Assembly: GCA_029246685.1 (NCBI GenBank)
Contig: JAQWMR010000018.1
Coordinates: 62,001 to 126,000 of the forward strand
Direction: 5' to 3'
From: Acidimicrobiales bacterium
Lineage (GTDB): Bacteria; Actinomycetota; Acidimicrobiia; Acidimicrobiales; Aldehydirespiratoraceae
DNA length: 64,000 bases
Shown: positions 1 through 64,000 of the stretch, piece after piece
How positions within the stretch are numbered: position 1 is the first letter of the stretch
Layout of the letters: each line of letters opens with the position of its first letter
The notes under the pieces: generated by a model
What the model was told of the DNA's origin: nothing
Seen by the model: only the letters and a program-made list of their open reading frames with translations
Databases searched by the model: none
Program-made: the position numbers and the translations under genes

Positions 1-2024
1 CGGACACGGCGCCCATCCGCGGTCGCCAACGACGCATCACGGGCCCACTCGGCCCATTCGAGCTCCTCACACAGGGCTCGCCATTGCTCGTTGGTCGCCA
101 CCGAGATGGCCACCCAGCCATCGCGAAGGCCGTCCTCGTCGGCGTCGGCGGTGAGATAGAGATTCTGGGGCGCGGCGGTCGGGCTTCGGTTGCCATCACG
201 TTCGAGCCGCGCCCCGAACGCGGAATGTTCCACGATCTGTTCGGCCGCGATGTTGAGCGCCGCGTCGAGCATCGACGCTTCGACCAGCGCCCCTTCACCG
301 GTGCGCGCTCGCCGTTCGAGCGCCAGTTGCACGCCGACGAGGGCATGGGTGCCGGCGTTCGAGTCGCCTACGCAGTAGGGCGAAACCGGATTCGCATCCG
401 GGTGCCCGGTCAACCACGTGAGCCCCGCCGCATCCTCGATCACGAATGCGAACGCCGGGTTGTCGCGCCACGGACCGTCGAGTCCGAACCCGGGCATACG
501 AACGATGATCAGTTCGGGGCGAGCCGATCGCAACGCGTCGACGTCGAGGCCGATCTGCTTGAGCACCCGCGGGGTGTAGTTCTCGACCACCACATCACAG
601 GTGTCGATCAGCGACCGGAGAAGCGCCTGACCGCGCTCTGATGTGAGATCGAGAGTGACGCTCTTCTTGCCGGTGTTGAGACCCGAGAATATGCCGGACT
701 GCTCCCACCAGTCCGGCTCGGTGAACCGGAGCCCGGTGAGGAGACGAGTCCCGTCCGGTCGGGCCGTGGATTCGAGGTGGATCACGTCGGCACCGAGCAT
801 GGCCAGCCCGTGTGTGCACAGAGGACCGGCCCAGAACGAGGTGAGGTCGAGCACTCGTACTCCGGCATAGGGCAGCCGGGCCGCGTCGGGCGCGGCTGAG
901 GTCACTGAGTCAGTGGCGGATGGAGCCGCGCCGGGAGCCGCGCCGAGTCGCGGCGCAGGCGTCGGCGTCGCCAGCAGCGGCGGGTCGAAGCGATACGGCG
1001 GGCCCGGCTCGAGAAAGCCGTCTCGCGGGTTGGCCACGAGCGCGCCGCGGGCCTGAAGGTGGTCGGTCTCACCTGCGGTCGCACCGTTGTTGATCGGGGC
1101 GTGGGGAATACGAAGCGCGCCGGCGAGTTCGAGGACCTCTGCGGTGGTCCGCTCAGCCATCCAGGCCGCGATCTCCGGCTGGAGATGGGCCCGGTTGGCG
1201 AAGAGCGAGCGGTCCTCCATCCATTCCGGGTGTTCGACCATGACGCAGAAGTCGAGCCATTGCTGCCCGGTTCCCACGCCGACGCCGACGAGGCCGTCGC
1301 TCGTGGACTCGACGCCCGGCGTGATGACCGACCGTCCGATGCGAAACGGCCGGCCGACCATCTCGGTGAAACTCACCGGGTAGTAGGTCATACACATGGC
1401 CATGACCTCGAGCATGGAGACGTCGACGAGATCACCCGAGGGTCGGCACCGCGAAGCGAGAGTCCCGATCGCCGCCCATGCGCCCGACAGCCATTCGCCG
1501 ACCTGACCACCGACCTGCACGGGCGGTCGATCCGCGGCGCCCCGTCCGAGGCCGACAATGCCGCCCGACCAGGCCTGAAGTGTGAACTCGGTTGCCGCGT
1601 TGGCGCTCCAGGGGCCCTCGAGCCCAAAGGGCGAGATCGAAGTCACGGTCACATGGGGCATCGACTCGTTTAGCGCCGCGGGGGCGAACTCGGCGTGGTC
1701 GGCCAGACGAGAGCCGCTCGACCACACAACCACATCGGCTGTGTCGAGCAACGCTCTCAGCGCGGCGAGATCACCCGAGTCGTCGGGGTCGGCGACCATG
1801 CCGTGCTTCGAGGATGAGAGGAAGGCAAACAGCGGCCCGTCGTCGCCTTCGGAAATCTCGGCCCCGGAGACCGAGCGTTTGCGTAGCCCATCGCCCTCGG
1901 GCGCCTCCACCTTGACGACGTGGGCGCCGCCGTCAGCCAGCAGTTTCGTGCAGTACGCGCCGGCGATGCCGCTCGAGAGATCGACGACGACCTCGGCCGC
2001 CAATGGCGGGCTACTCGTCGGCAC
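1..2024 (-). CDS. Two-domain CaiB/BaiF-family CoA-transferase, C-terminus cut by window edge
   Basis: About 674 residues are visible on the minus strand; the stop lies beyond base 1. The GTG start at 2024 is 8 nt after the stop of the upstream hydratase gene. Two tandem CaiB-type halves are visible: residues ~10-45 (DLSSGIAGAYCTKLLADGGA) and again from ~residue 390 (DLTSFWAGPLCTHGLAMLGA), each with the family's G-A-x-V-(I/V)-K/H-(V/L)-E strand. Family members move CoA between acyl groups. The Asp that carries the acyl group in formyl-CoA transferase (usually in G-Y/F-D) is not obvious in either half: the equivalent stretches read NAATEFTLQAWSGG and NPAFAFVIEDAAG. It is last in a minus-strand run with enoyl-CoA hydratase and M24 genes. 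Family is confident, substrate unknown. Confidence 0.88.
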   Translation of the reverse strand, partial: MPTSSPPLAAEVVVDLSSGIAGAYCTKLLADGGAHVVKVEAPEGDGLRKRSVSGAEISEGDDGPLFAFLSSSKHGMVADPDDSGDLAALRALLDTADVVVWSSGSRLADHAEFAPAALNESMPHVTVTSISPFGLEGPWSANAATEFTLQAWSGGIVGLGRGAADRPPVQVGGQVGEWLSGAWAAIGTLASRCRPSGDLVDVSMLEVMAMCMTYYPVSFTEMVGRPFRIGRSVITPGVESTSDGLVGVGVGTGQQWLDFCVMVEHPEWMEDRSLFANRAHLQPEIAAWMAERTTAEVLELAGALRIPHAPINNGATAGETDHLQARGALVANPRDGFLEPGPPYRFDPPLLATPTPAPRLGAAPGAAPSATDSVTSAAPDAARLPYAGVRVLDLTSFWAGPLCTHGLAMLGADVIHLESTARPDGTRLLTGLRFTEPDWWEQSGIFSGLNTGKKSVTLDLTSERGQALLRSLIDTCDVVVENYTPRVLKQIGLDVDALRSARPELIIVRMPGFGLDGPWRDNPAFAFVIEDAAGLTWLTGHPDANPVSPYCVGDSNAGTHALVGVQLALERRARTGEGALVEASMLDAALNIAAEQIVEHSAFGARLERDGNRSPTAAPQNLYLTADADEDGLRDGWVAISVATNEQWRALCEELEWAEWARDASLATADGRRV

Positions 2025-2032
2025 TGCGGGCT

Positions 2033-3001
2033 CTATTCCTCGGCACTGCGGCCCTTCCGGCTGAGCCGCCAGTCAGGCGGGAAGCGGCTGTCGAAGTCCT
2101 TGATCGTGTCGGTCATCTTTCCGGCGAACATCTCCGGGTTGACCACCAGTTCGTTCGCATCCGCCCTGCCGTAGACCGCGAGCGACTCGAGCACCCCGGT
2201 GAGCAAGCTGCCCATGTATTCACCCTGGTATTGCTTCATGATCTCGAAGAAGGTCTTTTGCATGAAGACCACATCAGTTGAGCGGTTCTGCGCACACGCC
2301 ATGGCGTACTTCTGCACTTCGGCCTCGAGCTCTTCTCGGGGAACGACGCTGTTCACGAACCCGAGCTCGGCCATTTCCTCGGCCGTGAACGGTCGCCCGG
2401 TGAACACCATCTCCTGAAACTTGCGCAACCCCATCGTGGTGGCCCACCACCACATGCGCGGCGCGGTCCCGGCGTAGCGCCAGGCCGCGTGGCCGAAGAG
2501 CGCGTCGTCCGACGAGATCACGAGATCGGCGTCTCCCGCTTGGTAGAAGTGCCAGCCGTAGACGTAGCCCTTTGCCTCCACGATGCTGATCTTCTTGAAC
2601 TCCTGCAGCGTGCGACACCCGGCCCGCGGATCGGCGAACCACTGGGTCGTGGTCGCGCCATGGCGAAACTGGCGCCGCCCCGGATAGGTGATGTCGGCGT
2701 CCTCGAGGCGAAGCTCTTCGACCATGCCCTCCTCGCGACCCATGGCTTCCATGAATTCCGGAAGGTCCTGGCCGGTGCCGAAGTCATCGCCTTCGCCCCG
2801 GATCACCAGAACCTTCACATCGTCGTCGATATTCGCCTCGTGGAGCAGATCGGCGTAGCGCAGCCGCATTGCGATCGTCGGCGCGTTCAGCCGATCGGGT
2901 CGGTTGAGCGTGATCGTCGCGATCTTCGTGGCCGGATCCTTGTCGTAGAGGATCAGGTCCTCGGCAGGGACTTCATCCTCTTCGGGCTCGTTCTGTGGCA
3001 T
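2033..3001 (-). CDS. Enoyl-CoA hydratase/isomerase family protein
   Basis: A 322-residue crotonase-fold protein, about 60 longer than the usual 260. The N-terminal part has ITLNRPDRLNAP (~31-42), the oxyanion-hole segment DFGTGQDL follows at ~73-80, and the second oxyanion-hole helix is KGYVYGWHFYQAGDADLVIS. An unusual insert (EGMVEELRLEDADITYPGRR) separates the two. The late segment VFTGRPFTAEEMAELGFVNSVVP is typical of the family. The usual catalytic Glu positions are not obvious, so isomerase, hydrolase or lyase activity is as likely as hydration. ATG at 3001 follows a GAGAGGAA Shine-Dalgarno. It lies in the minus-strand run with a CoA-transferase 8 nt downstream, which suggests an acyl-CoA substrate. 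Confidence 0.9.
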   Translation of the reverse strand: MPQNEPEEDEVPAEDLILYDKDPATKIATITLNRPDRLNAPTIAMRLRYADLLHEANIDDDVKVLVIRGEGDDFGTGQDLPEFMEAMGREEGMVEELRLEDADITYPGRRQFRHGATTTQWFADPRAGCRTLQEFKKISIVEAKGYVYGWHFYQAGDADLVISSDDALFGHAAWRYAGTAPRMWWWATTMGLRKFQEMVFTGRPFTAEEMAELGFVNSVVPREELEAEVQKYAMACAQNRSTDVVFMQKTFFEIMKQYQGEYMGSLLTGVLESLAVYGRADANELVVNPEMFAGKMTDTIKDFDSRFPPDWRLSRKGRSAEE

Positions 3002-3018
3002 GGGTATTCCTCTCGGGA

Positions 3019-4134
3019 TCAGGCGGGATTCCAGAACGGACTCGTGGTCAACACCTCGGGGCCGGTCTCGGTGATCTGGACGACATCGCGCGACGCGACG
3101 GCGCCGACGTGTCCGTCGGCAACGACGGCGCTGACGGCGATCACCACACCAGGGTCGAGCGGCTCTGCACCGGCCGTGAGCGGCAGATCGGGGGTGATCA
3201 CCGGGTCATCGAAGCCGAGGCCGAGGCCGTAGGCGACCGGCCGTGTCGGCGCGGCCTCGCCCGCGAGCCGATAGGCCTCGAGCAGGTCGCCGCCGCGGCC
3301 ACCGGGCCGGCATGCCTCGAGCAGCCGCGCCCGCAGGTCGTCCCCTCGGCGAAAGAGTTCCGTCGCTCCGGAGTAGTCGCCCGCTGAGCCGACCCGCCAC
3401 GTTCGTCCGACGTCGCCGGAGTATCCGTCGACGACGACTCCGCCGTCGATGCGCACCAGGTCGCCGGCCGCGAGAACCCCGTCGGGATGGCGGCTGGGCA
3501 TCATCACCCGCACGACGTCCTGTGTCGCCGGCGTGGTCACGCCCTCCGACGCCATCGCGTCCATGAACGCGCCGGTGAGCGACCGTTCCGTTGCCCCCGG
3601 TTCGATCTCGGCGATTACCTTCTCGAGCCCGCGCTCGGCGACCGCAACGGCGCGCCGTATCGCGTCGACCTCGTCGGCAACCTTTATCCGGCGAGCGTCG
3701 CGGAGCGCCGGCCCGCCGTCCACGATTTCCGCGCCCTCGAGCGCCATCGGCAACAACTGGGCGAAGAGCGGCGAGTTCGCGTCGGTCCCGACGCGCCGAG
3801 GCTTCAGTTCTGCGGCGATCGTCTTCACAACCTCGACATAGTTCATCGGGTTCCACGTGATCCCGAAGAGATGGTCGTGGGGAATCTCCTTGGGCACGCC
3901 CTCGTCCCATGTACTCAGCACATAGACGTCGTCGGTGGCCCGGGCGATCACACAACCCGGACCGAACGGGCGGGTCCCCGCGTTCCACAGCACGGGCACG
4001 CCCGAGGCGTACCGGATGTTGGCGACTCGACCAAGGACCAGCAGGTCGAGCTCGTGTTTGTCCATGGCGGCCCGCAGACGGTCGCGCCGGGCCACGCGGA
4101 GGGGCTCGGGATCCGGGAGGGTCTCAGCGGCCAT
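3019..4134 (-). CDS. M24-family (creatinase/aminopeptidase P fold) protein with degraded metal site
   Basis: A 371-residue pita-bread-fold protein with the N-terminal creatinase-type domain (~15-150) and C-terminal M24 domain (~160-365). It keeps the first two metal-ligand Asp residues (DGGVVVDGYSGDVGRTW, ~228-244). It lacks the rest: the G-H-G-(I/L)-G His segment reads AYGLGLGFD, and both late Glu positions are lost (VIAVSAVV and ASRDVVQI instead of IEP and ENV/EDT). It is therefore unlikely to be a dinuclear metallopeptidase and may be a structural or regulatory partner, or a metal-free hydrolase. The ATG at 4134 overlaps the stop of the intact M24 gene just upstream by 11 nt, so the two are translationally linked and probably form a pair. 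Confidence 0.85.
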   Translation of the reverse strand: MAAETLPDPEPLRVARRDRLRAAMDKHELDLLVLGRVANIRYASGVPVLWNAGTRPFGPGCVIARATDDVYVLSTWDEGVPKEIPHDHLFGITWNPMNYVEVVKTIAAELKPRRVGTDANSPLFAQLLPMALEGAEIVDGGPALRDARRIKVADEVDAIRRAVAVAERGLEKVIAEIEPGATERSLTGAFMDAMASEGVTTPATQDVVRVMMPSRHPDGVLAAGDLVRIDGGVVVDGYSGDVGRTWRVGSAGDYSGATELFRRGDDLRARLLEACRPGGRGGDLLEAYRLAGEAAPTRPVAYGLGLGFDDPVITPDLPLTAGAEPLDPGVVIAVSAVVADGHVGAVASRDVVQITETGPEVLTTSPFWNPA

Positions 4135-5353
4135 AGGGGTCGTAGGGATAGTCGGTGAGACACACGCAGCCTTCGTCGGTGATCACGTAGACGTTTTCGG
4201 ACCGATAGCCGCTGTGGCCCTCGTCCCAGATGACCGGTTCGATCACGATGACCGTGCCGGCCTCGAGCACTTGCCGGTTGTCGTAGCGCTCGCCGAGATC
4301 GGTGCCGACATACGGCGGCTCGGCGAGGTCGAGTCCGAGGCCATGCCCGAGGTAGAAGTGGGCCATCCACGGGTCTTGACCATCGAACACGGCTCGGGCC
4401 GGCGCGGTTAGCTCGGACGCGGTCACCCCGGCGCGGGCCACGGAGCGCACGACGTCGTCGACCTCGCGCCACTTCTCGTATTGGGCCTGCTGGCGCTCCG
4501 ACGGCTCGCCTCCGACGATCCATGTCCGGCCGAAGTCGGAGTGAAATCCGCCGTATTGGATCCCGGTGTCGACCCAGAGAACGTCGCCTTCGTCGAGCAC
4601 CCGCTCGGTGGTGAGCAGTGGACAGGCGACATCGCCGTGCGTGGTCCACGGCAACTCGGCCTTGACGTCGGGCATCACCTGCCAGATCGGGTCCAACACA
4701 TTCGCCTCGGCGCCGAGTTCGAACACGCGGTGCAGGAAGGTGGCGGTCAAGTCGGTCTGGCGAGCTCCCGGCACGAGAGCGGACTGCACCTCGGCCATCG
4801 CTTGCTCGGTGATCCACAGACCGTGGCGCAACAGGGCCAGCTCTTCGGGACTCTTCGTGACGCGGACGTCTCGCATCACATCGCTGGCGCTGCGGGGCGG
4901 CCAAGCCGAGAAGATCTGTTGTTTCGCGCCGTGCATCGCCCCGGTGATCTCGTCGACCGCGACCGTCGCTCCCGAAGAAACGAGCTCAGCGAGGGCGTCA
5001 GCGAACCGAGCGACACCCTCCTCAGCATCGAGATAAGTCGGGCCATGGAAGTGGTCCGCGTCGATGCCGAGAGTGGCGGCGGCCTCATACGGAGTGAAGA
5101 GGTGCGGCATCTCATCACCGGCAACCACGACCGCTACCGGGCGTTCGACGTTGCCGCGCCCGGCATCGCTCAGCGGCCACGTCGCACCGGTCGCATACGT
5201 GACATTGGCGTTGGCGAGAAGGACCATCGCATCGATACCGGTCTCGTCCATCTTCGACCGAATCTTCAGCCCGCGCTCGCGTTGCATCCGATCGTGATCG
5301 GGCGGCGACGGCAGATCGAGCTCGCTCGACTCGCCGGTGAACACGTCGACCAT
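4124..5353 (-). CDS. M24-family metallopeptidase (Xaa-Pro peptidase/creatinase-like)
   Basis: A 409-residue member of the same fold as its downstream neighbour, with a complete ligand set: VDTGIQYGGFHSDFGRT (two Asp), GHGLGLD (His), IEPVIWD (Glu) and RSENVYVI (Glu). This pattern fits dinuclear-metal proline peptidases; related enzymes cleave C-N bonds of creatine-like or DMSP-like small molecules, so the natural substrate need not be a peptide. The start ATG shares one base with the TGA of the amidohydrolase upstream (TGATG). The substrate cannot be told from motifs; the neighbours (amidohydrolase, CoA-transferase, hydratase) point to small-molecule catabolism. Confidence 0.9.
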   Translation of the reverse strand: MVDVFTGESSELDLPSPPDHDRMQRERGLKIRSKMDETGIDAMVLLANANVTYATGATWPLSDAGRGNVERPVAVVVAGDEMPHLFTPYEAAATLGIDADHFHGPTYLDAEEGVARFADALAELVSSGATVAVDEITGAMHGAKQQIFSAWPPRSASDVMRDVRVTKSPEELALLRHGLWITEQAMAEVQSALVPGARQTDLTATFLHRVFELGAEANVLDPIWQVMPDVKAELPWTTHGDVACPLLTTERVLDEGDVLWVDTGIQYGGFHSDFGRTWIVGGEPSERQQAQYEKWREVDDVVRSVARAGVTASELTAPARAVFDGQDPWMAHFYLGHGLGLDLAEPPYVGTDLGERYDNRQVLEAGTVIVIEPVIWDEGHSGYRSENVYVITDEGCVCLTDYPYDPYGR

Positions 5354-6525
5354 CAGGCGTCGAGCCCGAGAAATCTGGTCACGTTGCCGCTGACGATCTC
5401 GACGGCACGCTCGGCACCCACCGCGGCGACCACGTTGGCGAGGGACTTCTCGGAGTATCCGAACGTGCTCTCGTTGTGGGGGTAGTCAGATGACCACATC
5501 ACCCGGTCGGCACCGATGCGGTCGATCATCTCGAGCCCGAGCGGATCGACCATGAACGACGCATACATGTGGTTCTGCCAGTAGTGCTCGACCTCATGGT
5601 CGATGCCGTGGTCAGCCATGTGTTGAAGCGACGCGTAGAGATGCTCGGCGTCCTGAAGGGCCGCCGGCACCCAGTTGATACCGCCTTCGAACCAGCCCAC
5701 CTGGAGACCCGGGTGGCGATCCAGAATTCCACCGAAGACATAGCGCCCGAACATCTCCCGAAAGGGGGCCACGTTGTGAACCATGCCCACGAGGACGCTG
5801 TTGTCTCGGCACGGCGAGGCGAGAGGGGCCTCGCCGATGTGATGGGCGACGGGGAGGCCACTTTCCGCCATCGCGGCCCACACATCATCCATCGCGGGGC
5901 TGTTGTAGTCGATTGGTTTGCCGTCATCGTCCTTACCTGGCTTGAGCGGCAGCCAGAAGGTGCGCAGCCCGAGATCCTTGATCTCCGCCAGTGTGCGGCG
6001 GCACCCCTCCGGGTCCCACCAATTGGCGATGGCGACGCCAAAGAAGCGGCCATCCGACTGATCCTGTAGCTCGGCGAGGTACTCGTTGTAGATCCGGAAG
6101 CACAGCTCGCGGATCTCCTTGTCGGGCCAGCCCATGAGCGCCAGCAACGCATTGGGGAAGGCGAGCTCGCGATGGATTCCGTCAGACTCGAGTTCGCGGG
6201 CCCGGGCTGCCATGTCGTTGGTGGCAGCCCCGGCCAACGGGTCGTATTGCATCAGGACGGCGTTGAACTCTCGCGGCAGGAAAGTCTTCCCGCCCATGGC
6301 AAGCGTCCAGGCGCCGTCGTCGTAGACCACCCGCGGCGCCTGCTCCTTCAGCGACTGCGGAAACCGCTCGAAGAAGATGTCTTCCGACAGCGAAATATGG
6401 TTGTCGGCCGAGAACACCTGGGTGCCGGCGGGGAGTCCCGACGCGTCGCTTGCGCTTCCCCGGCGGTCCTTCGGCGCACCAAGCCCCTCGCTCGGATAGG
6501 TGATCGAACCGGTGCGAGCAGTCAT
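5353..6525 (-). CDS. Amidohydrolase family 2 (ACMSD-like TIM-barrel) protein
   Basis: A 390-residue metal-dependent hydrolase or decarboxylase-like protein. The start is set at the ATG at 6525, behind a GGAGGT Shine-Dalgarno (6529-6534), rather than a TTG 30 nt upstream. Motifs are the N-terminal Asp-x-His variant (FSADNHISL), the middle His segment AHHIGEAPLAS, and the C-terminal metal Asp in WSSDYPHNES. The subgroup is widespread in actinobacteria next to P450 and CoA-ligase genes, usually without known substrate. It is the first gene of a minus-strand operon that continues through both M24 genes to the CoA-transferase, preceded by a good sigma-70-like promoter. It is one of five intact family members in this window. 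Confidence 0.9.
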   Translation of the reverse strand: MTARTGSITYPSEGLGAPKDRRGSASDASGLPAGTQVFSADNHISLSEDIFFERFPQSLKEQAPRVVYDDGAWTLAMGGKTFLPREFNAVLMQYDPLAGAATNDMAARARELESDGIHRELAFPNALLALMGWPDKEIRELCFRIYNEYLAELQDQSDGRFFGVAIANWWDPEGCRRTLAEIKDLGLRTFWLPLKPGKDDDGKPIDYNSPAMDDVWAAMAESGLPVAHHIGEAPLASPCRDNSVLVGMVHNVAPFREMFGRYVFGGILDRHPGLQVGWFEGGINWVPAALQDAEHLYASLQHMADHGIDHEVEHYWQNHMYASFMVDPLGLEMIDRIGADRVMWSSDYPHNESTFGYSEKSLANVVAAVGAERAVEIVSGNVTRFLGLDA

Positions 6526-6551
6526 GTGACCTCCGGGGCCGTCGTCGAGAG

Positions 6552-6563
6552 ACAACGCGTTGT
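6552..6563. promoter_or_regulatory. 12-bp perfect palindrome at the operon start site
   Basis: ACAACGCGTTGT is its own reverse complement. It sits just downstream of the minus-strand -10 element, where transcription of the amidohydrolase operon should start, and in the divergent region facing the SDR gene. A repressor bound here would block the minus promoter. Palindromes this short arise by chance, so its role is inference. Confidence 0.4.
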
Positions 6564-6571
6564 GGTTCCCC

Positions 6572-6601
6572 TATTTAGTTCGATGTCGTAGTATCTGTCA
6601 A
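6572..6601 (-). promoter_or_regulatory. Predicted promoter of the amidohydrolase-M24-CoA-transferase operon
   Basis: Reading the minus strand, a perfect -35 TTGACA (6601-6596) is followed by an 18-nt spacer and a -10 TAAATA (6577-6572). The predicted start is near 6565, about 40 nt before the ATG at 6525. The stretch 6572-6591 also resembles the TTGACGTC-type repeats found further right (14 of 20 positions match the site at 25424), but it lacks the palindrome and I count it as weak. Confidence 0.55.
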
Positions 6602-6651
6602 TCGCACCGGGTTTCGTCCCGAGACCCGAACCGCGACCGGAGGTCCAGCTC

Positions 6652-7434
6652 ATGGCTGACGAACTGACAGGGAAGGTCGCCGTCGTGACCGGTGGCGCGA
6701 GTGGCATCGGTCGTGCGTGTGTCGAACGCTTTCTCGAAGCGGGAGCCCGCGTCGTGATCGCCGACATCGACATCGACGCCGGACGGCAGGCCGCAGCCGA
6801 CCTCGGCGATTCAGCTGCGTTCCAGTCCACCGATGTCACCGACGCGGACCAGGTCCAGGCGCTGGTCGACTTCGCCGTCGGCCATTTCGGTGGACTCCAC
6901 ATCATGTCCAACAACGCCGGAGTCGCCAGCTCGATGACACGATTCCTCCACGACGACCTCAGCGACTTTCATCGCGTCGTCGACATCAATGTCCTCGGCG
7001 TGCTCCACGGGGCGCAGCGAGCCGCCCGCCACATGAAAGAGCACGGAGGAGGCTCGATCATCAACACGTCGTCGACAGCCGGGATCAATGCCGGCGCCGG
7101 GCTCATCACCTATCGAGCCACCAAGGCCGCGGTGATCCATGCCTCGAAGTCGATCGCCCTCGACGTGGCGCAATACGGCATCCGGGTCAACTGCATCGTG
7201 CCCGGTCAGATCAAGACCGCGATGACCACCTACGGTATGGACTCCGTGATGAAGTTCACCCAGCCTCTCCCCCGCCCGGGTCAGGCCGAAGACGTCGCCG
7301 ACGCCGCGGTGTTTCTTGCCAGCGACCGCGCTGCCCAGGTCACGGGAATCGTGCTGCCGGTCGACGGTGGCACCACCGCCGGTCCGCCTGCATCGCAGCT
7401 CAAGCTCATGCTGGGAGCGGCGACGGAAAGGTGA
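6652..7434 (+). CDS. Short-chain dehydrogenase/reductase (classical SDR)
   Basis: A 260-residue NAD(P)-dependent oxidoreductase of classical SDR length. The nucleotide-binding motif TGGASGIGRA is at ~12-21, NNAG at ~87, the catalytic Ser is in INTSSTAG, the YxxxK pair is YRATK at ~151, and the C-terminal substrate loop follows PGQIKTAM. An acidic residue after the second strand (ADIDID) favours NAD over NADP. GGAGGT at 6639-6644 fits the ATG at 6652. It diverges from the amidohydrolase operon and converges with the KstD-like gene, overlapping that gene's 3' end by 29 bp. It probably oxidises an alcohol made by the neighbouring P450 or hydrolases. Confidence 0.93.
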   Translation: MADELTGKVAVVTGGASGIGRACVERFLEAGARVVIADIDIDAGRQAAADLGDSAAFQSTDVTDADQVQALVDFAVGHFGGLHIMSNNAGVASSMTRFLHDDLSDFHRVVDINVLGVLHGAQRAARHMKEHGGGSIINTSSTAGINAGAGLITYRATKAAVIHASKSIALDVAQYGIRVNCIVPGQIKTAMTTYGMDSVMKFTQPLPRPGQAEDVADAAVFLASDRAAQVTGIVLPVDGGTTAGPPASQLKLMLGAATER

Positions 7435-9124
7435 TGCCCGCGGCCGCGTGCTGGGCCGCGATGTAGCCGAACACCATGGTGTTGGCGATGCTTGCGCCGG
7501 GACCGAGATAGTGACGCCCCATGACCGTGGCTGTAATGTTTCCCGCCGCATAGAGGCCCTCGATCGGACGGTCGTCGGACCCGAGCACCCGGGCGTGTTG
7601 GTCGGTGAGGAGACCGCCGCAGGTGCCGATGTCGCCCGGCAGCACCTGGCATGCGTAGAACGGTCCCTCGTCGATCGGTTCGACGCATGGGTGGACACGG
7701 CGGTTCGGATCGCCCAGGGCTCGGTTGTAGGCCGACTCTCCGCGTCCGAAAAGGGGGTCCTCGCCATTGGCCGCGTGCTCGTTGAAGTAGGCGACGGTGG
7801 CCGCAAGCCCGTCGACATCGATCTCGCACATCTCCGCGAGTTCGGCCAAGGTCGGTGCCTTCTTCAGCCGGCCGCTCTCGAGCAGCTTTTTCGGGAAGCG
7901 CCCCGGACTCGACTTCAGGTGCGCGTAGCGCTTTCGGTAACGATCGTCGAAGACCAGCCAACACGGCACCGCCCGGCTCGTCTTGTCGCGCTCATACATC
8001 GCCTTGCCCACCTCCATGTAGGAGTTGGACTCGTTGACGAAGCGCTCGCCGGCGGCGTCGACATAGATCGTGCGGGGCCGCTGTCGCGCTTGGTCGAGCG
8101 TCGACTGACCGAATCGGCCGGTGCGCGGAGAGGGCAGCCACCACGCCTCGTCCATCAGGTCGGTCTTGGCGCCCAGCGCCATCGCCATCCCCATGGCCTC
8201 GCCGGTGTCGCCCGGATTTGCAATCGACCACTTCGCCTCGTTCGGTTGGTTGCCTCCATGGGCGGCCCGCATCTCCGCGTTGTGGGCGAACCCACCGGCT
8301 GACAGCAAGACGCCGTGGCGAGCTCGAACCCGCACCGGTGACCCGTCACGAACGGTCTCGACTCCGACGACCCTCTCGTTCTCGACGATGAGACCGGTCA
8401 GTGGCGCTCCGGTCCACACCGCGACGTCGTCGTCGATCGCAACTCGCAGTAGTTGGGCGATCAGCGACGCCCCGTTGGTGAGCAGCGTCTGTCGCCGAAC
8501 GCGAGCGAACACGGTGCGGATCACGACGCGAGCCGAGATGAGAAACGAGCGAAGGCTGCGGTTGTAGTGGCCGAGGTCGCGGGACTCGTTTGTCATCACC
8601 ACGAGACCGACGCTCTGGGCGAGGCCGGGCTGGAGTCGCTCGAGCCACGGGCCGAGCGCTCGACCGTTGTAGGGAGTGGGCTCGATGCCACGACCGATGT
8701 CGTGTCCACCCGTCGCGTCCGAGTAGTAGTCGCTGTAGCCCGGGCAATGTACGAGCTCGACACCGCGCCGTTGGAGGGCGCCGACCATCTCACCGCCGGT
8801 GGTGAGGAAGGCTTCACGCCGTTCGATCGACGAGGCGGGACCGATGTCGCCGACGACGGCATCGAAATGGGCGAGCGCGTCTTCGAGGGAGTCGTCGACA
8901 CTCTGTTGCCGCATGATGGGGTTGTCGGGAATCCACGCGATCCCACCCGACATGCAAGTCGAGCCGCCGATCAAATCCTGCTTTTCGAGCACGACCACCG
9001 CAGCGCCGGCTTCGGCCGCGGTGATCGCGGCGACCATGCCACCACCACCGGATCCCACGACGACGAAGTCCACCTCCTCATCCCACACGGCCTCATCCGT
9101 GGTCGCGGCGTCCGGACTGGTCAC
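7406..9124 (-). CDS. FAD-dependent oxidoreductase, 3-ketosteroid delta-1-dehydrogenase-like
   Basis: A 572-residue flavoprotein of the fumarate reductase/KstD superfamily. The Rossmann FAD motif is VVVGSGGGGMVAA (~20-32), then EKQDLIGGSTCMSGG, and at the C-terminus GLYAAGNITATVMGRHYLGP followed by GASIANTMVFG. The last block matches the KstD signature whose Tyr and Gly (YxGPG) polarise the 3-keto group in studied enzymes. KstD enzymes introduce a 1,2 double bond in ring A of 3-ketosteroids; substrates with other alicyclic ketone rings are possible here. GTG at 9124 starts 1 nt after the stop of the P450 gene, so the two are coupled. The C-terminus overlaps the convergent SDR by 29 bp. Confidence 0.85.
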   Translation of the reverse strand: MTSPDAATTDEAVWDEEVDFVVVGSGGGGMVAAITAAEAGAAVVVLEKQDLIGGSTCMSGGIAWIPDNPIMRQQSVDDSLEDALAHFDAVVGDIGPASSIERREAFLTTGGEMVGALQRRGVELVHCPGYSDYYSDATGGHDIGRGIEPTPYNGRALGPWLERLQPGLAQSVGLVVMTNESRDLGHYNRSLRSFLISARVVIRTVFARVRRQTLLTNGASLIAQLLRVAIDDDVAVWTGAPLTGLIVENERVVGVETVRDGSPVRVRARHGVLLSAGGFAHNAEMRAAHGGNQPNEAKWSIANPGDTGEAMGMAMALGAKTDLMDEAWWLPSPRTGRFGQSTLDQARQRPRTIYVDAAGERFVNESNSYMEVGKAMYERDKTSRAVPCWLVFDDRYRKRYAHLKSSPGRFPKKLLESGRLKKAPTLAELAEMCEIDVDGLAATVAYFNEHAANGEDPLFGRGESAYNRALGDPNRRVHPCVEPIDEGPFYACQVLPGDIGTCGGLLTDQHARVLGSDDRPIEGLYAAGNITATVMGRHYLGPGASIANTMVFGYIAAQHAAAGITFPSPLPA

Positions 9125-9125
9125 G

Positions 9126-10379
9126 TCAGGTCGCCGCCGACGGCGTGAATTCGAGATCGAGCTTTTCGAGCCCGCGTAGGAAGTAGGTGGGCAGATATTC
9201 GTAGCGACGGGCGTCGGGCGGACCGTGTGTCGCCTCCGAGATCGAGATGGTCGAGGCCTGGTCGAGCAGGCGGTTGATCGTCACTCGACCCTCGGCTCGG
9301 GCCAGGTGCGCTCCGGCACAGTGGTGGATGCCGTGCCCGAACGCCACGTGATAGAGCGCGTTCTCGCGGTCCAGCTCGAAGTTGTCGGGTTGCGCAAACA
9401 TTCGGGCATCACGGTTTGCCGCTCCCGGCAGGAGCATCATCGTGCCTCCGGCGGGGATGTCGACCCCGGCCACCGACGTTCGCACTTTCGCCATCCGGAA
9501 TTGAGCACGGAGCGGGCTCTCGAACCTCAGGGTCTCCTCGATGAAGTTGGGAATGAGATCACGGTCGCCGCGTAGCCGGTCTTGAATGTCGGGCCGCTCG
9601 GCGATCAACCGGAGCGCGAAGGAGAGCAACCGAACCGTTGTCTCCTGTCCACCGCTGAACAGGTTTGCCGCAAGCAGGGCCACATCCTTGACTTCAGGTG
9701 TCGACCCGTCGGGGAACGATGCCGTCGCCATCGCGGTCATGATGTCGTCGCCGGGGTTGCGGCGGCGGTCGGCGATGTAGCTCGAGAACTGCTCGTAGAG
9801 AAACTCGAGCGGCTTGTGCTGCATTTCTTCGGGCAGCTTGGTGAGCTTCTTCGTGAACAAGCCGTGGTCGGCCTCCGGAACTCCCTCCAAGTCGGCGATC
9901 ACCAATAGCGCAAAGGGAGCGGCGTAGGAACTGATGAATTCGCACCCGCCGGCAGCGATGAGCTCACCGAGCAAACGATCAGCCAGTTCCTCCATGAACG
10001 CTTCGTTCTCCCGCAAGCGCCGAGGCGTCAGCAGGCGCATCATGAGGCCCCGGTGGGCGGTGTGGCGCGGCGGATCGAACGAAGGAAGTTGGTCGCTGAA
10101 CGGAAGCATCTCGCGGTGCTCCTCGATCAAGCCGCTCACGTCGTCGCCTTTGAACGGCTCAGGAAACTCGACGAACGGACCACTCACGACGTTGCACGAC
10201 GAAAAGTGAACCGAGTCGTTGTAGACCGAGAGTGCCTCGTCGTGTCCGGTCACCATGAAGACACCGAAGTTCGGTTCCTGAAAGACCGGCGACTGGTCGC
10301 GAAGCGCGTCGAAATACGGGTACGGGTCGTCCTGAATCGTCCGATCCCGAAAGAAGTTGGCGCTCGTCAGATCCGACAT
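9126..10379 (-). CDS. Cytochrome P450
   Basis: A 417-residue bacterial soluble P450. The chosen ATG at 10379 follows GGGGGAG; an upstream in-frame extension of 18 residues has no ribosome site. Motifs are the I-helix NLFSGGQETTVR, the K-helix EETLRFE (ExxR), and the heme loop FGHGIHHCAGAHLARAEGRV with the Cys thiolate ligand. It hydroxylates a hydrophobic substrate using electrons from a ferredoxin; none lies next to it. It is coupled to the KstD-like flavoprotein downstream, suggesting sequential oxidation of one ring compound, and is divergent from a second, damaged P450 gene. Confidence 0.95.
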   Translation of the reverse strand: MSDLTSANFFRDRTIQDDPYPYFDALRDQSPVFQEPNFGVFMVTGHDEALSVYNDSVHFSSCNVVSGPFVEFPEPFKGDDVSGLIEEHREMLPFSDQLPSFDPPRHTAHRGLMMRLLTPRRLRENEAFMEELADRLLGELIAAGGCEFISSYAAPFALLVIADLEGVPEADHGLFTKKLTKLPEEMQHKPLEFLYEQFSSYIADRRRNPGDDIMTAMATASFPDGSTPEVKDVALLAANLFSGGQETTVRLLSFALRLIAERPDIQDRLRGDRDLIPNFIEETLRFESPLRAQFRMAKVRTSVAGVDIPAGGTMMLLPGAANRDARMFAQPDNFELDRENALYHVAFGHGIHHCAGAHLARAEGRVTINRLLDQASTISISEATHGPPDARRYEYLPTYFLRGLEKLDLEFTPSAAT

Positions 10380-10412
10380 TTGCTCCCCCACCGGTGCGAC
10401 GTTCAAGGGCGA

Positions 10413-10430
10413 TTTAGTATGACATCTAAA
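10413..10430. promoter_or_regulatory. Inverted repeat between divergent P450 genes
   Basis: TTTAG and CTAAA arms separated by 8 nt, 33 nt before the GTG of the plus-strand P450 and 33 nt before the ATG of the minus-strand one. It overlaps a plus-strand -10-like TAGTAT (10415-10420). The position is right for a shared operator; the arms are short. Confidence 0.35.
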
Positions 10431-10462
10431 CAAATCGGTGTCACAGTGGTGTCACGACGAGC

Positions 10463-11653
10463 GTGCCGAGCGGTGTCGCCTACGACCCTTACGACGTCGA
10501 GATCAATCGCAACCCGTATCCGACCTACCGCCGGCTTCGCGAGGAAGCGCCCGTGTACTTCAACGAGGAACATGGCTTCTACGCGCTCAGCCGTTTCGAC
10601 GATGTAGAGCGTGGCCTCAAAGAATGGCAGAACTTCATTTCCGGCCGCGGGGCGATCATCGAGCTGATCAAGCTCGACATGGAGTTCCCGCCCGGTGTGC
10701 TGATCTTCGAAGACCCTCCGCAACACACTGCTCATCGCGGTCTCCTCTCTCGGGTCTTCACGCCGAAGAAGATGAACGCGCTGGAGGGTCGGATCCGAGA
10801 GTTCTGCGCCCGCGCCCTCGATCCGCTGGTGGGCGGCGACCGCTTCGACTTCATCGAGGACCTGGGCAAGCAGATGCCCATGCGAGTGATCGGCATGCTG
10901 CTCGGGATTCCCGAGGCCGACCACGAGGCCGTTCGCGACCGCGCCGACGCGAATCTCCGAGTCGCGCCCGGCGAGCAGATGGAGTTCGACGACACCAGCT
11001 TCGACCACGCCCAGATGTTCGCCGACTATGTCGACTGGCGGCAGAAAAACCCGTCCGACGATCTGACCACCGAGCTCCTCACCGCCGAGTTCGAAGACGA
11101 CGACGGCGTCGTGCGAACACTGACCCGCGACGAGGTGCTCATGTACCTCACCGTGCTGGCCGGCGCGGGGAACGAAACAACCACACGGTTGATCGGCTGG
11201 ACCGGCAAAGTGCTCGGCGACCACCCCATACAGAGAGCGGAATTGGCTGCGGATCCGTCACTGATTCCCGGCGCCATAGAGGAGATTCTGCGCTACGAGG
11301 GACCCGCTCCACACGTTGCCCGTTACGTGACGACCGAAGTGATCGACCTTCACGGCACGACGATCCCAGCTGGAAGCCCACTCATGATGTTGATCGGCGC
11401 AGCCAACCGCGATGACCGCCGATGGGTTGACGGCGACGAATTCAACATCCATCGTCCGGCGAAAGCCCACCTTGCCTTCGGTCATGGCATTCACTTCTGC
11501 CTTGGCGCCGCGCTCGCCCGGATCGAGGGCCGAGTCGCGCTGGAAGAGGTGCTGAAGCGATTCCCCGAATGAGAAGTGGAATCCGACGCCGCCAAGCTCT
11601 CCCCGACCTCCACCGTCCGGGGCTGGGAACAGCTTCCCACGAGGATTGCCTGA
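10463..11653 (+). pseudogene. Cytochrome P450 with an in-frame TGA near its C-terminus
   Basis: The open part (GTG 10463 to TGA 11570-11572) encodes 369 residues with AGAGNETTTR (I-helix), EEILRYE (ExxR) and FGHGIHFCLGAALARIEGRV (heme loop). It ends at KRFPE, while the intact paralogue at 15375-16568 reads NRFPTWEL and continues to ...TSTVRGFESLRLRVT. Reading through the TGA in the same frame gives EVESDAAKLSPTSTVRGWEQ then LPTRIA and a TGA at 11651, exactly the missing tail. The TGA therefore sits at or beside a conserved Trp (TGG to TGA). The heme core is complete, so a shortened enzyme might still fold, but loss of the last strand pair makes this doubtful. Sequencing error is the alternative. 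Confidence 0.8.
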
Positions 11654-12499
11654 TGCGCGTGTCAGAATACGAGGGATCGGCGAGGGTCGCCCATGGGTGC
11701 TCACGCCGGGTGGCCGGTTCACCAAGGAGGTCGGTGGCCTTCCGGAGATGGCCGCTGCACTCGCCAACCACGGCAATCGCGTGATCCTCTGGGATCGCCC
11801 CAACTGTGGCGCGTCATCGGTCGTGTTCACGGGACGATCAGAGTCGGAAGTGCAGGCTGACGCCCTCGCCGCGTTGCTACGCCATCTCGATCTCGGCCCC
11901 ACCGTGATCGCCGGCGGCTCGGGCGGATCACGAGTGTCGCTGTTGACCGCGGCACGCAATCCTGATGTCACCGCGGGCCTGGCGATGTGGTGGATCAGCG
12001 GCGGGGTTCCCGGTCTGCTCCAGCTCGCCAACTACTACTGCATGCCGTCGGCCGATGCGGCCTGGCACGGTGGCATGGAGGCCGTCGTTGCCTCGACCAG
12101 TGGAAGGAAGCGCTCGCCAGTAATCCTCGAAACCGACAGCGATTCCTCAACATGGACCGCAGTGAATTTCTCCAAGTCATGGACCGGTGGGCGCTGGCGT
12201 ACTGCCCGTGCGACAACACGCTCGTGCCCGGACTCGACAACGCCGACGTCGACCGGCTCGACGTGCCGATCCTCGAGTTTCGCAGCGGCGAGTCCGACAT
12301 GTCGCACACACGAGCCACGTCAGAGGCACTGGGCTCCGGACTTCGGGCAGCGGAGCTCGTCGACCCGCCGTGGGGCGATGAAGAATGGAACGAACGCCGA
12401 GAGGCCGTCGAGGAAGTCGGTTCACTTTTTGTCCGCTGGCCCCTGCTCGTGCCCCAACTCCTGGAGTGGGCCGATAGAACAATTGGAGACCACTCATGA
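11646..12499 (+). pseudogene. Alpha/beta hydrolase, frameshifted
   Basis: From a TTG at 11646, one frame encodes the N-terminal half of an alpha/beta hydrolase: LTPGG near the oxyanion position, VILWDRPNCGAS, and the nucleophile elbow GGSGGS. Around 12089-12092 the similarity moves to another frame, which continues as LDQWKEALASNPRNRQRFL and ...VPILEFRSGESDMSH and ends at the TGA 12497-12499. That stop overlaps the next gene's ATG (ATGA), as expected for the true 3' end. The change of frame corresponds to loss of one base. I see no slippery heptamer there, so a decayed gene or sequence error is more likely than programmed shifting. Confidence 0.78.
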
Positions 12500-13434
12500 A
12501 AAGTGTGACGGTTCATCCCCTTCGAGACGATGGTTTCGGCGCGAAAGTGATCGGAGCGACCGATGTGAGCCTCGCCGATGACGACGCCCGGCGCGAGCTC
12601 AACGACGCGTTCGAGCGCCATGGGCTCCTCGTCTTCGAAGATGTCGAGTCCACGCCGCAGATGCAGGTTGCGATCAGCACGGTCTTCGGCCCGCTCAAGG
12701 AGCATCCAAGCAAGGCAACGCCTCGGGTCGGTGGGGACGAAATGGTCGGGGTCATCGAGATCCGCCACGACCCCGATGTCGGCGGCATGGTGCAAGTGGC
12801 CGGCTGACGGCTCTCCCAATGGCTCCCCTGGCACTTCGACCATTGCTACAACGACGAGCTCAATCGAGCCGGCGTGCTCAGAGCCATCACGATTCCCGCC
12901 GAAGGGGGAAGGACCCGCTTCGTCGACGGGATCGCGCTCTATGAGTCGATCTCGCAGGAGACCCGCGACCTCATCGACGGCGAGACGGTGCTCTACGCGA
13001 TGGACGTCGTACTCGCCAACCTCCATTTCGGGCGGCCCACCGACTTCCAAGAACTACGGCCCTCGCCGGGAGCGGCCGAAGTCATGACCGAATACGCCGA
13101 TCGGCCCCGAGCCGAACATCCCGCGGTCTGGACTCGTCGCACGGGAGAGAAGGTGCTGCACGTGTCGCCGTGGATGGCGAAGGGACTCGTCGGGCGCGAC
13201 GATGCCGAGAGCGAGGCTCGCCTCACCGCCGTCTGCGACGAGATCGTCGCCGCGGCCGACGAATTGCACTACTCCCATCAGTGGAAGCCGACCAACATGG
13301 TGATCTGGGACAACTGGCGGGTGCTGCATTCGGTGTCCGGCATGGCCCCTGAACAGGCTCGCTGCATGCACCGGACCACAATCGCGGGCGACTACGGCCT
13401 CGGCCGCTTCGAGACTGCCGTCGCCGCCGGCTGA
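12496..13434 (+). pseudogene. TauD/TfdA-family Fe(II)/2-oxoglutarate dioxygenase with an in-frame TGA
   Basis: ATG at 12496 opens 103 codons (HGLLVFEDV, FGPLKEHP) and then meets TGA at 12805-12807. The same frame continues with RLSQWLPWHFDHCYNDELNR, which contains the His-x-Asp iron motif (HFD), and later NMVIWDNWRVLHSVSG and the distal His/Arg segment RCMHRTTIAGDYG typical of TauD/TfdA. A Trp (TGG) at the stop is the simplest ancestor. As written, no iron site would be made unless the stop is read through. Intact relatives hydroxylate or cleave small organic acids and sulfonates with 2-oxoglutarate. It is the third consecutive damaged gene of one short operon. Confidence 0.82.
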
Positions 13435-13457
13435 GACCGGCATCAGCGTTGGGAGTT

Positions 13458-15050
13458 TCAGCCGGAGATGAGTGTCGCATCCAAGTACGACTCGATGGTT
13501 GCACGGTCGTCCTCCAAGACGAAACCGCCCTCGATCGCAACCTCAACCGCGTCGCGGTACTTCTGCGTGTAGTCGTCGCTCGAAGCGTAGAGTGCGGCGA
13601 GATCCTCGGCCGCGAGCGGCGTCGTCGACCCGCTCAGTATGCAGATCGTTGCGGGCGTCGGCCCTGCGATACCGCTCAGGACCTGTACGGGCACGTCGAC
13701 AGGAGGCGTGCGGACACCACCAAGAGCGATTCCATACTCGTCGCGCTGGACCAACGTCCTAGCGTCATCGGTTAGCTCGAGGAGGCGACTCTCCGGCGGT
13801 AGTTCTCCGTGCACGACCCACTCGATGAAGTGACGGAACGCGGCCTTCGCAACGACATGCATAGGGCCGTCGTTGATCGGCGCGCCGCAGTCGACAAATT
13901 CGGCGGTGGCCTCGCCCATCAAGTGGCGGTCGGCGTGTGCCGTGCCGGCTACCTCCCACAGCCGAAAGACATCGCTGTCATCCTGACGGGCTCGATGCGA
14001 GCTGAAGATGCCCACGACATCGTTCTCGGCCTGAATGTTGAAAACGGGCACATCGAGATCGGCTCGGATTATCGTCGTGGCACCACCGATCGACCCCGCG
14101 ATGTCGGCGGATTCGCTCCCGGCCGAGAGAACTGGGAAGCCCGACGGTCCTCGGCTGTGCAGGAAGTAGCCATCGAACACCCCAGTGAGATGGTGCAGAC
14201 CATTGATATAGGTGACCAGAGCAAACGCGGACTGCGACTCTCCGGCGGCCACGACGGTCTCCGGTACGAGAATGTCGAGGGCGTGTCCGTGCCAGATAGC
14301 CCGTGCGGCCTGAGTGAAGATGTCGTTCGCGAAGGCATCTCCAGGATGAGATAGGTCACCGTAGCGTTCCGGGTCGATCGCTTTGAGGCCCTTACCGGCG
14401 TCCTCGCTACCTGGAACATCGCCCACGTCGACGCGGACGGGGCCACCCTCGACGCCGATCAGCTGAGCGGATACGCCGACCCAAGCGTGGCCCTGGCGGA
14501 CGACCTCTTCGCCGATCGACGTCCATTCGGGATCGGCGTCGACGCCGCCGCTGACGTTCATCCACTCCACCATGACCGTGCCGCTGAACGAGGCCGCTTC
14601 CTGCGGCCGACGCACAACAATTCTTGTCAGATACTCCGCTTCTTGGTCGGGCTCCAGGGTCCACTCGCCGTCGCCGGTCAGTTCTCCGGCCACGGCGTAT
14701 GACGTCGCGACTCCTGCCGCAGTGAACTCCTCTTGTACGTAGCCTGCGTCGGCAACGTACGGCTCGGGTGCGCCCACATACACCTCGCCATCGATGGGCA
14801 GCCGCACGAGATCAGCGATCGGACCTTCGGGCAGGTCGACGGCCAGTGACGGCGTAGCAGCGGGACCTGTCGTGGTCGGGGCGGCGAGCGTCGTCGTGAC
14901 TCCCGTGCTCGTCGTGCTGACCGAGGAGTCATTGGCCACCGCCATATCGCCGGCCTCGTGGTCGTCGGAACTACATGCGGACAGAAGGAAGAGGCTGACC
15001 AATGCGGCGCCAGCCAGCAGCTCGACACGGCCATGCACGGTGTGCTTCAT
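13458..15050 (-). CDS. Secreted lipoprotein, alpha/beta-hydrolase-domain protein (copy 1 of 3)
   Basis: 530 residues. A signal peptide with a hydrophobic core (~12-24) ends in lipobox LLSAC, Cys ~26, followed by a Thr/Ser-rich tether (~40-65). The body contains LPIDGEVYVG, VMVEWMNVSGG, the nucleophile elbow AGESQSA, NGLHHLTGVFDGYFLHSRG and a probable catalytic His in EVAGTAHAD. This architecture matches large actinobacterial alpha/beta-hydrolase-domain proteins of unknown substrate. It should be anchored outside the membrane and hydrolyse an ester or lactone before uptake. Two paralogues lie at 39429 and 59899. It converges with the damaged dioxygenase gene. Confidence 0.88.
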   Translation of the reverse strand: MKHTVHGRVELLAGAALVSLFLLSACSSDDHEAGDMAVANDSSVSTTSTGVTTTLAAPTTTGPAATPSLAVDLPEGPIADLVRLPIDGEVYVGAPEPYVADAGYVQEEFTAAGVATSYAVAGELTGDGEWTLEPDQEAEYLTRIVVRRPQEAASFSGTVMVEWMNVSGGVDADPEWTSIGEEVVRQGHAWVGVSAQLIGVEGGPVRVDVGDVPGSEDAGKGLKAIDPERYGDLSHPGDAFANDIFTQAARAIWHGHALDILVPETVVAAGESQSAFALVTYINGLHHLTGVFDGYFLHSRGPSGFPVLSAGSESADIAGSIGGATTIIRADLDVPVFNIQAENDVVGIFSSHRARQDDSDVFRLWEVAGTAHADRHLMGEATAEFVDCGAPINDGPMHVVAKAAFRHFIEWVVHGELPPESRLLELTDDARTLVQRDEYGIALGGVRTPPVDVPVQVLSGIAGPTPATICILSGSTTPLAAEDLAALYASSDDYTQKYRDAVEVAIEGGFVLEDDRATIESYLDATLISG

Positions 15051-15065
15051 CTGTACCCCAGACGT

Positions 15066-15313
15066 TCACGCCACGGCGATCCTTGGCGGACCTCGCTCAA
15101 TCACAAGCTCCAGTTCAGAGTTGGTCACCGATTGCAACCTGTCAAGCGGCCAGGCAACGACCGATGTCGACATGGAGGGCGCGCCGTTCTCGACCAACTC
15201 GATCCTGAGCTCCGGGAATCGGGTGAGCGCGCCATGGGTGGCGACGAATGCAGTGCGACGAGGATGTCATGCTCGACGACCGTCTCCCAGAAGGGGTCGA
15301 ACTCGGGGGGCAA
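15066..15313 (-). pseudogene. Relic of an amidohydrolase-2 gene
   Basis: Two short pieces of amidohydrolase sequence survive in different frames. One (from ~15313) reads PPEFDPFWETVVEHDILVAL, matching FDPFWEKVSEAGVVVGMH of the intact copy at 55302. The other reads HGALTRFPELRIELVENGAP and runs to a TGA at 15066; in intact copies this block lies about 80 residues later. An internal deletion plus a frameshift explains both. The piece is not expected to make a protein. The rest of the 15051-15374 gap shows nothing else I can support. Confidence 0.65.
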
Positions 15314-15374
15314 AGGATGTTACGCCGGGAAAACGGGATGCCCGAAGATGACACCATGGCACTTCCTTTTCTGA

Positions 15375-16568
15375 TCAGGTGACGCGGAGTCTCAAGCTCT
15401 CGAAACCGCGAACCGTTGACGTCGACGAGAACCGGGGTTCGCCGTCGAGCTCCCAGGTCGGGAATCGGTTGAGAAGTTCGTCCAGCGCGATCCGGCCCTG
15501 AATTCGAGCCAGCGCGGCGCCCAGGCAGAAGTGAATGCCGTATCCGAACGTGACGTGAGCCAGCTGTTCCCGGTGGATGTCGAACCGTTCCGGTTCCGTC
15601 CACCGACGCTCGTCTCGGTTCGCGGCGGCGACCAGGAGGATGATCGCGCTCCCGGCCGGCACCGTCTGGCCGTGCAACTCGACGTCGGCGGTGACCGAGC
15701 GAGCGACACCGGGGCCTGGTGGCTCGAATCGCAGGATCTCCTCCACCGCGGCAGGGATCAAATCACGGTCCTCGACGATGTCGCGCCTCTGGTCCGGGTG
15801 TTCGGCCAGCAGCTTGCCCATCCACCCGATCAGTCGGTTGGTGGTCTCGTTGCCGGCGCCGACAATCACCGAGATATAGGTGAGCAGTTCCTGGCGCGTC
15901 AGGTGACGTTCGGAACCGTCGGAGTCAGTGAAGGTCGCGTTCATCAGCTCGGTGATCAAGTCGTCCGAGGGGTGCTCGGTCCGATAGTCGATGTAGGGAG
16001 CGAACTGATCGTTCACCATGTCGCCGCTGGTATCCATCTTCTGACCTGCTTCGGTCCGAAGGTTCGCGTCGGTCCGGTCGCGGATCGAGGCCTGATCCTC
16101 CTCCGGGATCCCGAAGAGCTGACCGATCACCCGAGTGGGCATCTCGGCACCGAAGTCCCGGATGAGGTCGAAGCCTTCGGAGCCGACCAGCGGATCGAGA
16201 CAATCCGCGCAATATTTCCTGATCTCGGGTTCGAGATCGGCGACCTTTCGCGGAGTGAACACGCGCGACATCATCTTGCGATGTTCGGTGTGACCGGGCG
16301 GATCCTCCATGATCACCGTGCCGGGCGGGAGTTCGATGCCGGCCTGGATCAACTCGAGGATGTTCCCCTTCGCCGACGAGAACGTCACCGGGTCGCGGAA
16401 CGCCCGTTCGATGTCCTCGAACCGACTCAGCGCCCAGAAGTCATGCGCTTCGTTTCGATACAGCGGTGCTTCGGTCTGAAGCCGTCGAAACGTCGGGTAG
16501 GGATCGGCAAAGATCTCGGTGTTCCACGGATCCCAGTTGAGCGGCGCAGTGTCGGTGGTCGAAGCCAT
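15375..16568 (-). CDS. Cytochrome P450 (intact paralogue of the damaged copy)
   Basis: A 397-residue P450 starting at the ATG at 16568, behind GGAGAA; the open frame extends far upstream without family similarity. Motifs are the I-helix VGAGNETTNR, EEILRFEPPG, and the heme loop FGYGIHFCLGAALARIQGRI, with the C-terminal RFPTWEL and STSTVRGFESL. It is visibly the closest relative of the broken P450 at 10463-11653 (shared EDPPxHTxHR, SRVFTP, DRxDANLR, RLIGW) and could cover its loss. It is flanked by an amidohydrolase relic downstream and an IS relic upstream, with no redox partner nearby. Confidence 0.94.
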   Translation of the reverse strand: MASTTDTAPLNWDPWNTEIFADPYPTFRRLQTEAPLYRNEAHDFWALSRFEDIERAFRDPVTFSSAKGNILELIQAGIELPPGTVIMEDPPGHTEHRKMMSRVFTPRKVADLEPEIRKYCADCLDPLVGSEGFDLIRDFGAEMPTRVIGQLFGIPEEDQASIRDRTDANLRTEAGQKMDTSGDMVNDQFAPYIDYRTEHPSDDLITELMNATFTDSDGSERHLTRQELLTYISVIVGAGNETTNRLIGWMGKLLAEHPDQRRDIVEDRDLIPAAVEEILRFEPPGPGVARSVTADVELHGQTVPAGSAIILLVAAANRDERRWTEPERFDIHREQLAHVTFGYGIHFCLGAALARIQGRIALDELLNRFPTWELDGEPRFSSTSTVRGFESLRLRVT

Positions 16569-16593
16569 TCCAGGATTCTCCCATGCCGAGGAA

Positions 16594-16932
16594 TCAACGC
16601 CCATTCGGTGGTTCGGCATTCTCTTCGCGACAATGGAGCAGGTCATCGAACGGAAGGCACAACCAGAGGGTGCCGAGCTCCGGCCGGGCGGCTTCGATGT
16701 GCACGAGCGGGTCAAGAACCCGGCGGTGATCGGTGGCGCCGACGCGAACTTCCATCTCGTTGGCTCGGCGCAGCTCCCTGTGCTCCTTCTCCAGCAGTCG
16801 CATCCGGGCCCGCTCATCGTTGGTGAACCCGGGCCGTTCGGCGGTATCGGTCTCAGCTCGGCGAACCCAGACCCGCAGCGCACACTCACGAACCTCGACC
16901 GGATACCGGCCAACCCTCTCTTGTCCTGACAT
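16594..16932 (-). mobile_element. Decayed IS3-type transposase OrfA relic
   Basis: The frame from ATG 16932 opens like an IS3-family OrfA (YPVEVRECALRVWVRRAETD then ARMRLLEKEHRELRRANE): a shortened helix-turn-helix region and the Leu/Glu-rich E-L-R-R-A-N-E segment that normally precedes the frameshift to OrfB. The helix-turn-helix is largely deleted, and after RANE the frame no longer matches. I could not find OrfB with its DDE residues or terminal repeats. It marks past insertion in the damaged zone. The remaining 16933-17041 stretch holds no gene. Confidence 0.6.
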
Positions 16933-17041
16933 TGCTCCGCCCGCTCAAGGAGTGGAGCACTCACCATTCCGGAGCGCTTTAAGGCAGGTATTCGGCGATG
17001 GCCGGGGGCGGGGTTGCGTCGAAACAGCCAGCCCATCTCAG

Positions 17042-17061
17042 TATTGACGTCGACGTCAATA
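17042..17061. promoter_or_regulatory. Operator candidate A: 20-bp perfect palindrome
   Basis: TATTGACGTCGACGTCAATA is its own reverse complement, two TTGACGTC half-sites meeting head to head, 17 nt before the phosphotransferase ATG at 17079. It is the best example of the repeat family also found at 19835, 22107, 25424, 31780, 56548 and 59880. I propose the TetR protein encoded at 22116 as the ligand, because one site lies in that gene's own promoter. Confidence 0.72.
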
Positions 17062-17078
17062 TCTGTGAACGTCATGCG

Positions 17079-18140
17079 ATGAGCACTCCTTCCGAGATTC
17101 CGGACCGCGCTTCGGCGATCACCTCCGAATGGATGACGGGCGCTCTGGCCACCTCGTTCCCCGGCAGTGAGGTGACTGGTCTCGAGATCCTCGACGAGCA
17201 CCACGGCACCACCGGCCGTCTGCGCATGGGCGTGTCCTACGCCGCAGGCACGAGCGGGCCCGACAGCGTATTCGTCAAGCTCGCTCCACCCGGCCAAGCG
17301 CAGCAGCAGCTCGTGGCCATGACTGACATGGGCCGCAAGGAAGCCCGCTTCTACGACGAGATCGCCGGCGAGGTGCCGATGCGGATCCCGCAGGCGTACT
17401 TCGCCGCGCATGGCGAGCGAAGCGAATACATCATGGTCCTCGAAGATCTCGCCGCCGTCGGCTGCAAGTTCACGACGCGGCTCGAACCGCTCGCCGACGA
17501 TCAGAGCGGGCAGCTCATCGGGGGCCTCGCCAGGGTCCACGCCCACTTCTGGGAGGACCCGAGGTTCGACGACGAGCTGAGCTGGATCCCCGCTCCGATG
17601 CGAGGCGAGATGGGAGCCCAACTCGTCGACAGCTCACGCCAGCAGTTCGAAGACGACTTCCCGCCGGTGTTCGGTGACCTCTGCCGCCTCTACGTGGAGC
17701 ACCACGACGCGATATGCGACCTCTGGGACGCAGGTCCGAAGACGCTGATCCACGGCGACTGCCATGCGGGCAACCAGTTCGTCGACGACGGGCGCGTGGG
17801 GCTCTACGACTGGGCCGTGATCAGCAAGTCGCCCGGCATTCGCGATGTCGCCATCTACCTCGGCAACTCCTGCCCGACCGAGCTTCGTCGTGAGGGCCAG
17901 GAGGACTGGCTGCGCACATATCAGCGCGTACTTGCGGAGAGCGGCGTCGACGCACCCGAATTCGACGACCTCTGGATCGCCTACCGACGAACCGTCCTCT
18001 ATGGCTGGGTCGCCGCGACGACCACCGCCGGCATGGGCGACATGTGGCAGCCGATCGAGGTGGGCATGGCCGGGATGACGACGGCGACGCAGACGTGCGC
18101 CGATCTCGACACTCTCGGCGCGATCCTCGAGGCTCTCTGA
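17079..18140 (+). CDS. Phosphotransferase, APH/ecdysteroid-kinase-like fold (copy 1 of 3)
   Basis: A 353-residue kinase-like protein. FVKLAPPG (~63-70) carries the ATP Lys, MVLEDL the hinge, HGDCHAGNQF the Brenner catalytic loop (Asp and Asn), and LYDWAV the metal-binding Asp. ATG 17079 is preferred over an upstream GTG/ATG frame that crosses the operator. This fold includes aminoglycoside kinases, but beside acyl-CoA dehydrogenases it more often phosphorylates hydroxylated acyl-CoA or small metabolites, as in LvaA of levulinate catabolism and the kinase domains of mammalian ACAD10/11. Two more copies (27911, 50077) lie in this window. The upstream palindrome suggests TetR control. Substrate is inference. 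Confidence 0.87.
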   Translation: MSTPSEIPDRASAITSEWMTGALATSFPGSEVTGLEILDEHHGTTGRLRMGVSYAAGTSGPDSVFVKLAPPGQAQQQLVAMTDMGRKEARFYDEIAGEVPMRIPQAYFAAHGERSEYIMVLEDLAAVGCKFTTRLEPLADDQSGQLIGGLARVHAHFWEDPRFDDELSWIPAPMRGEMGAQLVDSSRQQFEDDFPPVFGDLCRLYVEHHDAICDLWDAGPKTLIHGDCHAGNQFVDDGRVGLYDWAVISKSPGIRDVAIYLGNSCPTELRREGQEDWLRTYQRVLAESGVDAPEFDDLWIAYRRTVLYGWVAATTTAGMGDMWQPIEVGMAGMTTATQTCADLDTLGAILEAL

Positions 18141-18158
18141 CCGACCGATCTCTGCAGG

Positions 18159-19010
18159 TCAGGGCCTACCCGCGCCGGGAACCTCCACCGCGGCCGCCTC
18201 GATCGTGCCGAGTCCCTTGCCGCGGCACTCCTGCTCGCCGAAGGCAGGAGCGGTGATGAGGTACAGCGTCCGTCGATCGTCGCCGCCGAGCGCGCACGCG
18301 AAGACCGGCTGGCTCGCCACGACTCGATCGAGAATCTGACCGCCCTCGGCGATCCGCACGCACCCACTGCCGAACGCATCGGCCATCCAGATGGCGCCGT
18401 CGGCATCCAGCGCACAGCCATCCGGCGCGGCACCCTCCACCTCGGCCCAGACCCGCCGGGCCGACAACGTGGCGTCGTCGCCGATCGTGAACGCGGTGTA
18501 GCGGCGACCCATCGACTCGCCGACGATCAGGGTGCGGCCGTCGGAGGTGATCACGGATCCATTCGGAAATGCGAGTTCGGTTGCGGCCACCTCGACCGAG
18601 CCGTCGTGCCGCACGAGGGCGAGATCGGCCGGCCGGGGCCCCTCACCGGCCTCGGTGTCGAACCCGAAGTTGCCGACGTAGGCGTTGCCGTGGGCATCGA
18701 CGACCATGTCGTTGCAGTCGCCGGTTGCAACGTGGGACAGGTCGGCGTGGGGCACCAACTGACCGTCGGCCGTGAGCCTGCGGACCTGCCGGGACTTCAT
18801 CGCAACGACGAGCAGCTCGCCGTTGGGCAACCAACCGAGGCCGCTCGGCTGGTCGTCGATTTCGAGCTCGACCCGGACATCGCCGTCGATGCCCACGGAG
18901 GACACTCGGTGAGCGAAGAAGTCTGAGAACCAGAGGCGTCCGTCGTGCCAGCGGGGCCCCTCACCGAAGTCCAACCCCTCGACGACCTGGCGAACCCGAG
19001 CCTGGCTCAC
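18159..19010 (-). CDS. SMP-30/gluconolactonase/LRE-family protein
   Basis: A 283-residue six-bladed beta-propeller. The GTG at 19010 is chosen because it is 7 nt past the stop of the upstream hydratase and matches the family N-terminus (EGLDFGEGPRWHDGRLWFSD). Likely metal ligands are Glu in GEGP (~14), Asn in GDCNDMVVDAHG and Asp in APDGCALDADG. Relatives hydrolyse sugar lactones or other cyclic esters. Its pairing with an enoyl-CoA hydratase on the minus strand suggests opening of a lactone intermediate. It converges with the phosphotransferase gene. Confidence 0.9.
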   Translation of the reverse strand: MSQARVRQVVEGLDFGEGPRWHDGRLWFSDFFAHRVSSVGIDGDVRVELEIDDQPSGLGWLPNGELLVVAMKSRQVRRLTADGQLVPHADLSHVATGDCNDMVVDAHGNAYVGNFGFDTEAGEGPRPADLALVRHDGSVEVAATELAFPNGSVITSDGRTLIVGESMGRRYTAFTIGDDATLSARRVWAEVEGAAPDGCALDADGAIWMADAFGSGCVRIAEGGQILDRVVASQPVFACALGGDDRRTLYLITAPAFGEQECRGKGLGTIEAAAVEVPGAGRP

Positions 19011-19017
19011 TGCTCGA

Positions 19018-19809
19018 TCAACCGCGACGACGAGCGAGCATCCGCTCGAGGTTGGCCCGAAATGCCGGCTCGTCGAACGAGGCCGACTCGGTGGCGACGG
19101 CGCCACTCAACACGGAGTCGATGGTGGCCCGAAGCGAGGAGTTGAGCAACGCCTTGGTCTCCTGGACCGACTGCGGGGGCAGCGCCGCGAGCCGACCCGC
19201 GATCTCGAGTGCGGCGGTGCGGGCTTCGCCCTCGCCCACGACTCGATTGGCGAGTCCGAGTGAGACGGCCTCGGCGGCCGGCATCCGATCACCGAGGAGC
19301 AGGTATTCCTTGGCTCGCAGCAGGCTGGTCAACAGGGGCCATGTGAGCGCACCTCCGTCGGCGGCGACGAGCCCCAACATCACATGAGGGTCGGCGTAGT
19401 AGGCCTGCTCTTCCATGATCACGAGGTCACACATCGTGGCGAGGCTGCATCCGAGCCCGACCGCGGGACCGTGCACCGCAGCGACGATCGGCACTCGAAC
19501 GGCCGTCATGGCGCGGACGATGTCGATCGCCTCGGCCATGATGCGGTTGCGTAGATCGTGGTCGTTCGCCATCCGGTCGAGAAGGTCGAGATCGCCACCG
19601 CCGGAGAAGGCCTTCCCGGCACCGGTCAGGACGATCGCTCGCACGCCGGGATCGGCGTCGAGCACCGGCCAGATTCGCGCCAGTTCGCCGTGGAGGTGCT
19701 CGTCGGCGGCATTCAGCGCCTCGGGCCGGTTCAGCACGACGATGCGGATGTCGTCGTGAGATTCGACGATGATCTCGTCGTTCGGTCCGTACGTCCCTGC
19801 GCTGCTCAT
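19018..19809 (-). CDS. Enoyl-CoA hydratase/isomerase family protein
   Basis: A 263-residue crotonase of standard length. Motifs are VVLNRPEALNAADEHLHGEL, the oxyanion segment AFSGGGDLDLLD, and VAAVHGPAVGLGCSLATMCDLVI followed by YYADPHVMLGLVAADGGA. The ATG at 19809 is used; a GTG 9 nt upstream is possible. The start codon overlaps the -35 element of the divergent acyl-CoA dehydrogenase promoter, so the two promoters are tightly interlocked around operator B. It should hydrate or isomerise an enoyl-CoA made by the divergent dehydrogenase pair. Confidence 0.92.
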   Translation of the reverse strand: MSSAGTYGPNDEIIVESHDDIRIVVLNRPEALNAADEHLHGELARIWPVLDADPGVRAIVLTGAGKAFSGGGDLDLLDRMANDHDLRNRIMAEAIDIVRAMTAVRVPIVAAVHGPAVGLGCSLATMCDLVIMEEQAYYADPHVMLGLVAADGGALTWPLLTSLLRAKEYLLLGDRMPAAEAVSLGLANRVVGEGEARTAALEIAGRLAALPPQSVQETKALLNSSLRATIDSVLSGAVATESASFDEPAFRANLERMLARRRG

Positions 19810-19847
19810 TGCGTGCACCGTTCCATGTTTCTATATTGACGTCAATG
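19809..19847 (+). promoter_or_regulatory. Leaderless promoter with embedded operator B
   Basis: -35 TTGCGT (19809-19814), 17-nt spacer, -10 TATATT (19832-19837), then 7 nt to the ATG at 19845, the spacing expected when transcription begins at the start codon. The 12-bp palindrome ATTGACGTCAAT (19835-19846) overlaps the -10 and the start codon, so a bound repressor would shut the promoter. Here the two half-sites overlap instead of abutting as in site A. Confidence 0.68.
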
Positions 19848-20999
19848 TTGCGACCGGAGGCTGGAACCACAGCCGATCCTCTGCTGGCGTTGGCCAACTA
19901 CCGCTCAGAGCTCGGCGCGTGGTGCGATGCATCACCTGAGACGCTGGCGCTCGCCACGTCGCCCACCCCCGACTACGACGACCGGGTCGACCACCTGCGT
20001 CGATTCATGGGCGAACTCTACGATGCCGGGTGGAGCCGCTACGGCTGGCCCACGGGCGTGGGTGGCCTTGGCGGCACGATCATCCACCGCGCCACGATGT
20101 GGGAAGTGTTGGCCACCCGAGGGGTGCCCGGAATGGCTCTCTTCGAGCATCTCGAGGTGCTCGCTCCCACCCTTGTGCACCACGGCCCCACGGACTTCAT
20201 CGCCCAGGTTCTCCCCGACTTCCTCTCTGGTCGCAAAGTGTGGTCACAGGGCTTCTCCGAACCTGGCTCGGGGTCCGACCTGGCGAGCGTTCGCACCACG
20301 GCGACTACCGTCGACGACGGCTATACCGTCACTGGTCACAAGATCTGGACGAGCTGGTCGAAGTACGCGAGTTGGTGTCTGGTACTCGCCCGCACCGGAA
20401 GCGCCGACTCTCGTCACCGGGGGCTCACCGCGCTCGTGGTCGATCTCGAGTCGCCGGGGGTTGACGTGCGGCCGATCACGCAGGCCAACGGGACCGACGA
20501 ACTCGCCGAGGTGTTCTTTGACGAGGTCTACGTCCCGTCGAGGAGGATGCTGGCTGGCCCGGGCGATGGCTGGAGGGTCGCCATGCACATCCTCAGCCAT
20601 GAACGCGGCACGCTCGCGTGGTTCAAGCACCTGTTCTTCTACCACCACCTCCACGGCTGCACCGACTTCGCCGATACCCGCCACGACAGTGCGCTCGGGA
20701 ATGCGTTCCTCGATCTGACCGCGGTGACGGCGGCCGCCCACAAAGGACTGATCGCCCACGCCGACGGGGACCCGCTCGGCCCCCATGCGGCGTTCACGAA
20801 GCTCCTGCTGTGCGAGAGCGAGCAGGCCACCAACGACTGGATCCTCGCCGTCGACCCCGATCTCGCCGGCGGGATCCAGACCGACGAGGTTGCGCTGCGT
20901 CGCCAGGAGTACCTGTTCTCCCGCATCGTCACCGTCTACGGAGGGTCACAGCAGATGCAGCTCGACACCATCGCCAAGCAGATACTGCAACTGCCATGA
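19845..20999 (+). CDS. Acyl-CoA dehydrogenase, large subunit type
   Basis: A 384-residue flavoprotein of acyl-CoA dehydrogenase fold. The FAD/substrate loop is SQGFSEPGSGSDLASVRTTA, followed by TGHKIWTSWSKYASW. The C-terminal block reads VYGGSQQMQLDTIAKQIL: the Glu of the usual YEGT motif is Gly, so the base must lie elsewhere (helix G, as in isovaleryl-CoA dehydrogenase) or come from the partner. The ATG at 19845 is taken as a leaderless start. ATGA overlap with the next gene indicates a 1:1 heteromer, like the two-gene alpha2-beta2 dehydrogenases of actinobacterial steroid side-chain degradation. Confidence 0.9.
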   Translation: MLRPEAGTTADPLLALANYRSELGAWCDASPETLALATSPTPDYDDRVDHLRRFMGELYDAGWSRYGWPTGVGGLGGTIIHRATMWEVLATRGVPGMALFEHLEVLAPTLVHHGPTDFIAQVLPDFLSGRKVWSQGFSEPGSGSDLASVRTTATTVDDGYTVTGHKIWTSWSKYASWCLVLARTGSADSRHRGLTALVVDLESPGVDVRPITQANGTDELAEVFFDEVYVPSRRMLAGPGDGWRVAMHILSHERGTLAWFKHLFFYHHLHGCTDFADTRHDSALGNAFLDLTAVTAAAHKGLIAHADGDPLGPHAAFTKLLLCESEQATNDWILAVDPDLAGGIQTDEVALRRQEYLFSRIVTVYGGSQQMQLDTIAKQILQLP

Positions 21000-21964
21000 G
21001 CGCGGCGGACTCGACCTACCACGAGATCCTCGAGGTCGCGACGAAGGCGTCCGAACGATCCGACGGCGCCACACCGCTGACAGAGTTGGGATGGGCAGAC
21101 ATCCTCGCCGGCCTCGGTGATCCTGACGCGTTCGCGGCCGCCTTTGCGATCGCCCGTGCTCAGGGTCGGGCCCTCACCCACAGCACGGCCCTCGGCTCGC
21201 TGGCCGCCCAGCCCTACCTCGAGGCAACCGACCTCAACCCCGGACGCGTCGTGGCCGCCATTGCGCGGGAGAGTCGCCTTGCCAGCAGGGTCGATGTGCT
21301 CATCGGCGATTCGATCGGGTGCCTGGTTCTCGTCGATCGACCGGGAGAGGGCGCGATCCTTGTCGACACTGATGCACTCACCCTTCTTCCCATCGACCTA
21401 CCCGGACGCCTCGTGGCCCACCAGGTCAGCTTCGACGGAGACTCGTGCCTCACCGAGATCAGCGAAGACCGCGCCGCGGCTGCCCGTGTTCGCAGCGTGG
21501 CTCTCACCCGAATCGCCGCTGCATCGGAGATGCTCGGCGCGGCGGAAACTGTTCTGGCCATGGCCGTTCAGTACGCGACCGACCGTGAGCAGTTCGGCCG
21601 GCCGATCGGAACCTTCCAAGCGGTCCGACATCTCTTGGCGTGGGCCGAGACTGATGTCGTCGCTCTGGATGCGGTGGTTCGCCAGGCGATCCGGCTCGGC
21701 GACACTGCGCCAGAGCGTTTCGATGCCGTGTTGAAGGCGCTCGCCGGCCGCAACGGCCGACAGATCTGCGAGCGCGCCCTGCAGACGTTCGGTGGTATCG
21801 GCTTCACCGCCGAACACGATCATCACCACTTTCACAGCCGAGTGCTGTTCCTCGACGGGCTAGCCGGCTCATCGGCCGTCCTCACCCATGAACTCGGCAC
21901 CTGGTTGCGCACCACCGGCGTCGACCCGGCGTATCCCGCCGCGGTGCTTGCGGGCCCCGACTGA
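20996..21964 (+). CDS. Acyl-CoA dehydrogenase-like small subunit
   Basis: A 322-residue partner of the preceding gene. ATG 20996 overlaps its stop by 4 nt. The N-terminal helical part is ~1-80; the middle beta domain is short and lacks the FSEPxxGSD loop. The C-terminal helical domain is well kept: MAVQYATDREQFGRPIGTFQ, AVRHLLAWAETDVVALDAVV, and TFGGIGFTAEHDHHHFHSR. Proteins of this form are non-identical subunits in heterotetrameric acyl-CoA dehydrogenases where each site is shared. Followed by 150 bp with a hairpin, then the TetR gene. Confidence 0.87.
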   Translation: MSAADSTYHEILEVATKASERSDGATPLTELGWADILAGLGDPDAFAAAFAIARAQGRALTHSTALGSLAAQPYLEATDLNPGRVVAAIARESRLASRVDVLIGDSIGCLVLVDRPGEGAILVDTDALTLLPIDLPGRLVAHQVSFDGDSCLTEISEDRAAAARVRSVALTRIAAASEMLGAAETVLAMAVQYATDREQFGRPIGTFQAVRHLLAWAETDVVALDAVVRQAIRLGDTAPERFDAVLKALAGRNGRQICERALQTFGGIGFTAEHDHHHFHSRVLFLDGLAGSSAVLTHELGTWLRTTGVDPAYPAAVLAGPD

Positions 21965-22016
21965 ACCCTCAGGCCGGTGGCGACATAGTCGACGCAACTC
22001 GGCGGACGATCAGCCA

Positions 22017-22036
22017 GCGATCGCCGTTTCGATCGC
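22017..22036 (+). terminator. Hairpin downstream of the first acyl-CoA dehydrogenase pair
   Basis: GCGATCG (22017-22023) pairs with CGATCGC (22030-22036) around a 6-nt loop, 53 nt past the stop. There is no T-tract, so intrinsic termination is uncertain. Confidence 0.35.
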
Positions 22037-22079
22037 GAGCTGGTCGGCCGCCATCGTCAGGCCCATCAGCGGTATTGTA

Positions 22080-22118
22080 TTGTGTGGAGCCCGACGGTTT
22101 TCTATGTTGACGTCAATG
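22080..22118 (+). promoter_or_regulatory. Leaderless promoter of the TetR gene with embedded operator C
   Basis: -35 TTGTGT (22080-22085), 17-nt spacer, -10 TATGTT (22103-22108), then 7 nt to the ATG at 22116. TTGACGTCAA (22107-22116) overlaps the -10 and the first base of the start codon. The 16-nt context CTATGTTGACGTCAAT differs from site B by one base. This places the regulator under the same operator as the genes around it, implying autoregulation. Confidence 0.68.
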
Positions 22119-22805
22119 TCATCGACCACACGAGAAAGCGAACCGCCAGTGGCCGACACCGAGCCGACACCTAACGTTCCCCGATCACGGAAGGGTGCGC
22201 AAACGCGGGCCCGCCTCCTGGAAGCCGCACGCGTGGTCTTCGAGGAGACCGGATTCCTCGACTCTCGGATCTCCGACATTGCAGAACAAGCCGGCATGTC
22301 GCACGGCAGCTTCTACCACTACTTCGAATCAAAGGAACAGATCTTTCGGGAGCTCGCAGAGTCTCTCGAAGCACTGCTCACCGCGCCACCCGACGAGGAC
22401 GACAAGGAACCGGAGCTGGCGAGCGACGCGTCGGAGTACGAGAAGCTCGTTCGAGCGAATGGGCGCTATCTCCGCCGCTACCGCGACAACGCGAAAATCA
22501 TGGGGGTAATCGAGGAGGTCTCTCGCTATGACGACCAGGTGAAGGAGGCACGAATCCAGCGCCAGAAGCACTTCGCCGACCGCGCTGAACGCTCCATCCG
22601 CCGACTTCAAGCGGAGAACCAGGCCGATTCCCGTGTCGACACGAGCATCGCCGCCCTCGCTCTCGGCTCGATGGTCGCGAGGTCCGCCGAACTCTGGCTC
22701 GTTGAAGGGTGGGATAACTACGACTTCGACACGACCGTCGAGCAATTGACGCTCCTGTGGGCCAACGCGATCGGCCTCGACGAGGAGAGCCGGAGCAGAT
22801 CCTGA
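22116..22805 (+). CDS. TetR-family transcriptional regulator
   Basis: A 229-residue TetR protein. After ~22 N-terminal residues, the DNA-binding domain reads ARLLEAARVVFEETGFLDSR, then ISDIAEQAGMSHGSFYHYFE and SKEQIFRELAESL, a textbook helix-turn-helix. The C-terminal ligand domain (~75-229) includes VRANGRYLRRYRDNAKIMGV. The ATG at 22116 is in frame and directly follows the predicted -10, so the mRNA is probably leaderless. Flanked on both sides by acyl-CoA dehydrogenase pairs, its effector is probably an acyl-CoA or free pathway acid. It is the natural candidate to bind the TTGACGTC repeats. Confidence 0.93.
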   Translation: MSSTTRESEPPVADTEPTPNVPRSRKGAQTRARLLEAARVVFEETGFLDSRISDIAEQAGMSHGSFYHYFESKEQIFRELAESLEALLTAPPDEDDKEPELASDASEYEKLVRANGRYLRRYRDNAKIMGVIEEVSRYDDQVKEARIQRQKHFADRAERSIRRLQAENQADSRVDTSIAALALGSMVARSAELWLVEGWDNYDFDTTVEQLTLLWANAIGLDEESRSRS

Positions 22806-23812
22806 GCGCTACGGACGACGAATTGGCGCAATTACGGGCCGCACTTCGCGGGCTTCTCGGCAGCGACGGTGCCGTCACGCTCGCATCGCCTGACTCGCAG
22901 TGGCGCGGCCAATGGCCCGAACTCGCGGCGATGGGGCTCACTTCATTCTGCGTCCCCGAGGATCGCGGGGGCTTCGGTCGGCGCGCCGATGCCGCCGCCG
23001 CGGCGGCATCCGAACTCGGGGCCGCGCTCCATGGCTCGCCGTTCGCCGCGCTCACCGCTGCAACCCACGTCCTGGCGACATCCGCCGACCCAGACGCCGA
23101 CGATCTCGTGGCCGACCTGCTCGCCGGCCAGCGAGTCTGCGCCTTCGGACACTTCGACCAGAGCCGACGACGCGCCCATCTACTCGACGGTGTCTCCGGG
23201 GCCGAGGCTGTCCTGCTCGCCGACACCGACCGCGACGAGTTCATCCTCTTCACGGACCCGAGCGCATGGGTGATGGATCCGGTCCCGCACGGGTTCGATG
23301 TCAGCAGGCAGGCCGCTGACCTCGTCGTCGACGCCGCTACCGGGCGAATCATCCCCGCCTGTGCGGCAGGGGATCGCCTTCATGGCCTTCTGCTCGCCGC
23401 CGACACGCTCGGAGGTGTCCAGCGCGCCCTTGATCGAACCGTCGACTACGCCGGTCAACGCCAAGCATTCGGTCGATCGATCGGTGGCTTCCAAGCCGTC
23501 CAGCACCGCTTGGCCGACCACGCCGTGCGAGTGCGGGGAATGAGGCTGCTCGTCAATGACGCAGCCAGGGCGATCGATGCCGACGATCCAACTGCCGATC
23601 GGGCGGTTGCCCTCGCGGCGCTGAGCGTGCACTCCGGTGCCACCGGTGTCCTGCACGATCTGGTGCAACTGACAGGGGCCATCGGGTTCACGTGGGAGTA
23701 CGGCCTGCACCACTACCAGCGTCGTGCGCATCAGAACGCCCGCCTCGCCGGAGGGACCCGTTCGGCGGCCTCAGCACTTGCCATCGCGGAGGGGTGGCGT
23801 GATGCCGGCTGA
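22802..23812 (+). CDS. Acyl-CoA dehydrogenase-like small subunit
   Basis: About 336 residues. The start is uncertain: CTG at 22802 overlaps the TetR stop and follows GGAG; GTG 22757 and TTG 22823 are alternatives. The N-terminal helix (ATDDELAQLRAALRGLLG) fits the family. GLTSFCVPEDRGGFGRRADA follows, then a reduced middle domain without the FSEPxxGSD loop, and a good C-terminal domain: RTVDYAGQRQAFGRSIGGFQ, AVQHRLADHAVRVRGMRLLV, and LTGAIGFTWEYGLHHYQRRA. It overlaps the next gene by 11 nt and should form a heteromer with it. Confidence 0.85.
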   Translation: MSATDDELAQLRAALRGLLGSDGAVTLASPDSQWRGQWPELAAMGLTSFCVPEDRGGFGRRADAAAAAASELGAALHGSPFAALTAATHVLATSADPDADDLVADLLAGQRVCAFGHFDQSRRRAHLLDGVSGAEAVLLADTDRDEFILFTDPSAWVMDPVPHGFDVSRQAADLVVDAATGRIIPACAAGDRLHGLLLAADTLGGVQRALDRTVDYAGQRQAFGRSIGGFQAVQHRLADHAVRVRGMRLLVNDAARAIDADDPTADRAVALAALSVHSGATGVLHDLVQLTGAIGFTWEYGLHHYQRRAHQNARLAGGTRSAASALAIAEGWRDAG

Positions 23813-24968
23813 CGTCGACGGCTACCGGGCCGAAGTCCGAACATTCATCACCGAACATGCCCACCCGATGGCTCGCGAGGGCGTGCGAGTACCCGTCGAC
23901 CGCGCCGAGGAGGTGGCGATCCGCGCCTGGCTTGCAGCGCTCTACGACGCCGGTCACCTGGGCGCTGGATGGCCCGTCGAGTGGGGCGGCGGGGCCGATC
24001 GTCACCTGATGCACGACCTCGTGCTCATGGAGGAGTTGATCCTCGGCAACGCCTATCGGCCCCTTGATCAGGTGATGCTCGCGGCTCACGCCGTCATCGA
24101 GTTCGGGTCCGAAGCCCAGAAAGCCGCCTACTTACCGAAGATCCGCGCCGCCGAACACATCTGGTGCCAGCTCTTCAGCGAACCCGACAGCGGCAGCGAC
24201 CTCGCGTCGCTGCGGTGCCGGGCTGATGCCGATGGTGGCGGATTCTCGGTAACCGGGCAGAAGATCTGGAGCACCGACGCCCAGTGGGCCGACATGGGCA
24301 TGCTTCTCGCCCGGACCGACCCTGCCGTCGATCGCCACGCGGGCATTACGGCATTTGTCATGCCGATGGATCTTCCAGGGATCGACGTGCGGCCCATCCG
24401 CGAGATGACCGGCGAGGCCGAATTCTGTGAGGTGTTCCTCGACGAGGTCAGACTCGGTCCCGAGCACATTCTCGGTGAGGTCGACGATGGCTGGCGAGTG
24501 ATCACATCTGGACTTGCCTCGGAGAGAGCGTTCGTCGGCGCCAACGCCATCCAACTCCAGCGCATGCTTGCGGACCTCGTCTTGCTCGCGTCCACCGCCC
24601 GCCTGTCCGACGGCTCGACTGCGATCGAGCACGAGGACGTGCTGGCGACCCTCGCCTCAGCCCTCGCGCGCGTCGAAGAGGTAACCCTCATCGTTCGCGA
24701 CACCGTCGATCGGATCCTCGTCGATGAGGAGCACTCGAGCGATGGACCAGTCGCCAAGCTCGCCTACACCGAGACGAACGTCGCCCTCTGCGAACTCGCG
24801 CTGGGCCTGATCGCCTCTTCGTCCACCATCGATGACGACGGCATCGAGGTCGCCGATCGCTGGCGACACAACTTTCTGTGGAGCCGAGCCCTCACCATCT
24901 CGGGTGGATCCTCGGAGATCATGCGAGGCCTCATCGGCCGCCAACTTCTCGGGCTTCCCCGGGCCTGA
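23802..24968 (+). CDS. Acyl-CoA dehydrogenase, large subunit type
   Basis: 388 residues from ATG 23802, preceded by GGAGGGG. The FAD/substrate loop is CQLFSEPDSGSDLASLRCRA, then TGQKIWSTDAQWADM and GEVDDGWRVITSGLASER. The C-terminal ISGGSSEIMRGLIGRQLLG again has Gly where YEGT-type enzymes carry the base. It pairs with the upstream small subunit (11-nt overlap). The partner SnoaL-like gene follows after 20 nt. It probably oxidises a branched or ring-bearing acyl-CoA. Confidence 0.91.
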   Translation: MPADVDGYRAEVRTFITEHAHPMAREGVRVPVDRAEEVAIRAWLAALYDAGHLGAGWPVEWGGGADRHLMHDLVLMEELILGNAYRPLDQVMLAAHAVIEFGSEAQKAAYLPKIRAAEHIWCQLFSEPDSGSDLASLRCRADADGGGFSVTGQKIWSTDAQWADMGMLLARTDPAVDRHAGITAFVMPMDLPGIDVRPIREMTGEAEFCEVFLDEVRLGPEHILGEVDDGWRVITSGLASERAFVGANAIQLQRMLADLVLLASTARLSDGSTAIEHEDVLATLASALARVEEVTLIVRDTVDRILVDEEHSSDGPVAKLAYTETNVALCELALGLIASSSTIDDDGIEVADRWRHNFLWSRALTISGGSSEIMRGLIGRQLLGLPRA

Positions 24969-24988
24969 CATCTCGAAGGGAGACACCC

Positions 24989-25402
24989 ATGCCAACGACC
25001 ACGCAGGACCCCACTCCTGCTGACCATGCCGAGATTCGCAATCTTCTGGCGCGCTACTGCGTCGCCCTCGACGTCGACGATGTGGACGCGTGGGTGGAGC
25101 TCTTCACCCCCGACGCGGTCTACGAAGTGTACGGGCGCGAATTCGTCGGCCACGAGGGCCTGCGGGGCATGGCAACCGCGGCGCCCGGCGGCCTCCACCT
25201 CGGCGGGCCCGTAGCGATCGACCTCGACGGAGACAAGGCCCGCACCACCCGCAATCTGCTCTTCGTCGAGCGCTCGAGCGGCGAGCACCGACACGCCGTC
25301 TACGACGAGGATCTCGTCCGCACCGACGAGGGATGGCGCATCGCCCGCTGCCGTTGTCGCTTCCATGGCCCGGACGGACTCGCGGATCGCCCACCACGCT
25401 GA
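24989..25402 (+). CDS. SnoaL-like/NTF2-fold protein
   Basis: 137 residues, ATG 24989 with AAGGGAG at 24976-24982. The N-terminal helix HAEIRNLLARYCVALDVDDV is followed by DAWVELFTPDAVYEVYGREF, the standard start of the SnoaL_4 / ring-hydroxylating-dioxygenase-beta-like fold, and it ends with VRTDEGWRIARCRCRF. Such cone-shaped proteins are isomerases, dehydratases or lyases of ring compounds, or have no known activity. It is the last gene of the TetR operon. Between it and the next start lie only operator D and a promoter. Confidence 0.85.
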   Translation: MPTTTQDPTPADHAEIRNLLARYCVALDVDDVDAWVELFTPDAVYEVYGREFVGHEGLRGMATAAPGGLHLGGPVAIDLDGDKARTTRNLLFVERSSGEHRHAVYDEDLVRTDEGWRIARCRCRFHGPDGLADRPPR

Positions 25403-25423
25403 CCACACGATCGACATCCACGT

Positions 25424-25467
25424 TATTGACGTCGATGTCGACATCGATTCCATGCCTCCACTAACGT
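25424..25467 (+). promoter_or_regulatory. Promoter with operator D upstream of an amidohydrolase
   Basis: TATTGACGTCGATGTCGACA (25424-25443) matches palindrome A at 17 of 20 positions. Its right end TCGACA serves as the -35 (25438-25443); an 18-nt spacer leads to -10 TAACGT (25462-25467), which is 7 nt from the ATG at 25475. This is a third leaderless arrangement, with the operator on the -35. Confidence 0.65.
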
Positions 25468-25474
25468 CGCATTC

Positions 25475-26698
25475 ATGCAGCCAGACGACCGTTACATCGT
25501 CATCACCGCCGACAGCCACGCCGGCGGCAGCCACCAGCAGTACCGCGAGTTCCTCGACCCGAAGTACCGCGACGACTTCGACGCGTGGCGGGGGAAATAC
25601 AAGAACCCCTACAAGGATCTGAAGGACACCGACCTCCGAATCCGCAACTGGGACGACGAACTCCGCGACCAACAACAAAACGACGACGGCATCGTCGGCG
25701 AGGTCATCTTCCCGAACACGGTCCCACCGTTCTTCCCCAGCTTCGTGCTCTTCGCCCAGCCGCCCGGGCCCGACGAGTACGAGCACCGCCATGCCGGCGT
25801 CCAAGCTCACAACCGCTGGCTCGCCGACTACTGCTCCCGCAAGCCCGAGGCCCGCGCCGGCATCGGGCAGATCTTTCTCAACGACGTCGACGACGCGATC
25901 GCCGACGTGCAGTGGTGCGTCGACAACGGACTTCGCGGCGGTGTGCTCATCGGCTCGCCCCCGCCCACCGCTCCATGGCTGAAGCCGCTCTACCACCCCC
26001 ACTACGACCCCATCTGGGAGGCGTGCGAGCAGCTGGGAGTTGTCGTCAACACCCACTCGGGCACCGGAAGCCCCGCGTACGATCCGGCACCGGCGATGCC
26101 CATGGTCCACATCCTCGAGATGATCTTCTACGCGCAGCGACCGCTCGCCTACCTGATCCTGGGCGGCGTGTTCGAGCGATTCCCGAAGCTCCAGATGGCG
26201 TTGACCGAGGCCGGCTGCGCCTGGGTGCCCGGCGTGCTGAGCCATCTCGACAGCGTGATCGGCATGATCAAGTCGAGCGGAACCGGCGAGATGCGCTTCG
26301 AGGGCGACGCCGCGCCGGAACTCTCGGCCACCGGCTACTTCCGACGCAACTGCCACATCGGCATGAGCCAGCCCCGACCGGCCGACGTGCGCGCCGCGAT
26401 CGACGATGTCGGCATCGATCGGGTCATGTGGGGCAGCGACTACCCCCACGAGGAGGGCACCCATCCCTTCACCCGTGAGCACATGCGCCAGGTCCTGGGG
26501 CACCTTCCCCCGACCGACATCCAGCAGATCCTGGCCGGCAACACCGCAGCGCTCTACGGATTCGATCTCGACGCGCTGCGCCCCGCGGCCGACAAGTACG
26601 GGCCGACCGTGGCCGAGATCGCCGAGCCGCTCGAGAAGCTCCCCGAAGGCGCAAACGAAGCCCTTCGGCGCGCCGACAAGGACCTTGCGACCCGATGA
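25475..26698 (+). CDS. Amidohydrolase family 2 protein
   Basis: A 407-residue TIM-barrel hydrolase. The N-terminal metal motif is TADSHAGG (Asp-x-His form), the mid-barrel His is in VVNTHSGTGSPAYDP, and the C-terminal Asp in MWGSDYPHEEGTHP. GVFERFPKLQMALTEAGCAW is the strand that usually precedes the last metal residue. It has ~35 residues beyond the usual end (LEKLPEGANEALRRADKDLA). ATG 25475 is 7 nt after a -10 TAACGT. It is followed by a P450 across a 23-bp tandem duplication, in one operon with the P450 and a phosphotransferase. Confidence 0.91.
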   Translation: MQPDDRYIVITADSHAGGSHQQYREFLDPKYRDDFDAWRGKYKNPYKDLKDTDLRIRNWDDELRDQQQNDDGIVGEVIFPNTVPPFFPSFVLFAQPPGPDEYEHRHAGVQAHNRWLADYCSRKPEARAGIGQIFLNDVDDAIADVQWCVDNGLRGGVLIGSPPPTAPWLKPLYHPHYDPIWEACEQLGVVVNTHSGTGSPAYDPAPAMPMVHILEMIFYAQRPLAYLILGGVFERFPKLQMALTEAGCAWVPGVLSHLDSVIGMIKSSGTGEMRFEGDAAPELSATGYFRRNCHIGMSQPRPADVRAAIDDVGIDRVMWGSDYPHEEGTHPFTREHMRQVLGHLPPTDIQQILAGNTAALYGFDLDALRPAADKYGPTVAEIAEPLEKLPEGANEALRRADKDLATR

Positions 26699-26732
26699 AT
26701 ACAGAGCTCGCGACCCGATGAACACAGAGCTC
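26687..26732 (+). repeat. 23-bp tandem duplication over the stop/start junction
   Basis: Two direct copies (26687-26709 and 26710-26732, one mismatch) of a unit containing the overlapping TGA/ATG (CGATGAA). The first copy ends the amidohydrolase and opens an 8-codon reading frame MNTELATR; the second ends that mini-frame and starts the P450 at 26718. A slipped-strand duplication of a coupling junction explains it. Confidence 0.85.
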
Positions 26733-27914
26733 GCGACGCCGCGGGTGAACGTCCTCGATCCGGACTTCTACCTCGACCCGTGGGAGGCGTACCGCTGGCT
26801 GCGTGACGAGGCGCCGGTGTTCTGGGACCCCGTGCAGGAGATCTGGGTGATCTCCCGCCACGACGACATCGTCGCGATCGAGAAGAACGGCGATCGCTAC
26901 TCGTCGTTCGCCGGGTCGCGTCCGAAGATCGACCTGCGCGGCGAGCAGTCGATGATCAACCAGGACGATCCCGATCATCAGAGCCAGCGCAATCTGGTGG
27001 CCCGCCGGTTCACCCCACGGGCGATGCGTGACCACGAGGGCGAGATCCGCGCCGTCGTCACGGAAATCCTCGATGCCGTCACCCCTCTCGGAGAGTGCGA
27101 GGCGATCGAGTCGATCGCCTCGAGACTTCCGGCGATCATGATCTCGGATCTTCTGGGGTATCCCCGTGAGCAATGGGAACGCGTCCGGCACTGGTCGGAA
27201 CAGATCATGCTCCTGTCGGGCCAGACGTCGCCCGATGGCGCGCCCCACGACATCCACCCGGGGCTGATGACGGCCATCCAGGACCTCTACGAGGTCACCG
27301 TGCCGCTCGTGCACGAGCGCAAGGCCGACCCTCGCGACGACCTCATCTCGCTGTGGGCGACCACCGAAGGATGGGATCTGGACCGGGCCATGAACGAGAT
27401 CGTCCTCGTGATCAACGGCGGAGCCGAGACCACGCGAACCGTCATCGGTTCGATGATCCGAGAACTCGCTCTCCAGCCCGAGCAACGCCAGCTGCTCGTC
27501 GAACGTCCCGAACTGTTGGCGGGCGGCGCGATCGACGAGTTCATCCGCTGGGTGTCACCGGTGCTCAACATGCGTCGCACCGCGACGGAGGACCACGACT
27601 TCCACGGCCAGCCCATCAGCGAGGGCGACGAGTTGCTGTTGCTCTACGCGTCGGCCAACCGCGATCCGCAGGCGTTCGACCATCCCGACACCCTCGACGT
27701 CACCCGGGAGCACAACCGCCACGTCGCCTTCGGCTTCGGCACCCACTTCTGCCTCGGGGCCCACCTGGCTCGCCTGGAACTGCGGGTCATGTTCGAGGAA
27801 CTCCTGCGCCGCATTCCCGACTGGGATCTCATCGACCCCGAGGAGCCTCGAATCATGCCGGCCACCTTTGCCCGCGCCTACGACCGGATCAACATCCGCT
27901 TCTCCCCCTCATGA
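26718..27914 (+). CDS. Cytochrome P450
   Basis: A 398-residue P450 starting at ATG 26718 in the second copy of the tandem repeat. Motifs are the I-helix VINGGAETTRTV, DEFIRW (ExxR-type, E-F-I-R), and the heme loop FGFGTHFCLGAHLARLELRV. The N-terminal LDPDFYLDPWEAYRWLRDEA is typical of soluble actinobacterial forms. It lies between an amidohydrolase and a phosphotransferase, with 4-nt ATGA overlap to the latter, so hydroxylation followed by phosphorylation of the new hydroxyl is an attractive but unproven sequence of steps. Confidence 0.95.
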   Translation: MNTELATPRVNVLDPDFYLDPWEAYRWLRDEAPVFWDPVQEIWVISRHDDIVAIEKNGDRYSSFAGSRPKIDLRGEQSMINQDDPDHQSQRNLVARRFTPRAMRDHEGEIRAVVTEILDAVTPLGECEAIESIASRLPAIMISDLLGYPREQWERVRHWSEQIMLLSGQTSPDGAPHDIHPGLMTAIQDLYEVTVPLVHERKADPRDDLISLWATTEGWDLDRAMNEIVLVINGGAETTRTVIGSMIRELALQPEQRQLLVERPELLAGGAIDEFIRWVSPVLNMRRTATEDHDFHGQPISEGDELLLLYASANRDPQAFDHPDTLDVTREHNRHVAFGFGTHFCLGAHLARLELRVMFEELLRRIPDWDLIDPEEPRIMPATFARAYDRINIRFSPS

Positions 27915-28993
27915 CCGACGACACCACCTCCCGACTCACCGACTGGTTCGCCGCACGACTCCCCGGCGCCTCCGACGTCCGCCTCGACGGCAAGGACCGA
28001 CTCGAGACCGGCCATTCGGCCGAGATGCTGATGTTCACCCTCCGCTGGAACGACGGAACCGAGCAGGCACGAGACGTGGTCGTCCGGCTCGAGCCGCCGT
28101 CGCCCGGCCTGCTCGAGCCCTACGACATTCCCCGCCAGTTCGAGATCATCCGGGCGCTCGAGCCGACGGAGGTCCGCGTGCCACCGGCACTCTGGCTCGA
28201 CGCCTCGGGCGAGGTGCTCGGTCGCCCGTTCTTCGTGATGGACCGCGTCGACGGCGACGTGTTCGAACGTGAGGTGCCGGCCGACCTCGCCGACGATCCC
28301 GCACGGGCGCGGCGCATGTGCGAGAGCCTGATCGAGCAGTTGGCCGCCATCCACATGATCGACCTCGCGGCCACCGGGCTCGACCGACTCGACGACGGGC
28401 ATACGCATCTCGACCGGGAGCTCGCCCGATGGATAGGCGAGGTGAACCGCTGGCAGAAGGGAACGCTCCCGGGCTTCGAGCTGCTGCACACCACCCTGCA
28501 GGAGACGAAGCCGGACCCGTGCCCACGGATCACGTTGGTTCACGGCGACCCGAAACCGGGCAACTTCGCCTTCGTCGGATCAGAAGTCAGCGCCGTCTTC
28601 GACTGGGAGATGACCACGGTCGGCGATCCGCTCGCCGACATCGGCTGGGCCGAGGTGGCGTGGATGACGCCCTCGTTCACCAGCTTTCCCGAGACGCACT
28701 CGGCCGACGAGTTCGTGGAGTACTACGAACAGCTCACCGGCATCGAGGTGCGCAATCGCGAGTGGTACCGGGCCCTCGAGTCGTTCAAGATGGCCGTCAT
28801 CATGTTCGTGGGCGGCATGTTGTTCGACGGTGAACACACCGACGACCTGCGCATGGCGGACATGGGAGCGGTGGCCCCGATTCTCACGCACATCGCCCTG
28901 GGCGAACTGGGCGTGACCGTGATGCCGGACTCCGGCCCCGCCACGCCTCGCCAGGAGCGAGTCGACGAGATCCGGGCCCGACGGGCGCCGTAG
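27911..28993 (+). CDS. Phosphotransferase, APH fold, ACAD10/11-type (copy 2 of 3)
   Basis: 360 residues. The ATP-binding N-lobe includes VVVRLEPPSPGLLEPYDIPR, then FFVMDRVDGDVFE (hinge), the catalytic loop LVHGDPKPGNFAF (Asp; Asn in GN), and VFDWEMTTVGDPLADIGWAE (metal Asp). The HGDxxxGN...DWExxxxGDPxxDLG pattern is that of the phosphotransferase domain found alone in bacteria or fused to acyl-CoA dehydrogenase in ACAD10/11, which act on hydroxylated acyl groups. ATG 27911 overlaps the P450 stop (ATGA). It differs clearly from the copies at 17079 and 50077. Confidence 0.9.
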   Translation: MTDDTTSRLTDWFAARLPGASDVRLDGKDRLETGHSAEMLMFTLRWNDGTEQARDVVVRLEPPSPGLLEPYDIPRQFEIIRALEPTEVRVPPALWLDASGEVLGRPFFVMDRVDGDVFEREVPADLADDPARARRMCESLIEQLAAIHMIDLAATGLDRLDDGHTHLDRELARWIGEVNRWQKGTLPGFELLHTTLQETKPDPCPRITLVHGDPKPGNFAFVGSEVSAVFDWEMTTVGDPLADIGWAEVAWMTPSFTSFPETHSADEFVEYYEQLTGIEVRNREWYRALESFKMAVIMFVGGMLFDGEHTDDLRMADMGAVAPILTHIALGELGVTVMPDSGPATPRQERVDEIRARRAP

Positions 28994-28996
28994 CTG

Positions 28997-30109
28997 CTAC
29001 TCCGTCGCGTGCTGACGGAACTTGGACATGTCCATCTTCGGCCAGTTCGGATAGCGCGAGTGGCCCTCGCCGCCGGAGAGGATCTCGAAGATGCCGTGGC
29101 CGACCATCGTGGTGCTGTCGTCGCCGTTCATCTCGAACCGCATCAGCTGGTCGATCGACATCGCCTGGCTCTCGATCGCCGCCAACTCGGCCGAATCCGT
29201 GCTGTTCCACGGAAAGTGGAGGAACACCTCGCCGGCCCCCATCTTCTCGAGCGTGAACCCCTTGAGCGGCTGGCCGTAATACACGGCCACGTTCTGGTGG
29301 GGAGCGTCGCCGGTCACCCGGTGAGACGTACCGTCTTCGTCGGTGAAGTCGAGGACGACGCGGGCCGGGCGCTTCCGATCGCCGTCGAACTCGACCTCGT
29401 GATCGATGCGCACGAAGCGTTTCGGGGAGACGGTGCCGTCGGTGTAGGTGACACCGCCGTCGACGTACTGAACCGTGCCGTCGTGCGATTCGATCAGCCA
29501 GGCCTGGATGGCCCGGTCCTCGAATCCGATGTCGAGCCAGAGCCACCAGTCGATCTCGTCGGCGACACGCACGCCGAAGGTGCGGTCGCGCCCGCCGGGC
29601 CAGCCGTCGATCGAGGTCCGCTCGCCCTCGATCTCATACCATCCTCGCCACTGGCCGGATTCCTTCATGTGGTACATGTCGAGGATCGTCCGACCGTCGA
29701 CATCGACTTCCATCGGCAGCAGTTCCCACATCGGGGCCCGCGGCTCGTAGTGCATGTCCCACGAGACCCCTGAGCCGTTCGCGGGAAGTTTCAGGTGCCA
29801 GTGCTTCAGTGCTTCGACGCATGTCCACGTCATCGGTCCGGCGGCGAGTAGGTCGCGATCGGCGCCAGTCACGCCCCGCACGCCGGAGAGGTCCCAGTGG
29901 CGACCGTCGGCAAGGGCGACCTTGCCGTAGCCGTGGGCGCGTCGCTGGTTTGGGTTGTTGCCGTAGCCGTTGGTGAGCAACACATCGCCGTTTGGCGAGT
30001 GGGCAAAGAAATAGCAGCGATCAGACCAGCTCCCGTGTGGATGGTGCACCTCGTCGAACGGGCGCGAGTACTGGTGGGTGAAACTCTCGTCGGCAGCCGA
30101 GTAGGGCAT
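28997..30109 (-). CDS. Lipocalin-like (CrtC/AttH-type) protein of unknown function
   Basis: A 370-residue protein rich in beta strands and Trp, with two related halves. The first contains CYFFAHSPNGDVLLTNGYGN, WDMHYEPRAPMWELLP and SIDGWPGGRDRTFGVR; the R-(D/S)-x-(S/T)-(W/F)-G-x-R motif is found in carotenoid-hydratase-like and AttH-like double lipocalins. The second half has VVLDFTDEDGTSHRVTGDAP. I see no signal peptide. The family binds or modifies hydrophobic ligands but most members have no known activity. It lies downstream of the thiolase gene and converges on the phosphotransferase with a 3-nt gap. Confidence 0.72.
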   Translation of the reverse strand: MPYSAADESFTHQYSRPFDEVHHPHGSWSDRCYFFAHSPNGDVLLTNGYGNNPNQRRAHGYGKVALADGRHWDLSGVRGVTGADRDLLAAGPMTWTCVEALKHWHLKLPANGSGVSWDMHYEPRAPMWELLPMEVDVDGRTILDMYHMKESGQWRGWYEIEGERTSIDGWPGGRDRTFGVRVADEIDWWLWLDIGFEDRAIQAWLIESHDGTVQYVDGGVTYTDGTVSPKRFVRIDHEVEFDGDRKRPARVVLDFTDEDGTSHRVTGDAPHQNVAVYYGQPLKGFTLEKMGAGEVFLHFPWNSTDSAELAAIESQAMSIDQLMRFEMNGDDSTTMVGHGIFEILSGGEGHSRYPNWPKMDMSKFRQHATE

Positions 30110-30112
30110 GGC

Positions 30113-31258
30113 TCAGGTGCTCACGATCGAGACGGCGGCGGTGCCGGGCGCGCCGTAGAGCTGGGCGAACCCGACCTTCGGGTCACCTGGCACCTGACGG
30201 TCCCCGGCTTCGCCGCGGAGTTGTCGGACCAGTTCGTGGATCTGACGGAGCCCAGAAGCACCGATGGGTTCGCCGTTGGCGATCAGGCCGCCATCGGTGT
30301 TGACCGGAAGGCGGCCACCGATCTCCGTCTCGCCGTCGGCGAGCATCCGCTCCTGCTCGCCATCGGCGCAGAAGCCGTTTTCCGCCATGTGGATGATCTC
30401 CGCGCCAGAGTCGGTGTCTTGCAGTTGGACCACATCGACGTCCTCTGGGCCGATGCCCGCCATCTCGTAGGCAGCCTTCGAGGCGTAGACCGTCGTGGCC
30501 GGATCCTGTTCGACCGCCGACCAGGAGCTGTGCACCTCGTAGGCGCCGTACGCCCGCGTGCGCAGCGCGGTGGCGCGAAGGTAGATCGGTGTCGACGTGT
30601 ATTTGTGGGCGATGTCGGCCCGGCACAGCACAACGGCCGCTGCTCCCTCGTCGGGGCTGCAGAACATGTACTGGGTCAACGGATAGTTGAGCATCATGCT
30701 CGAAAGGATGTCGTCCTCCGAGATCGGCTTGCGACGAAACGCATTCGGGTTGAGGACGCCGTTGCGGAAGTTCTTGGCCGCGACCCGGGCGAGAGACTGA
30801 TGACTGATGCCGTGGTCGTGCATGTAGCGGTTGATCTTCATCGCGAAGAACTTGGTGGTGAGGAAGTGGCCGACCTCGCCGTACCACGACGGCGCCCCGT
30901 AGTAGTCGGGGTCGGAGGTGAAGGCGCCTGCCGGGTGTTTGTCCATGCCGACCGCCACACCGATGTCGTACTTACCGAAGCGGATCGCATCGGCGGTGAG
31001 TTCGAGCGCGGCGCCCGCAGTCGCGCATCCGTTGTAGACGTCAGTGAACGGAATGCCCGTCATGCCCACGCGCCCGACCACCGCGTCGGGGTTGTCGACC
31101 TCGAAACTGCCGCCGAAGGCGAACTGCACGTCCTTCCACTGCAGACCGGCATCGCTGCAGGCGGCGCGAATGGCGTCGGCCCCCATGTCGATCGCGGACT
31201 TGTCGCCGAACCGGCCGAAGGGATGCAGCCCCACCCCGATGATCGCTACGTCGTGCAT
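30113..31258 (-). CDS. Thiolase-fold protein (Ltp2-like), partner of DUF35 protein
   Basis: 381 residues of thiolase superfamily, lipid-transfer-protein branch. Segments are VAIIGVGLHPFGRFGDKSAI, YNGCATAGAALELTADAI, YMFCSPDEGAAAVVLCRADI, and near the end NTDGGLIANGEPIGASGLRQ. Together with a DUF35 protein, such proteins form retro-aldolases that cleave side-chain aldol CoA adducts in actinobacterial steroid degradation; others are ordinary thiolases. The start ATG directly follows the DUF35 stop (TGAATG). The late-acting step in the pathway would release propionyl- or acetyl-CoA. Confidence 0.88.
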   Translation of the reverse strand: MHDVAIIGVGLHPFGRFGDKSAIDMGADAIRAACSDAGLQWKDVQFAFGGSFEVDNPDAVVGRVGMTGIPFTDVYNGCATAGAALELTADAIRFGKYDIGVAVGMDKHPAGAFTSDPDYYGAPSWYGEVGHFLTTKFFAMKINRYMHDHGISHQSLARVAAKNFRNGVLNPNAFRRKPISEDDILSSMMLNYPLTQYMFCSPDEGAAAVVLCRADIAHKYTSTPIYLRATALRTRAYGAYEVHSSWSAVEQDPATTVYASKAAYEMAGIGPEDVDVVQLQDTDSGAEIIHMAENGFCADGEQERMLADGETEIGGRLPVNTDGGLIANGEPIGASGLRQIHELVRQLRGEAGDRQVPGDPKVGFAQLYGAPGTAAVSIVST

Positions 31259-31726
31259 TCAGACACCCTCTCTTGAATCGCTCTTTCCTGAAGCGATGGG
31301 TGCGAACGCGAAGACCATGACTTCGCTGTCGACCTCGCCATCGACACCGCCGTCGGTGCGAAACGGCACGGCGACGACCTCCATCTCCATGCCGATCTCG
31401 AGTTGTTCGGGGTCGGCCACGGTCAGACGGCCCTCGACGCGCACCTCATCGCCGAGTTCGACGACTCCCACCCCGTACGGGCGGAAGGTCTCCGGTGTCT
31501 CGCCGCCGGCGTAGGGCTCCTTCGGCAGGAAACTCTGGGTCGTCCACGTCCATAGCCGACCACGTCGGGGAAGCCGATGCTCGGCTATCTCGGTGGCGCC
31601 GCAGCGCGGGCACGACGGCGCAACTGGGAACGCGACGGCCGCACATGAGCCGCATCGTCCGCCGATCAGCTGCGGCTCCTCGGCCGGCCAGGTGAACACA
31701 CCAGGAGCAAACGGCACACGGTTCAC
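31259..31726 (-). CDS. Zn-ribbon/OB-fold DUF35 acyl-CoA-associated protein
   Basis: 155 residues, GTG start with GGAG upstream. The rubredoxin-like zinc ribbon is CGSCAAVAFPVAPSCPRC (~25-42), followed by the OB-fold with GRLWTWTTQSFLPKEPYAGG, FRPYGVGVVELGDEVRVEGR and LEIGMEMEVVAVPF. DUF35 proteins chaperone acyl-CoA to thiolase-fold partners; in the Ltp2-type aldolase the partner is essential for activity. It is the first gene of the minus unit that diverges from two acyl-CoA ligases across operator E. Confidence 0.92.
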   Translation of the reverse strand: MNRVPFAPGVFTWPAEEPQLIGGRCGSCAAVAFPVAPSCPRCGATEIAEHRLPRRGRLWTWTTQSFLPKEPYAGGETPETFRPYGVGVVELGDEVRVEGRLTVADPEQLEIGMEMEVVAVPFRTDGGVDGEVDSEVMVFAFAPIASGKSDSREGV

Positions 31727-31779
31727 GTTTCATCTCCTCGCACTCTCAATCCCCGTCAGGGACTACGTTCGCCGACAGT

Positions 31780-31826
31780 AACCGACTCCGACGTCAATAC
31801 CAAAAGTCTTGATTGTGCGCTACGGT
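31780..31826 (+). promoter_or_regulatory. Operator E and leaderless -10 before the ligase pair
   Basis: AACCGACTCCGACGTCAATA (31780-31799) matches palindrome A at 15 of 20 positions; the right half CGACGTCAATA is exact, the left is degenerate. A -10 TACGGT (31821-31826) lies 7 nt before the ATG at 31834, again fitting a leaderless mRNA; no clear -35. The site lies between the DUF35/thiolase unit and the ligase operon. Confidence 0.55.
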
Positions 31827-31833
31827 CGCAACG

Positions 31834-33414
31834 ATGTCGCAGGTGCGAGTGACTCGTCCGGTACCGCCCGATCGGGCCTCCACCTATCGCGCCGCGGGAT
31901 GGTGGGACAGCCGTCTCCTCTCTGACGGCATCGAACGAGCTGCCGAATCCACGCCCGATTGCAGGGCCCTGGCCGACGATCGAACCGAGCTCTCCTGGTC
32001 GCAACTCCGTGCTGCTGTCGCGGCCGCCGTCGGGACCCTGGAGGTGGCAGGTATCCGCCGGGGCGATTCACTCGGTGTGATCTGCGACAACACCGTGGAA
32101 GGAGCCGTGGCGGTACACGCGGCACTGCGGTCGGGCGCCACCATGACGCTGCTCGACACCCGCGTCGGCGAGGCCGATGTGGGGTCCGTCCGCCGTGCAC
32201 TCGGCAACGGCACCCGCTTTGTCGCGACCGCGCGCGACAGCGCCCGACTCCGTCTCGATGCGGCGGAGGTCATCGAGATGGATGCCATCGGCATGCCCGC
32301 ACCGGGACCGACCTGGCCCGAGCCCGACCGCGACTCGCCGGCTGTCGTGCTGTTCACGTCCGGGACCACCGGGCACCCGAAGGCTGTCGTGCACTCGCTC
32401 AACACACTCACGGCGGGCGCCGCCAACATGGCAGCCATCACCGCATGCAGCGCGAACGACACCGTGTTTCTCGTGAGTCCGCTGGCCAGCATCACCGGCG
32501 TGATGCAGCTCCTCCTCGCCGCCGACCAACACGCAGCGTTGGTGATGACCAGCAAGTTCGACCCCGCCAGAACGTTGGCCCGGATGAACCAGGTCGGCTC
32601 GACGATCCTCGGCGGTGCGCCGGTCATCCCCCAGCGCCTGCTGGAGGCGGCGCAGCAGGGCGACGGCGGGCAGCTCACCCTGCGAACACTCGCGCTCGGC
32701 GGCGCCATGCTTCCCCGACCCCTCTTGGACCTGGCCACGGGCCGGTTCGGCATCGAGGTCGCGCGGGTCTACGGCTCCTCAGAGGCACCGAACTTCTCGG
32801 GAAGCGTGCCCGGCGACGCCGCCGACGACCGGCTGCGCGACGACGGAGGCGTCACCCCTGGCGCCGAGATCCGGCTCGGGTCGACCCAAGACGATCACGA
32901 AGGTCTTGTGCGCGGACCGAGTGTGTTCCTCGGCTACCTCGACGACGCCGACAACGAGCAGGCGTTCGAGGGAGATTGGTATCGCACCGGTGACCTCGTC
33001 GAGGTGGAGGCCGGACGCCTCACTGTAACGGGGCGAATCAAGGAGGTCGTCAACCGCAACGGCCTCAAGGTCTCCCCGAGCGAGATCGACCACGCCCTCG
33101 CCTCGATGCCGATACTGGCCGAACACGCGTGCTTCGGAGTGCCGGACGCCGCGACGGGCGAACGGCTCGCAGTGGCCGTCAGCGCGACCGAGGGAGAGCG
33201 GGTCGGTCTCTCCGACATCCTCGATCATCTCCTGGCCGTGGGCGTCGCCCGCCGCAAGCTGCCCGAACAACTCGTGGTGTGGAGCGGTCCCTTGCCGCGC
33301 ACTGCCTCGGGCAAGGTCGTCAGCGCCCAACTCGTGCGCGACGCGCCGAGCATGACAAACGAATTCGCCCTCCGATTGCACCCCCCACCTGAACACGAGA
33401 GGGTCTCCACATGA
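31834..33414 (+). CDS. AMP-dependent acyl-CoA synthetase/ligase
   Basis: A 526-residue adenylate-forming enzyme. The P-loop is VVLFTSGTTGHPKAVVHS (~170-187), the adenine motif VYGSSEAPNFS, then YRTGDLVEVEAGRLTVTGR with the hinge Asp/Arg, and the C-terminal catalytic Lys in LPRTASGKVV. ATG 31834 is chosen over a TTG 21 nt upstream because it has a -10 at leaderless spacing and the family N-terminus. It activates a carboxylic acid to its CoA ester in the cytoplasm. It is coupled by ATGA to a second ligase, so two different acids, or two ends of one, may be activated together. Confidence 0.93.
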   Translation: MSQVRVTRPVPPDRASTYRAAGWWDSRLLSDGIERAAESTPDCRALADDRTELSWSQLRAAVAAAVGTLEVAGIRRGDSLGVICDNTVEGAVAVHAALRSGATMTLLDTRVGEADVGSVRRALGNGTRFVATARDSARLRLDAAEVIEMDAIGMPAPGPTWPEPDRDSPAVVLFTSGTTGHPKAVVHSLNTLTAGAANMAAITACSANDTVFLVSPLASITGVMQLLLAADQHAALVMTSKFDPARTLARMNQVGSTILGGAPVIPQRLLEAAQQGDGGQLTLRTLALGGAMLPRPLLDLATGRFGIEVARVYGSSEAPNFSGSVPGDAADDRLRDDGGVTPGAEIRLGSTQDDHEGLVRGPSVFLGYLDDADNEQAFEGDWYRTGDLVEVEAGRLTVTGRIKEVVNRNGLKVSPSEIDHALASMPILAEHACFGVPDAATGERLAVAVSATEGERVGLSDILDHLLAVGVARRKLPEQLVVWSGPLPRTASGKVVSAQLVRDAPSMTNEFALRLHPPPEHERVST

Positions 33415-35057
33415 ACGAAGCCTCGCCCGCGGCCGCCCGCTGGAATCTGCGAAGCGTCCCGCCCGAACTCGTGGCCCGCTACAAAGCCGACGGCTGGTGG
33501 ACCGATGACACGCTTGGCTCGATCGTTGCCGCGGGCCTCGCCGAACTCGGAAACCAGCGGTTCGCCGTCCACTCCACAACGCGCCCTTTCGACGGCACCT
33601 TCGCCGAGATCGACCGTGCGGCTCGTTCCTTCGCCGCGACCCTCCAGGCCGACGGCGTGGGGCCCGGCGACGTGGTCGTCTTCCAACTTCCGAATTGGGT
33701 CGAGGCCGCCATCACGTTCTGGGGCGCCGCCTACCTCGGGGCCACCGTTGTGCCGATCGTGCACTTCTACGGACCGAAAGAGGTCGGCTACATCCTCGAC
33801 GTCATCGACCCGGCGGTGATCGTGACACCGTCGTCGTTCGGGCCGATCGATTTTCTCGCAAACTTCGAACCGCTCGTGAAGGAAGGACAACGCTGGTTTG
33901 CGCTGTCGCAGGACGGCACTGAACTCCCCGCCAACGCGCGACCGTTCGAGTCCCTGCTCGACGCCGAGCCGTTGAACGAGCCACTGCCGGCCGATCCCGA
34001 CAGTCCCGCGGTCATTGCGTTCACCTCGGGCACCACGAGCAATCCGAAGGGGGTGATCCACACCCATCGCACGATCCTGTGCGAGACACGCCAGCTCGAC
34101 AGCATGTATCCGGGTGGTGGCCCACCGCCCATCACCGGCGCCCCGGTCGGCCATTTCATCGGCATGGCCAACGCACTCCTCATCTCGCTGCTCCGGGGTC
34201 AGGAGGTGCACCTCGTCGATGTATGGGATCCGGGTGCGGTTCTCGCCGTGATGAAGAAGGAGCAGCTGAGCATGGGGGGCGGCGCCACGTTCTTCTTCAC
34301 GAGCCTCCTCGACCATCCCGACTTCTCCGACGAGCACCTGGCGCTGATGCCGACCGGTGGCTTGGGCGGGTCGACGGTGCCGATTGCGGTGATGGAGCGC
34401 CTCGCCGGACTCGGGATCACCGCCTACCGTTCGTACGGCAGCACGGAGCATCCGTCGATCACCCGCAGCAGGATCGACGACCCCGAAGTGAAGCGCCACA
34501 CCACCGACGGCAATGTGCTCCCGGGCGTGGAGTTGCGGCTCGACGACGAGGGCGAGATCTCGAGCCGCGGGCCCGACCTGTGCCTCGGCTACACCGATCC
34601 CGAACTGACCGCGAAGGCGTTCGACGCCGACGGCTGGTACCGCACCGGAGACGTGGGGATCGTCGACGACGACGGCTTCCTGACCATCACCGATCGGGTC
34701 TCCGACATCATCATCCGGGGCGGCGAGAATGTCAGCGCCCAGGAAGTGGAGGAGCAACTGATGGGACTCGCCGGCGTCGCCGAGGTGTGCGTGGTCGCCG
34801 CGCCCGACGACAAGTTCGGAGAACACGCCGCCGCCGTGCTGCGGATGCTCCCCGACGTGGCCGGTCCGACGCTCGCCACCGTCCGCGAACACCTGGCCGA
34901 TGTGGGCCTGGCCAAGCAGAAGTGGCCGGAGTCGATCCATCAAGTCGGCGACTTCCCCCGCACGCCGTCAGGCAAGGTCCAGAAGTTCCACCTCCGCAAC
35001 CAGATCCGAGCGGGAGTCCTCGAAAACCAAATCGGAAAGGCCGAACATGCGCGATAG
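33411..35057 (+). CDS. AMP-dependent acyl-CoA synthetase/ligase
   Basis: 548 residues: P-loop VIAFTSGTTSNPKGVIHTH, YRSYGSTEHPSITRS, YRTGDVGIVDDDGFLTITDR, IIRGGENVSAQEVEEQLMG, and catalytic Lys in FPRTPSGKVQKF. The sequence resembles medium-chain or cyclohexane-carboxylate-type ligases in general layout. ATG overlaps the previous stop by 4 nt, and its own 3' end overlaps the substrate-binding lipoprotein gene by 11 nt. This links uptake of a compound to its CoA activation. Confidence 0.93.
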   Translation: MNEASPAAARWNLRSVPPELVARYKADGWWTDDTLGSIVAAGLAELGNQRFAVHSTTRPFDGTFAEIDRAARSFAATLQADGVGPGDVVVFQLPNWVEAAITFWGAAYLGATVVPIVHFYGPKEVGYILDVIDPAVIVTPSSFGPIDFLANFEPLVKEGQRWFALSQDGTELPANARPFESLLDAEPLNEPLPADPDSPAVIAFTSGTTSNPKGVIHTHRTILCETRQLDSMYPGGGPPPITGAPVGHFIGMANALLISLLRGQEVHLVDVWDPGAVLAVMKKEQLSMGGGATFFFTSLLDHPDFSDEHLALMPTGGLGGSTVPIAVMERLAGLGITAYRSYGSTEHPSITRSRIDDPEVKRHTTDGNVLPGVELRLDDEGEISSRGPDLCLGYTDPELTAKAFDADGWYRTGDVGIVDDDGFLTITDRVSDIIIRGGENVSAQEVEEQLMGLAGVAEVCVVAAPDDKFGEHAAAVLRMLPDVAGPTLATVREHLADVGLAKQKWPESIHQVGDFPRTPSGKVQKFHLRNQIRAGVLENQIGKAEHAR

Positions 35058-36441
35058 ACGATCACTTCGACGGTTCATCCTCATCGCGGCGGTGTTCGCC
35101 ACGCTTGCGTCCGGATGCTCGGACGACACCGAGTCGACAGCTGAGGTGGCAACGAGCTCGACTCAACCGCCTCCGACGACGACCGCCGAGCCGGTCAATG
35201 ATGCGCCCACGACCACGAGCGCGGAGGACGAGCAGAACTTCGCAAGCTTTCGGGGGGTGACGGAAGACTCGATAAAGGTCGGAGTGACCGTCCCCGACTT
35301 CGACGCGCTCCAGGCCGCGGGATTGCCGAACTACCAGGGCGACAACCGGATCGCGTTCCAGGCATTCTTCGACCAGATCAACGATGCCGGCGGAATCCAC
35401 GGCCGCATGATCGAACCGGTCTATGCCGACTTCAGCTTCGTGGACGCAGCCAGTCAGGACACGGCGTGCAGCGAACTGGCCGAGGACGCAGAGGTGTTCA
35501 TCGTCCTCTTCGGCCTGCTCGCCGACAGCAACCTCTGCTTCACCGAGCTCAACGAGACCATGGTGATGACGTTCTCGTATCAGACGATCGCCGCCCGATC
35601 ACGCTCCGGCGACACCCTCTGGCTCCAAGAGGAAGCGGCCGACGAGGCCGAAGTTGACATCCTCGGGTCAGCGGTAGCCGGCGCGGGACATCTCGAAGGC
35701 GCGACCGTCGGGATCCTGGCCAGCGCTGCGACCGGCGGACTCGTCGTCGGCGAAGCGCTCGAGCAGACGCTCTCCCGTCACGGGCACGAGTCGACTATCT
35801 ACCTCGCCGAAGACACCGCGGGCGACGGGACTGCCCGCGACGCGATGATCCAACGCCTCGCTCAGCGAATGGCGGCCGACGGGGTGGACTTCCTCTTCAA
35901 CCTGGGCGGAGGCGGCACATGGACCGAGGATCTCGCCGACGCCGGATTCCATCCGCCCCGCACCGCGTACCTCGTCCTCAACACCGACACCGAAGCAGCC
36001 AGCGACAAGACGCTGCTCGCCGGAGGTCTGGCCGTCGGCTCGGTGACCCCCGATGACGTCTGGGCGGACCCGGAATTCCAGGAGATCTGCATTGCACCGA
36101 TTCTCGCGGCGTACCCCGAACTCACCGAGGAGTTCAGCTATCTCCCCGACTCCGACCAACAGGCGACCGGAGAGCGAAACTGGCTCACTCAGACCCGGAG
36201 CGCCTGTAACCAAACGAGGCTGCTGACACAGCTGGGAGAGATCGCCGGGGCCGACCTGACGAACGATTCGTTCCGCGCCGCACTCGACGAACTCGGACCG
36301 GTCGAGTTGCTCGGCTACGGCCAGGCGAGCTTCACCAGCGCCGGGAAGTGGGACGGACTCGACGAGTTCTATCTCCAGGAGTACGACGTCGAGACCGACT
36401 CCCTCCAGATCATCGGCGACGCCATCGTCGTCGACCGATAG
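35047..36441 (+). CDS. Substrate-binding lipoprotein, LivK-type periplasmic binding fold I
   Basis: 464 residues. Basic N-terminus, hydrophobic stretch FILIAAVFATLASGC with lipobox LASGC, then a Thr/Ser/Pro-rich tether (TSSTQPPPTTTAEP). The type I binding fold begins at SIKVGVTVPDFDALQAAGLP, with GDNRIAFQAFFDQINDAGGI and HGRMIEPVYADF typical of branched-chain amino-acid/amide/aromatic-acid receptors. ATG 35047 follows GGAAAGG. No permease or ATPase genes are adjacent, so transport would depend on components elsewhere, or the protein only senses or binds. A near-identical C-terminus is encoded at the right window edge. Confidence 0.9.
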   Translation: MRDRRSLRRFILIAAVFATLASGCSDDTESTAEVATSSTQPPPTTTAEPVNDAPTTTSAEDEQNFASFRGVTEDSIKVGVTVPDFDALQAAGLPNYQGDNRIAFQAFFDQINDAGGIHGRMIEPVYADFSFVDAASQDTACSELAEDAEVFIVLFGLLADSNLCFTELNETMVMTFSYQTIAARSRSGDTLWLQEEAADEAEVDILGSAVAGAGHLEGATVGILASAATGGLVVGEALEQTLSRHGHESTIYLAEDTAGDGTARDAMIQRLAQRMAADGVDFLFNLGGGGTWTEDLADAGFHPPRTAYLVLNTDTEAASDKTLLAGGLAVGSVTPDDVWADPEFQEICIAPILAAYPELTEEFSYLPDSDQQATGERNWLTQTRSACNQTRLLTQLGEIAGADLTNDSFRAALDELGPVELLGYGQASFTSAGKWDGLDEFYLQEYDVETDSLQIIGDAIVVDR

Positions 36442-36460
36442 CGCAACCGGCGCGGGCGGT

Positions 36461-37678
36461 TCAACCGAGGGTGAGTTCGCGGGCGTTTTCGACCATGATC
36501 CGACGCTGATCCTTCAGCGAAAAACCCTCCACCTTGGCGAAGAAGTCGCGTGGGTGGCCCATCCCTTCAGCGTGCGGCCAGTCGGAGCCGAACAGGATCC
36601 GCTCCACCGGCACGTGCGTCGCGAGATCGGCCACATCGTCCTCGACAAACGGCGCCACCCAGCAGTTGTCGTAGAACTGGTCGACCGGGTTCTCTTTGAA
36701 CATGCCCGGGTTCTGCCCGTGCAACACCTGAAGACCGTGGAGCAGATCACCCACCCACGTGCCCCCGTTTTCGATGAACGCGACGCGCACGCCGGGGTGG
36801 CGTTCGAAGAGCTTGTCGGCCACGAGGACAGCAGCGAAGTCGTGGACCAGCCGGTGCTTCATGAGCATCGAGACAAGGGTCGACGCTGCGGCATCGCCCA
36901 TGCCCGTCGTCACGCTTCCTCGCCCCCACTCGTCGGCGACCGCCTCCTGCACCTTTACGTAGCCGTCCTCGAAACCGGCATGGGGGGCGATGACGACACG
37001 GGCCTCGGCCACACGGGCCCAGAACGGATCGAAAGCCGGATCGGCCGGTGACCGAGTGCCATCGCGTGTGAAGACCGGCCCGTTGCGGATCGACACGACG
37101 CGAGCGCCCCGGTCGATGCACCATTCGAGCTCCGCGACCGCACCGTCCACGTCGGAGAGCGTGAGGAACGGCACGCCGAAGATGCGGTCGGCGTAGGCGA
37201 AGCCCCAGTCCTCTTCGATCCAGCGGTTGAAGGCCCCGAGGATGTGGATCGACGCCTCGATGTCGGGCTGCATCGGCCCCTCCATGCACACACCTTGGGA
37301 GGGGAACATCCAGCAGGCCTCGACGCCTTGCTCATCCATGGTCGCCAGCCGAGCGTCACGGTCGAACCACTCGGGATGGGCAGTGGGGTCCATACATTTC
37401 AGCTCGTCGCCGAGGCGGGCCTTGTCACTCGTGCCCGCGAAGTAGTCGTAGAGGGCGCCGGGTCGTGGCCGCGGATGGATGTCGCCCGGGCCGGGCAGGA
37501 TCGGGTGGACCCGTCCGTTGTCGAGCAGGTAGTTGAGTTTGCCATCACCGTTGACATCGACGAGTCGCACACCACGATCAGCAAAGGCCGGGTCGCGGTG
37601 CCGGGTCAGCGCGTCGGTGGCTTCCCAGTAGTGGTTGTCGGCGTCGAAGATCGTGGTGATCTGATCGCTGGTGTTCAT
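36461..37678 (-). CDS. Amidohydrolase family 2 protein
   Basis: 405 residues. ATG 37678 has GGGAGAAG upstream and is 11 nt beyond the previous gene's stop. Motifs are IFDADNHYWEATDALTRHRD (Asp-x-His), VVIAPHAGFEDGYVKVQEAV (middle His) and LFGSDWPHAEGMGHP (Asp). It shares the DADNH(Y/M)xE and T-R-H layout with the copy at 55302, its closest relative here. It is the last gene of the long minus-strand run and converges with the substrate-binding protein gene. Confidence 0.91.
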   Translation of the reverse strand: MNTSDQITTIFDADNHYWEATDALTRHRDPAFADRGVRLVDVNGDGKLNYLLDNGRVHPILPGPGDIHPRPRPGALYDYFAGTSDKARLGDELKCMDPTAHPEWFDRDARLATMDEQGVEACWMFPSQGVCMEGPMQPDIEASIHILGAFNRWIEEDWGFAYADRIFGVPFLTLSDVDGAVAELEWCIDRGARVVSIRNGPVFTRDGTRSPADPAFDPFWARVAEARVVIAPHAGFEDGYVKVQEAVADEWGRGSVTTGMGDAAASTLVSMLMKHRLVHDFAAVLVADKLFERHPGVRVAFIENGGTWVGDLLHGLQVLHGQNPGMFKENPVDQFYDNCWVAPFVEDDVADLATHVPVERILFGSDWPHAEGMGHPRDFFAKVEGFSLKDQRRIMVENARELTLG

Positions 37679-37689
37679 GGTCTTCTCCC

Positions 37690-39414
37690 TCAGTCGGTCC
37701 CGTGACGGAGCAGCAGTCCGGGGGTCGCCTGCGTGCATTCACCGTCGATGAATGTGGTCTGACCGTTGACGATGATGCGGTCGTAGCCGATCGCCTTCTG
37801 GATCAGCCTCCACTCCCCCGCCGGATAGTCCCACACTCGCTCCTGGGGTCCGCTGTCGACGGTCTCGGGGTCGTAGACGATGATGTCGGCCGGCAGGCCC
37901 TCACGGAGATACCCACGATCCCTCAATCCGGCCGCCTGGGCCGGATAGGCGGAGAGCCGCCAATGTGCCTCCTCGAGCGACATGATCTCGTGCTCGCGGA
38001 TCCAGTAGCCGAGCAACTCACTCGGATAGCGAGCGGTCGTGACGAACTTCGTGTGGGCGCCACCGTCACTGATGCCGGGGAGCGCCATTGTCGACGTCGC
38101 GATCTCCTTCATGGCCTCGGGAGGCGTAATGAGCATCGGCGTCGCGAAACCGACCATCAATGCTCCGGCGACGGCCACATCGAGCATCGCGTCGACCGGA
38201 TGCTTCCCTTCTCGATCGGCGATCTCACCGATCGTGAAACCCTCGTAGGTCTCCTTGAGTCGCTGCGCGTCAGGCGCATCACTCGAGATCCAGTGGACCT
38301 TGATCTCCGATTGCGGATAGCCGGCCCCGAACAGCCCGCCGCGATCGTCGTGGATCTGCTTCATCGCCACCCGTCGCTCCGGGTCGGCGAGCTTGACCCG
38401 CTTCTCCTCGACCGTGCCCAGGAGAGCCTCCTTCCAGCAGGGAATGGCGTCGAGCAGGTTGTACTCCTCGAAGGTGAATTCGGAGGCGAAGTTCGTCGTG
38501 AGCGCCTGGGCGTAGACGCGCACTCCCTCGTCTTCGTTGAGTTCCTTCAGCCGCTGGAGTGCTTCCCCGTGCGAGGTCCGTGCAGAACCGTGTTGGTTCA
38601 GCGCTCCGTCGGCCAGCAGCGCGTTCCAGATGTTGGGTCGACCGCTCTCGCGGGCGATCAGCGCCGCCGTCTCGAGTTCCCCCGTGATCTGCGTCGTTCC
38701 CCGGCCCACCTCGCGCAGCGCGTGGGAGAAGGCCAGCACCTCGTTCTCCGGCATGAGGTCGGTCACCATCGGTGTGCCGTCATGGTCGAGCTGCACGTTG
38801 CCGACGTCGCCGGCAATCTGCACGCTCCAGCCACAGGCCCCGGCTTCCATCCCCTCGATGAGCAGCTCACACATCTGCTCGAGTTCGGCTTCGGTCACCC
38901 GGCGATCCTTGGCCTCGTCGATGCCCACTACATATCCGTAGAGCGGCGCCAGCGGGACGAACGTCATCACGTTGACGCCCTTGGGGGCACGGTCGACGCT
39001 GTCGAGGAATTCCGGGAAGGTCTCCCAGTCCCAGGGCATCCCCTCTCTCATCGTGGCCAGCGGCACGGCTTCGTTGCGTGACAGCGACAGCATCGCCCGG
39101 TCCTGGTCCTCGGGTTTGCAAGGCGCGAATCCGAATCCGCAGTTGCCGATGACCACGCTGGTCACGCCGTGCCAGCCCGACATCGTGCACCACGGGTCCC
39201 AGAAGAGCTGGCTGTCGTAGTGGGTGTGGAGATCGACCACGCCGGGTGCGACTATCCGGCCGGTGGCGTCGACCACCTCCGTGCCGTCGGCCGCGTCGAT
39301 GCGGCCGATCTGTGCGATCCGGCCGTCGACGATGCCGACGTCGGCTCGATAGCGCGGCGTCTGCAATCCGTCGATGACGGTGCCACCCTTGATGATCAGG
39401 TCGTAGCGAGGCAT
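37690..39414 (-). CDS. Amidohydrolase family 3, N-acyl-D-amino-acid deacylase-like
   Basis: 574 residues with the composite urease-fold layout: N-terminal beta-sandwich strand YDLIIKGGTVIDGLQTPRYR, metal motif GVVDLHTHYDSQLFWDP (His-x-His), GCGWSVQIAGD, and C-terminal SDGGAHTKFVTTARYP with closing strand DIIVYDPETVDSGP. The usual metal-bridging Cys/Lys cannot be assigned with certainty. Close relatives cleave N-acyl-D-amino acids, but in catabolic clusters the substrate is often an unknown amide or cyclic imide. ATG 39414 is preferred (AAGGGA, 9 nt) over GTG 39432, which overlaps the upstream gene's 3' end. Confidence 0.88.
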   Translation of the reverse strand: MPRYDLIIKGGTVIDGLQTPRYRADVGIVDGRIAQIGRIDAADGTEVVDATGRIVAPGVVDLHTHYDSQLFWDPWCTMSGWHGVTSVVIGNCGFGFAPCKPEDQDRAMLSLSRNEAVPLATMREGMPWDWETFPEFLDSVDRAPKGVNVMTFVPLAPLYGYVVGIDEAKDRRVTEAELEQMCELLIEGMEAGACGWSVQIAGDVGNVQLDHDGTPMVTDLMPENEVLAFSHALREVGRGTTQITGELETAALIARESGRPNIWNALLADGALNQHGSARTSHGEALQRLKELNEDEGVRVYAQALTTNFASEFTFEEYNLLDAIPCWKEALLGTVEEKRVKLADPERRVAMKQIHDDRGGLFGAGYPQSEIKVHWISSDAPDAQRLKETYEGFTIGEIADREGKHPVDAMLDVAVAGALMVGFATPMLITPPEAMKEIATSTMALPGISDGGAHTKFVTTARYPSELLGYWIREHEIMSLEEAHWRLSAYPAQAAGLRDRGYLREGLPADIIVYDPETVDSGPQERVWDYPAGEWRLIQKAIGYDRIIVNGQTTFIDGECTQATPGLLLRHGTD

Positions 39415-39428
39415 GGCTGTGGTTCCCT

Positions 39429-40933
<1,505 letters not shown>

Positions 40934-40934
<1 letters not shown>

Positions 40935-41578
40935 CAGCTCGCGCCGCCGAGCGACGCGAGGCAGAACCGCCACAGGTCATCGCCCAGTGTGGGGTCGGGT
41001 CCGTCCACGAACGAATGATGATGGTGCACCGACATCACGAGCTGGCCGATAAACCAGGCATCGCGATCGGGGTCGGCCGAGCACAACGTGCCAGCCTCGC
41101 ACCCGGCCCGGATCTCGGTCGCGACCAGATCGGCATACGGCCTCGTGGCGGCGGAGATCTCGTCGGGGAAGAGCTTGGCGAGGCGCCAGTGCTCCGATGC
41201 AATGAACCGGCCCGGCGCGTTGCCGGGCGTCGCGAGAGGCCCCGCAACGGCGAGCACGATCGATCGCAGCCGATCGACCGGGTTCTCGAACTCATCTGCC
41301 TGCGCCGCGAACTCTTCACAAGCCGAGGCGATCATGTCCTCGATCACGGCGAGCAGGAGCTCGTCCTTCCCGCCGAAGTAGCGGTAGAAGGTCTGTAGGG
41401 CGACCCCGGCCTCCTTCACCAACTCCTGGGTGGTGAACTCCTCGGCGCCGCCGGTGATCAGTCGCTGGGCCGCCTCCACGATCAGCTGGGCCTGTTCGAT
41501 GCTGCGCTCGCGGGAGCGCTGAACCCGCGGCGATCGATCGGCAGCCCGATCCGCCCAGGAGACAGCGGCGTCGCTCAT
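40934..41578 (-). CDS. TetR-family transcriptional regulator
   Basis: 214 residues, ATG 41578 with AAGGAA. The helix-turn-helix domain runs ~22-75: AQLIVEAAQRLITGGAEEFT, TQELVKEAGVALQTFYRYFG and GKDELLLAVIEDM. The C-terminal domain has SVHHHHSFVDGPDP, a His cluster that could line the ligand pocket. It sits inside a long minus-strand run between an F420-type reductase and a lipoprotein hydrolase, not at its head. Its target may be the CGTTCTACC-type repeats at 47051 and 49990, but nothing in the sequence ties them directly. Confidence 0.93.
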
Positions 41579-41630
41579 TTCCTTGCCCTCTTGGCCTTGG
41601 GGCCGGGGCGGGCGGCCCCCGCTTCACTCA
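41576..41630 (-). repeat. 55-bp intergenic element, copy 1
   Basis: This exact stop-to-start spacer matches the spacer at 48701-48755 at 46 of 55 positions without gaps, by my count. On the transcribed strand it contains GGGGGCCGCCCG followed by CCCCGGCCCC, able to form a GC-rich hairpin, and ends in the next gene's ribosome site. It may be a duplicated control element or a remnant of gene shuffling. Confidence 0.7.
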
Positions 41631-42071
41631 CGACGCGGCGAGCGGTGTCAGTACGACGACGGGAATCTCGCGCTCGGTTCGCGACTGGTAGACCTCGTAA
41701 TTCGGCCACTGTTCGTTGACCGCGGCCCACAGGGCCGGCTTCTCCTCGGCGGTGGCCGTGTGGGCCTCCACGTCGATCACGTCGCCCTTGATCTGCACGC
41801 GGGCGGCGGCGTTGGCCTCGAGGTTGAGATACCACTGCGGATGCATCGGCGCGCCACCCATCGATGCGACCACGAGATAGTTGCCCTCGTGGGCGGCGAA
41901 GATCAGTGGCGATGTCCGCCCCAGACCGCTCTTGCGGCCGGTGGTGGTGAGCAACAACGCTGTTGCGCCGTTCCAGAGGTAGCCCTCCTCGCCGTCGGTC
42001 TCGCGGTAACGCTGCACGTGCTCTTCACCGAGCAGCATGATGTCAGGGGCCGTGTAGCCGTCTTCAGCCAT
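41628..42071 (-). CDS. F420-type nitroreductase/DDN-family protein
   Basis: 147 residues, split-barrel deazaflavin-dependent nitroreductase (DDN/DUF385) family. The signature TTTGRKSGLGRTSPLIFAAH, then GNYLVVASMGGAPMHPQWYL and NLEANAAARVQIKG, is standard. ATG 42071 follows GGAGGAGAT and overlaps the P450 3' end by 8 nt; a longer frame upstream is antisense-like coding of the P450. Relatives reduce quinones, enones or nitro groups with F420H2. Next to a P450 and SDR it could reduce an enone. Confidence 0.9.
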   Translation of the reverse strand: MAEDGYTAPDIMLLGEEHVQRYRETDGEEGYLWNGATALLLTTTGRKSGLGRTSPLIFAAHEGNYLVVASMGGAPMHPQWYLNLEANAAARVQIKGDVIDVEAHTATAEEKPALWAAVNEQWPNYEVYQSRTEREIPVVVLTPLAAS

Positions 42072-43344
42072 TTTGATCTCCTCCATTTTCGGTGGGCGGG
42101 TCGAACACCACCGGGATCTCGCTGGCCGCTCGTTCGTAGAGACCAATGAGCTCCGGCGCGGGCCGGTCGGGGTCGAGACGCAGACCGGGCAGTCGATCGA
42201 GCAGCGCATTGATGCCGGTGGTCATTTCGAGGCGGGCGAGATGCATGCCGAGGCACACATGGGCACCGCCACCGAAGCCGAGCGACGGCTTCAGCTGGCG
42301 ATGAATGTCGAATTCGTCGGGGTCGTCCCAGCGAGCAGGGTCGCGGTTTGCCGCACCCAAGCACATGTGCATGACCGCCCCCTTGGGGATCGACACGCCG
42401 CCGAGCTCGGTGTCTTCGGTGACCCATCGAGAGAACATCGGGTCGGTCGGCTCCCACCGCAACGACTCCTCGATGAGCGGCTTGATCTTCGAGCGATCGG
42501 CTCGTACTTCTTCGAGCAACTCCGGCCGGGTCAGGAGCGTCGCAATCGCGATGCCCATCTGCTTCCACGTGGTGCCGGAGCCGGCGAGCAGCAACAAGAC
42601 CGCGAACGAGTGGATCTCGTCATCGGAGAGCCGGTGGACACTGCCGTCGTCGCCGGCGAGCTCCGCCTCGACCAGCACGCTGATGAGGTCGTCGAGTGGC
42701 TGCTCACGTCGCGCCGCGAGGATCGGTGCGAGAAAGTCGCTCATCCACTCGGCGTCGTGAAGGTTGCTCCGCACGTCGAGAGCCTGATCGACCGCGATGC
42801 CGAAGCTTCCGGTGATCGTGAGCACAGGTATCGATGCACAGAAGTCGACATTGAGCTCGGCCGCACCGTCGTCGAGGAAGAAGTCGATGAGCATGTTGGC
42901 CGAGGAGTCGACCCATTTGTCGAGCCACCAATGCATCTTTGCGGGAACGAAGGACGGCTGGACGAGGTTGCGGTACCGCCGGTGCGGCGCGCCACCCATC
43001 ATCAGCATGCTGGCCTCGTGACCGACGGGGGCGTCCGGCTGGTCGACGGCCTGCGGAGAGGAGGCATAGATCGTGTCGTTTCGATAGACCTGATCGATGG
43101 TCTCGAAACTGAAGGCCGAGAAGTGGGGCCGGTCAGGCTCGGGCAAGCCATGGAAGATCGCCGGGCCATCGTGTCCGATCAGGTCGTGAACGGTGCCTTC
43201 CTGCACGGCGGCGCGCTCACGCAGTTCTCGGAACGACGCGTGGAGGTCGCCGGCGTAGCCGCCGCCTGTGAATTCGAAGACCGGGCTGCGAATGTCGAAG
43301 AGTTCTCTGATGCGGTCGCGGTCGAGGGCGTCGATGGAGGTCAT
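42064..43344 (-). CDS. Cytochrome P450
   Basis: A 426-residue P450. I-helix LLLAGSGTTWKQ, EESLRWEPTD (ExxR) and heme loop FGGGAHVCLGMHLARLEMTT. The N-terminal part has an unusual start (DALDRDRIRELFDIRSPVFE) and an aromatic F-G region (KMHWWLDKWVD). It is 2 nt from the SDR and in the same run as a ferredoxin gene two positions upstream, the only ferredoxin in the window, which makes that its likely electron donor. It differs from the other four P450s in the I-helix (GSGTT rather than G-x-E-T-T). Confidence 0.95.
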   Translation of the reverse strand: MTSIDALDRDRIRELFDIRSPVFEFTGGGYAGDLHASFRELRERAAVQEGTVHDLIGHDGPAIFHGLPEPDRPHFSAFSFETIDQVYRNDTIYASSPQAVDQPDAPVGHEASMLMMGGAPHRRYRNLVQPSFVPAKMHWWLDKWVDSSANMLIDFFLDDGAAELNVDFCASIPVLTITGSFGIAVDQALDVRSNLHDAEWMSDFLAPILAARREQPLDDLISVLVEAELAGDDGSVHRLSDDEIHSFAVLLLLAGSGTTWKQMGIAIATLLTRPELLEEVRADRSKIKPLIEESLRWEPTDPMFSRWVTEDTELGGVSIPKGAVMHMCLGAANRDPARWDDPDEFDIHRQLKPSLGFGGGAHVCLGMHLARLEMTTGINALLDRLPGLRLDPDRPAPELIGLYERAASEIPVVFDPPTENGGDQNG

Positions 43345-43345
43345 C

Positions 43346-44125
43346 TCACTTCGCCACGTATCCGCCGTCGACCGGCACGAGGATGCCGGTGAGGTTCATC
43401 GCTCGATCGGAGCAGAGGAAGACGGCGGCCTCGGCGCAGTCCTCTGCGGTGATCGCACGACCGAGCGGATGCGTGGCCGCTACCGATGCCTCGATGGGGT
43501 CGAGCTGATCAGCCGGAAGGTCCATGCCCCCGGCCGCCATGAACCCGGTGCGGGGCATCGCCGCCGGGCAGATCGCGTTCACCCGCACACCGTGGGGGGC
43601 AGCCTCGACCGCGACCGCCTTGGTGAGCTGGTGCACTGCGCCTTTGGTGGCGCCATACACCGTCCCACCCCAGCCCACGAGACCGGCGACCGACCCGGTG
43701 TTGAGGACCACGCCACCCCCGCCCTGTGCCTTGAATTGCACGACGGCGTGCTTGCATCCGAAGAAGACCCCGCCGACGTTGACGGCGAACAGACGCTCGA
43801 AGTCCGCCGCAGTGTGGTCTTCGAGCTGAGCGCCGAGCCGAGGGGTAGGGATGCCGACATTGTTGTAGAGGACGTCGAGGCTTCCGAAGTGCTCGACGGC
43901 GGCCGCGATCATCGCCTCGACCTGGTCCTCTTGCGACACGTCGACCGCGTGGGCAACGGCGGTGCCACCGGCAGCCTCGACGAGAGCAGCGGTCTCGGCC
44001 GCCGAGTCGGCGTTGAGATCTGCGGACAGGACCTTCGCTCCCTCCTCGGCGAAACGGAGAGCCGACGCCCGTCCGACTCCGGATCCGGCACCGGTGATGA
44101 TGGCGTTCTTACCCTCAAGCAGCAT
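43346..44125 (-). CDS. Short-chain dehydrogenase/reductase
   Basis: 259 residues of classical SDR. TGAGSGVGRA (~10-19), ADLNAD after strand 2 (NAD-type Asp), NNVG, catalytic Ser in NTGSVAG, and YGATK. ATG 44125 follows GGAGAAGG, which itself encodes the end of the ferredoxin gene. Flanked by P450 and ferredoxin in one transcript, it probably oxidises the alcohol the P450 makes, with the aldehyde dehydrogenase upstream taking the product further if it is primary. Confidence 0.93.
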   Translation of the reverse strand: MLLEGKNAIITGAGSGVGRASALRFAEEGAKVLSADLNADSAAETAALVEAAGGTAVAHAVDVSQEDQVEAMIAAAVEHFGSLDVLYNNVGIPTPRLGAQLEDHTAADFERLFAVNVGGVFFGCKHAVVQFKAQGGGGVVLNTGSVAGLVGWGGTVYGATKGAVHQLTKAVAVEAAPHGVRVNAICPAAMPRTGFMAAGGMDLPADQLDPIEASVAATHPLGRAITAEDCAEAAVFLCSDRAMNLTGILVPVDGGYVAK

Positions 44126-44127
44126 GC

Positions 44128-44331
44128 TCAACCTTCTCCTTCGTTCAGGATCAATGCCCTCGTCGGGCAGGACTCCACGGCGATCCGGACCGTCTCCAGA
44201 TCATTGCCCGGCGCATCAACCACAACAGCCTTCGACTCGGCGTCGTGCTCGAATGTCTCACCCGCGTAGACGAGACACATCCCACTGCCGATGCAGGCAT
44301 CTCGATCGACGGTCACGGTCCAGGTGCTCAC
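44128..44331 (-). CDS. 3Fe-4S-type ferredoxin
   Basis: 67 residues, GTG start in TGATGTG overlap context with the amidohydrolase stop. Cys pattern: CIGSGMC (two Cys, with Gly/Ser where a fourth ligand would be) and a later CP (SCPTRALIL), giving three Cys and so a [3Fe-4S] cluster. Acidic, as usual for P450 redox partners. It should carry electrons to the P450 at 42064 and possibly to the other P450s; no ferredoxin reductase is encoded in the window. Confidence 0.93.
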   Translation of the reverse strand: MSTWTVTVDRDACIGSGMCLVYAGETFEHDAESKAVVVDAPGNDLETVRIAVESCPTRALILNEGEG

Positions 44332-44332
44332 A

Positions 44333-45535
44333 TCAGATCCCGGCGAGCACGGGAGGCTCTGCCGGCGTGAATCGGTAGAGCGTCTCGGCGTTGCCGCGGA
44401 GGAGCTTGTACTGCACGTCGGCGGGCAGGTGCTCGATCTGGCCGCGGACGTTGCCGATGCAGTCGGGCCACGTGGAGTCGGAGTGCGGATAGTCGGTCTC
44501 GCACATCACGTTGTCGACCCCGATCTCGTCGAGGCTGGCGATGCCGTGCTCGTCGTGAATGAAGCAGCCGAACATGTGATCACGGAACGTGGCCCGCACA
44601 TCGATGTCGTCGAGGTTGACGTCGGTGGCCGCATGGTCCATGAACGTCTGCCCTCGCATGACCCAGTACTTCTGCTTGTCGAGCACCTGCTCAGCCCGCT
44701 CAAGAAAGTAGGGGATCCATCCAATTTCGCCCTCGGACAGGGCGACCTTCAACTTCGGGAAGCGATGGAACACACCGCTGAAGATGAACGACAGCATGCA
44801 ACCGGAGGTGCGGATGGCCCCCCATGTGAGGTTGGCCATGAAGGGCGAGTCACTGGCGATTTTGGGCACTTGCGACGACGATCCGACATGGATAGATGCG
44901 ACCATCTCGAGGTCGTTGGCCGCGGCGAAGACAGGGTCCCAGTACCGGTCGGGATCGTGGATCGTCGGAAGACCGAGGGGCTCGGCGTTCTCGGTGAACG
45001 CGAACGCGGTGACGCCCTTGGCCGCCATGCGTTCCATCTCTTTGGCGGCGAGGTGCGGGTCCCAAAGCGGGATGAGCATCAACGGGATGTAGCGCCCCGG
45101 CGCCGCGCCGCACCACTCCTCGACGATCCAGTCGTTGTAGTGCTGGAGACACTCGAACCCGAAGGTCTGGTCGCTCGCTTCGTAGAAGAGCTGCCCGCAA
45201 AACCGTGTGATCGTAGGAAAGCAGAGGGACGCGAGGATGCCGGCCTGATCCATGTCGTCGAGGCGGGCCTTCGAGTCGTAGCAGCCGGGACGCATCTCCG
45301 AATACGGCAGCGGGTCGGTGCTGAACTCCTCCTTGGTCTTGCCCGCGACGGCGGCCAGGCCGACGGTCGGAAACTTCTTGCCGTCGTAGACCCACATCTC
45401 GATGCCATCGTGGGTCTCCATGTGTGGCGCGCGGTCGCGATCCTTGGCCGCGACGCGATCGACCCAGAGGTTGGGCGGTTCGAGGATGTGGTCGTCGACG
45501 GAGATCAGCCAGTCGAGCGGAAGATCGGATCCCAT
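44333..45535 (-). CDS. Amidohydrolase family 2 protein
   Basis: 400 residues from ATG 45535. Motifs are LISVDDHILEPPNLWVDRVA (Asp-x-His), ASIHVGSSSQVPKI (middle His) and MCETDYPHSDSTWP (Asp). FSGVFHRFPKLKVALSEGEI, then GWIPYFLERAEQ, is the conserved strand and helix. CETDYPH replaces the more usual GSDYPH. It lies between aldehyde dehydrogenase and ferredoxin genes in the long minus run. Confidence 0.91.
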   Translation of the reverse strand: MGSDLPLDWLISVDDHILEPPNLWVDRVAAKDRDRAPHMETHDGIEMWVYDGKKFPTVGLAAVAGKTKEEFSTDPLPYSEMRPGCYDSKARLDDMDQAGILASLCFPTITRFCGQLFYEASDQTFGFECLQHYNDWIVEEWCGAAPGRYIPLMLIPLWDPHLAAKEMERMAAKGVTAFAFTENAEPLGLPTIHDPDRYWDPVFAAANDLEMVASIHVGSSSQVPKIASDSPFMANLTWGAIRTSGCMLSFIFSGVFHRFPKLKVALSEGEIGWIPYFLERAEQVLDKQKYWVMRGQTFMDHAATDVNLDDIDVRATFRDHMFGCFIHDEHGIASLDEIGVDNVMCETDYPHSDSTWPDCIGNVRGQIEHLPADVQYKLLRGNAETLYRFTPAEPPVLAGI

Positions 45536-45555
45536 GGATGTATCCCTTCGGGTCG

Positions 45556-47025
45556 TCACCGGGGAAGCTCCCCGATCGAGACGTGTTTCACTTCTTGGAA
45601 CTCGCGGATGCCCTCGGGGCCGCGCTCGCGGCCGAGCCCGCTGTGCTTGTAGCCACCGCTCGGGGCGTAGGCGCTGTAGACGGTGGTGTTCACGCTGACC
45701 GCGCCGGTGCGCAGGCGGCGGGCCACGTCGAGGCCGGCGGCTGCGTTTGCGCTCCAGACCTGGCCCGACAGGCCGTAGTCGCTGTCGTTGGCCATCTCGA
45801 TCGCGTGGTCGATGTCGCGGTAGCCGATCACGCCCAGCACCGGCCCGAAGATTTCGTCGCGGGCGGCAGGATTGTCGTTGTCGGGAAGGTCGAGCACCGT
45901 CGGCTGGAAGTAGTAGCCCTTGTCGAGCCCGTCGGGTCGCGCCCCGCCCGTCACCACCTTGCCGCCGTGTTCTTCCGCAAGCCCGACGTAGGTCTCGCAC
46001 CGCTCACGCTGGGCCGCACTGATCAGCGGGCCGATCATCACACCGGGATCGGCCGGCCGCCCCACGGTCAGCGACTCGTAGGTGGCGGCGACGGTCTGGA
46101 GCACGTCGTCCTTGCGGTCCTCGGGCACGAACATCCGGCTGGCGGCCACACATGCCTGGCCCGCGGTCATCGCGCACATCATCATCGCCCCCATGGCGAC
46201 TTGGTCGATGGCGTCGGGCAGATGGATCTGCGCCGACTTTCCGCCGAGTTCGAGCGACACCCGCTTCACGGTGGCCGCGGCCTGGCCGAGAATCCGAGAA
46301 CCCACCGCGGTCGATCCGGTGAACGACACCATGTCGACCGCCCGGTGCGTGGTGAGCATCTCTGCGCCGGCGGACCCCGCTTCGGTGATCACGCTCAGCA
46401 CGCCCGGCGGCAGCTCGGCCGCCTCGGCGGCGGCGCCCAGGGCAAGACACTCGATCGGGGTGAGCGGACTCGGCCGGACGATCACGGAGTTGCCGCCCAT
46501 GAGGGCCGGAACGAGCTTCTGCAGGCTCATCAGTAGCGCGGCATTGAACGGGGTGATCGCGCTGACCACGCCGACCGGCTCATGGCGCCGCACACTCAAC
46601 GCCACCCGCCCCTGCACCAACTCGTCGACGGGCACGGGGGTGTGGTCCTCGTGGGCCATCGAGAGGTAGAGGTCGATGGTCTGGCGACCCTGGGCGATGC
46701 CACCGGTGACCTGGGTCGACTGGGCGAGGTACGGAGGCTGGCCCGCTTCGGCCACGATGGTGTCGCCGAGGTCGGCCGCCATCGATTCGAGGTGGTCGAG
46801 GAACCGATGCAGGGTCGCGGCGCGGTCGGCGGGCGCCACGTCGGCCCACACCCGGCTGTCGAAGCTGCGCCGGGCCTCGCGGATCGCCCTCTCGACCTCC
46901 ACGGCCGGAGTGGCGGTGATCTCGGCGACCGTCGATTCGTCGGCCGGGTTCTCCACGGCCATGGCTTCCTCGCCGGTCACCCAATCGCCGGCGACGAACG
47001 AACGCTTCTCAGAAATGACGGCCAC
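45556..47025 (-). CDS. NAD(P)-dependent aldehyde dehydrogenase
   Basis: About 489 residues from GTG 47025 (a TTG at 47061 would add 12 residues and run through a repeat motif). GVVSAITPFNAALLMSLQKL (substrate/NAD channel), VSFTGSTAVGSRI, catalytic Glu in LELGGKSAQI, catalytic Cys in AGQACVAASR and EIFGPVLGVIGYRDIDHAIE all match the ALDH superfamily. It converts an aldehyde to acid, or to acyl-CoA in some subfamilies; the downstream P450/SDR set could supply the aldehyde. First gene of the segment below the thiolase unit. Confidence 0.93.
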   Translation of the reverse strand: MAVISEKRSFVAGDWVTGEEAMAVENPADESTVAEITATPAVEVERAIREARRSFDSRVWADVAPADRAATLHRFLDHLESMAADLGDTIVAEAGQPPYLAQSTQVTGGIAQGRQTIDLYLSMAHEDHTPVPVDELVQGRVALSVRRHEPVGVVSAITPFNAALLMSLQKLVPALMGGNSVIVRPSPLTPIECLALGAAAEAAELPPGVLSVITEAGSAGAEMLTTHRAVDMVSFTGSTAVGSRILGQAAATVKRVSLELGGKSAQIHLPDAIDQVAMGAMMMCAMTAGQACVAASRMFVPEDRKDDVLQTVAATYESLTVGRPADPGVMIGPLISAAQRERCETYVGLAEEHGGKVVTGGARPDGLDKGYYFQPTVLDLPDNDNPAARDEIFGPVLGVIGYRDIDHAIEMANDSDYGLSGQVWSANAAAGLDVARRLRTGAVSVNTTVYSAYAPSGGYKHSGLGRERGPEGIREFQEVKHVSIGELPR

Positions 47026-47050
47026 GGGCCCCCCGGGTCGTGTGGAATAT

Positions 47051-47060
47051 CGTTCTACCA
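47051..47060. promoter_or_regulatory. CGTTCTACCA motif upstream of the aldehyde dehydrogenase
   Basis: Same 10-mer as at 49990-49999 upstream of the CoA-transferase, 26 nt before the GTG used here. The right half is poorly kept here (CAGAA 9 nt on). Candidate half-site for a regulator of the minus-strand run. Confidence 0.35.
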
Positions 47061-47090
47061 AAGCACAGAATGAGACTCTCTACAAGCGCC

Positions 47091-48290
47091 TCATCCGGGA
47101 TCGTTGGTGTAGACGACCGCACCGCCGAGATGGGGCGACGCGTGACAGGCAAGGGCCACGTTCGCGTCGCGTTGTCGGTCGCCGGCCCGACCGGCGAGTT
47201 GCAGATACGACTCGAGCATCTGGGGGATGCCGTGCATCCTCCCGTTGCCCAGGGCACCGCCTCCGGAGAGCACGGGGAGCCCGTCGGGCCGGTCGCTGTC
47301 GATCCCCCCGTCGGCGATGAAGCGGTGGGCCTCGCCCGGCTCGCAGAAGCCCAGCGACTCCAGCCAGAACCAGATGAAGGGCGAGAACCCGTCGTAGAGC
47401 TGCGGCAGATCGACCTCGTCCGAGCCGACTCCCACGGCGGCCCACAGACGACGAGCGGTCTCTCGACCGCCGTCCATGATGTCGTCGAGGGGCCAATGCA
47501 GCGGCATCCGCGATCGCGTCGGCGCGCCCGTCGCATAGCCGGACACGTGGACCGGGCGGTGAGGGAGATCCCGGGCCCGCTCGGCCGACGTGAAGACGAA
47601 CGTCGCGACGCCGTCGACCGGAATATCACAGTCGTACTGGCAGATCGGGTCGAACATCGGCTCGGCATCGAGATACGTCTCGGCGGCCAACGGTCGGTCG
47701 TGCCAGAACGACCACGGGATGCGCGATCCGTTCTTTCGGGCTTCGACCGCGATCGCCGCAAGGCCTTCTCGGGTCGCGCCGTATCGCTCCAGGTACTCGG
47801 TGGTCGGCAGCGCGATCATCGCCAGCGGACCGAAGTATCCCTGCGGCGCCGTCCACTGCTGTTCACCACCGAAACTGGCACGGGAACTGCCGTGGTATCG
47901 ACCCTTCGGATTGTGCAACGCGCGGTGCAACACAACATGGTCAGCGGCGCCGCCGGCGATCGCATTGACGGCGAGCGCCACGCTCCCGGGGATCTGGCCC
48001 ATCCCCGAGAAGCCCGCGGCGTAGCGAGGATTGACGCCGAGGCTGCGGGCCAGCCAGTTGGGCGACACCGTGCTCACCCCGTCGATGATGAGGTGATCAC
48101 CCGCGGTCGGGAACAGCGCCGACCCGACGAACCCGTCGATCTGATCCACGGAGAGACCGGCGTCGGCGATCGCGGCCCTGGTGGTGTCGACGGTGATGGC
48201 ACCGAGCGTGCGATCCGAGCGCCGCTCGATCTTGCTGTGGGCGTAGCCGACGATGGCAACCTCGTTGCGGGCGCGGAACGAACGGGTCAT
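47091..48290 (-). CDS. Thiolase-fold protein (Ltp2-like), partner of DUF35 protein
   Basis: 399 residues. VAIVGYAHSKIERRSDRTLG, GFVGSALFPTAGD, ADHVVLHRALHNPKGRYHGS, LPQLYDGFSPFIWFWLESLG and SGGGALGNGRMHGIPQMLES place it in the lipid-transfer thiolase branch. The classic catalytic Cys in the central segment is absent, as in Ltp2-type aldolases. ATG overlaps the DUF35 stop by 4 nt (ATGA). Probably a retro-aldolase or a thiolase acting on a CoA ester after side-chain oxidation. It is clearly diverged from the copy at 30113. Confidence 0.88.
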   Translation of the reverse strand: MTRSFRARNEVAIVGYAHSKIERRSDRTLGAITVDTTRAAIADAGLSVDQIDGFVGSALFPTAGDHLIIDGVSTVSPNWLARSLGVNPRYAAGFSGMGQIPGSVALAVNAIAGGAADHVVLHRALHNPKGRYHGSSRASFGGEQQWTAPQGYFGPLAMIALPTTEYLERYGATREGLAAIAVEARKNGSRIPWSFWHDRPLAAETYLDAEPMFDPICQYDCDIPVDGVATFVFTSAERARDLPHRPVHVSGYATGAPTRSRMPLHWPLDDIMDGGRETARRLWAAVGVGSDEVDLPQLYDGFSPFIWFWLESLGFCEPGEAHRFIADGGIDSDRPDGLPVLSGGGALGNGRMHGIPQMLESYLQLAGRAGDRQRDANVALACHASPHLGGAVVYTNDPG

Positions 48291-48703
48291 GGGCGCAACC
48301 GGAATGCAGGCAGGGCCACGTCGTCGTTCAGGTCTTCCCAGGCGAGATCAACCGCGAGCCCGAGGGCGAGGGGTGCGTCGATCCCGTCGAGGAAGCGACC
48401 GATCAGCCGGACGTCCTCGGCCGCATCGAGTTCGACGTCGACGAGAACGAACGGCACGTCATCGTCGAACCCGGGGAGGAAGGACTGGCGGACGACGGTC
48501 CACGACCGGATCACGCCCGCCCCGTCGACCGGCTCGAACGTGATCTCGCGATCGGTACTGCCGCAGTGGCCGCACACGGGCTCGGGCGGCAGCGTGAGGG
48601 CGGAGCAGTTGCTGCATCGAGCCAGCGTGAGCACATGGTCGCCAGCCGCCGCCCAGAAGGGCGCCGTGGTGTCGTTGGGCACGGGAATCGGCCGAGCATT
48701 CAT
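48287..48703 (-). CDS. Zn-ribbon/OB-fold DUF35 protein
   Basis: 138 residues with zinc ribbon CSNCSALTLPPEPVCGHCGS and OB strands GVIRSWTVVRQSFLPGF and VPFVLVDVELDAAEDVRLIG. It should bind the thiolase-fold protein encoded directly downstream. The start is preceded by the 55-bp spacer repeated at 41576. Confidence 0.92.
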   Translation of the reverse strand: MNARPIPVPNDTTAPFWAAAGDHVLTLARCSNCSALTLPPEPVCGHCGSTDREITFEPVDGAGVIRSWTVVRQSFLPGFDDDVPFVLVDVELDAAEDVRLIGRFLDGIDAPLALGLAVDLAWEDLNDDVALPAFRLRP

Positions 48704-48755
48704 TGCCGTACCCTCGTGGCCTGTCGGCCGGGCCGGGCGGCCCCCGCTTCGCTCA
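48701..48755 (-). repeat. 55-bp intergenic element, copy 2
   Basis: Exact stop-to-start spacer between the CoA-transferase and DUF35 genes; see the copy at 41576-41630 (46 of 55 identical). The core GGGCGGCCCCCGCTTC is identical in both on the plus strand. Confidence 0.7.
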
Positions 48756-49964
48756 TGGAATCACGCCGGCCGTCTTCAGTTCGATGATCCGGTCCCAGTC
48801 ATGCCCGAGTTCGAGCAGCACCGCCTCGGTGTGCTCTCCGTGTTCGGGCGCCCGTCGCAGCTCCGGAGGCTGCTCGTCGAACTGCACCGGCACGGCCGGC
48901 AGCCGGTAGGTCTCGCCGCCGTCGAGCTCGACATCACCGACGTAGCCGTTGGCGAGCACCTGCGGATCGTCGACGAGTTCTTCCACCGACTGCACCGGCG
49001 CCCATGGCGCGTCGATCGTCGCGAGCGCCGCGACGACATCGGCGAAGCTCCGCTTGCCGAACTCCGCATCGAGCGCAGCCACACACGCGTCGCCGTTCTC
49101 GGCCCGGCTCCCATGGTCGACGAAGCGCTGATCGTCGATCAGGTGCTCACAGCCCAGAGCACGACAGAAGTCGGCCCAGTAGCGGTCGGACTGGAGGAAG
49201 ACGAGCGACACGTGGCGACCGTCGGCCGTGCGATAGGTGCCGACGAGCGGATTCGGGAACGACCCCCGTCCCTCTCCGCGCCGCACCTCTGCGCCGTTGA
49301 GCGCAGCCAGCAAGTCCGACGACAAGGTCCACATGGCGGTGGCGAGCAACGAGACATCGACGACCGAACCCTTCCCGGTCCGATGGCGCCGCAGCAGCGC
49401 GCCGGCGATCCCGAAGGCTAGGGCCATGGCGCCGTTCCGATCCCCCATCGCCCCTCGCTGTTGGATCGGATAGTCGCGTTCGGTCGGGGTGAGCACATGG
49501 GCGAGTCCGCCGCGGGCGAAGAAGGCCGACGCGTCGTAGCCGGCATGGTCGGCGTCGGGTCCGCGCACGCCATAGCCGTGACCCCGGGCGTAGACGAGCT
49601 GGGGAAAGCGATCCCGCACCGCGTCGGCGCCGAGGCCGAGCCGTTCGAGCGCACCGGGACGAAGGTTGGTGAGGAACACGTCGGCCGAGTCGAGCAGCTC
49701 GTCGAGCACGGCGCGACCCTCCTCACTCCGAAGGTCGAGCGCGATCGAGCGCTTGCCCCGGTTGGCGAGCGCCATCGAGAGGTTGACGCCACCGCGGTCG
49801 GTGCCGATCCCCTGCGATGCGAGCGCACGGTAGGGGTCACCCTCGAGCTTCTCGATGCGGATGACGTCGGCCCCCCAGTCGGCGAGCAGCGCGCCGGCGA
49901 CCGGCACGAACACCCACTGGGCGAGCTCGACGACCTTCACTCCCTCGAATGCGCCCTCGTTCAC
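48753..49964 (-). CDS. CaiB/BaiF-family CoA-transferase
   Basis: 403 residues, GTG 49964 after [26 protein letters not shown], then [40 protein letters not shown] and [12 protein letters not shown] with the acyl-carrying Asp (G-Y-D). This is a normal single-domain family III CoA-transferase, unlike the tandem protein at the left edge. It heads the minus-strand run DUF35-thiolase-ALDH and diverges from a phosphotransferase across two CGTTCTACC repeats. It should activate an acid by CoA exchange. Confidence 0.93.
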
Positions 49965-49989
49965 CGGGTCCCCCGATCGTGTCGCCCGC

Positions 49990-50012
49990 CGTTCTACCAC
50001 GCGGGTAGAGCG
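49990..50012. promoter_or_regulatory. Imperfect palindrome in the CoA-transferase/phosphotransferase divergent region
   Basis: CGTTCTACC-ACGCG-GGTAGAGCG: arms match at 8 of 9 positions. A second CGTTCTACC begins at 50014, and one lies upstream of the aldehyde dehydrogenase at 47051. A weak leaderless promoter for the plus gene is possible: TTGCAC 50039-50044, 18 nt, GACATT 50063-50068, GTG 50077. Confidence 0.5.
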
Positions 50013-50076
50013 CCGTTCTACCCCATGGGCGAACGTGCTTGCACATGTTGACGCAGGTGTGCGACATTCGAGCGAC

Positions 50077-51111
50077 GTGACTGCTCCGAGCCCCGCCTTC
50101 GATCCGGTTCCCGCCGAGCTCGACCAGATCCTCGACCCCGGGTGGCTCACCATCGCGCTCGACGATGTGGCCGACGACGAGCGCGTCATCGATGTCGAAG
50201 TCGCGGGCGACTCGAAAACACTGGCGCAGAAGGTGCGTTTCGTCGCCACCGTCGAGGGGGCCGACGGCAGCCGACGCACCCGCACCTACTGCGTCAAGGG
50301 ACACTTCGGCGATGCCATGGAGACGCTCACCACCGAGGCCCACGTCTATCGCGACCTGCTTCCCGGCCTCGGCCTGCGCACGCCCCGCGCCTACTACGCC
50401 GGCATCGGCGACGAGGGGCGAGCGGTGATCGTCATGGACGACATCGTGGCCGACGGCGGCACGTTCCTGAACGCCCACCAGCCCTACAGCATCGACATCT
50501 GCCGAGAGACCCTCTCCCAACTCGCGCGACTCCATGCCGCGACGTGGGACGACCCTCGCGGCGACGCCGAGTGGTTGGCCCCGCGGATCGACAGCATGCG
50601 ACAGATGTTCCCCGCCGAGTTCCTCCAGGGCCTGCTCGACGACGGGCGCGGTGTCGATGTCGCCCCGGAGCTGCTCGCCGCCGAACGGCTCCAGGCGGGT
50701 CTGGCCGCCCTCGCGGCGCGGCCGGCGACGTGCATCATCCACGGCGACACCCATTCGGGCAACGTGTATCTCGACGCCGACGGGTGGCCGTGCTGGCTCG
50801 ACTGGCAGATCACACAGCGGGGCCACTGGTCGACCGACGTCGCCTACCACCTGAGCACCGTGCTCGACATCGACGACCGCCGAGCTCACGAGCAGGAGCT
50901 CGTCCGGGGTTACCTGCGTGAGTTGGCTTCGCAGGGCATCGAGCCTCCGCCGTGGGACGAGGCTTGGGCCAGCTACACGACCGGCGCCGTCTGGGGATGG
51001 TTGCTGTGGACCATCACCTCGGTCAGCAGCCGCGAGGTGGTGCTCGTCCACATGCCCCGCATCGGCGCGGCCCTGGCCGACCACGACACGTTCGGAAAGC
51101 TCGGATGCTGA
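50077..51111 (+). CDS. Phosphotransferase, APH/ecdysteroid-kinase-like fold (copy 3 of 3)
   Basis: 344 residues from GTG 50077 (GTG 50059 possible). [20 protein letters not shown] carries the ATP Lys and the Glu of helix [12 protein letters not shown] the hinge, [18 protein letters not shown] the catalytic loop, and [20 protein letters not shown] the metal Asp. It is most like the copy at 17079 in lobe layout. It begins a plus-strand operon with an amidohydrolase relic and an acyl-CoA ligase, each joined by overlapping stop/start codons. Hydroxylated acids or acyl-CoA are plausible substrates. Confidence 0.88.
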
Positions 51112-51395
51112 CACCCGACGACCTCGACAGCACCTGGTTCGAGTCGGTCCTCGAAGCCCGGCATCCGGGCGTACGAGAACGCGTCTGGGTCTCGTGCGAA
51201 CCCGACGAGCGAATGATCCCTGCCCTGGTGGACCGATACGGCGACCGCTTCCTTTGGGCGTCGGACTTCCCCCACATCGACCACAGCCCCGACTACATCG
51301 ACGATCTCGACGAGCTGGCGGGCTTGTTCGACGACGAATCCCGCGCCCGCTTCCTCGGCGGCAACGCCCGAGACCTGTTCTCGATCAACGCATGA
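51105..51395 (+). CDS. Stand-alone C-terminal piece of an amidohydrolase-2 protein
   Basis: 96 residues, ATG 51105 overlapping the previous stop by 7 nt; its own stop overlaps the next ATG (ATGA). The sequence VWVSCEPDERMIPALVDRYG then RFLWASDFPHIDHSPDYIDD and ARFLGGNARDLFSI is the last quarter of an ACMSD-like amidohydrolase, including the final metal Asp (ASDFPH). The first ~250 residues with the other ligands are missing, and no trace precedes it. Either a deletion relic kept in frame by chance or a small domain still expressed through coupling. Not expected to be an enzyme alone. Confidence 0.7.
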   Translation: MLTPDDLDSTWFESVLEARHPGVRERVWVSCEPDERMIPALVDRYGDRFLWASDFPHIDHSPDYIDDLDELAGLFDDESRARFLGGNARDLFSINA

Positions 51396-53008
51396 CCGCG
51401 CTCGGACAACTGCTACGCGACCGGGCCGACGACGACCGGCCGGCGCTCCTCTACGAGGACGACACCTGGTCCTACCGCGAACTCGCCCACGAAGGCTGGC
51501 GCCGGGCCGCGCTCTTCGCTGAGCACAACGACCCCGACCGGCCACCCCACATCGGTGTCCTTCTCGACAACGTGCCCGACTATCTGTTCTGGCTCACCGC
51601 GGCGGCACTGTCGGGCACCGTGGTCGTCGGGATCAACTCGACGTATCGAGGCGCTCAGCTCGCCCAGCTCATCGATCACACCGACTGCCAACTGCTGGTG
51701 ACGTCGACCGACTTCGCCGACCTTCTCGCCGACGCGCCCCACTCCGTGCCCGCCGACAAGGTCTTCGTGGTCGACGACACGGCCTACGACGCCGCACTCG
51801 ATGCTGCGGCGCCCATTGCCGACACCGCCCCTGTGGCGGATGACGACGATCTGTTCATGCTCATCTTCACGTCGGGTTCCACGGGCATGCCCAAGGCCGT
51901 GCGCTGCACGCAGGGCCGCATCGGCCGCACGGGCGCCCATGTCGCCAACATCGCCGATCTCACCGATGCCGACGTCGTCTATGCTCCCCTGCCGTTCTTC
52001 CATGCAGCGTCGCTGTTCACCGGATGGGCCTCGGCTATCACCGCGCGGGCATCGATCGCGACCCGCACGCGCTTCTCGGCCTCGGGCACGGTCCCCGACC
52101 TCCGCGCCTTCGGTGCCACGTTCCTCACCTACACGGGCAAGGTGCTCAACTACATGCTCTCGGTGCCCGAGGGAGACGACGACGCAACCGTGCCACTGCG
52201 GCTCGCCATCGGCAACGAGGCGTCCGAGGCCGACATCCGGGAGTTCGCCCGGCGCTTCGGCTGTCAGGTACGCGACAGCTACGGGTCAACCGAGGGTGTG
52301 ATCATCATCCGCCGCGACCCGTCGATGCCGCAGGGCGCGCTGGGCACCGCCAACGACTCGGTGAAGGTCATCGATCCCGAGACCGGCGAGGAATGCCCTC
52401 CGGCATCGTTCGACGACCAGGGCCGGGTGACCAACCTCGAAGCGGCGGTCGGCGAGATCGTCGAGACCGAACCCACCTCCGGCTTCGAGGGCTATTACGA
52501 GAACGAGGCAGCGACGAAGGAACGATTCCGCGATGGCGCCTACTGGTCCGGCGATCTCGCCTATCGCGACGCCGACGGTTGGCTGTTCTTCGCCGGACGA
52601 TCGAACGAATGGCTCCGCGTCGATGGCGAGAACATCGCCGCCGGCCCGATCGAGGCGATCATCGGCCGCCACCCCGACGTGCGCTCGGTCGCGATCTACG
52701 CCGTCCCCGACGACCCGGTCGGCGATCGGGTGATGGCCGCGCTGGAACTCCATGCCGGCGCGACGTTCGATCCGAGCGCGTTCGACGACTTCCTGCGGGA
52801 TCAATCGGACCTCGGCCCCAAGTGGGTCCCGGCCTTCGTCCGGGTCGATGCCGAACTCCCGAAGCTGTCGAGCATGAAGCTCAACAAGAAGATTCTCCGA
52901 TCCGACGCCTGGCACGCCGACCATGTCGTATTTCGCCCGACCCGAGATGACGACCTGCGAACGCTGACGAGCGACGACCGAGCGACCCTCGATCCGCTCC
53001 TGCCCTAG
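51392..53008 (+). CDS. AMP-dependent acyl-CoA synthetase (FadD-like)
   Basis: 538 residues. P-loop LIFTSGSTGMPKAVRCTQGR, DSYGSTEGVIIIR, YWSGDLAYRDADGWLFFAGR, WLRVDGENIAAGPIEAII, and C-terminal Lys in KLSSMKLNKKIL. The arrangement (SGDLAYRD...GENIAAGPIE) resembles mycobacterial FadD17-type ligases more than the pair at 31834-35057. ATG overlaps the relic gene's stop by 4 nt. It would activate a steroid- or fatty-acid-like acid to its CoA ester. Confidence 0.93.
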   Translation: MTALGQLLRDRADDDRPALLYEDDTWSYRELAHEGWRRAALFAEHNDPDRPPHIGVLLDNVPDYLFWLTAAALSGTVVVGINSTYRGAQLAQLIDHTDCQLLVTSTDFADLLADAPHSVPADKVFVVDDTAYDAALDAAAPIADTAPVADDDDLFMLIFTSGSTGMPKAVRCTQGRIGRTGAHVANIADLTDADVVYAPLPFFHAASLFTGWASAITARASIATRTRFSASGTVPDLRAFGATFLTYTGKVLNYMLSVPEGDDDATVPLRLAIGNEASEADIREFARRFGCQVRDSYGSTEGVIIIRRDPSMPQGALGTANDSVKVIDPETGEECPPASFDDQGRVTNLEAAVGEIVETEPTSGFEGYYENEAATKERFRDGAYWSGDLAYRDADGWLFFAGRSNEWLRVDGENIAAGPIEAIIGRHPDVRSVAIYAVPDDPVGDRVMAALELHAGATFDPSAFDDFLRDQSDLGPKWVPAFVRVDAELPKLSSMKLNKKILRSDAWHADHVVFRPTRDDDLRTLTSDDRATLDPLLP

Positions 53009-53036
53009 ATACGTTCGACTCGACCGGGAGACACCA

Positions 53037-53804
53037 ATGCCAACTGCTGCACTACGGGGAATCGACTGCTACTACGAGCTCGGGGGCAGTGGCCCACGAA
53101 CGCTCTTCCTGAACGGTTCTGGCGCGACCATCGAGCAGCTGTCGCCTCTGCTCGACATCTTCCGTGATCGAGTCGAACTGCTCGTGCACGACCAGCGCGG
53201 TCTGGGTCGCACCTCTCTGCCCGACGCGATGCCGACGATGGCCGACTTCGGCCTCGACGCCCTCGCCCTCGCCGACCATGTCGGCTGGGACCGGTTCGGG
53301 GTCGTCGGCATCAGTTTCGGCGGGATGGTGGCCCAGGAGGTCGCCGTCACCGCGCCCGAACGCATGGAGCGACTCGCGCTGTTGTGCACCTCACCGGGCG
53401 GCGCAGGGGGCTCCTCGTATCCGTTGCACGAACTTGGCCCGAACGACCGGACGCCCTTGCTGCTCGACACCCGCTTCACGCCGGAGTACCTGGCCGAAAA
53501 TCCGGGCGAGGCCATGCTGGTCGACGGTTTCGTCGGACAGGGGGCGGCCCCTACGGTCGGCGCCACCCGCCAGCTCGAGGCCCGCCGCCATCACGATGTG
53601 TGGGACCGCCTAGAGCGGATCACGTGTCCGACCCGCATCTCGGCGGGGCGCTTCGACGGCATCGCGCTGCTCTCGAACAGCGAGGCGATCGCATCACGGA
53701 TCTCCGGCGCCGACCTACGCGTTTACGAAGGCGGCCACACCTTCTTCGCCCAGGACGCCCAGGCGCTGCCCGAGCTCCTCGACTTCCTCGCAGCCGCGTC
53801 CTGA
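53037..53804 (+). CDS. Alpha/beta hydrolase
   Basis: 255 residues, ATG 53037 with GGGAG at 53026-53030. TLFLNGSG (oxyanion), VHDQRGLGRTS, nucleophile elbow VGISFGGMVAQEV (Ser), acid in SAGRFDGIA and His in YEGGHTFF. The complete triad and short cap fit ester, lactone or C-C hydrolases such as 3-oxoadipate enol-lactonase. Follows the ligase gene after 28 nt and converges on another ligase. Substrate unknown. Confidence 0.92.
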   Translation: MPTAALRGIDCYYELGGSGPRTLFLNGSGATIEQLSPLLDIFRDRVELLVHDQRGLGRTSLPDAMPTMADFGLDALALADHVGWDRFGVVGISFGGMVAQEVAVTAPERMERLALLCTSPGGAGGSSYPLHELGPNDRTPLLLDTRFTPEYLAENPGEAMLVDGFVGQGAAPTVGATRQLEARRHHDVWDRLERITCPTRISAGRFDGIALLSNSEAIASRISGADLRVYEGGHTFFAQDAQALPELLDFLAAAS

Positions 53805-53810
53805 GGTCGA

Positions 53811-55301
53811 TCAGCCACCTCGCTCCTCGACCATGCGGCTGCGGTTGAGCTTCATGGCCTCACTTCTCGGCAGCGCATCGACGAACTCAACGGTCTTCGG
53901 GACCTTGTACGCGAGCAGGCGGTCCTTCGTGTAGGCCCTCACCTCGTCGAGAGTCAGTCGCCTGGTCGAGTCGGCCAGTTCGATGACGGCGTGCACGCGT
54001 CGGCCCCACTCGGCATCTTTCAGCCCGAGCACCACCACATCGGCAATGTCGGGGTGGTCGATCAGCGCCGCTTCGACCTCGGCGGGGAACACGTTCGCTC
54101 CCCCCGTGATGATCAGATCGACCCGCCGGTCGGCCAGATAGAGGAAGCCGTCCTCGTCGACGTGACCCATGTCGCCCACCGTGCCGAAACCGTCGGCCGT
54201 CAGCCGGATGTCGGGCGCATCACCGAGGTAGGTCGTGCCCGGCGAATCAGGCGACCGGATGTAGACATGACCGATCTCGCCCGCCGGGAGTTCGACACCG
54301 TCATCGTCGAGAATGCAGATCTCGGCCTCCCTGAAGCCCTGCCCGACCGTGCCCTCCCGGACCATCCATTGGTCGCCGGTCACCACGGTGAGCCCCAATC
54401 CCTCCGAGGACCCATAGGCCATGATGATCTTCTCGGCGCCGATCAACGACGCCCAGCGGTGCACGAGCGACGGCGGCATCGGCGCCGCACCCTGCAGGAT
54501 CCATTCGATGCTCGACAGGTCGCGATCGTCGATGCCGGGAAGGTCGGCGATGCGCTGCATCATCGTCGGCGTCGCGGTGAAGGTCGTGATCCGGTGACGC
54601 TCGATCGTGTCCACGATCCGGGATGCGTCGAACTTCTCGAGCACGAAGAGTTGGTCGCCGCTGAGCATGCTGGTGAGTGTTGCGAATGCGTTGATGTGAT
54701 ACATCGGCGCCAAAACCAGGATCCGCTGCGGCCTGGTCACCCGCATGAAGAACTCCGCGATCGGAATGCCCGACAGAGGGCCGAATTCGGGCTGCCCGTG
54801 CGACAGGACCACCTTCGGCGTGCCGGTCGATCCACTGCTGCAGATCCCGTGAGCATTGGGTGACAGCACGTCCGGGAATTCGGGTGCGTCGTCGTTCACC
54901 GTCGCTCGAATCCAGCCGAGGTCGTCGGGGCTCAGGTAGAGCTTCGGCTGGATCACCTCTTTCAGACGCTCCAGCTCCCAATCCGGAACGTCCCACCGGA
55001 TCGGCACCGGCACCGCCCCGAGTATCCAGCTCGATACCACCGCGTGGACCAATTCCGGAGAGTTGCGGATGCCCAGACCAACGCGGTCGCCGTAGCCGAC
55101 GCCGCGCTCGGCCATCGCCGCAGCGACCTGGCGGGATCGACGATCGAGTTCCGCCCAGGTCAGCGTCTGGTCGGATCCGTCGAGCGTCAGATGGAAGTAG
55201 GCCGGTTCGTCAGGCTTCGCCGCGGCCTGAGCCCGGAGCTGGCGGACGTTGCTCCAACTTTCCTCATCGGGGAGAGCGATGCCCGGATCGTCGGCTGCCA
55301 C
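53811..55301 (-). CDS. AMP-dependent acyl-CoA synthetase/ligase
   Basis: 496 residues. The P-loop is reduced but recognisable (GICSSGSTGTPKVVLSHGQP), AYGSSEGLGLTVV, FGTVGDMGHVDEDGFLYLAD, LIITGGANVFPAEVEAALID, and closing LPRSEAMKLNRSRM with the catalytic Lys. The sequence GAPxP...AP-MYHINAF is typical of bile-acid/steroid-acid CoA ligase relatives, though that is weak evidence. GTG 55301 directly follows the amidohydrolase stop (TGAGTG). Confidence 0.92.
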   Translation of the reverse strand: MAADDPGIALPDEESWSNVRQLRAQAAAKPDEPAYFHLTLDGSDQTLTWAELDRRSRQVAAAMAERGVGYGDRVGLGIRNSPELVHAVVSSWILGAVPVPIRWDVPDWELERLKEVIQPKLYLSPDDLGWIRATVNDDAPEFPDVLSPNAHGICSSGSTGTPKVVLSHGQPEFGPLSGIPIAEFFMRVTRPQRILVLAPMYHINAFATLTSMLSGDQLFVLEKFDASRIVDTIERHRITTFTATPTMMQRIADLPGIDDRDLSSIEWILQGAAPMPPSLVHRWASLIGAEKIIMAYGSSEGLGLTVVTGDQWMVREGTVGQGFREAEICILDDDGVELPAGEIGHVYIRSPDSPGTTYLGDAPDIRLTADGFGTVGDMGHVDEDGFLYLADRRVDLIITGGANVFPAEVEAALIDHPDIADVVVLGLKDAEWGRRVHAVIELADSTRRLTLDEVRAYTKDRLLAYKVPKTVEFVDALPRSEAMKLNRSRMVEERGG

Positions 55302-56513
55302 TCAAGCGACCGCATCGATCAGGCGGGCGAGATTGCCTCCCATCACCTTGGCCTGGTCCTCCTGCGGGAGCGTTGCGAGTTCGTCGACCCATGTAACGGG
55401 ATCGAACAGTCCCTCGGGGTGCGGGTAGTCGGACCCGAACACGACGTTGTCGATTCCGACTATGTCGATGAGCCCGAGTGGGTCCTCTTCATGGAACGGA
55501 TGGACGACGAAGTTTCGCGTCAGAGCGACGATCGGGTCCTCGTCGAACACCGCCGGCGTTCGGTCGAAGATCTTCCGGAAACGGTCAACCAGAGGGCGCA
55601 CCCACGCGCTGCCATTCTCCACCGGCATGAACCGGATCTCAGGGAAGCGCGTGGCCAGGCCGTGGCCGATGATCGACGTGACGACGTCGTTGATCCCGCG
55701 GTGCTCAGCGTTGAGCATCACGTCGAACGCCGTGTACTTCCGCTTGAACGGCTCGAATTCCTTCACGAGACCGTTCCATTCGTTCTGGTAACGCTGCTGA
55801 CCATCGTCGGATGCGTGCATCCCGACGACCACACCCGCCTCGCTCACCTTCTCCCAGAACGGGTCGAACTCTTCGAGGGCGAACGAGCGGCGCCGACCGT
55901 TGAAGTCGGGCACGGGCGCCGGGCGGATGAGCACGACCTTCGCGCCGTTCTCGACCACGAACTCCAGTTCGCGGATCGCCTCGGCCACGATGTTCATGGC
56001 GATGACGGGCGTCGGATAAATTCGGTCGTCGAAGTTGAAGGTCCAGTCCTCGAGCATCCACTTGTTGAGCGCGTGTGTCACCACATGGGTGCCCCGGGGA
56101 TCGCCGGCGAGGCGCTCCTCGAGCAGACTGGCCAGCGTCGGCCACATGACAGCCCGGTCGATGCTGAGTTCGTCCATCAGCTTGACTCGGGCCTCGGGCT
56201 CGAAGAACGCGTCGGGCGCGAGAATGTAGTTCGGGGGTGGCGCCACCTCGATGTCACCCGGCTCAGTCTTCGACGACGGGTTCTCGATCCGAAACTGCAG
56301 CTCTTGTGCGCCCGGGGGAGCCACCTTCTGAAAGGTCGGGTTCGGGATGTATTCGCTGATTGTGTTGTTGAGGGCGATCTTGGTGCGCCCATTGATTTCG
56401 ACGAACTTCACGAGCCCGTCGTACTCCGCAGGAAGATGGCGCGTGAACGCGTCCGTCTTCTCGTACATGTGGTTGTCGGCATCAAAAACCGGGAACGGAA
56501 GCTTGCGGGACAC
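55302..56513 (-). CDS. Amidohydrolase family 2 protein
   Basis: 403 residues, GTG 56513 with GGAGGAG. FPVFDADNHMYEKTDAFTRH (Asp-x-His), EFDPFWEKVSEAGVVVGMHA (middle His) and VVFGSDYPHPEGLFDP (Asp). Related most closely to the copy at 36461. The intact block FDPFWEKV identifies the relic at 15066-15313. Followed by a CoA ligase; diverges from an acyl-CoA dehydrogenase pair across operator F. Confidence 0.91.
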   Translation of the reverse strand: MSRKLPFPVFDADNHMYEKTDAFTRHLPAEYDGLVKFVEINGRTKIALNNTISEYIPNPTFQKVAPPGAQELQFRIENPSSKTEPGDIEVAPPPNYILAPDAFFEPEARVKLMDELSIDRAVMWPTLASLLEERLAGDPRGTHVVTHALNKWMLEDWTFNFDDRIYPTPVIAMNIVAEAIRELEFVVENGAKVVLIRPAPVPDFNGRRRSFALEEFDPFWEKVSEAGVVVGMHASDDGQQRYQNEWNGLVKEFEPFKRKYTAFDVMLNAEHRGINDVVTSIIGHGLATRFPEIRFMPVENGSAWVRPLVDRFRKIFDRTPAVFDEDPIVALTRNFVVHPFHEEDPLGLIDIVGIDNVVFGSDYPHPEGLFDPVTWVDELATLPQEDQAKVMGGNLARLIDAVA

Positions 56514-56547
56514 GGTGGCTCCTCCTACGAATGTCAGGAACGCCGAA

Positions 56548-56580
56548 AACTGACATCGACGTTAGTTTCATAACTACGGT
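56548..56580 (+). promoter_or_regulatory. Operator F in the amidohydrolase/acyl-CoA dehydrogenase divergent region
   Basis: AACTGACATCGACGTTAGTT (56548-56567) is self-complementary at 16 of 20 positions and matches palindrome A at 14 of 20, with the same TCGA centre. It lies 34 nt upstream of the minus-strand GTG and is followed by a plus-strand -10-like TACGGT (56575-56580). Confidence 0.55.
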
Positions 56581-56624
56581 GTCGCGTCGACGTCGTCAAG
56601 ACGCGGCGACGACCACGAGGATCC

Positions 56625-57785
56625 ATGCAGCCACAGCTCACGAACGATCAAGAGCTCTTCGCCGACACGACGCGACGATTCCTCCAGGAACACGCCGACG
56701 TCGAGGCGGTCCGCGGACTGCGTCGCGACGAACGCGGCTATGACGTCGGCTACTGGCGCCGAGGAGCCGAGCTCGGATGGACCTCGTTGGCAGTCGGCGA
56801 GGAGCACGGCGGAGGGAGTATCAGCGACAACCCCTTGGCCGATCTCACGATCGTTGCCTACGAATTCGGACGCCACGCCGCTCCGGGCCCGTTGATCGCA
56901 ACCAACGTAGTGGCCGCGGCACTCGGCCGATCGGGTACGGCAGCACAGAGGGAATCCGTGCTTCCCAGCCTTCTGTCGGGCGAGGGAGTCGCAAGTTGGG
57001 CCATCGCCGAGCCTCGCCCCCACGACCGGCTTGGCGGCATCGCGATGGAGGCGACGCCCGATGGCACGGGCTGGTCCCTCACCGGCACGAAGCTCCAGGT
57101 CGAAGCGGGTGGCAGCGCCGACCACATACTCGTCACGACCACGAGCCCGACTGGCCCGGCCCAATTCCTCGTTGCCACGGACACACCCGGTCTCACGCTG
57201 ACCGCCATGCAGTCGATCGACCTCACGCGCCGGTTCGCCGAAGTGGTGTTCGACAATGTCGCGGTACCAGCATCCGCAGTCGTCGGTGAAGTCGGCCATG
57301 CAGCAGCCGATGTCGCCCAGCAGTTGCGGATTGCCAATGTGTTGCAGTGTGCCGAGATGGTGGGCGCGATGGACGCAGCCATGGACATCACGTTGGAGTG
57401 GGTCATGGACCGCTATTCGTTCGGCCGACCGCTTGGCGGATACCAGGCGATCAAGCACCGTCTCGCCGACATGAAGACCTGGCTCGAGGCGAGCCATGGC
57501 ATCGCCGACGGTGCCGCCCATGCGGTGCACAACGATGAGCGCGCCGACGAGATGTGCAGCGCGGCGAAGGCCTACATCGGCGCCCAGGGGCCCGAGCTCT
57601 GCCAGGAGTGCGTGCAATTCCATGGCGGTATCGGCGTGACGTATGAGCACGACATGCACCTGTTCCTCCGCAGGGTGATCGTCAATGCCACGACCCACGG
57701 CACCGTCACCGATCATCGACTACGTCTCACCGACATCCTCGAGACGCAGTCTGTCGGACGTCGGGCAGGAGGTGAGGCGGCATGA
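56625..57785 (+). CDS. Acyl-CoA dehydrogenase, small-subunit type
   Basis: 386 residues, ATG 56625 with GAGG upstream. N-terminal LTNDQELFADTTRRFLQEHA, middle domain SWAIAEPRPHDRLGGIAMEA (AEP in place of the full FSEPxxGSD loop) and C-terminal MDRYSFGRPLGGYQAIKHRL, QECVQFHGGIGVTYEHDMHL and FLRRVIV. The intact C-terminal FAD/partner contacts and loss of the substrate loop suggest the non-catalytic or half-site subunit of a heterotetramer with the next gene (ATGA overlap). Third such pair in the window. Confidence 0.9.
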   Translation: MQPQLTNDQELFADTTRRFLQEHADVEAVRGLRRDERGYDVGYWRRGAELGWTSLAVGEEHGGGSISDNPLADLTIVAYEFGRHAAPGPLIATNVVAAALGRSGTAAQRESVLPSLLSGEGVASWAIAEPRPHDRLGGIAMEATPDGTGWSLTGTKLQVEAGGSADHILVTTTSPTGPAQFLVATDTPGLTLTAMQSIDLTRRFAEVVFDNVAVPASAVVGEVGHAAADVAQQLRIANVLQCAEMVGAMDAAMDITLEWVMDRYSFGRPLGGYQAIKHRLADMKTWLEASHGIADGAAHAVHNDERADEMCSAAKAYIGAQGPELCQECVQFHGGIGVTYEHDMHLFLRRVIVNATTHGTVTDHRLRLTDILETQSVGRRAGGEAA

Positions 57786-59017
57786 GCGAGAGCCTCGATG
57801 AGTTCCGGGCGCGAGCGCGGGCGTACATCCGCCAACACATTCCGGAAGGAGTCGACAGCTACACGATGGGCTCCGACTCCGACGAGGAGGAGCTCGAAGA
57901 CGTGGCCCGAAGCCGCGAACTTCAGCGCCTTCTCCACGACGGGGGACTCACAGGGATCCTCGTGCCTGAGCAATATGGCGGCCAGGGGTTGACGGCCGCG
58001 CATTCGGAGGTCCTCAACGAGGAGATGGCCGGACGACGGCACCCGTTCCGCCTGCAAGTCCCCACCATGACGCCCTGCATGACCGTAATCCTCGAGTTCG
58101 GCACCGAGGAGCAGAAGAAGAAGCACATCCCGGCGATTCTGCGTGGCGACGAGATCTGGATGCAGATGTTGTCGGAGCCAGGTGGCGGATCCGACGTCGC
58201 CGGCGCCCAGACCCGAGCCGACCGTGACGGCGACGAGTGGGTGCTCAATGGTTCGAAGATCTGGACGACCGGGGCGTGGTGGGCCGACTGGGCACTGTGC
58301 CTGGCCCGGACGAACTGGGACGTGCCGAAGCACCGAGGCCTGTCGGTGTTCATGGTTCCGTTCGACGCCGAGGGCGTCGAGATGCACCGGATCGAGTTGT
58401 TGAACGGGTCGAAGGAGTTTTGTCAGGAGTTCCTGACCGACGTGCACATCCCCGACAGCTGCCGGATCGGTGACGTCGACGACGGCTGGACAGTCGGCCG
58501 GCGTTGGATGTTCTACGAGCGCTCGTTCGGATCCTCACCGCACACGCTCCGCCCAGCGGGCGGGACCATGGCGACCTTCGGGGAGTTGTACGACCTTGCT
58601 CACGAGGCTGGTCGCGCCGACGACACGCAGGCACGAGAGCTCGTCGGCGAGGCTCGGGCACTCGCGCTGGCCATGGGCCAGCTCGCCGAGCGGATCCCCG
58701 CCGCCGTTACCTCCGGGAGGATGAATGACCAAGCTGCATCTGTCATCCGCCTGATGGGGTGTCGCGTCGGGCGTCGGCTTTCGACCATCAGGTGGGAGCT
58801 GCTCGGGTCGATGGCCGGAGCGTGGACTGATGATGACGATGATCTCGGCCGATGGGCGGAGGCATTTCTCAGCCGCCAGGTCAGCGAGATCGGCGGCGGG
58901 ACGACGGAGATGGCCCGCAACGTCGTGAGCGAACGAGTGCTCGGGCTGCCTCGAGAGCGCACACCGGATCAAGGCGTGCCCTTCCGAGATGTCCCGATGG
59001 GGCCGCCGTCACGGTGA
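57782..59017 (+). CDS. Acyl-CoA dehydrogenase, large subunit type
   Basis: 411 residues. MQMLSEPGGGSDVAGAQTRA (FAD/substrate loop), NGSKIWTTGAWWADWALCLA, CRIGDVDDGWTVGRRWMFYE, and C-terminal EIGGGTTEMARNVVSERVLG. The IGGGT segment lacks the Glu of YEGT-type enzymes, as in the other two large subunits here. It pairs with the preceding gene. The C-terminal tail (RERTPDQGVPFRDVPMGPPS) is a little longer than usual. Directly after its stop lies a hydrolase fragment. Confidence 0.92.
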   Translation: MSESLDEFRARARAYIRQHIPEGVDSYTMGSDSDEEELEDVARSRELQRLLHDGGLTGILVPEQYGGQGLTAAHSEVLNEEMAGRRHPFRLQVPTMTPCMTVILEFGTEEQKKKHIPAILRGDEIWMQMLSEPGGGSDVAGAQTRADRDGDEWVLNGSKIWTTGAWWADWALCLARTNWDVPKHRGLSVFMVPFDAEGVEMHRIELLNGSKEFCQEFLTDVHIPDSCRIGDVDDGWTVGRRWMFYERSFGSSPHTLRPAGGTMATFGELYDLAHEAGRADDTQARELVGEARALALAMGQLAERIPAAVTSGRMNDQAASVIRLMGCRVGRRLSTIRWELLGSMAGAWTDDDDDLGRWAEAFLSRQVSEIGGGTTEMARNVVSERVLGLPRERTPDQGVPFRDVPMGPPSR

Positions 59018-59248
59018 CGGGCCGACCTCACCGAGATGCCGCCGGCGCTGTTCACGGTTGGACTCAACGACCATCTCGCCGACGACACGCTGTTGCTCGC
59101 CAGTCGATGGACACGAGCCGGGAACCAAGCCGAACTGCTGGCATACCCAGATGCCCCGCACGGCTGCACCGGAGTCATCCCCACCGTGCAGCGTCATTTC
59201 GCTCCCCGCCTGCACGCATTCCTGGACCGCTGCCTGGCCGAGACCTAA
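59018..59248 (+). pseudogene. C-terminal relic of an HSL-type alpha/beta hydrolase
   Basis: From the codon after the dehydrogenase stop, the frame reads RADLTEMPPALFTVGLNDHL, ADDTLLLASRWTRAGNQAEL, then LAYPDAPHGCTGV. This is the acid-Asp and catalytic-His end of an alpha/beta-hydrolase-3 (hormone-sensitive-lipase-like) enzyme. The N-terminal two-thirds with HGGG and the nucleophile Ser are absent. An ATG at 59036 would allow a 70-residue product, but it could not be an active enzyme. 59249-59292 shows nothing further. Confidence 0.68.
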
Positions 59249-59292
59249 CAAGTCACCCGGACGGCGAGTTGCAGAGGGTGCCCTGACCGAAG

Positions 59293-59826
59293 TCAGGAAC
59301 CGGCCAAGTGCTCCGCTCGGCGCGCCGTCCACTGGTCTTCGTGCTCCTCGGCAACCTCGGCCATCCGGCGCAGCCGGTCGACCTGGCCACCGATGATGTT
59401 CATGCCGAATGTGGTCCGGGTGCGAAATTCCAAAACGACTACACCGTCAGCTCCTGCTTCGTACGCGTAGGGCGCGCCGTCCGGTACGAAGAAGCCATCA
59501 CCCGACACGAGCTCCTGGGACCCCATGGAAAGCGATCCCTCCTCCGCGTAGTAGAGACAGTCGCCGTCGTGGGTGTGCCTCGGCAGCACGAAGTGCGGGC
59601 CGAACCACGCTCGCACAAGGCTGAAACCGTTCTCCCCTTCTCCGCGAAACAACACCACGTCGTGAGTGCCGACCGCGGCTTTCGTCGACATGCCGCCGTG
59701 CTCGGCGAGGGCGGCCTGGTCGTCCGCGTCGAAGACCGGAATCGACATCGTTCCCGACTCGAAGAGCGTGGGGGCGTCACCTCCTCTGAACAGCTCGATG
59801 CCTCGACGCTTGCGCTCGTCACTCAC
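59293..59826 (-). CDS. Cupin-domain protein
   Basis: 177 residues, GTG 59826 behind a perfect AGGAGGT (59838-59832); longer upstream frames are ignored for this reason. The cupin motif 1 is FVLPRHTHDGDCLYYAEEGS (His, His, Glu-like residue) and motif 2 DGFFVPDGAPYAYEAG, in which the usual second-motif His is not evident. It may bind a metal weakly or act as a ligand-binding or regulatory protein. It diverges from the third lipoprotein hydrolase across operator G. Confidence 0.85.
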   Translation of the reverse strand: MSDERKRRGIELFRGGDAPTLFESGTMSIPVFDADDQAALAEHGGMSTKAAVGTHDVVLFRGEGENGFSLVRAWFGPHFVLPRHTHDGDCLYYAEEGSLSMGSQELVSGDGFFVPDGAPYAYEAGADGVVVLEFRTRTTFGMNIIGGQVDRLRRMAEVAEEHEDQWTARRAEHLAGS

Positions 59827-59879
59827 TCTCGACCTCCTGCGTTTGCTTGAATACTGCCCGACGAAATCGCCACCAGATA

Positions 59880-59899
59880 AATTGACGTTGACGTCGACA
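59880..59899. promoter_or_regulatory. Operator G at the start of the third lipoprotein hydrolase
   Basis: AATTGACGTTGACGTCGACA matches palindrome A at 16 of 20 positions. Its last base is the A of the ATG at 59899, and TAAATT (59878-59883) overlaps its left edge as a possible -10. It lies 53 nt upstream of the divergent cupin GTG. Confidence 0.6.
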
Positions 59900-61491
59900 T
59901 GAGAAAGATTCTGCCCATGAACCTCCGTCGACAAGCGGCCCTCCTGGCGATTCTGTCGATCGTGGGCGCCGGCTGCGGCGAGAGCGAAAATGGAGGTTTG
60001 GTCGCGACGACGACCAGCCCGACGATCACGACGGAGTCCACCGTGCCCCTCGACGACCAACCAGAGAACGACGGGACCCAACCCGCTCGCGAGGTGTCAC
60101 CTTCGGCCGCCGTTCCGACGCTCGCCGACCCATTGCCCGAACCGGCACCCGAGCAGATGCTCGCCAACTACCCGCTCGACCGCGTCGGCTATTCGATGTC
60201 GGAGTTCGTGATCTCGGGAACGGCAACGTCGTACACCTCGGCCGCGCCGCTCTCCGCCGACGGGAGGTGGCCGGTCACGCCCGAGGCGACGGCGCCGTAT
60301 TCGACCCGCGCCGTCGTCGTGCAGCCCGTCGATCCGGAGCAGTTCAGCGGCACCGTGATCGTCGAGTGGTTCAACGTCACGTCCGGGCTCGATGCCGCGG
60401 TGGATTGGCAATACACCCACGACGAGATCATCCGAGAGGGTCACGCCTATGTCGGCGTGTCGGCGCAGGCCGTCGGCGTCGAACAGCTCACGATGTCGGA
60501 GCCGGAGCGATACGGGACGCTCGCTCACCCGGGCGACAGTTTCTCCTACGACATCTACTCCCAGGTCGGCATGGCGGTTCGCGAGCTGTCCGACATGCTC
60601 CTGCCGGGACTCGAGCCCACGACCCTCATCGCTGCCGGTCAATCCCAGTCGGCCCTTAGGCTGACGACCTACGTCAACGCGGTGGCACCTCTCACCAACG
60701 TGTTCGACGGGTTCCTGATCCACAGTCGGGGCGGCGTGGCCGCCGCTCTGTCCGAAGAACCCCAAGTAGACATGGCCACCTCTGCCCCCGTGATCATCAG
60801 GGACGACCTCGCGGTGCCGGTGTTCATTCTCCAGACGGAGACCGACGTGCTCGGTGTCATGGAGTTCTTGCCCGCTCGCCAGCCCGACTCCGACTATGTG
60901 CGACTCTGGGAGGTCGCCGGCACTGCCCACGTCGACATCTACGTGGCCCAGCAGGCCGGTGACGACGACGGGTCGATGGGATCCGATGTCGCCCAGTTCG
61001 AGTCGCTCTCGAACCCCGTCGCCGGTTTCACTGTCGACCTCGGCGGATCACCGCTGACCCTCGATTGCCCTCCGGCGCTCAACGCCGGCCAACTGCACTA
61101 CGTCGTGCTGTCCGCACTGCACCACATCGTGTCGTGGGCGACGACCGGCGACGCTCCGCCATCGATGCCGCTGCTCGACGTGGACGAGAGCACCAGCCCC
61201 GCATCCTTCGTGCTCGATGCCAACGGCAATGCAACGGGCGGCGTTCGCACCCCGGCCGTCGATGCCCCGGTTGCCACGCTCTCGGGCCTCCCGGCGCCCG
61301 ACGCACCCGGCTTCTGCGTGTTCTTCGGGAGCACGGTGCCGTTCACGCCCGAGCAACTCGATGCGCGCTACCCGAATCCGGGCGATTTCGCGGCCGAATG
61401 GCAGAGGGCAGTCGGCGACGCCGAGGCCGCCGGGGCGCTCCTCCCCTCGGATGCGGCCAGACTCGCGGAGATGGTGCCGCTCCCGGAGTGA
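59899..61491 (+). CDS. Secreted lipoprotein, alpha/beta-hydrolase-domain protein (copy 3 of 3)
   Basis: 530 residues. MRKILPMNLRRQAALLAILS leads to lipobox VGAGC, then a Thr-rich tether (TTTSPTITTEST). Body: VVVQPVDPEQFSGTVIVEWF, nucleophile elbow AAGQSQSALRLTTYVN, NVFDGFLIHSRGG and probable His in EVAGTAHVD. It aligns closely with copy 1 (13458): both have 530 residues and share G(E/Q)SQSA, FDG(Y/F)(F/L)(L/I)HSRG and WEVAGTAH. The start could also be the ATG at 59917. Operator G overlaps the first start, implying repression by the local regulator. Confidence 0.88.
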   Translation: MRKILPMNLRRQAALLAILSIVGAGCGESENGGLVATTTSPTITTESTVPLDDQPENDGTQPAREVSPSAAVPTLADPLPEPAPEQMLANYPLDRVGYSMSEFVISGTATSYTSAAPLSADGRWPVTPEATAPYSTRAVVVQPVDPEQFSGTVIVEWFNVTSGLDAAVDWQYTHDEIIREGHAYVGVSAQAVGVEQLTMSEPERYGTLAHPGDSFSYDIYSQVGMAVRELSDMLLPGLEPTTLIAAGQSQSALRLTTYVNAVAPLTNVFDGFLIHSRGGVAAALSEEPQVDMATSAPVIIRDDLAVPVFILQTETDVLGVMEFLPARQPDSDYVRLWEVAGTAHVDIYVAQQAGDDDGSMGSDVAQFESLSNPVAGFTVDLGGSPLTLDCPPALNAGQLHYVVLSALHHIVSWATTGDAPPSMPLLDVDESTSPASFVLDANGNATGGVRTPAVDAPVATLSGLPAPDAPGFCVFFGSTVPFTPEQLDARYPNPGDFAAEWQRAVGDAEAAGALLPSDAARLAEMVPLPE

Positions 61492-61504
61492 CCCAAGGCG
61501 GGCC

Positions 61505-62302
61505 TCAGCGCTGGATCAGCTCGAACCAGTTACCGTCGGGGTCCGCGACGAAGGCGATCGTCGCGGTGCCCAGCTCGGTCGGCGGCATCGCGATCGCAAC
61601 CCCTTTCTTCTCCAACGTCGACACCGCATCGGCGACCGACGACACATGGACCGTGACGTAGCGGATACCGGCGCGGTCGCTGATCGGCCCGGTCTGCACC
61701 GGTAGGTCGCCGCCCCGCTCCCAGTACTTCATGACCGTTGCACCGAAGTCGACCGAGTGGCTGACCACCTCGCCAAACGCCGGATCATCGAATCTGACCT
61801 CCGGCTGCGGCGTGAGACCCAGCGCGTCCACGAAGAACTTCCGGGTCCTCTCGACGTTGCCGACCGTCAGACCGACCTGCAGCATCGGCTCCATGCCGGG
61901 CAGGCCGACCAGCTCGAGAGCGTTGCCGTCGACGTCGGAAAGGAACGCGAGAGGGACGGCGCCGGTTCCCTCGCCGAAGGTCGTTCGTTCGATGCCGCTG
62001 ATGCCGGCTGATTCGGCCCTCGCCAGGACCCCGTCGAGATCGGGCACCATCAGCGTGAGCAACCGATAGCCGATCGCGGCGTCCACCCCGCCGTCGCCTC
62101 GCGGGGGCGGCGTCTCCAGACACCACAGCTTCACGGTGCTGGTGCCGACCCGATGCACTGCGACTTCGCCACCAGCGACGGGAATCGAGGGTGCGAGCTC
62201 GAGGCCGAGCACCTCGCCGTAGAACGCTCGCATTCCGTCGACGTCGTGAGCGACAACGCCGACGTCGAGCGTTGGCTTGGTGAGTTCGAACGCAGGAGGC
62301 AT
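61505..62302 (-). CDS. Two-domain VOC (glyoxalase/dioxygenase fold) protein
   Basis: 265 residues with two vicinal-oxygen-chelate modules: ~1-125 (LDVGVVAHDVDGMRAFYGEV, FLSDVDGNALELVG) and ~130-265 (VGLTVGNVERTRKFFVDALG, FVADPDGNWFELIQR). The DPDGNxxEL ends provide the usual metal Glu. Members include extradiol dioxygenases, epimerases and glyoxalases; metal His residues are only partly visible, so the reaction is open. ATG 62302. It shares the minus strand with a thioesterase-like gene 23 nt upstream. Confidence 0.9.
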   Translation of the reverse strand: MPPAFELTKPTLDVGVVAHDVDGMRAFYGEVLGLELAPSIPVAGGEVAVHRVGTSTVKLWCLETPPPRGDGGVDAAIGYRLLTLMVPDLDGVLARAESAGISGIERTTFGEGTGAVPLAFLSDVDGNALELVGLPGMEPMLQVGLTVGNVERTRKFFVDALGLTPQPEVRFDDPAFGEVVSHSVDFGATVMKYWERGGDLPVQTGPISDRAGIRYVTVHVSSVADAVSTLEKKGVAIAMPPTELGTATIAFVADPDGNWFELIQR

Positions 62303-62325
62303 CGCAGTCTCTTCTCTCGTTGGGT

Positions 62326-63636
62326 TCACATGGCCGATGAGTGGTCGTGGCCCATCTGCTCGGGCGGCCGATCGAACGCTCGAACCATTGCCTGCACCGT
62401 CTTCGACACGACCAGTCGACCGTCGGCGGTGAACACCCGCACCTGCGACTGCGTCGAGCCTCGGCCCGCCCAGATCGAGCGGGTCTCGGTGAGGAGCCAC
62501 TGAGTGACGTCGACGTCGTCGTGGAAGGCGATCGTCGCGTTGACCGGCCCCATCGACACGGTGACATGGGCATCGGCCTCGGTCACACCCGGGTGGGCCC
62601 GCAGCGCGGCGCCGATCGAATAGTGCGTGGTGGCCTGGGCCAGCGCGGCTTGGTGCAGCGCCTGATCACCGGGATCCTCGGCGAAGCGAGTCCACACGAA
62701 CAACTCGGGCGGACCGAGCTCGTCGCCATCGACGCGGTAGGCGTCGTCGACCACACGGGTTTCGCGTCCGAGTACCCCGAAGTCGTAGCGCGAGCACGCC
62801 TCGGCAGGCGCCACGTCGGGCATCTCGACGGCGTGACGGATGAGATCATCGGTACCGACGTCCGCCATCACAAGCGCGGTCGCCCGTAACTTGTCATCCT
62901 GGTTCACCATCACGTCGAACGTCGACAGCGAGTTGCCGCTGCGGCGAGCATCGACGATCAACTCGAGCGGCGTGTCGAACGACGCAGCGCTCACGAACGC
63001 CATGTGAGCGGATGTGACGCGCTGATCAGGCCGGGTTTTCGCGGCCGCCACGATCGCGGCTCCCAGAAGCTGTCCGCCCTCGATCACGTTGCGCCGGTGG
63101 GCGTGCCATCCGAGCTCGAAGAACGTCCCTGTCGGCGGGTCGGGATGAGTCGGCGCGTCGAACCGGCCGTCGCCACCATGGACATCCATCAACGTCACGA
63201 GTTCCGTTGCGGTACCCCACATCGGCATACGTACCGTGGCCTCGTCATCGACCCCGAGGCCCACCGACGCGGTCACATCGACGGCCTCGGCGTCGAACGC
63301 GACGTAGCCGTCGATGCCGGCCACCTCTTCCATCGGCTCTGGATAGAACCACACGGCATCGTCGAGGGTCTCACCGTCGACCAAGAGGCCGTGGTACGAC
63401 GCCTCCCCTTTGAACGGACACACCGTGTGGAGCGCAGAGTCGGTCAGCAGCGACGCGTCGACCGACCCGAGCGGGAAGTAGAGCTGATCCTGGTGGTCCG
63501 ACTCGCGCACGAGCAGACACGCATTACTCTCCACCACCAGTTTCTCGCCGACATGGGCCCGACCGAGACCGCGAAAGGGCACCAGCTCGATCGAGTAGTC
63601 GGGATACTTCGGCCAGGCGCTCTCGATGGCGGACAC
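62326..63636 (-). CDS. DUF427 domain fused to a TesB-like double-hotdog thioesterase
   Basis: 436 residues. The N-terminal third has a DUF427-type segment (ACLLVRESDHQDQLYFPLGS, CPFKGEASYHGLLVDGETLD, AVWFYPEPMEEVAGIDGYVA). From ~165, an acyl-CoA thioesterase II (TesB) double hotdog follows: FFELGWHAHRRNVIEGGQLL, VTSAHMAFVSAASFDTPLEL and PPELFVWTRFAEDPGDQALH. TesB enzymes release free acids from acyl-CoA; the role of DUF427 is unknown. GTG 63636 lies 2 nt after the stop of the substrate-binding gene. Confidence 0.82.
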   Translation of the reverse strand: MSAIESAWPKYPDYSIELVPFRGLGRAHVGEKLVVESNACLLVRESDHQDQLYFPLGSVDASLLTDSALHTVCPFKGEASYHGLLVDGETLDDAVWFYPEPMEEVAGIDGYVAFDAEAVDVTASVGLGVDDEATVRMPMWGTATELVTLMDVHGGDGRFDAPTHPDPPTGTFFELGWHAHRRNVIEGGQLLGAAIVAAAKTRPDQRVTSAHMAFVSAASFDTPLELIVDARRSGNSLSTFDVMVNQDDKLRATALVMADVGTDDLIRHAVEMPDVAPAEACSRYDFGVLGRETRVVDDAYRVDGDELGPPELFVWTRFAEDPGDQALHQAALAQATTHYSIGAALRAHPGVTEADAHVTVSMGPVNATIAFHDDVDVTQWLLTETRSIWAGRGSTQSQVRVFTADGRLVVSKTVQAMVRAFDRPPEQMGHDHSSAM

Positions 63637-63638
63637 GC

Positions 63639-64000
63639 TCAGCGAGTGACGACGATCGGATCGCCGATAGTCAGGAGTGACTCGGTCCCGGCGTCGTACT
63701 CGAGCAGGTAGAACTCATCGAGCCCGTCCCACTTTCCCGCGCTCGTGAAACTGGCGGAACCGAGGCCGTGGAGCTCGACCGGACCCAACTCGTCAAGCGC
63801 AGTGCGAAACGATGCGTTGTTGAGGTCGGCACCGGCAATCTCGCCGAGCTGCTTCAGCAACATGGTCTGGTTGCACGCACTGCGTATCGGAACGAGCCAG
63901 GAGGCCACGCCCGATGCCTGCTGTGAATCGTCGGGCAGTGGCGCCGCTAGTTCCTCGGCCAGCTCCGGATATGACTCCGCCACCGGATTTATGCACGTCG
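63639..64000 (-). CDS. Substrate-binding protein, C-terminal part (cut by window edge)
   Basis: The last 119 residues are visible; the frame stays open to base 64000, so the GTG at 63983 is internal. The sequence (SACNQTMLLKQLGEIAGADL, FRTALDELGPVELHGLGSAS, FTSAGKWDGLDEFYLLEYDA) is nearly the same as the end of the lipoprotein at 35047-36441, so this is a second LivK-type binding protein. It heads the minus-strand unit with the DUF427-TesB and VOC genes. Confidence 0.9.
   Translation of the reverse strand, partial: TCINPVAESYPELAEELAAPLPDDSQQASGVASWLVPIRSACNQTMLLKQLGEIAGADLNNASFRTALDELGPVELHGLGSASFTSAGKWDGLDEFYLLEYDAGTESLLTIGDPIVVTR

Follow-up and report, generated by a model that had tools for sequence, protein, structure and literature searches.

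The window analysed here is a 64,000-base stretch of DNA comprising bases 62001-126000 of the 131-kb contig C17 in genome G000, a 3.8-Mb assembly of 20 contigs that is 93.9% complete, with 3.7% contamination and a GC content of 65%. Within this window, three overlapping plus strand genes form an operon encoding a cytochrome P450 (10463-11653), an alpha/beta hydrolase (11653-12499) and a TauD/TfdA-family dioxygenase (12496-13434), and its nearest named relatives lie in Acidimicrobiia MAGs. The P450 stop codon and the hydrolase ATG share a single base (TGATG, 11651-11655), while the TauD ATG and the hydrolase stop overlap by four bases (ATGA, 12496-12499), where an earlier note on this sequence had placed the end of the hydrolase frame. 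Codon-based gene calling yields 58 genes that together occupy 94% of the window; outside the operon these are long intact ORFs, and nowhere but in the operon are genes broken into pieces. The surrounding genes include a KstD-like flavoprotein, P450s, acyl-CoA dehydrogenases and enoyl-CoA hydratases, which together may mark this neighbourhood as one of steroid- or terpenoid-like catabolism. Our search of the literature on steroid or P450 pathways in Acidimicrobiia returned nothing specific, and a search of a plasmid collection found no copy of the operon, only matches to the P450.

When read through its interruption, the first gene matches the Pfam p450 profile (E 4.5e-25) and contains the Cys-ligand region, FGHGIHFCLGAALA, ahead of an in-frame TGA at 11570-11572. 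As the earlier note had stated, this TGA lies inside the frame, and P450 sequence runs on beyond it to the TGA at 11651-11653. The proposal that it replaces a Trp codon agrees with 9 of 14 homologues, whereas the other five encode Tyr or Phe in this column. The premature stop leaves 369 codons and cuts the protein 3' of the haem-ligand region; because only the last ~26 residues are lost, it is conceivable that the truncated P450 retains some activity. The hydrolase gene (Pfam Abhydrolase_1, E 5.4e-7) was compared with its intact orthologues in a DNA alignment of nine rows that represent eight distinct sequences, G002 and L051 being one contig, and the alignment reveals two frame-breaking changes. 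At 12086-12092, outside homopolymers of four or more, the gene has one base fewer than every aligned orthologue, consistent with the frame change previously reported at ~12090. The second change, at the 5' end of the gene (11653-11680), had escaped notice. Orthologous hydrolases start MPVxxLDGxEIAYxLVGEG, and from the ATG at 11653 to the GEGRPW motif (~11679) the window falls a net 22 bp short of them, thus placing the ATG out of frame with the gene body. The earlier statement that each gene carries exactly one lesion consequently gives way to a count of one, two and one. The hydrolase body could start instead from the TTG at 11646, the sole possible start in the downstream frame, which would yield a different, shorter N-terminus from which the conserved one is absent. 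We considered whether the 5' end merely reflects use of this TTG and prefer to read it as a lesion, since the ATG at 11653 and the codons that follow match the start of the orthologues.

The third gene, likewise read through, matches Pfam TauD (PF02668, E 2.5e-44) over 7-295 and its HFD motif is invariant; the assignment to the TauD/TfdA class was checked on the profile and, column by column, on the HxD motif. Its in-frame TGA lies 103 codons into the gene at 12805-12807, ahead of the iron-binding HxD motif, and the sequence WHFDHCY resumes directly 3' of it, as already noted from the sequence; this motif proved to be invariant across homologues. The residue replaced is a different matter. A probable Trp had been proposed, yet the corresponding column in 84 homologues is mostly Lys, Gln, Arg or Glu (K 38, Q 17, R 15, E 12, N 1, M 1 and W 0), and at the codon level the closest orthologues show Gln in most cases and otherwise Glu or Arg. 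The nearest solved TauD/TfdA relative by sequence is (R)-phenoxypropionate dioxygenase (6d0o, PF02668; E 1.6e-20). The operon enzyme shares the sequence family of the TauD/TfdA 2-oxoglutarate dioxygenases and retains the HxD motif 3' of its stop; it differs in forming part of a separate subfamily whose genes frequently occur in a pair with an alpha/beta hydrolase gene, and in its interrupted frame. Taken over the whole operon, all three genes carry frame-breaking lesions relative to intact orthologues, with four such changes in total: two nonsense mutations, a 1-base frameshift and a short loss at the 5' end of the hydrolase.

Two of these four lesions are TGA codons and conserved sequence resumes after each, which is what would be expected if UGA were read as Trp or bypassed, by recoding or a suppressor tRNA, leaving the operon genes functional. 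Such decoding should confine UGA to Trp columns and free it from its role as a terminator, whereas, among the 249 called genes at least ~150 codons long, TGA terminates 190, and the TauD column is occupied by K, Q, R or E in 82 of 84 homologues. Furthermore, all 45 tRNAs found in this 94% complete genome have ordinary anticodons and none is able to read UGA; the anticodon TCA is absent from the set and the single tRNA-Trp found is CCA. Even if stops were read through, the two hydrolase frameshifts would be left unexplained. In light of this combination, UGA recoding or read-through in the operon has no support and is largely refuted, and we regard its probability as practically negligible.

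A more serious concern is that a local assembly or sequencing error, arising where coverage was low or where the source sample contained several strains, makes three intact genes look broken. Assembly errors are a common source of spurious pseudogenes (Cooley and Wright 2024, PMC11017572), and the operon resembles those in showing frameshifts and in-frame stops at the level of the assembly; that the genome is in 20 contigs and includes some contamination points the same way. To place the lesions against a background, called proteins of relatives were aligned to ~329 kb of genome G000 (the window plus 14 stretches), in which 112 of 316 genes were testable by homology. Codon-scored gene calls served as queries, those built from all long ORFs being swamped by antisense ORFs at this GC content. 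Among the 112 tested genes, the only broken ones were the three operon genes and two with frameshifts elsewhere, in ~110 kb of other tested sequence. One of the latter is an acyl-CoA synthetase at ~503.8 kb of contig C10 (L139 ~3780), interrupted by a single frameshift beside a GGG run; a protein 83% identical to it is intact in G004. The other, a probable frameshift, affects a repeated-motif protein at ~416.3 kb of the same contig (L138 ~16260), where the repeats continue in another frame. Both could themselves be errors. At least four lesions in 2972 bases versus two in ~110 kb corresponds to a Poisson P(>=4) of 3.5e-7, or 5e-5 with the background at its upper 95% limit. The lesions are thus clustered beyond chance, and errors spread evenly across the assembly do not explain them, which disfavours a genome-wide error-prone assembly. 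This is also where the operon departs from the published spurious pseudogenes, whose counts are raised over whole assemblies rather than concentrated in one operon. As for an error confined to the locus, the lesions differ in type, a net loss of 22 bp is atypical for base-calling error, the 1-base hydrolase lesion falls outside long homopolymers, and in most close orthologues the Gln codon is more than one step removed from the TauD TGA. Given these observations, we consider a local error unlikely, while granting it more weight than any other alternative discussed here; the clustering relative to background argues that the lesions are genuine in the organism itself.

The timing of the damage can be gauged from the coding sequence itself. 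We applied a two-ratio codon model (our own implementation, GY-type with F3x4 frequencies) with the lesions masked, and found omega on the window branch to be 0.069 for TauD, 0.053 for the hydrolase and 0.030 for the P450, compared with 0.061, 0.044 and 0.050, respectively, on the background branches, a second ratio gaining at most 0.6 lnL. Neutral evolution along the window branch (omega = 1) was rejected by 18 (TauD), 15 (hydrolase) and 25 (P450) lnL units, although the P450 test is weak, its homologues being 55-63% identical and its synonymous sites saturated. For the hydrolase and TauD combined, the model accommodates neutral evolution at the tip of no more than ~0.07 substitutions per codon (~2.4% per base). 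Constraint therefore remains fully visible in the coding sequence, as in recent pseudogenes, and its equality with that of the relatives implies that the operon genes were in use for nearly the whole time since the split and that their death is recent. Preserved constraint dates the decay rather than proving it, since intact genes bearing erroneous lesions would show equally strong constraint and look alike.

With the lesions clustered, the rest of the window intact and the signature of purifying selection undiminished, it is highly probable that the locus represents a catabolic operon of three genes, non-essential and patchy in its distribution, that has recently become pseudogenised. Recent decay of the whole operon had been proposed in the earlier note and remains the best explanation, even though the premise of one hit per gene on which it was built does not stand. 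Presumably, the P450/hydrolase/TauD operon ceased only recently to be of selective value to this lineage, perhaps as its substrate pathway was no longer needed, whereupon mutation would have broken all three genes through two stops, a 1-base shift and a short deletion, with the later hits probably being neutral. Such decay is ordinary and involves no new mechanism. Of 378 pseudogenes in Salmonella, 346 carry only one inactivating change, and short deletions and premature stops dominate (Kuo and Ochman 2010, PMC2916853). The operon resembles such young bacterial pseudogenes in its few inactivating changes per gene, its short deletions and premature stops and its well-kept coding sequence, and differs in that the damage extends across three neighbouring genes of a single operon, one of them with two lesions. 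The finding is a modest one: it captures cleanly the state of an operon shortly after its death, and intact relatives are available for comparison. It also carries two cautions: automated annotation would call several short genes at this locus, and the presence of a hydrolase-TauD accessory cassette in a genome does not mean that the cassette is working.

When examining the distribution of the genes, it is evident that the hydrolase and TauD frequently travel together. In the fetched set, intact pairs occur at seven distinct loci (G041, G002/L051, L048, L049, L050, L052 and L053), with the L053 contig ending inside TauD; L031 has the hydrolase alone on its contig. Flanking genes vary among these relatives and no P450 lies directly upstream. 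Within the genus, TauD orthologues are found in G000 and G002 and a hydrolase in G001, while G003-G006 encode only distant TauD homologues; the cassette is seen in three of seven genomes. This patchy presence, together with the changing neighbourhoods and the lack of an adjacent P450, indicates that the hydrolase-TauD pair behaves as an accessory cassette.

Why the operon became dispensable is a separate question. A special case of recent operon decay would be that a P450 paralogue 4 kb away made the operon's own P450 redundant, relaxing selection and thereby triggering the decay. The paralogue (15375-16568, minus strand, from gene calls and identity comparison) is indeed intact, as the earlier note had it, but it is hardly close, being only 56% identical to the broken P450 and surpassed by two other paralogues (60.5% on C19 and 58.7% at 39.7 kb of C17). 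Furthermore, the hydrolase and TauD are both broken despite having no close paralogue in genome G000 (best 38% over part of the sequence, and ~30%). Redundancy of this kind would cover at most the decay of the P450, and we consider it very improbable as the trigger for the operon; dispensability of the whole accessory pathway is a better fit, and a lost need for the substrate pathway would be the simplest account. A transposon was also considered as the cause of decay and rejected, since a decayed IS3-type orfA remnant at 16594-16932 (minus strand) lies outside the operon and interrupts none of its three genes. This remnant, detected by neither the Pfam nor the plasmid searches, shares 36% identity over 91 columns with the orfA at 532-804 of contig C17 (E 1.6e-9), the alignment being interrupted by an internal gap of 31 residues.

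G004, a single-contig genome of the same genus, likewise has a broken homologue of the P450, disrupted by a ~44-codon deletion and two frame changes (L156:13669-14713; G004:C1:1733669-1734713). If the hydrolase-TauD cassette and its P450 family are gained and lost time and again, this second broken P450 raises the possibility of active counter-selection, whereby the loss would be adaptive rather than neutral and the pathway perhaps selected against in some niches; we give this only a slim chance. In the sister species G002, the intact hydrolase-TauD pair (G002:C153; L132:3851-7295) is located 3' of a sulfatase-like gene, so named from the start of its sequence only, and this neighbour hints at a possible sulfate-ester substrate.

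Follow-up and report, generated by a model that had tools for sequence, protein, structure and literature searches.

Why should two spacers of equal length and closely similar sequence lie between gene pairs that are not homologous to each other? In the window, i.e., the whole 64,000-nt stretch of DNA from an Acidimicrobiales bacterium that was analyzed here, the stop-to-start gaps at 41576-41630 (F420-type reductase to TetR) and 48701-48755 (CoA-transferase to DUF35) comprise 55 nt each and are identical at 46 of 55 positions without gaps. A preliminary description of the locus had reported these coordinates, the equal length, and the ungapped identity, all of which are exact on recomputation. 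Its interpretation holds in part; the 18-codon ORF in each copy, the two 4-nt overlaps of this ORF, and the cluster common to both copies had been missed.

Reality of the repeated spacer

The repeat is real and very probably not a product of chance. Identity ends with the spacers, as their 10-nt flanks match at only three of 10 positions on one side and two of 10 on the other, and in the rest of the window (the pair itself excluded) neither copy has an ungapped match better than 31/55. Among the 20 listed of 29 direct-repeat families in the window, the spacer pair has the highest identity (84% over 56 nt). A BLAST search of the 3.8-Mb genome with copy 2 and its flanks (65 nt) returns copy 1 with an E value of 6.6e-11, followed by the next match with an E value of 0.03.

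A chance resemblance between two GC-rich spacers is an alternative to be weighed. The 49-nt core, from which the two DTGA tetramers are left out, has a GC content of 76 to 82%, and because of this the composition-corrected estimate for a match at free positions (any against any) within the window comes only to 0.09. Likewise, 400 random 55-mers of the window find their best match at 32 positions on average, and the highest-scoring of them reaches 46 as well. The significance of the spacer match lies in the exact stop-to-start register at both junctions. Compared in register, the cores agree at 40 of 49 positions; none of 5000 dinucleotide shuffles exceeds 30. As this test already contradicts chance, and as register, length, and the overlaps at both ends are identical in the two copies, such a resemblance is hardly credible. 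The random 55-mer with 46 matches pairs 36334-36388 with 63692-63746 on opposite strands; both stretches are coding and probably belong to paralogous genes.

Architecture of the repeat unit

Read on the minus strand, each copy consists of a complete ORF of 18 codons, which overlaps both of its neighbors by 4 nt. The true unit is 57 nt long (41575-41631 and 48700-48756), as opposed to an untranslated spacer of 55 nt. The features of the locus are as follows.

40934..50000, minus strand: ten-gene cluster with both copies (start of the CoA-transferase gene approximate)
41575..41631, minus strand: copy 1, 18-codon ORF with GTG start, 53 nt from its own start to the next start
41628..41631, minus strand: GTGA, overlap of the F420-type reductase stop and the copy 1 start
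41586..41590, minus strand: GAGGG, putative Shine-Dalgarno-like sequence 7 nt before the TetR ATG
41575..41578, minus strand: ATGA, overlap of the copy 1 stop and the TetR gene start
48700..48756, minus strand: copy 2, 18-codon ORF with ATG start, 53 nt from its own start to the next start
48753..48756, minus strand: ATGA, overlap of the CoA-transferase stop and the copy 2 start
48711..48715, minus strand: GAGGG, putative Shine-Dalgarno-like sequence 7 nt before the DUF35 ATG
48700..48703, minus strand: ATGA, overlap of the copy 2 stop and the DUF35/ChsH2-like gene start

Homology between the copies spans exactly from RTGA to ATGA. Over these 57 nt there are 10 differences, which are distributed as 4/3/3 over codon positions 1/2/3; because of this distribution, no coding constraint is evident that would show the small ORF to be translated. 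The two halves of the ORF differ in their conservation. Codons 1 to 10 contain merely the change of the start codon and two synonymous changes, so that SEAGAARPG is common to both copies, and this could speak for a functional peptide or for a leader peptide that regulates the downstream gene through stalling. Of the last eight codons, however, five alter the residue, the 10 differences lack a third-position bias, and a degenerate pattern that covers codons 1 to 10 only has no exact match in GTDB r220 contigs, from which records near the window's own genome are possibly excluded. With neither the bias nor relatives found by pattern, a functional peptide was rejected; a leader peptide is improbable, and the peptide product itself is probably not the function.

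Folding of the repeat as RNA

The preliminary description had placed a GC-rich potential hairpin before each ribosome site and considered an attenuator, a translational control element, or a mobile intergenic repeat. The conserved core is indeed very GC-rich and short stems are possible in both copies, as would be needed for an RNA hairpin element, be it an attenuator, a terminator, or a translational switch. The folding energies, however, lie at the shuffle mean (z of 0.07 and 0.41), and the minimum-energy structures of the two copies differ. A fold comparison, which had been proposed as a check, reveals no compensatory change in any pair; three of 12 and two of 15 pairs are broken in the other copy, and the 87.5% and 93.3% of cells that still pair there are as expected for sequences so alike. 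Neither copy has a terminator-like or promoter-like site, and no Rfam family is found in 36000-51000. An RNA hairpin element is thus very improbable and the attenuator loses its basis, as does the hairpin behind the translational control element, a notion that gains from the small ORF overlapping both neighbors.

The gene cluster containing both copies

Both copies lie in one cluster of ten genes, 7.1 kb apart and on the same strand, where they form the first (CoA-transferase/DUF35) and the last (F420/TetR) junction. The order of the genes is CoA-transferase III, DUF35/ChsH2-like, thiolase-like, aldehyde dehydrogenase, amidohydrolase-like, a 67-aa ORF, SDR, P450, F420-type reductase, and TetR. 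The gene pairs had been called unrelated, which is correct for the flanking genes, as they are not homologous, but not for their location within a single cluster. Since the genes are co-stranded and separated by short gaps or overlaps, the cluster is likely an operon.

Seventy-three loci of relatives were fetched with the CoA-transferase (L056-L128); the 67-aa ORF was left out of the queries. The closest cluster relatives are 54 to 78% identical in protein, and TetR reaches at most 58%. The whole cluster order is kept on one strand in several of the 73 loci (e.g., L056, L062, L065, L066, and L067). Rearrangements include a TetR half on the opposite strand (L060 and L072) and a TetR half that precedes the CoA-transferase (several Mycobacterium loci). 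Overall, this catabolic-looking cluster recurs in rearranged form in Frankia, Nocardia, Streptomyces, Rhodococcus, Mycobacterium, and uncultured Actinomycetota. In L057 and L111, CoA-transferase relatives with 76 to 77% identity stand outside the cluster context and have no adjoining DUF35.

The corresponding junctions in relatives

Of the 73 loci, 60 are measurable at the CoA-transferase/DUF35 junction and 35 at the F420/TetR junction. At the former, the two genes overlap directly by 4 nt (-4) in 48 of the 60 loci; two further loci are at -1, one is at +2, and nine are at 38 to 257 nt, where the start choice is doubtful (L120 is a broken match). None of the 60 junctions matches the element at more than 32/55. 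An alignment of the window with eight relatives contains a single gap, and this gap begins at DTGA. As most relatives have the direct 4-nt overlap here, the comparison of sequences clearly points to an insertion of 53 nt at the CoA-transferase/DUF35 junction, where a DTGA overlap would have existed before.

The F420/TetR junction is more variable. A 4-nt overlap is present in only seven of the 35 loci, and most others have a spacer of 10 to 29 nt; the element is matched at no more than 25/55 in any of the 35. Among the closest relatives, the overlap occurs in L056, L211 (identical in sequence to L056 at this junction), L060, and the same-genus genome G001 (L046), and the near relative L072 has a gap of 16 nt. 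When 397 genomes of the order were searched, a near TetR was found in eight of them, the window's own genome included. Of these near TetR loci (nine of the order plus G001), three are readable at the junction: L211 and L046, both at -4, and L212, in which a 4-nt overlap is possible via an in-frame GTG. In L216 and L217, TetR lies at a distance of about 550 nt; no F420 match exists in L213-L215, L218, and L219. By the same reasoning, the F420/TetR spacer probably also arose through insertion of 53 nt where DTGA once formed the overlap.

Several Mycobacterium F420/TetR junctions (L063, L075, L088, L110, L119, and L127) contain TAGCATT..C(T/C)TTCGGTGTC or a similar sequence right before a GTG. 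This motif resembles the -10 element of a putative leaderless TetR transcript.

Copy number and gene-bridging ORFs

The genome contains exactly two copies, both within the ten-gene cluster; four other RTGAGYGAAGCG places in the genome, inspected by eye, have no such bridge. No copy was found in 99 relatives, where nine matches at the 3-mismatch limit (in eight genomes) are identical at only 22 to 33 of 57 positions and miss the second DTGA. Viral contigs have zero matches to a similar pattern. A search of plasmids and phages with copy 2 alone as the query returned 59 and 32 records, respectively, with E values up to 10; among the best five of each, with E values of 0.03 to 5, none was accepted as a copy. 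One plasmid match that covers 84% at 77% identity (E value of 1) was taken as chance. A mobile intergenic repeat comes closest among the three options of the preliminary description, but the presence of only two copies limits any claim of mobility. A lack of further copies, together with no effect on expression, had been put forward there as a sign of chance duplication; that the genome has exactly two copies does not turn the match into a chance one.

A text search with GAGCGAAGCGA led to a mycobacterial repeat primer in the literature, and the element was therefore compared with MIRU. Small ORFs of 12 to 40 codons that bridge two genes were collected by a sequence-blind scan of 144 sequences (2.37 Mb), 30 of which were loci fetched with the MIRU pattern, so that MIRU serves herein as a positive control and not as a measure of frequency. 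Among the 50 bridging ORFs there are only two repeat clusters, namely MIRU (seven members) and the element (two members). Of 797 candidate junctions in 831 kb of the window's own genome, 20 have a bridging ORF of 8 to 45 codons, the two copies included. In both counts, genes were defined by a crude GC-position caller. Gene bridging by itself is not rare, whereas the repetition of a bridge is.

Origin of the two copies

The ORF, its two overlaps, and, at the CoA-transferase/DUF35 junction, a clean difference of 53 nt between the window and its relatives are direct observations. They are best explained by a MIRU-like translational-coupling cassette of independent origin—53 nt long and inserted at two DTGA overlaps in one cluster—a reading that is moderately probable. 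Such a cassette would land at a DTGA stop/start overlap between genes. A ribosome that finishes the upstream gene would then reinitiate on the small ORF, translate its 18 codons, stop at the ATGA near the GAGGG of the cassette, and start anew on the downstream gene. Two 4-nt coupling steps would hereby take the place of one, the operon would stay translatable, and the insertion would be tolerable. The cassette may have spread by a MIRU-like route. Points against this reading are the restriction to two copies in one cluster, the F420/TetR overlap in only seven of 35 loci, the distance of the relatives, the occurrence of other bridging ORFs in the genome, and the even spread of the differences over codon positions.

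The first of these points leads to a serious rival, namely that a single ordinary insertion gave rise to one spacer with its small ORF, from which the second DTGA site received its copy through template switching or ectopic recombination inside the cluster, with no mobile class involved. It is serious because both copies share one cluster (and one strand, 7.1 kb apart) and because the chance that a second, independent insertion would hit one of the other junctions of the cluster (eight at most) is about 1.5%, a value based on the crude caller's estimate of approximately 540 four-nt overlaps genome-wide. The lack of a third copy in the genome fits as well. However, the copied stretch ends exactly at two DTGA tetramers and has no flank homology, which ordinary recombination would not favor, and its geometry equals that of MIRU. 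Local copying is regarded as the less likely reading.

Comparison with MIRU and related systems

DTGA sites were reportedly named as MIRU targets by Supply in 1997. Matches to the MIRU core are present in four of five Mycobacterium or Mycolicibacterium genomes (12, 10, 3, and 29 places; zero in the fifth), and the reversed pattern, used as a control, has zero matches in all five. Seventeen distinct MIRU units were parsed from 35 rows listed, after removal of duplicates and of rows in which DTGA did not flank both sides at the set distance or less. Measured from start to start, 10 of them are 53 nt long and four are 52 nt, with one each at 51, 54, and 59 nt; eight of the 17 have an 18-codon ORF that ends at the downstream DTGA. 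Some mycobacterial MIRUs (L141, L147, L157, and L169) contain an extra GC-rich stretch between core and 3' end with a palindrome-like core, CTCCCGCTTGCGGGGGAG or similar.

A 2025 review describes MIRUs as apparently mobile elements that insert at start codons, with an ORF coupled at -4 nt (PMC12548453), and another paper gives MIRU sizes of 53 and 77 bp (PMC4213456). The element resembles MIRU in being a short repeat between genes with DTGA at both ends, in its internal and putatively translated ORF that overlaps both neighbors by 4 nt, and in a purine-rich stretch before the downstream start. With 53 nt from start to start it has the commonest MIRU length and falls among short units of about 50 to 77 nt between co-oriented genes; it shares the 18 codons with the eight MIRU units mentioned. 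Insertion at a DTGA overlap is a further likeness, clear at the CoA-transferase/DUF35 junction and probable at F420/TetR.

Sequence and copy number set the two apart. No homology to MIRU was found by shuffle tests or with a profile: alignment scores to the MIRU consensus fall short of the shuffle mean (reached or exceeded in fractions of 0.98 and 0.90), the element is not among the 22 matches listed for the MIRU profile in the window (E values up to 14), and the MIRU core is absent from the genome and the 99 relatives. The element occurs in two copies in one cluster, whereas MIRU is dispersed, with between 3 and 29 places in each of four Mycobacterium genomes.

MIRU might be only one instance of a wider class, with a second, sequence-unrelated family outside Mycobacterium that has the same 53-nt, 18-codon, DTGA-to-DTGA design; this is put forward tentatively. 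In a limited search of the open-access literature, the term MIRU-like was not found for elements outside mycobacteria. Should the wider class be true, translational-coupling sites would offer tiny bacterial repeats a niche for insertion that has been used more than once. If the cassette reading is right, the element would be a non-mycobacterial, sequence-unrelated analogue of MIRU that has the same geometry. The design rule, i.e., a small ORF coupled where DTGA joins two genes, would be separable from the MIRU sequence, and the locus would offer a simple two-copy case for cassette movement and its effect on coupling strength. The annotation of the spacers would change as well, from intergenic to a likely translated bridge.

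The element also resembles short ORFs whose stop overlaps the next start, for which the same review proposes the delivery of ribosomes as opposed to a useful peptide (PMC12548453). It differs from these in being repeated at two sites, in lying between the genes of a cluster, and in overlapping its neighbors at both ends. Taken together, the element would work like a MIRU, yet it stands apart from MIRU in sequence and in copy number.
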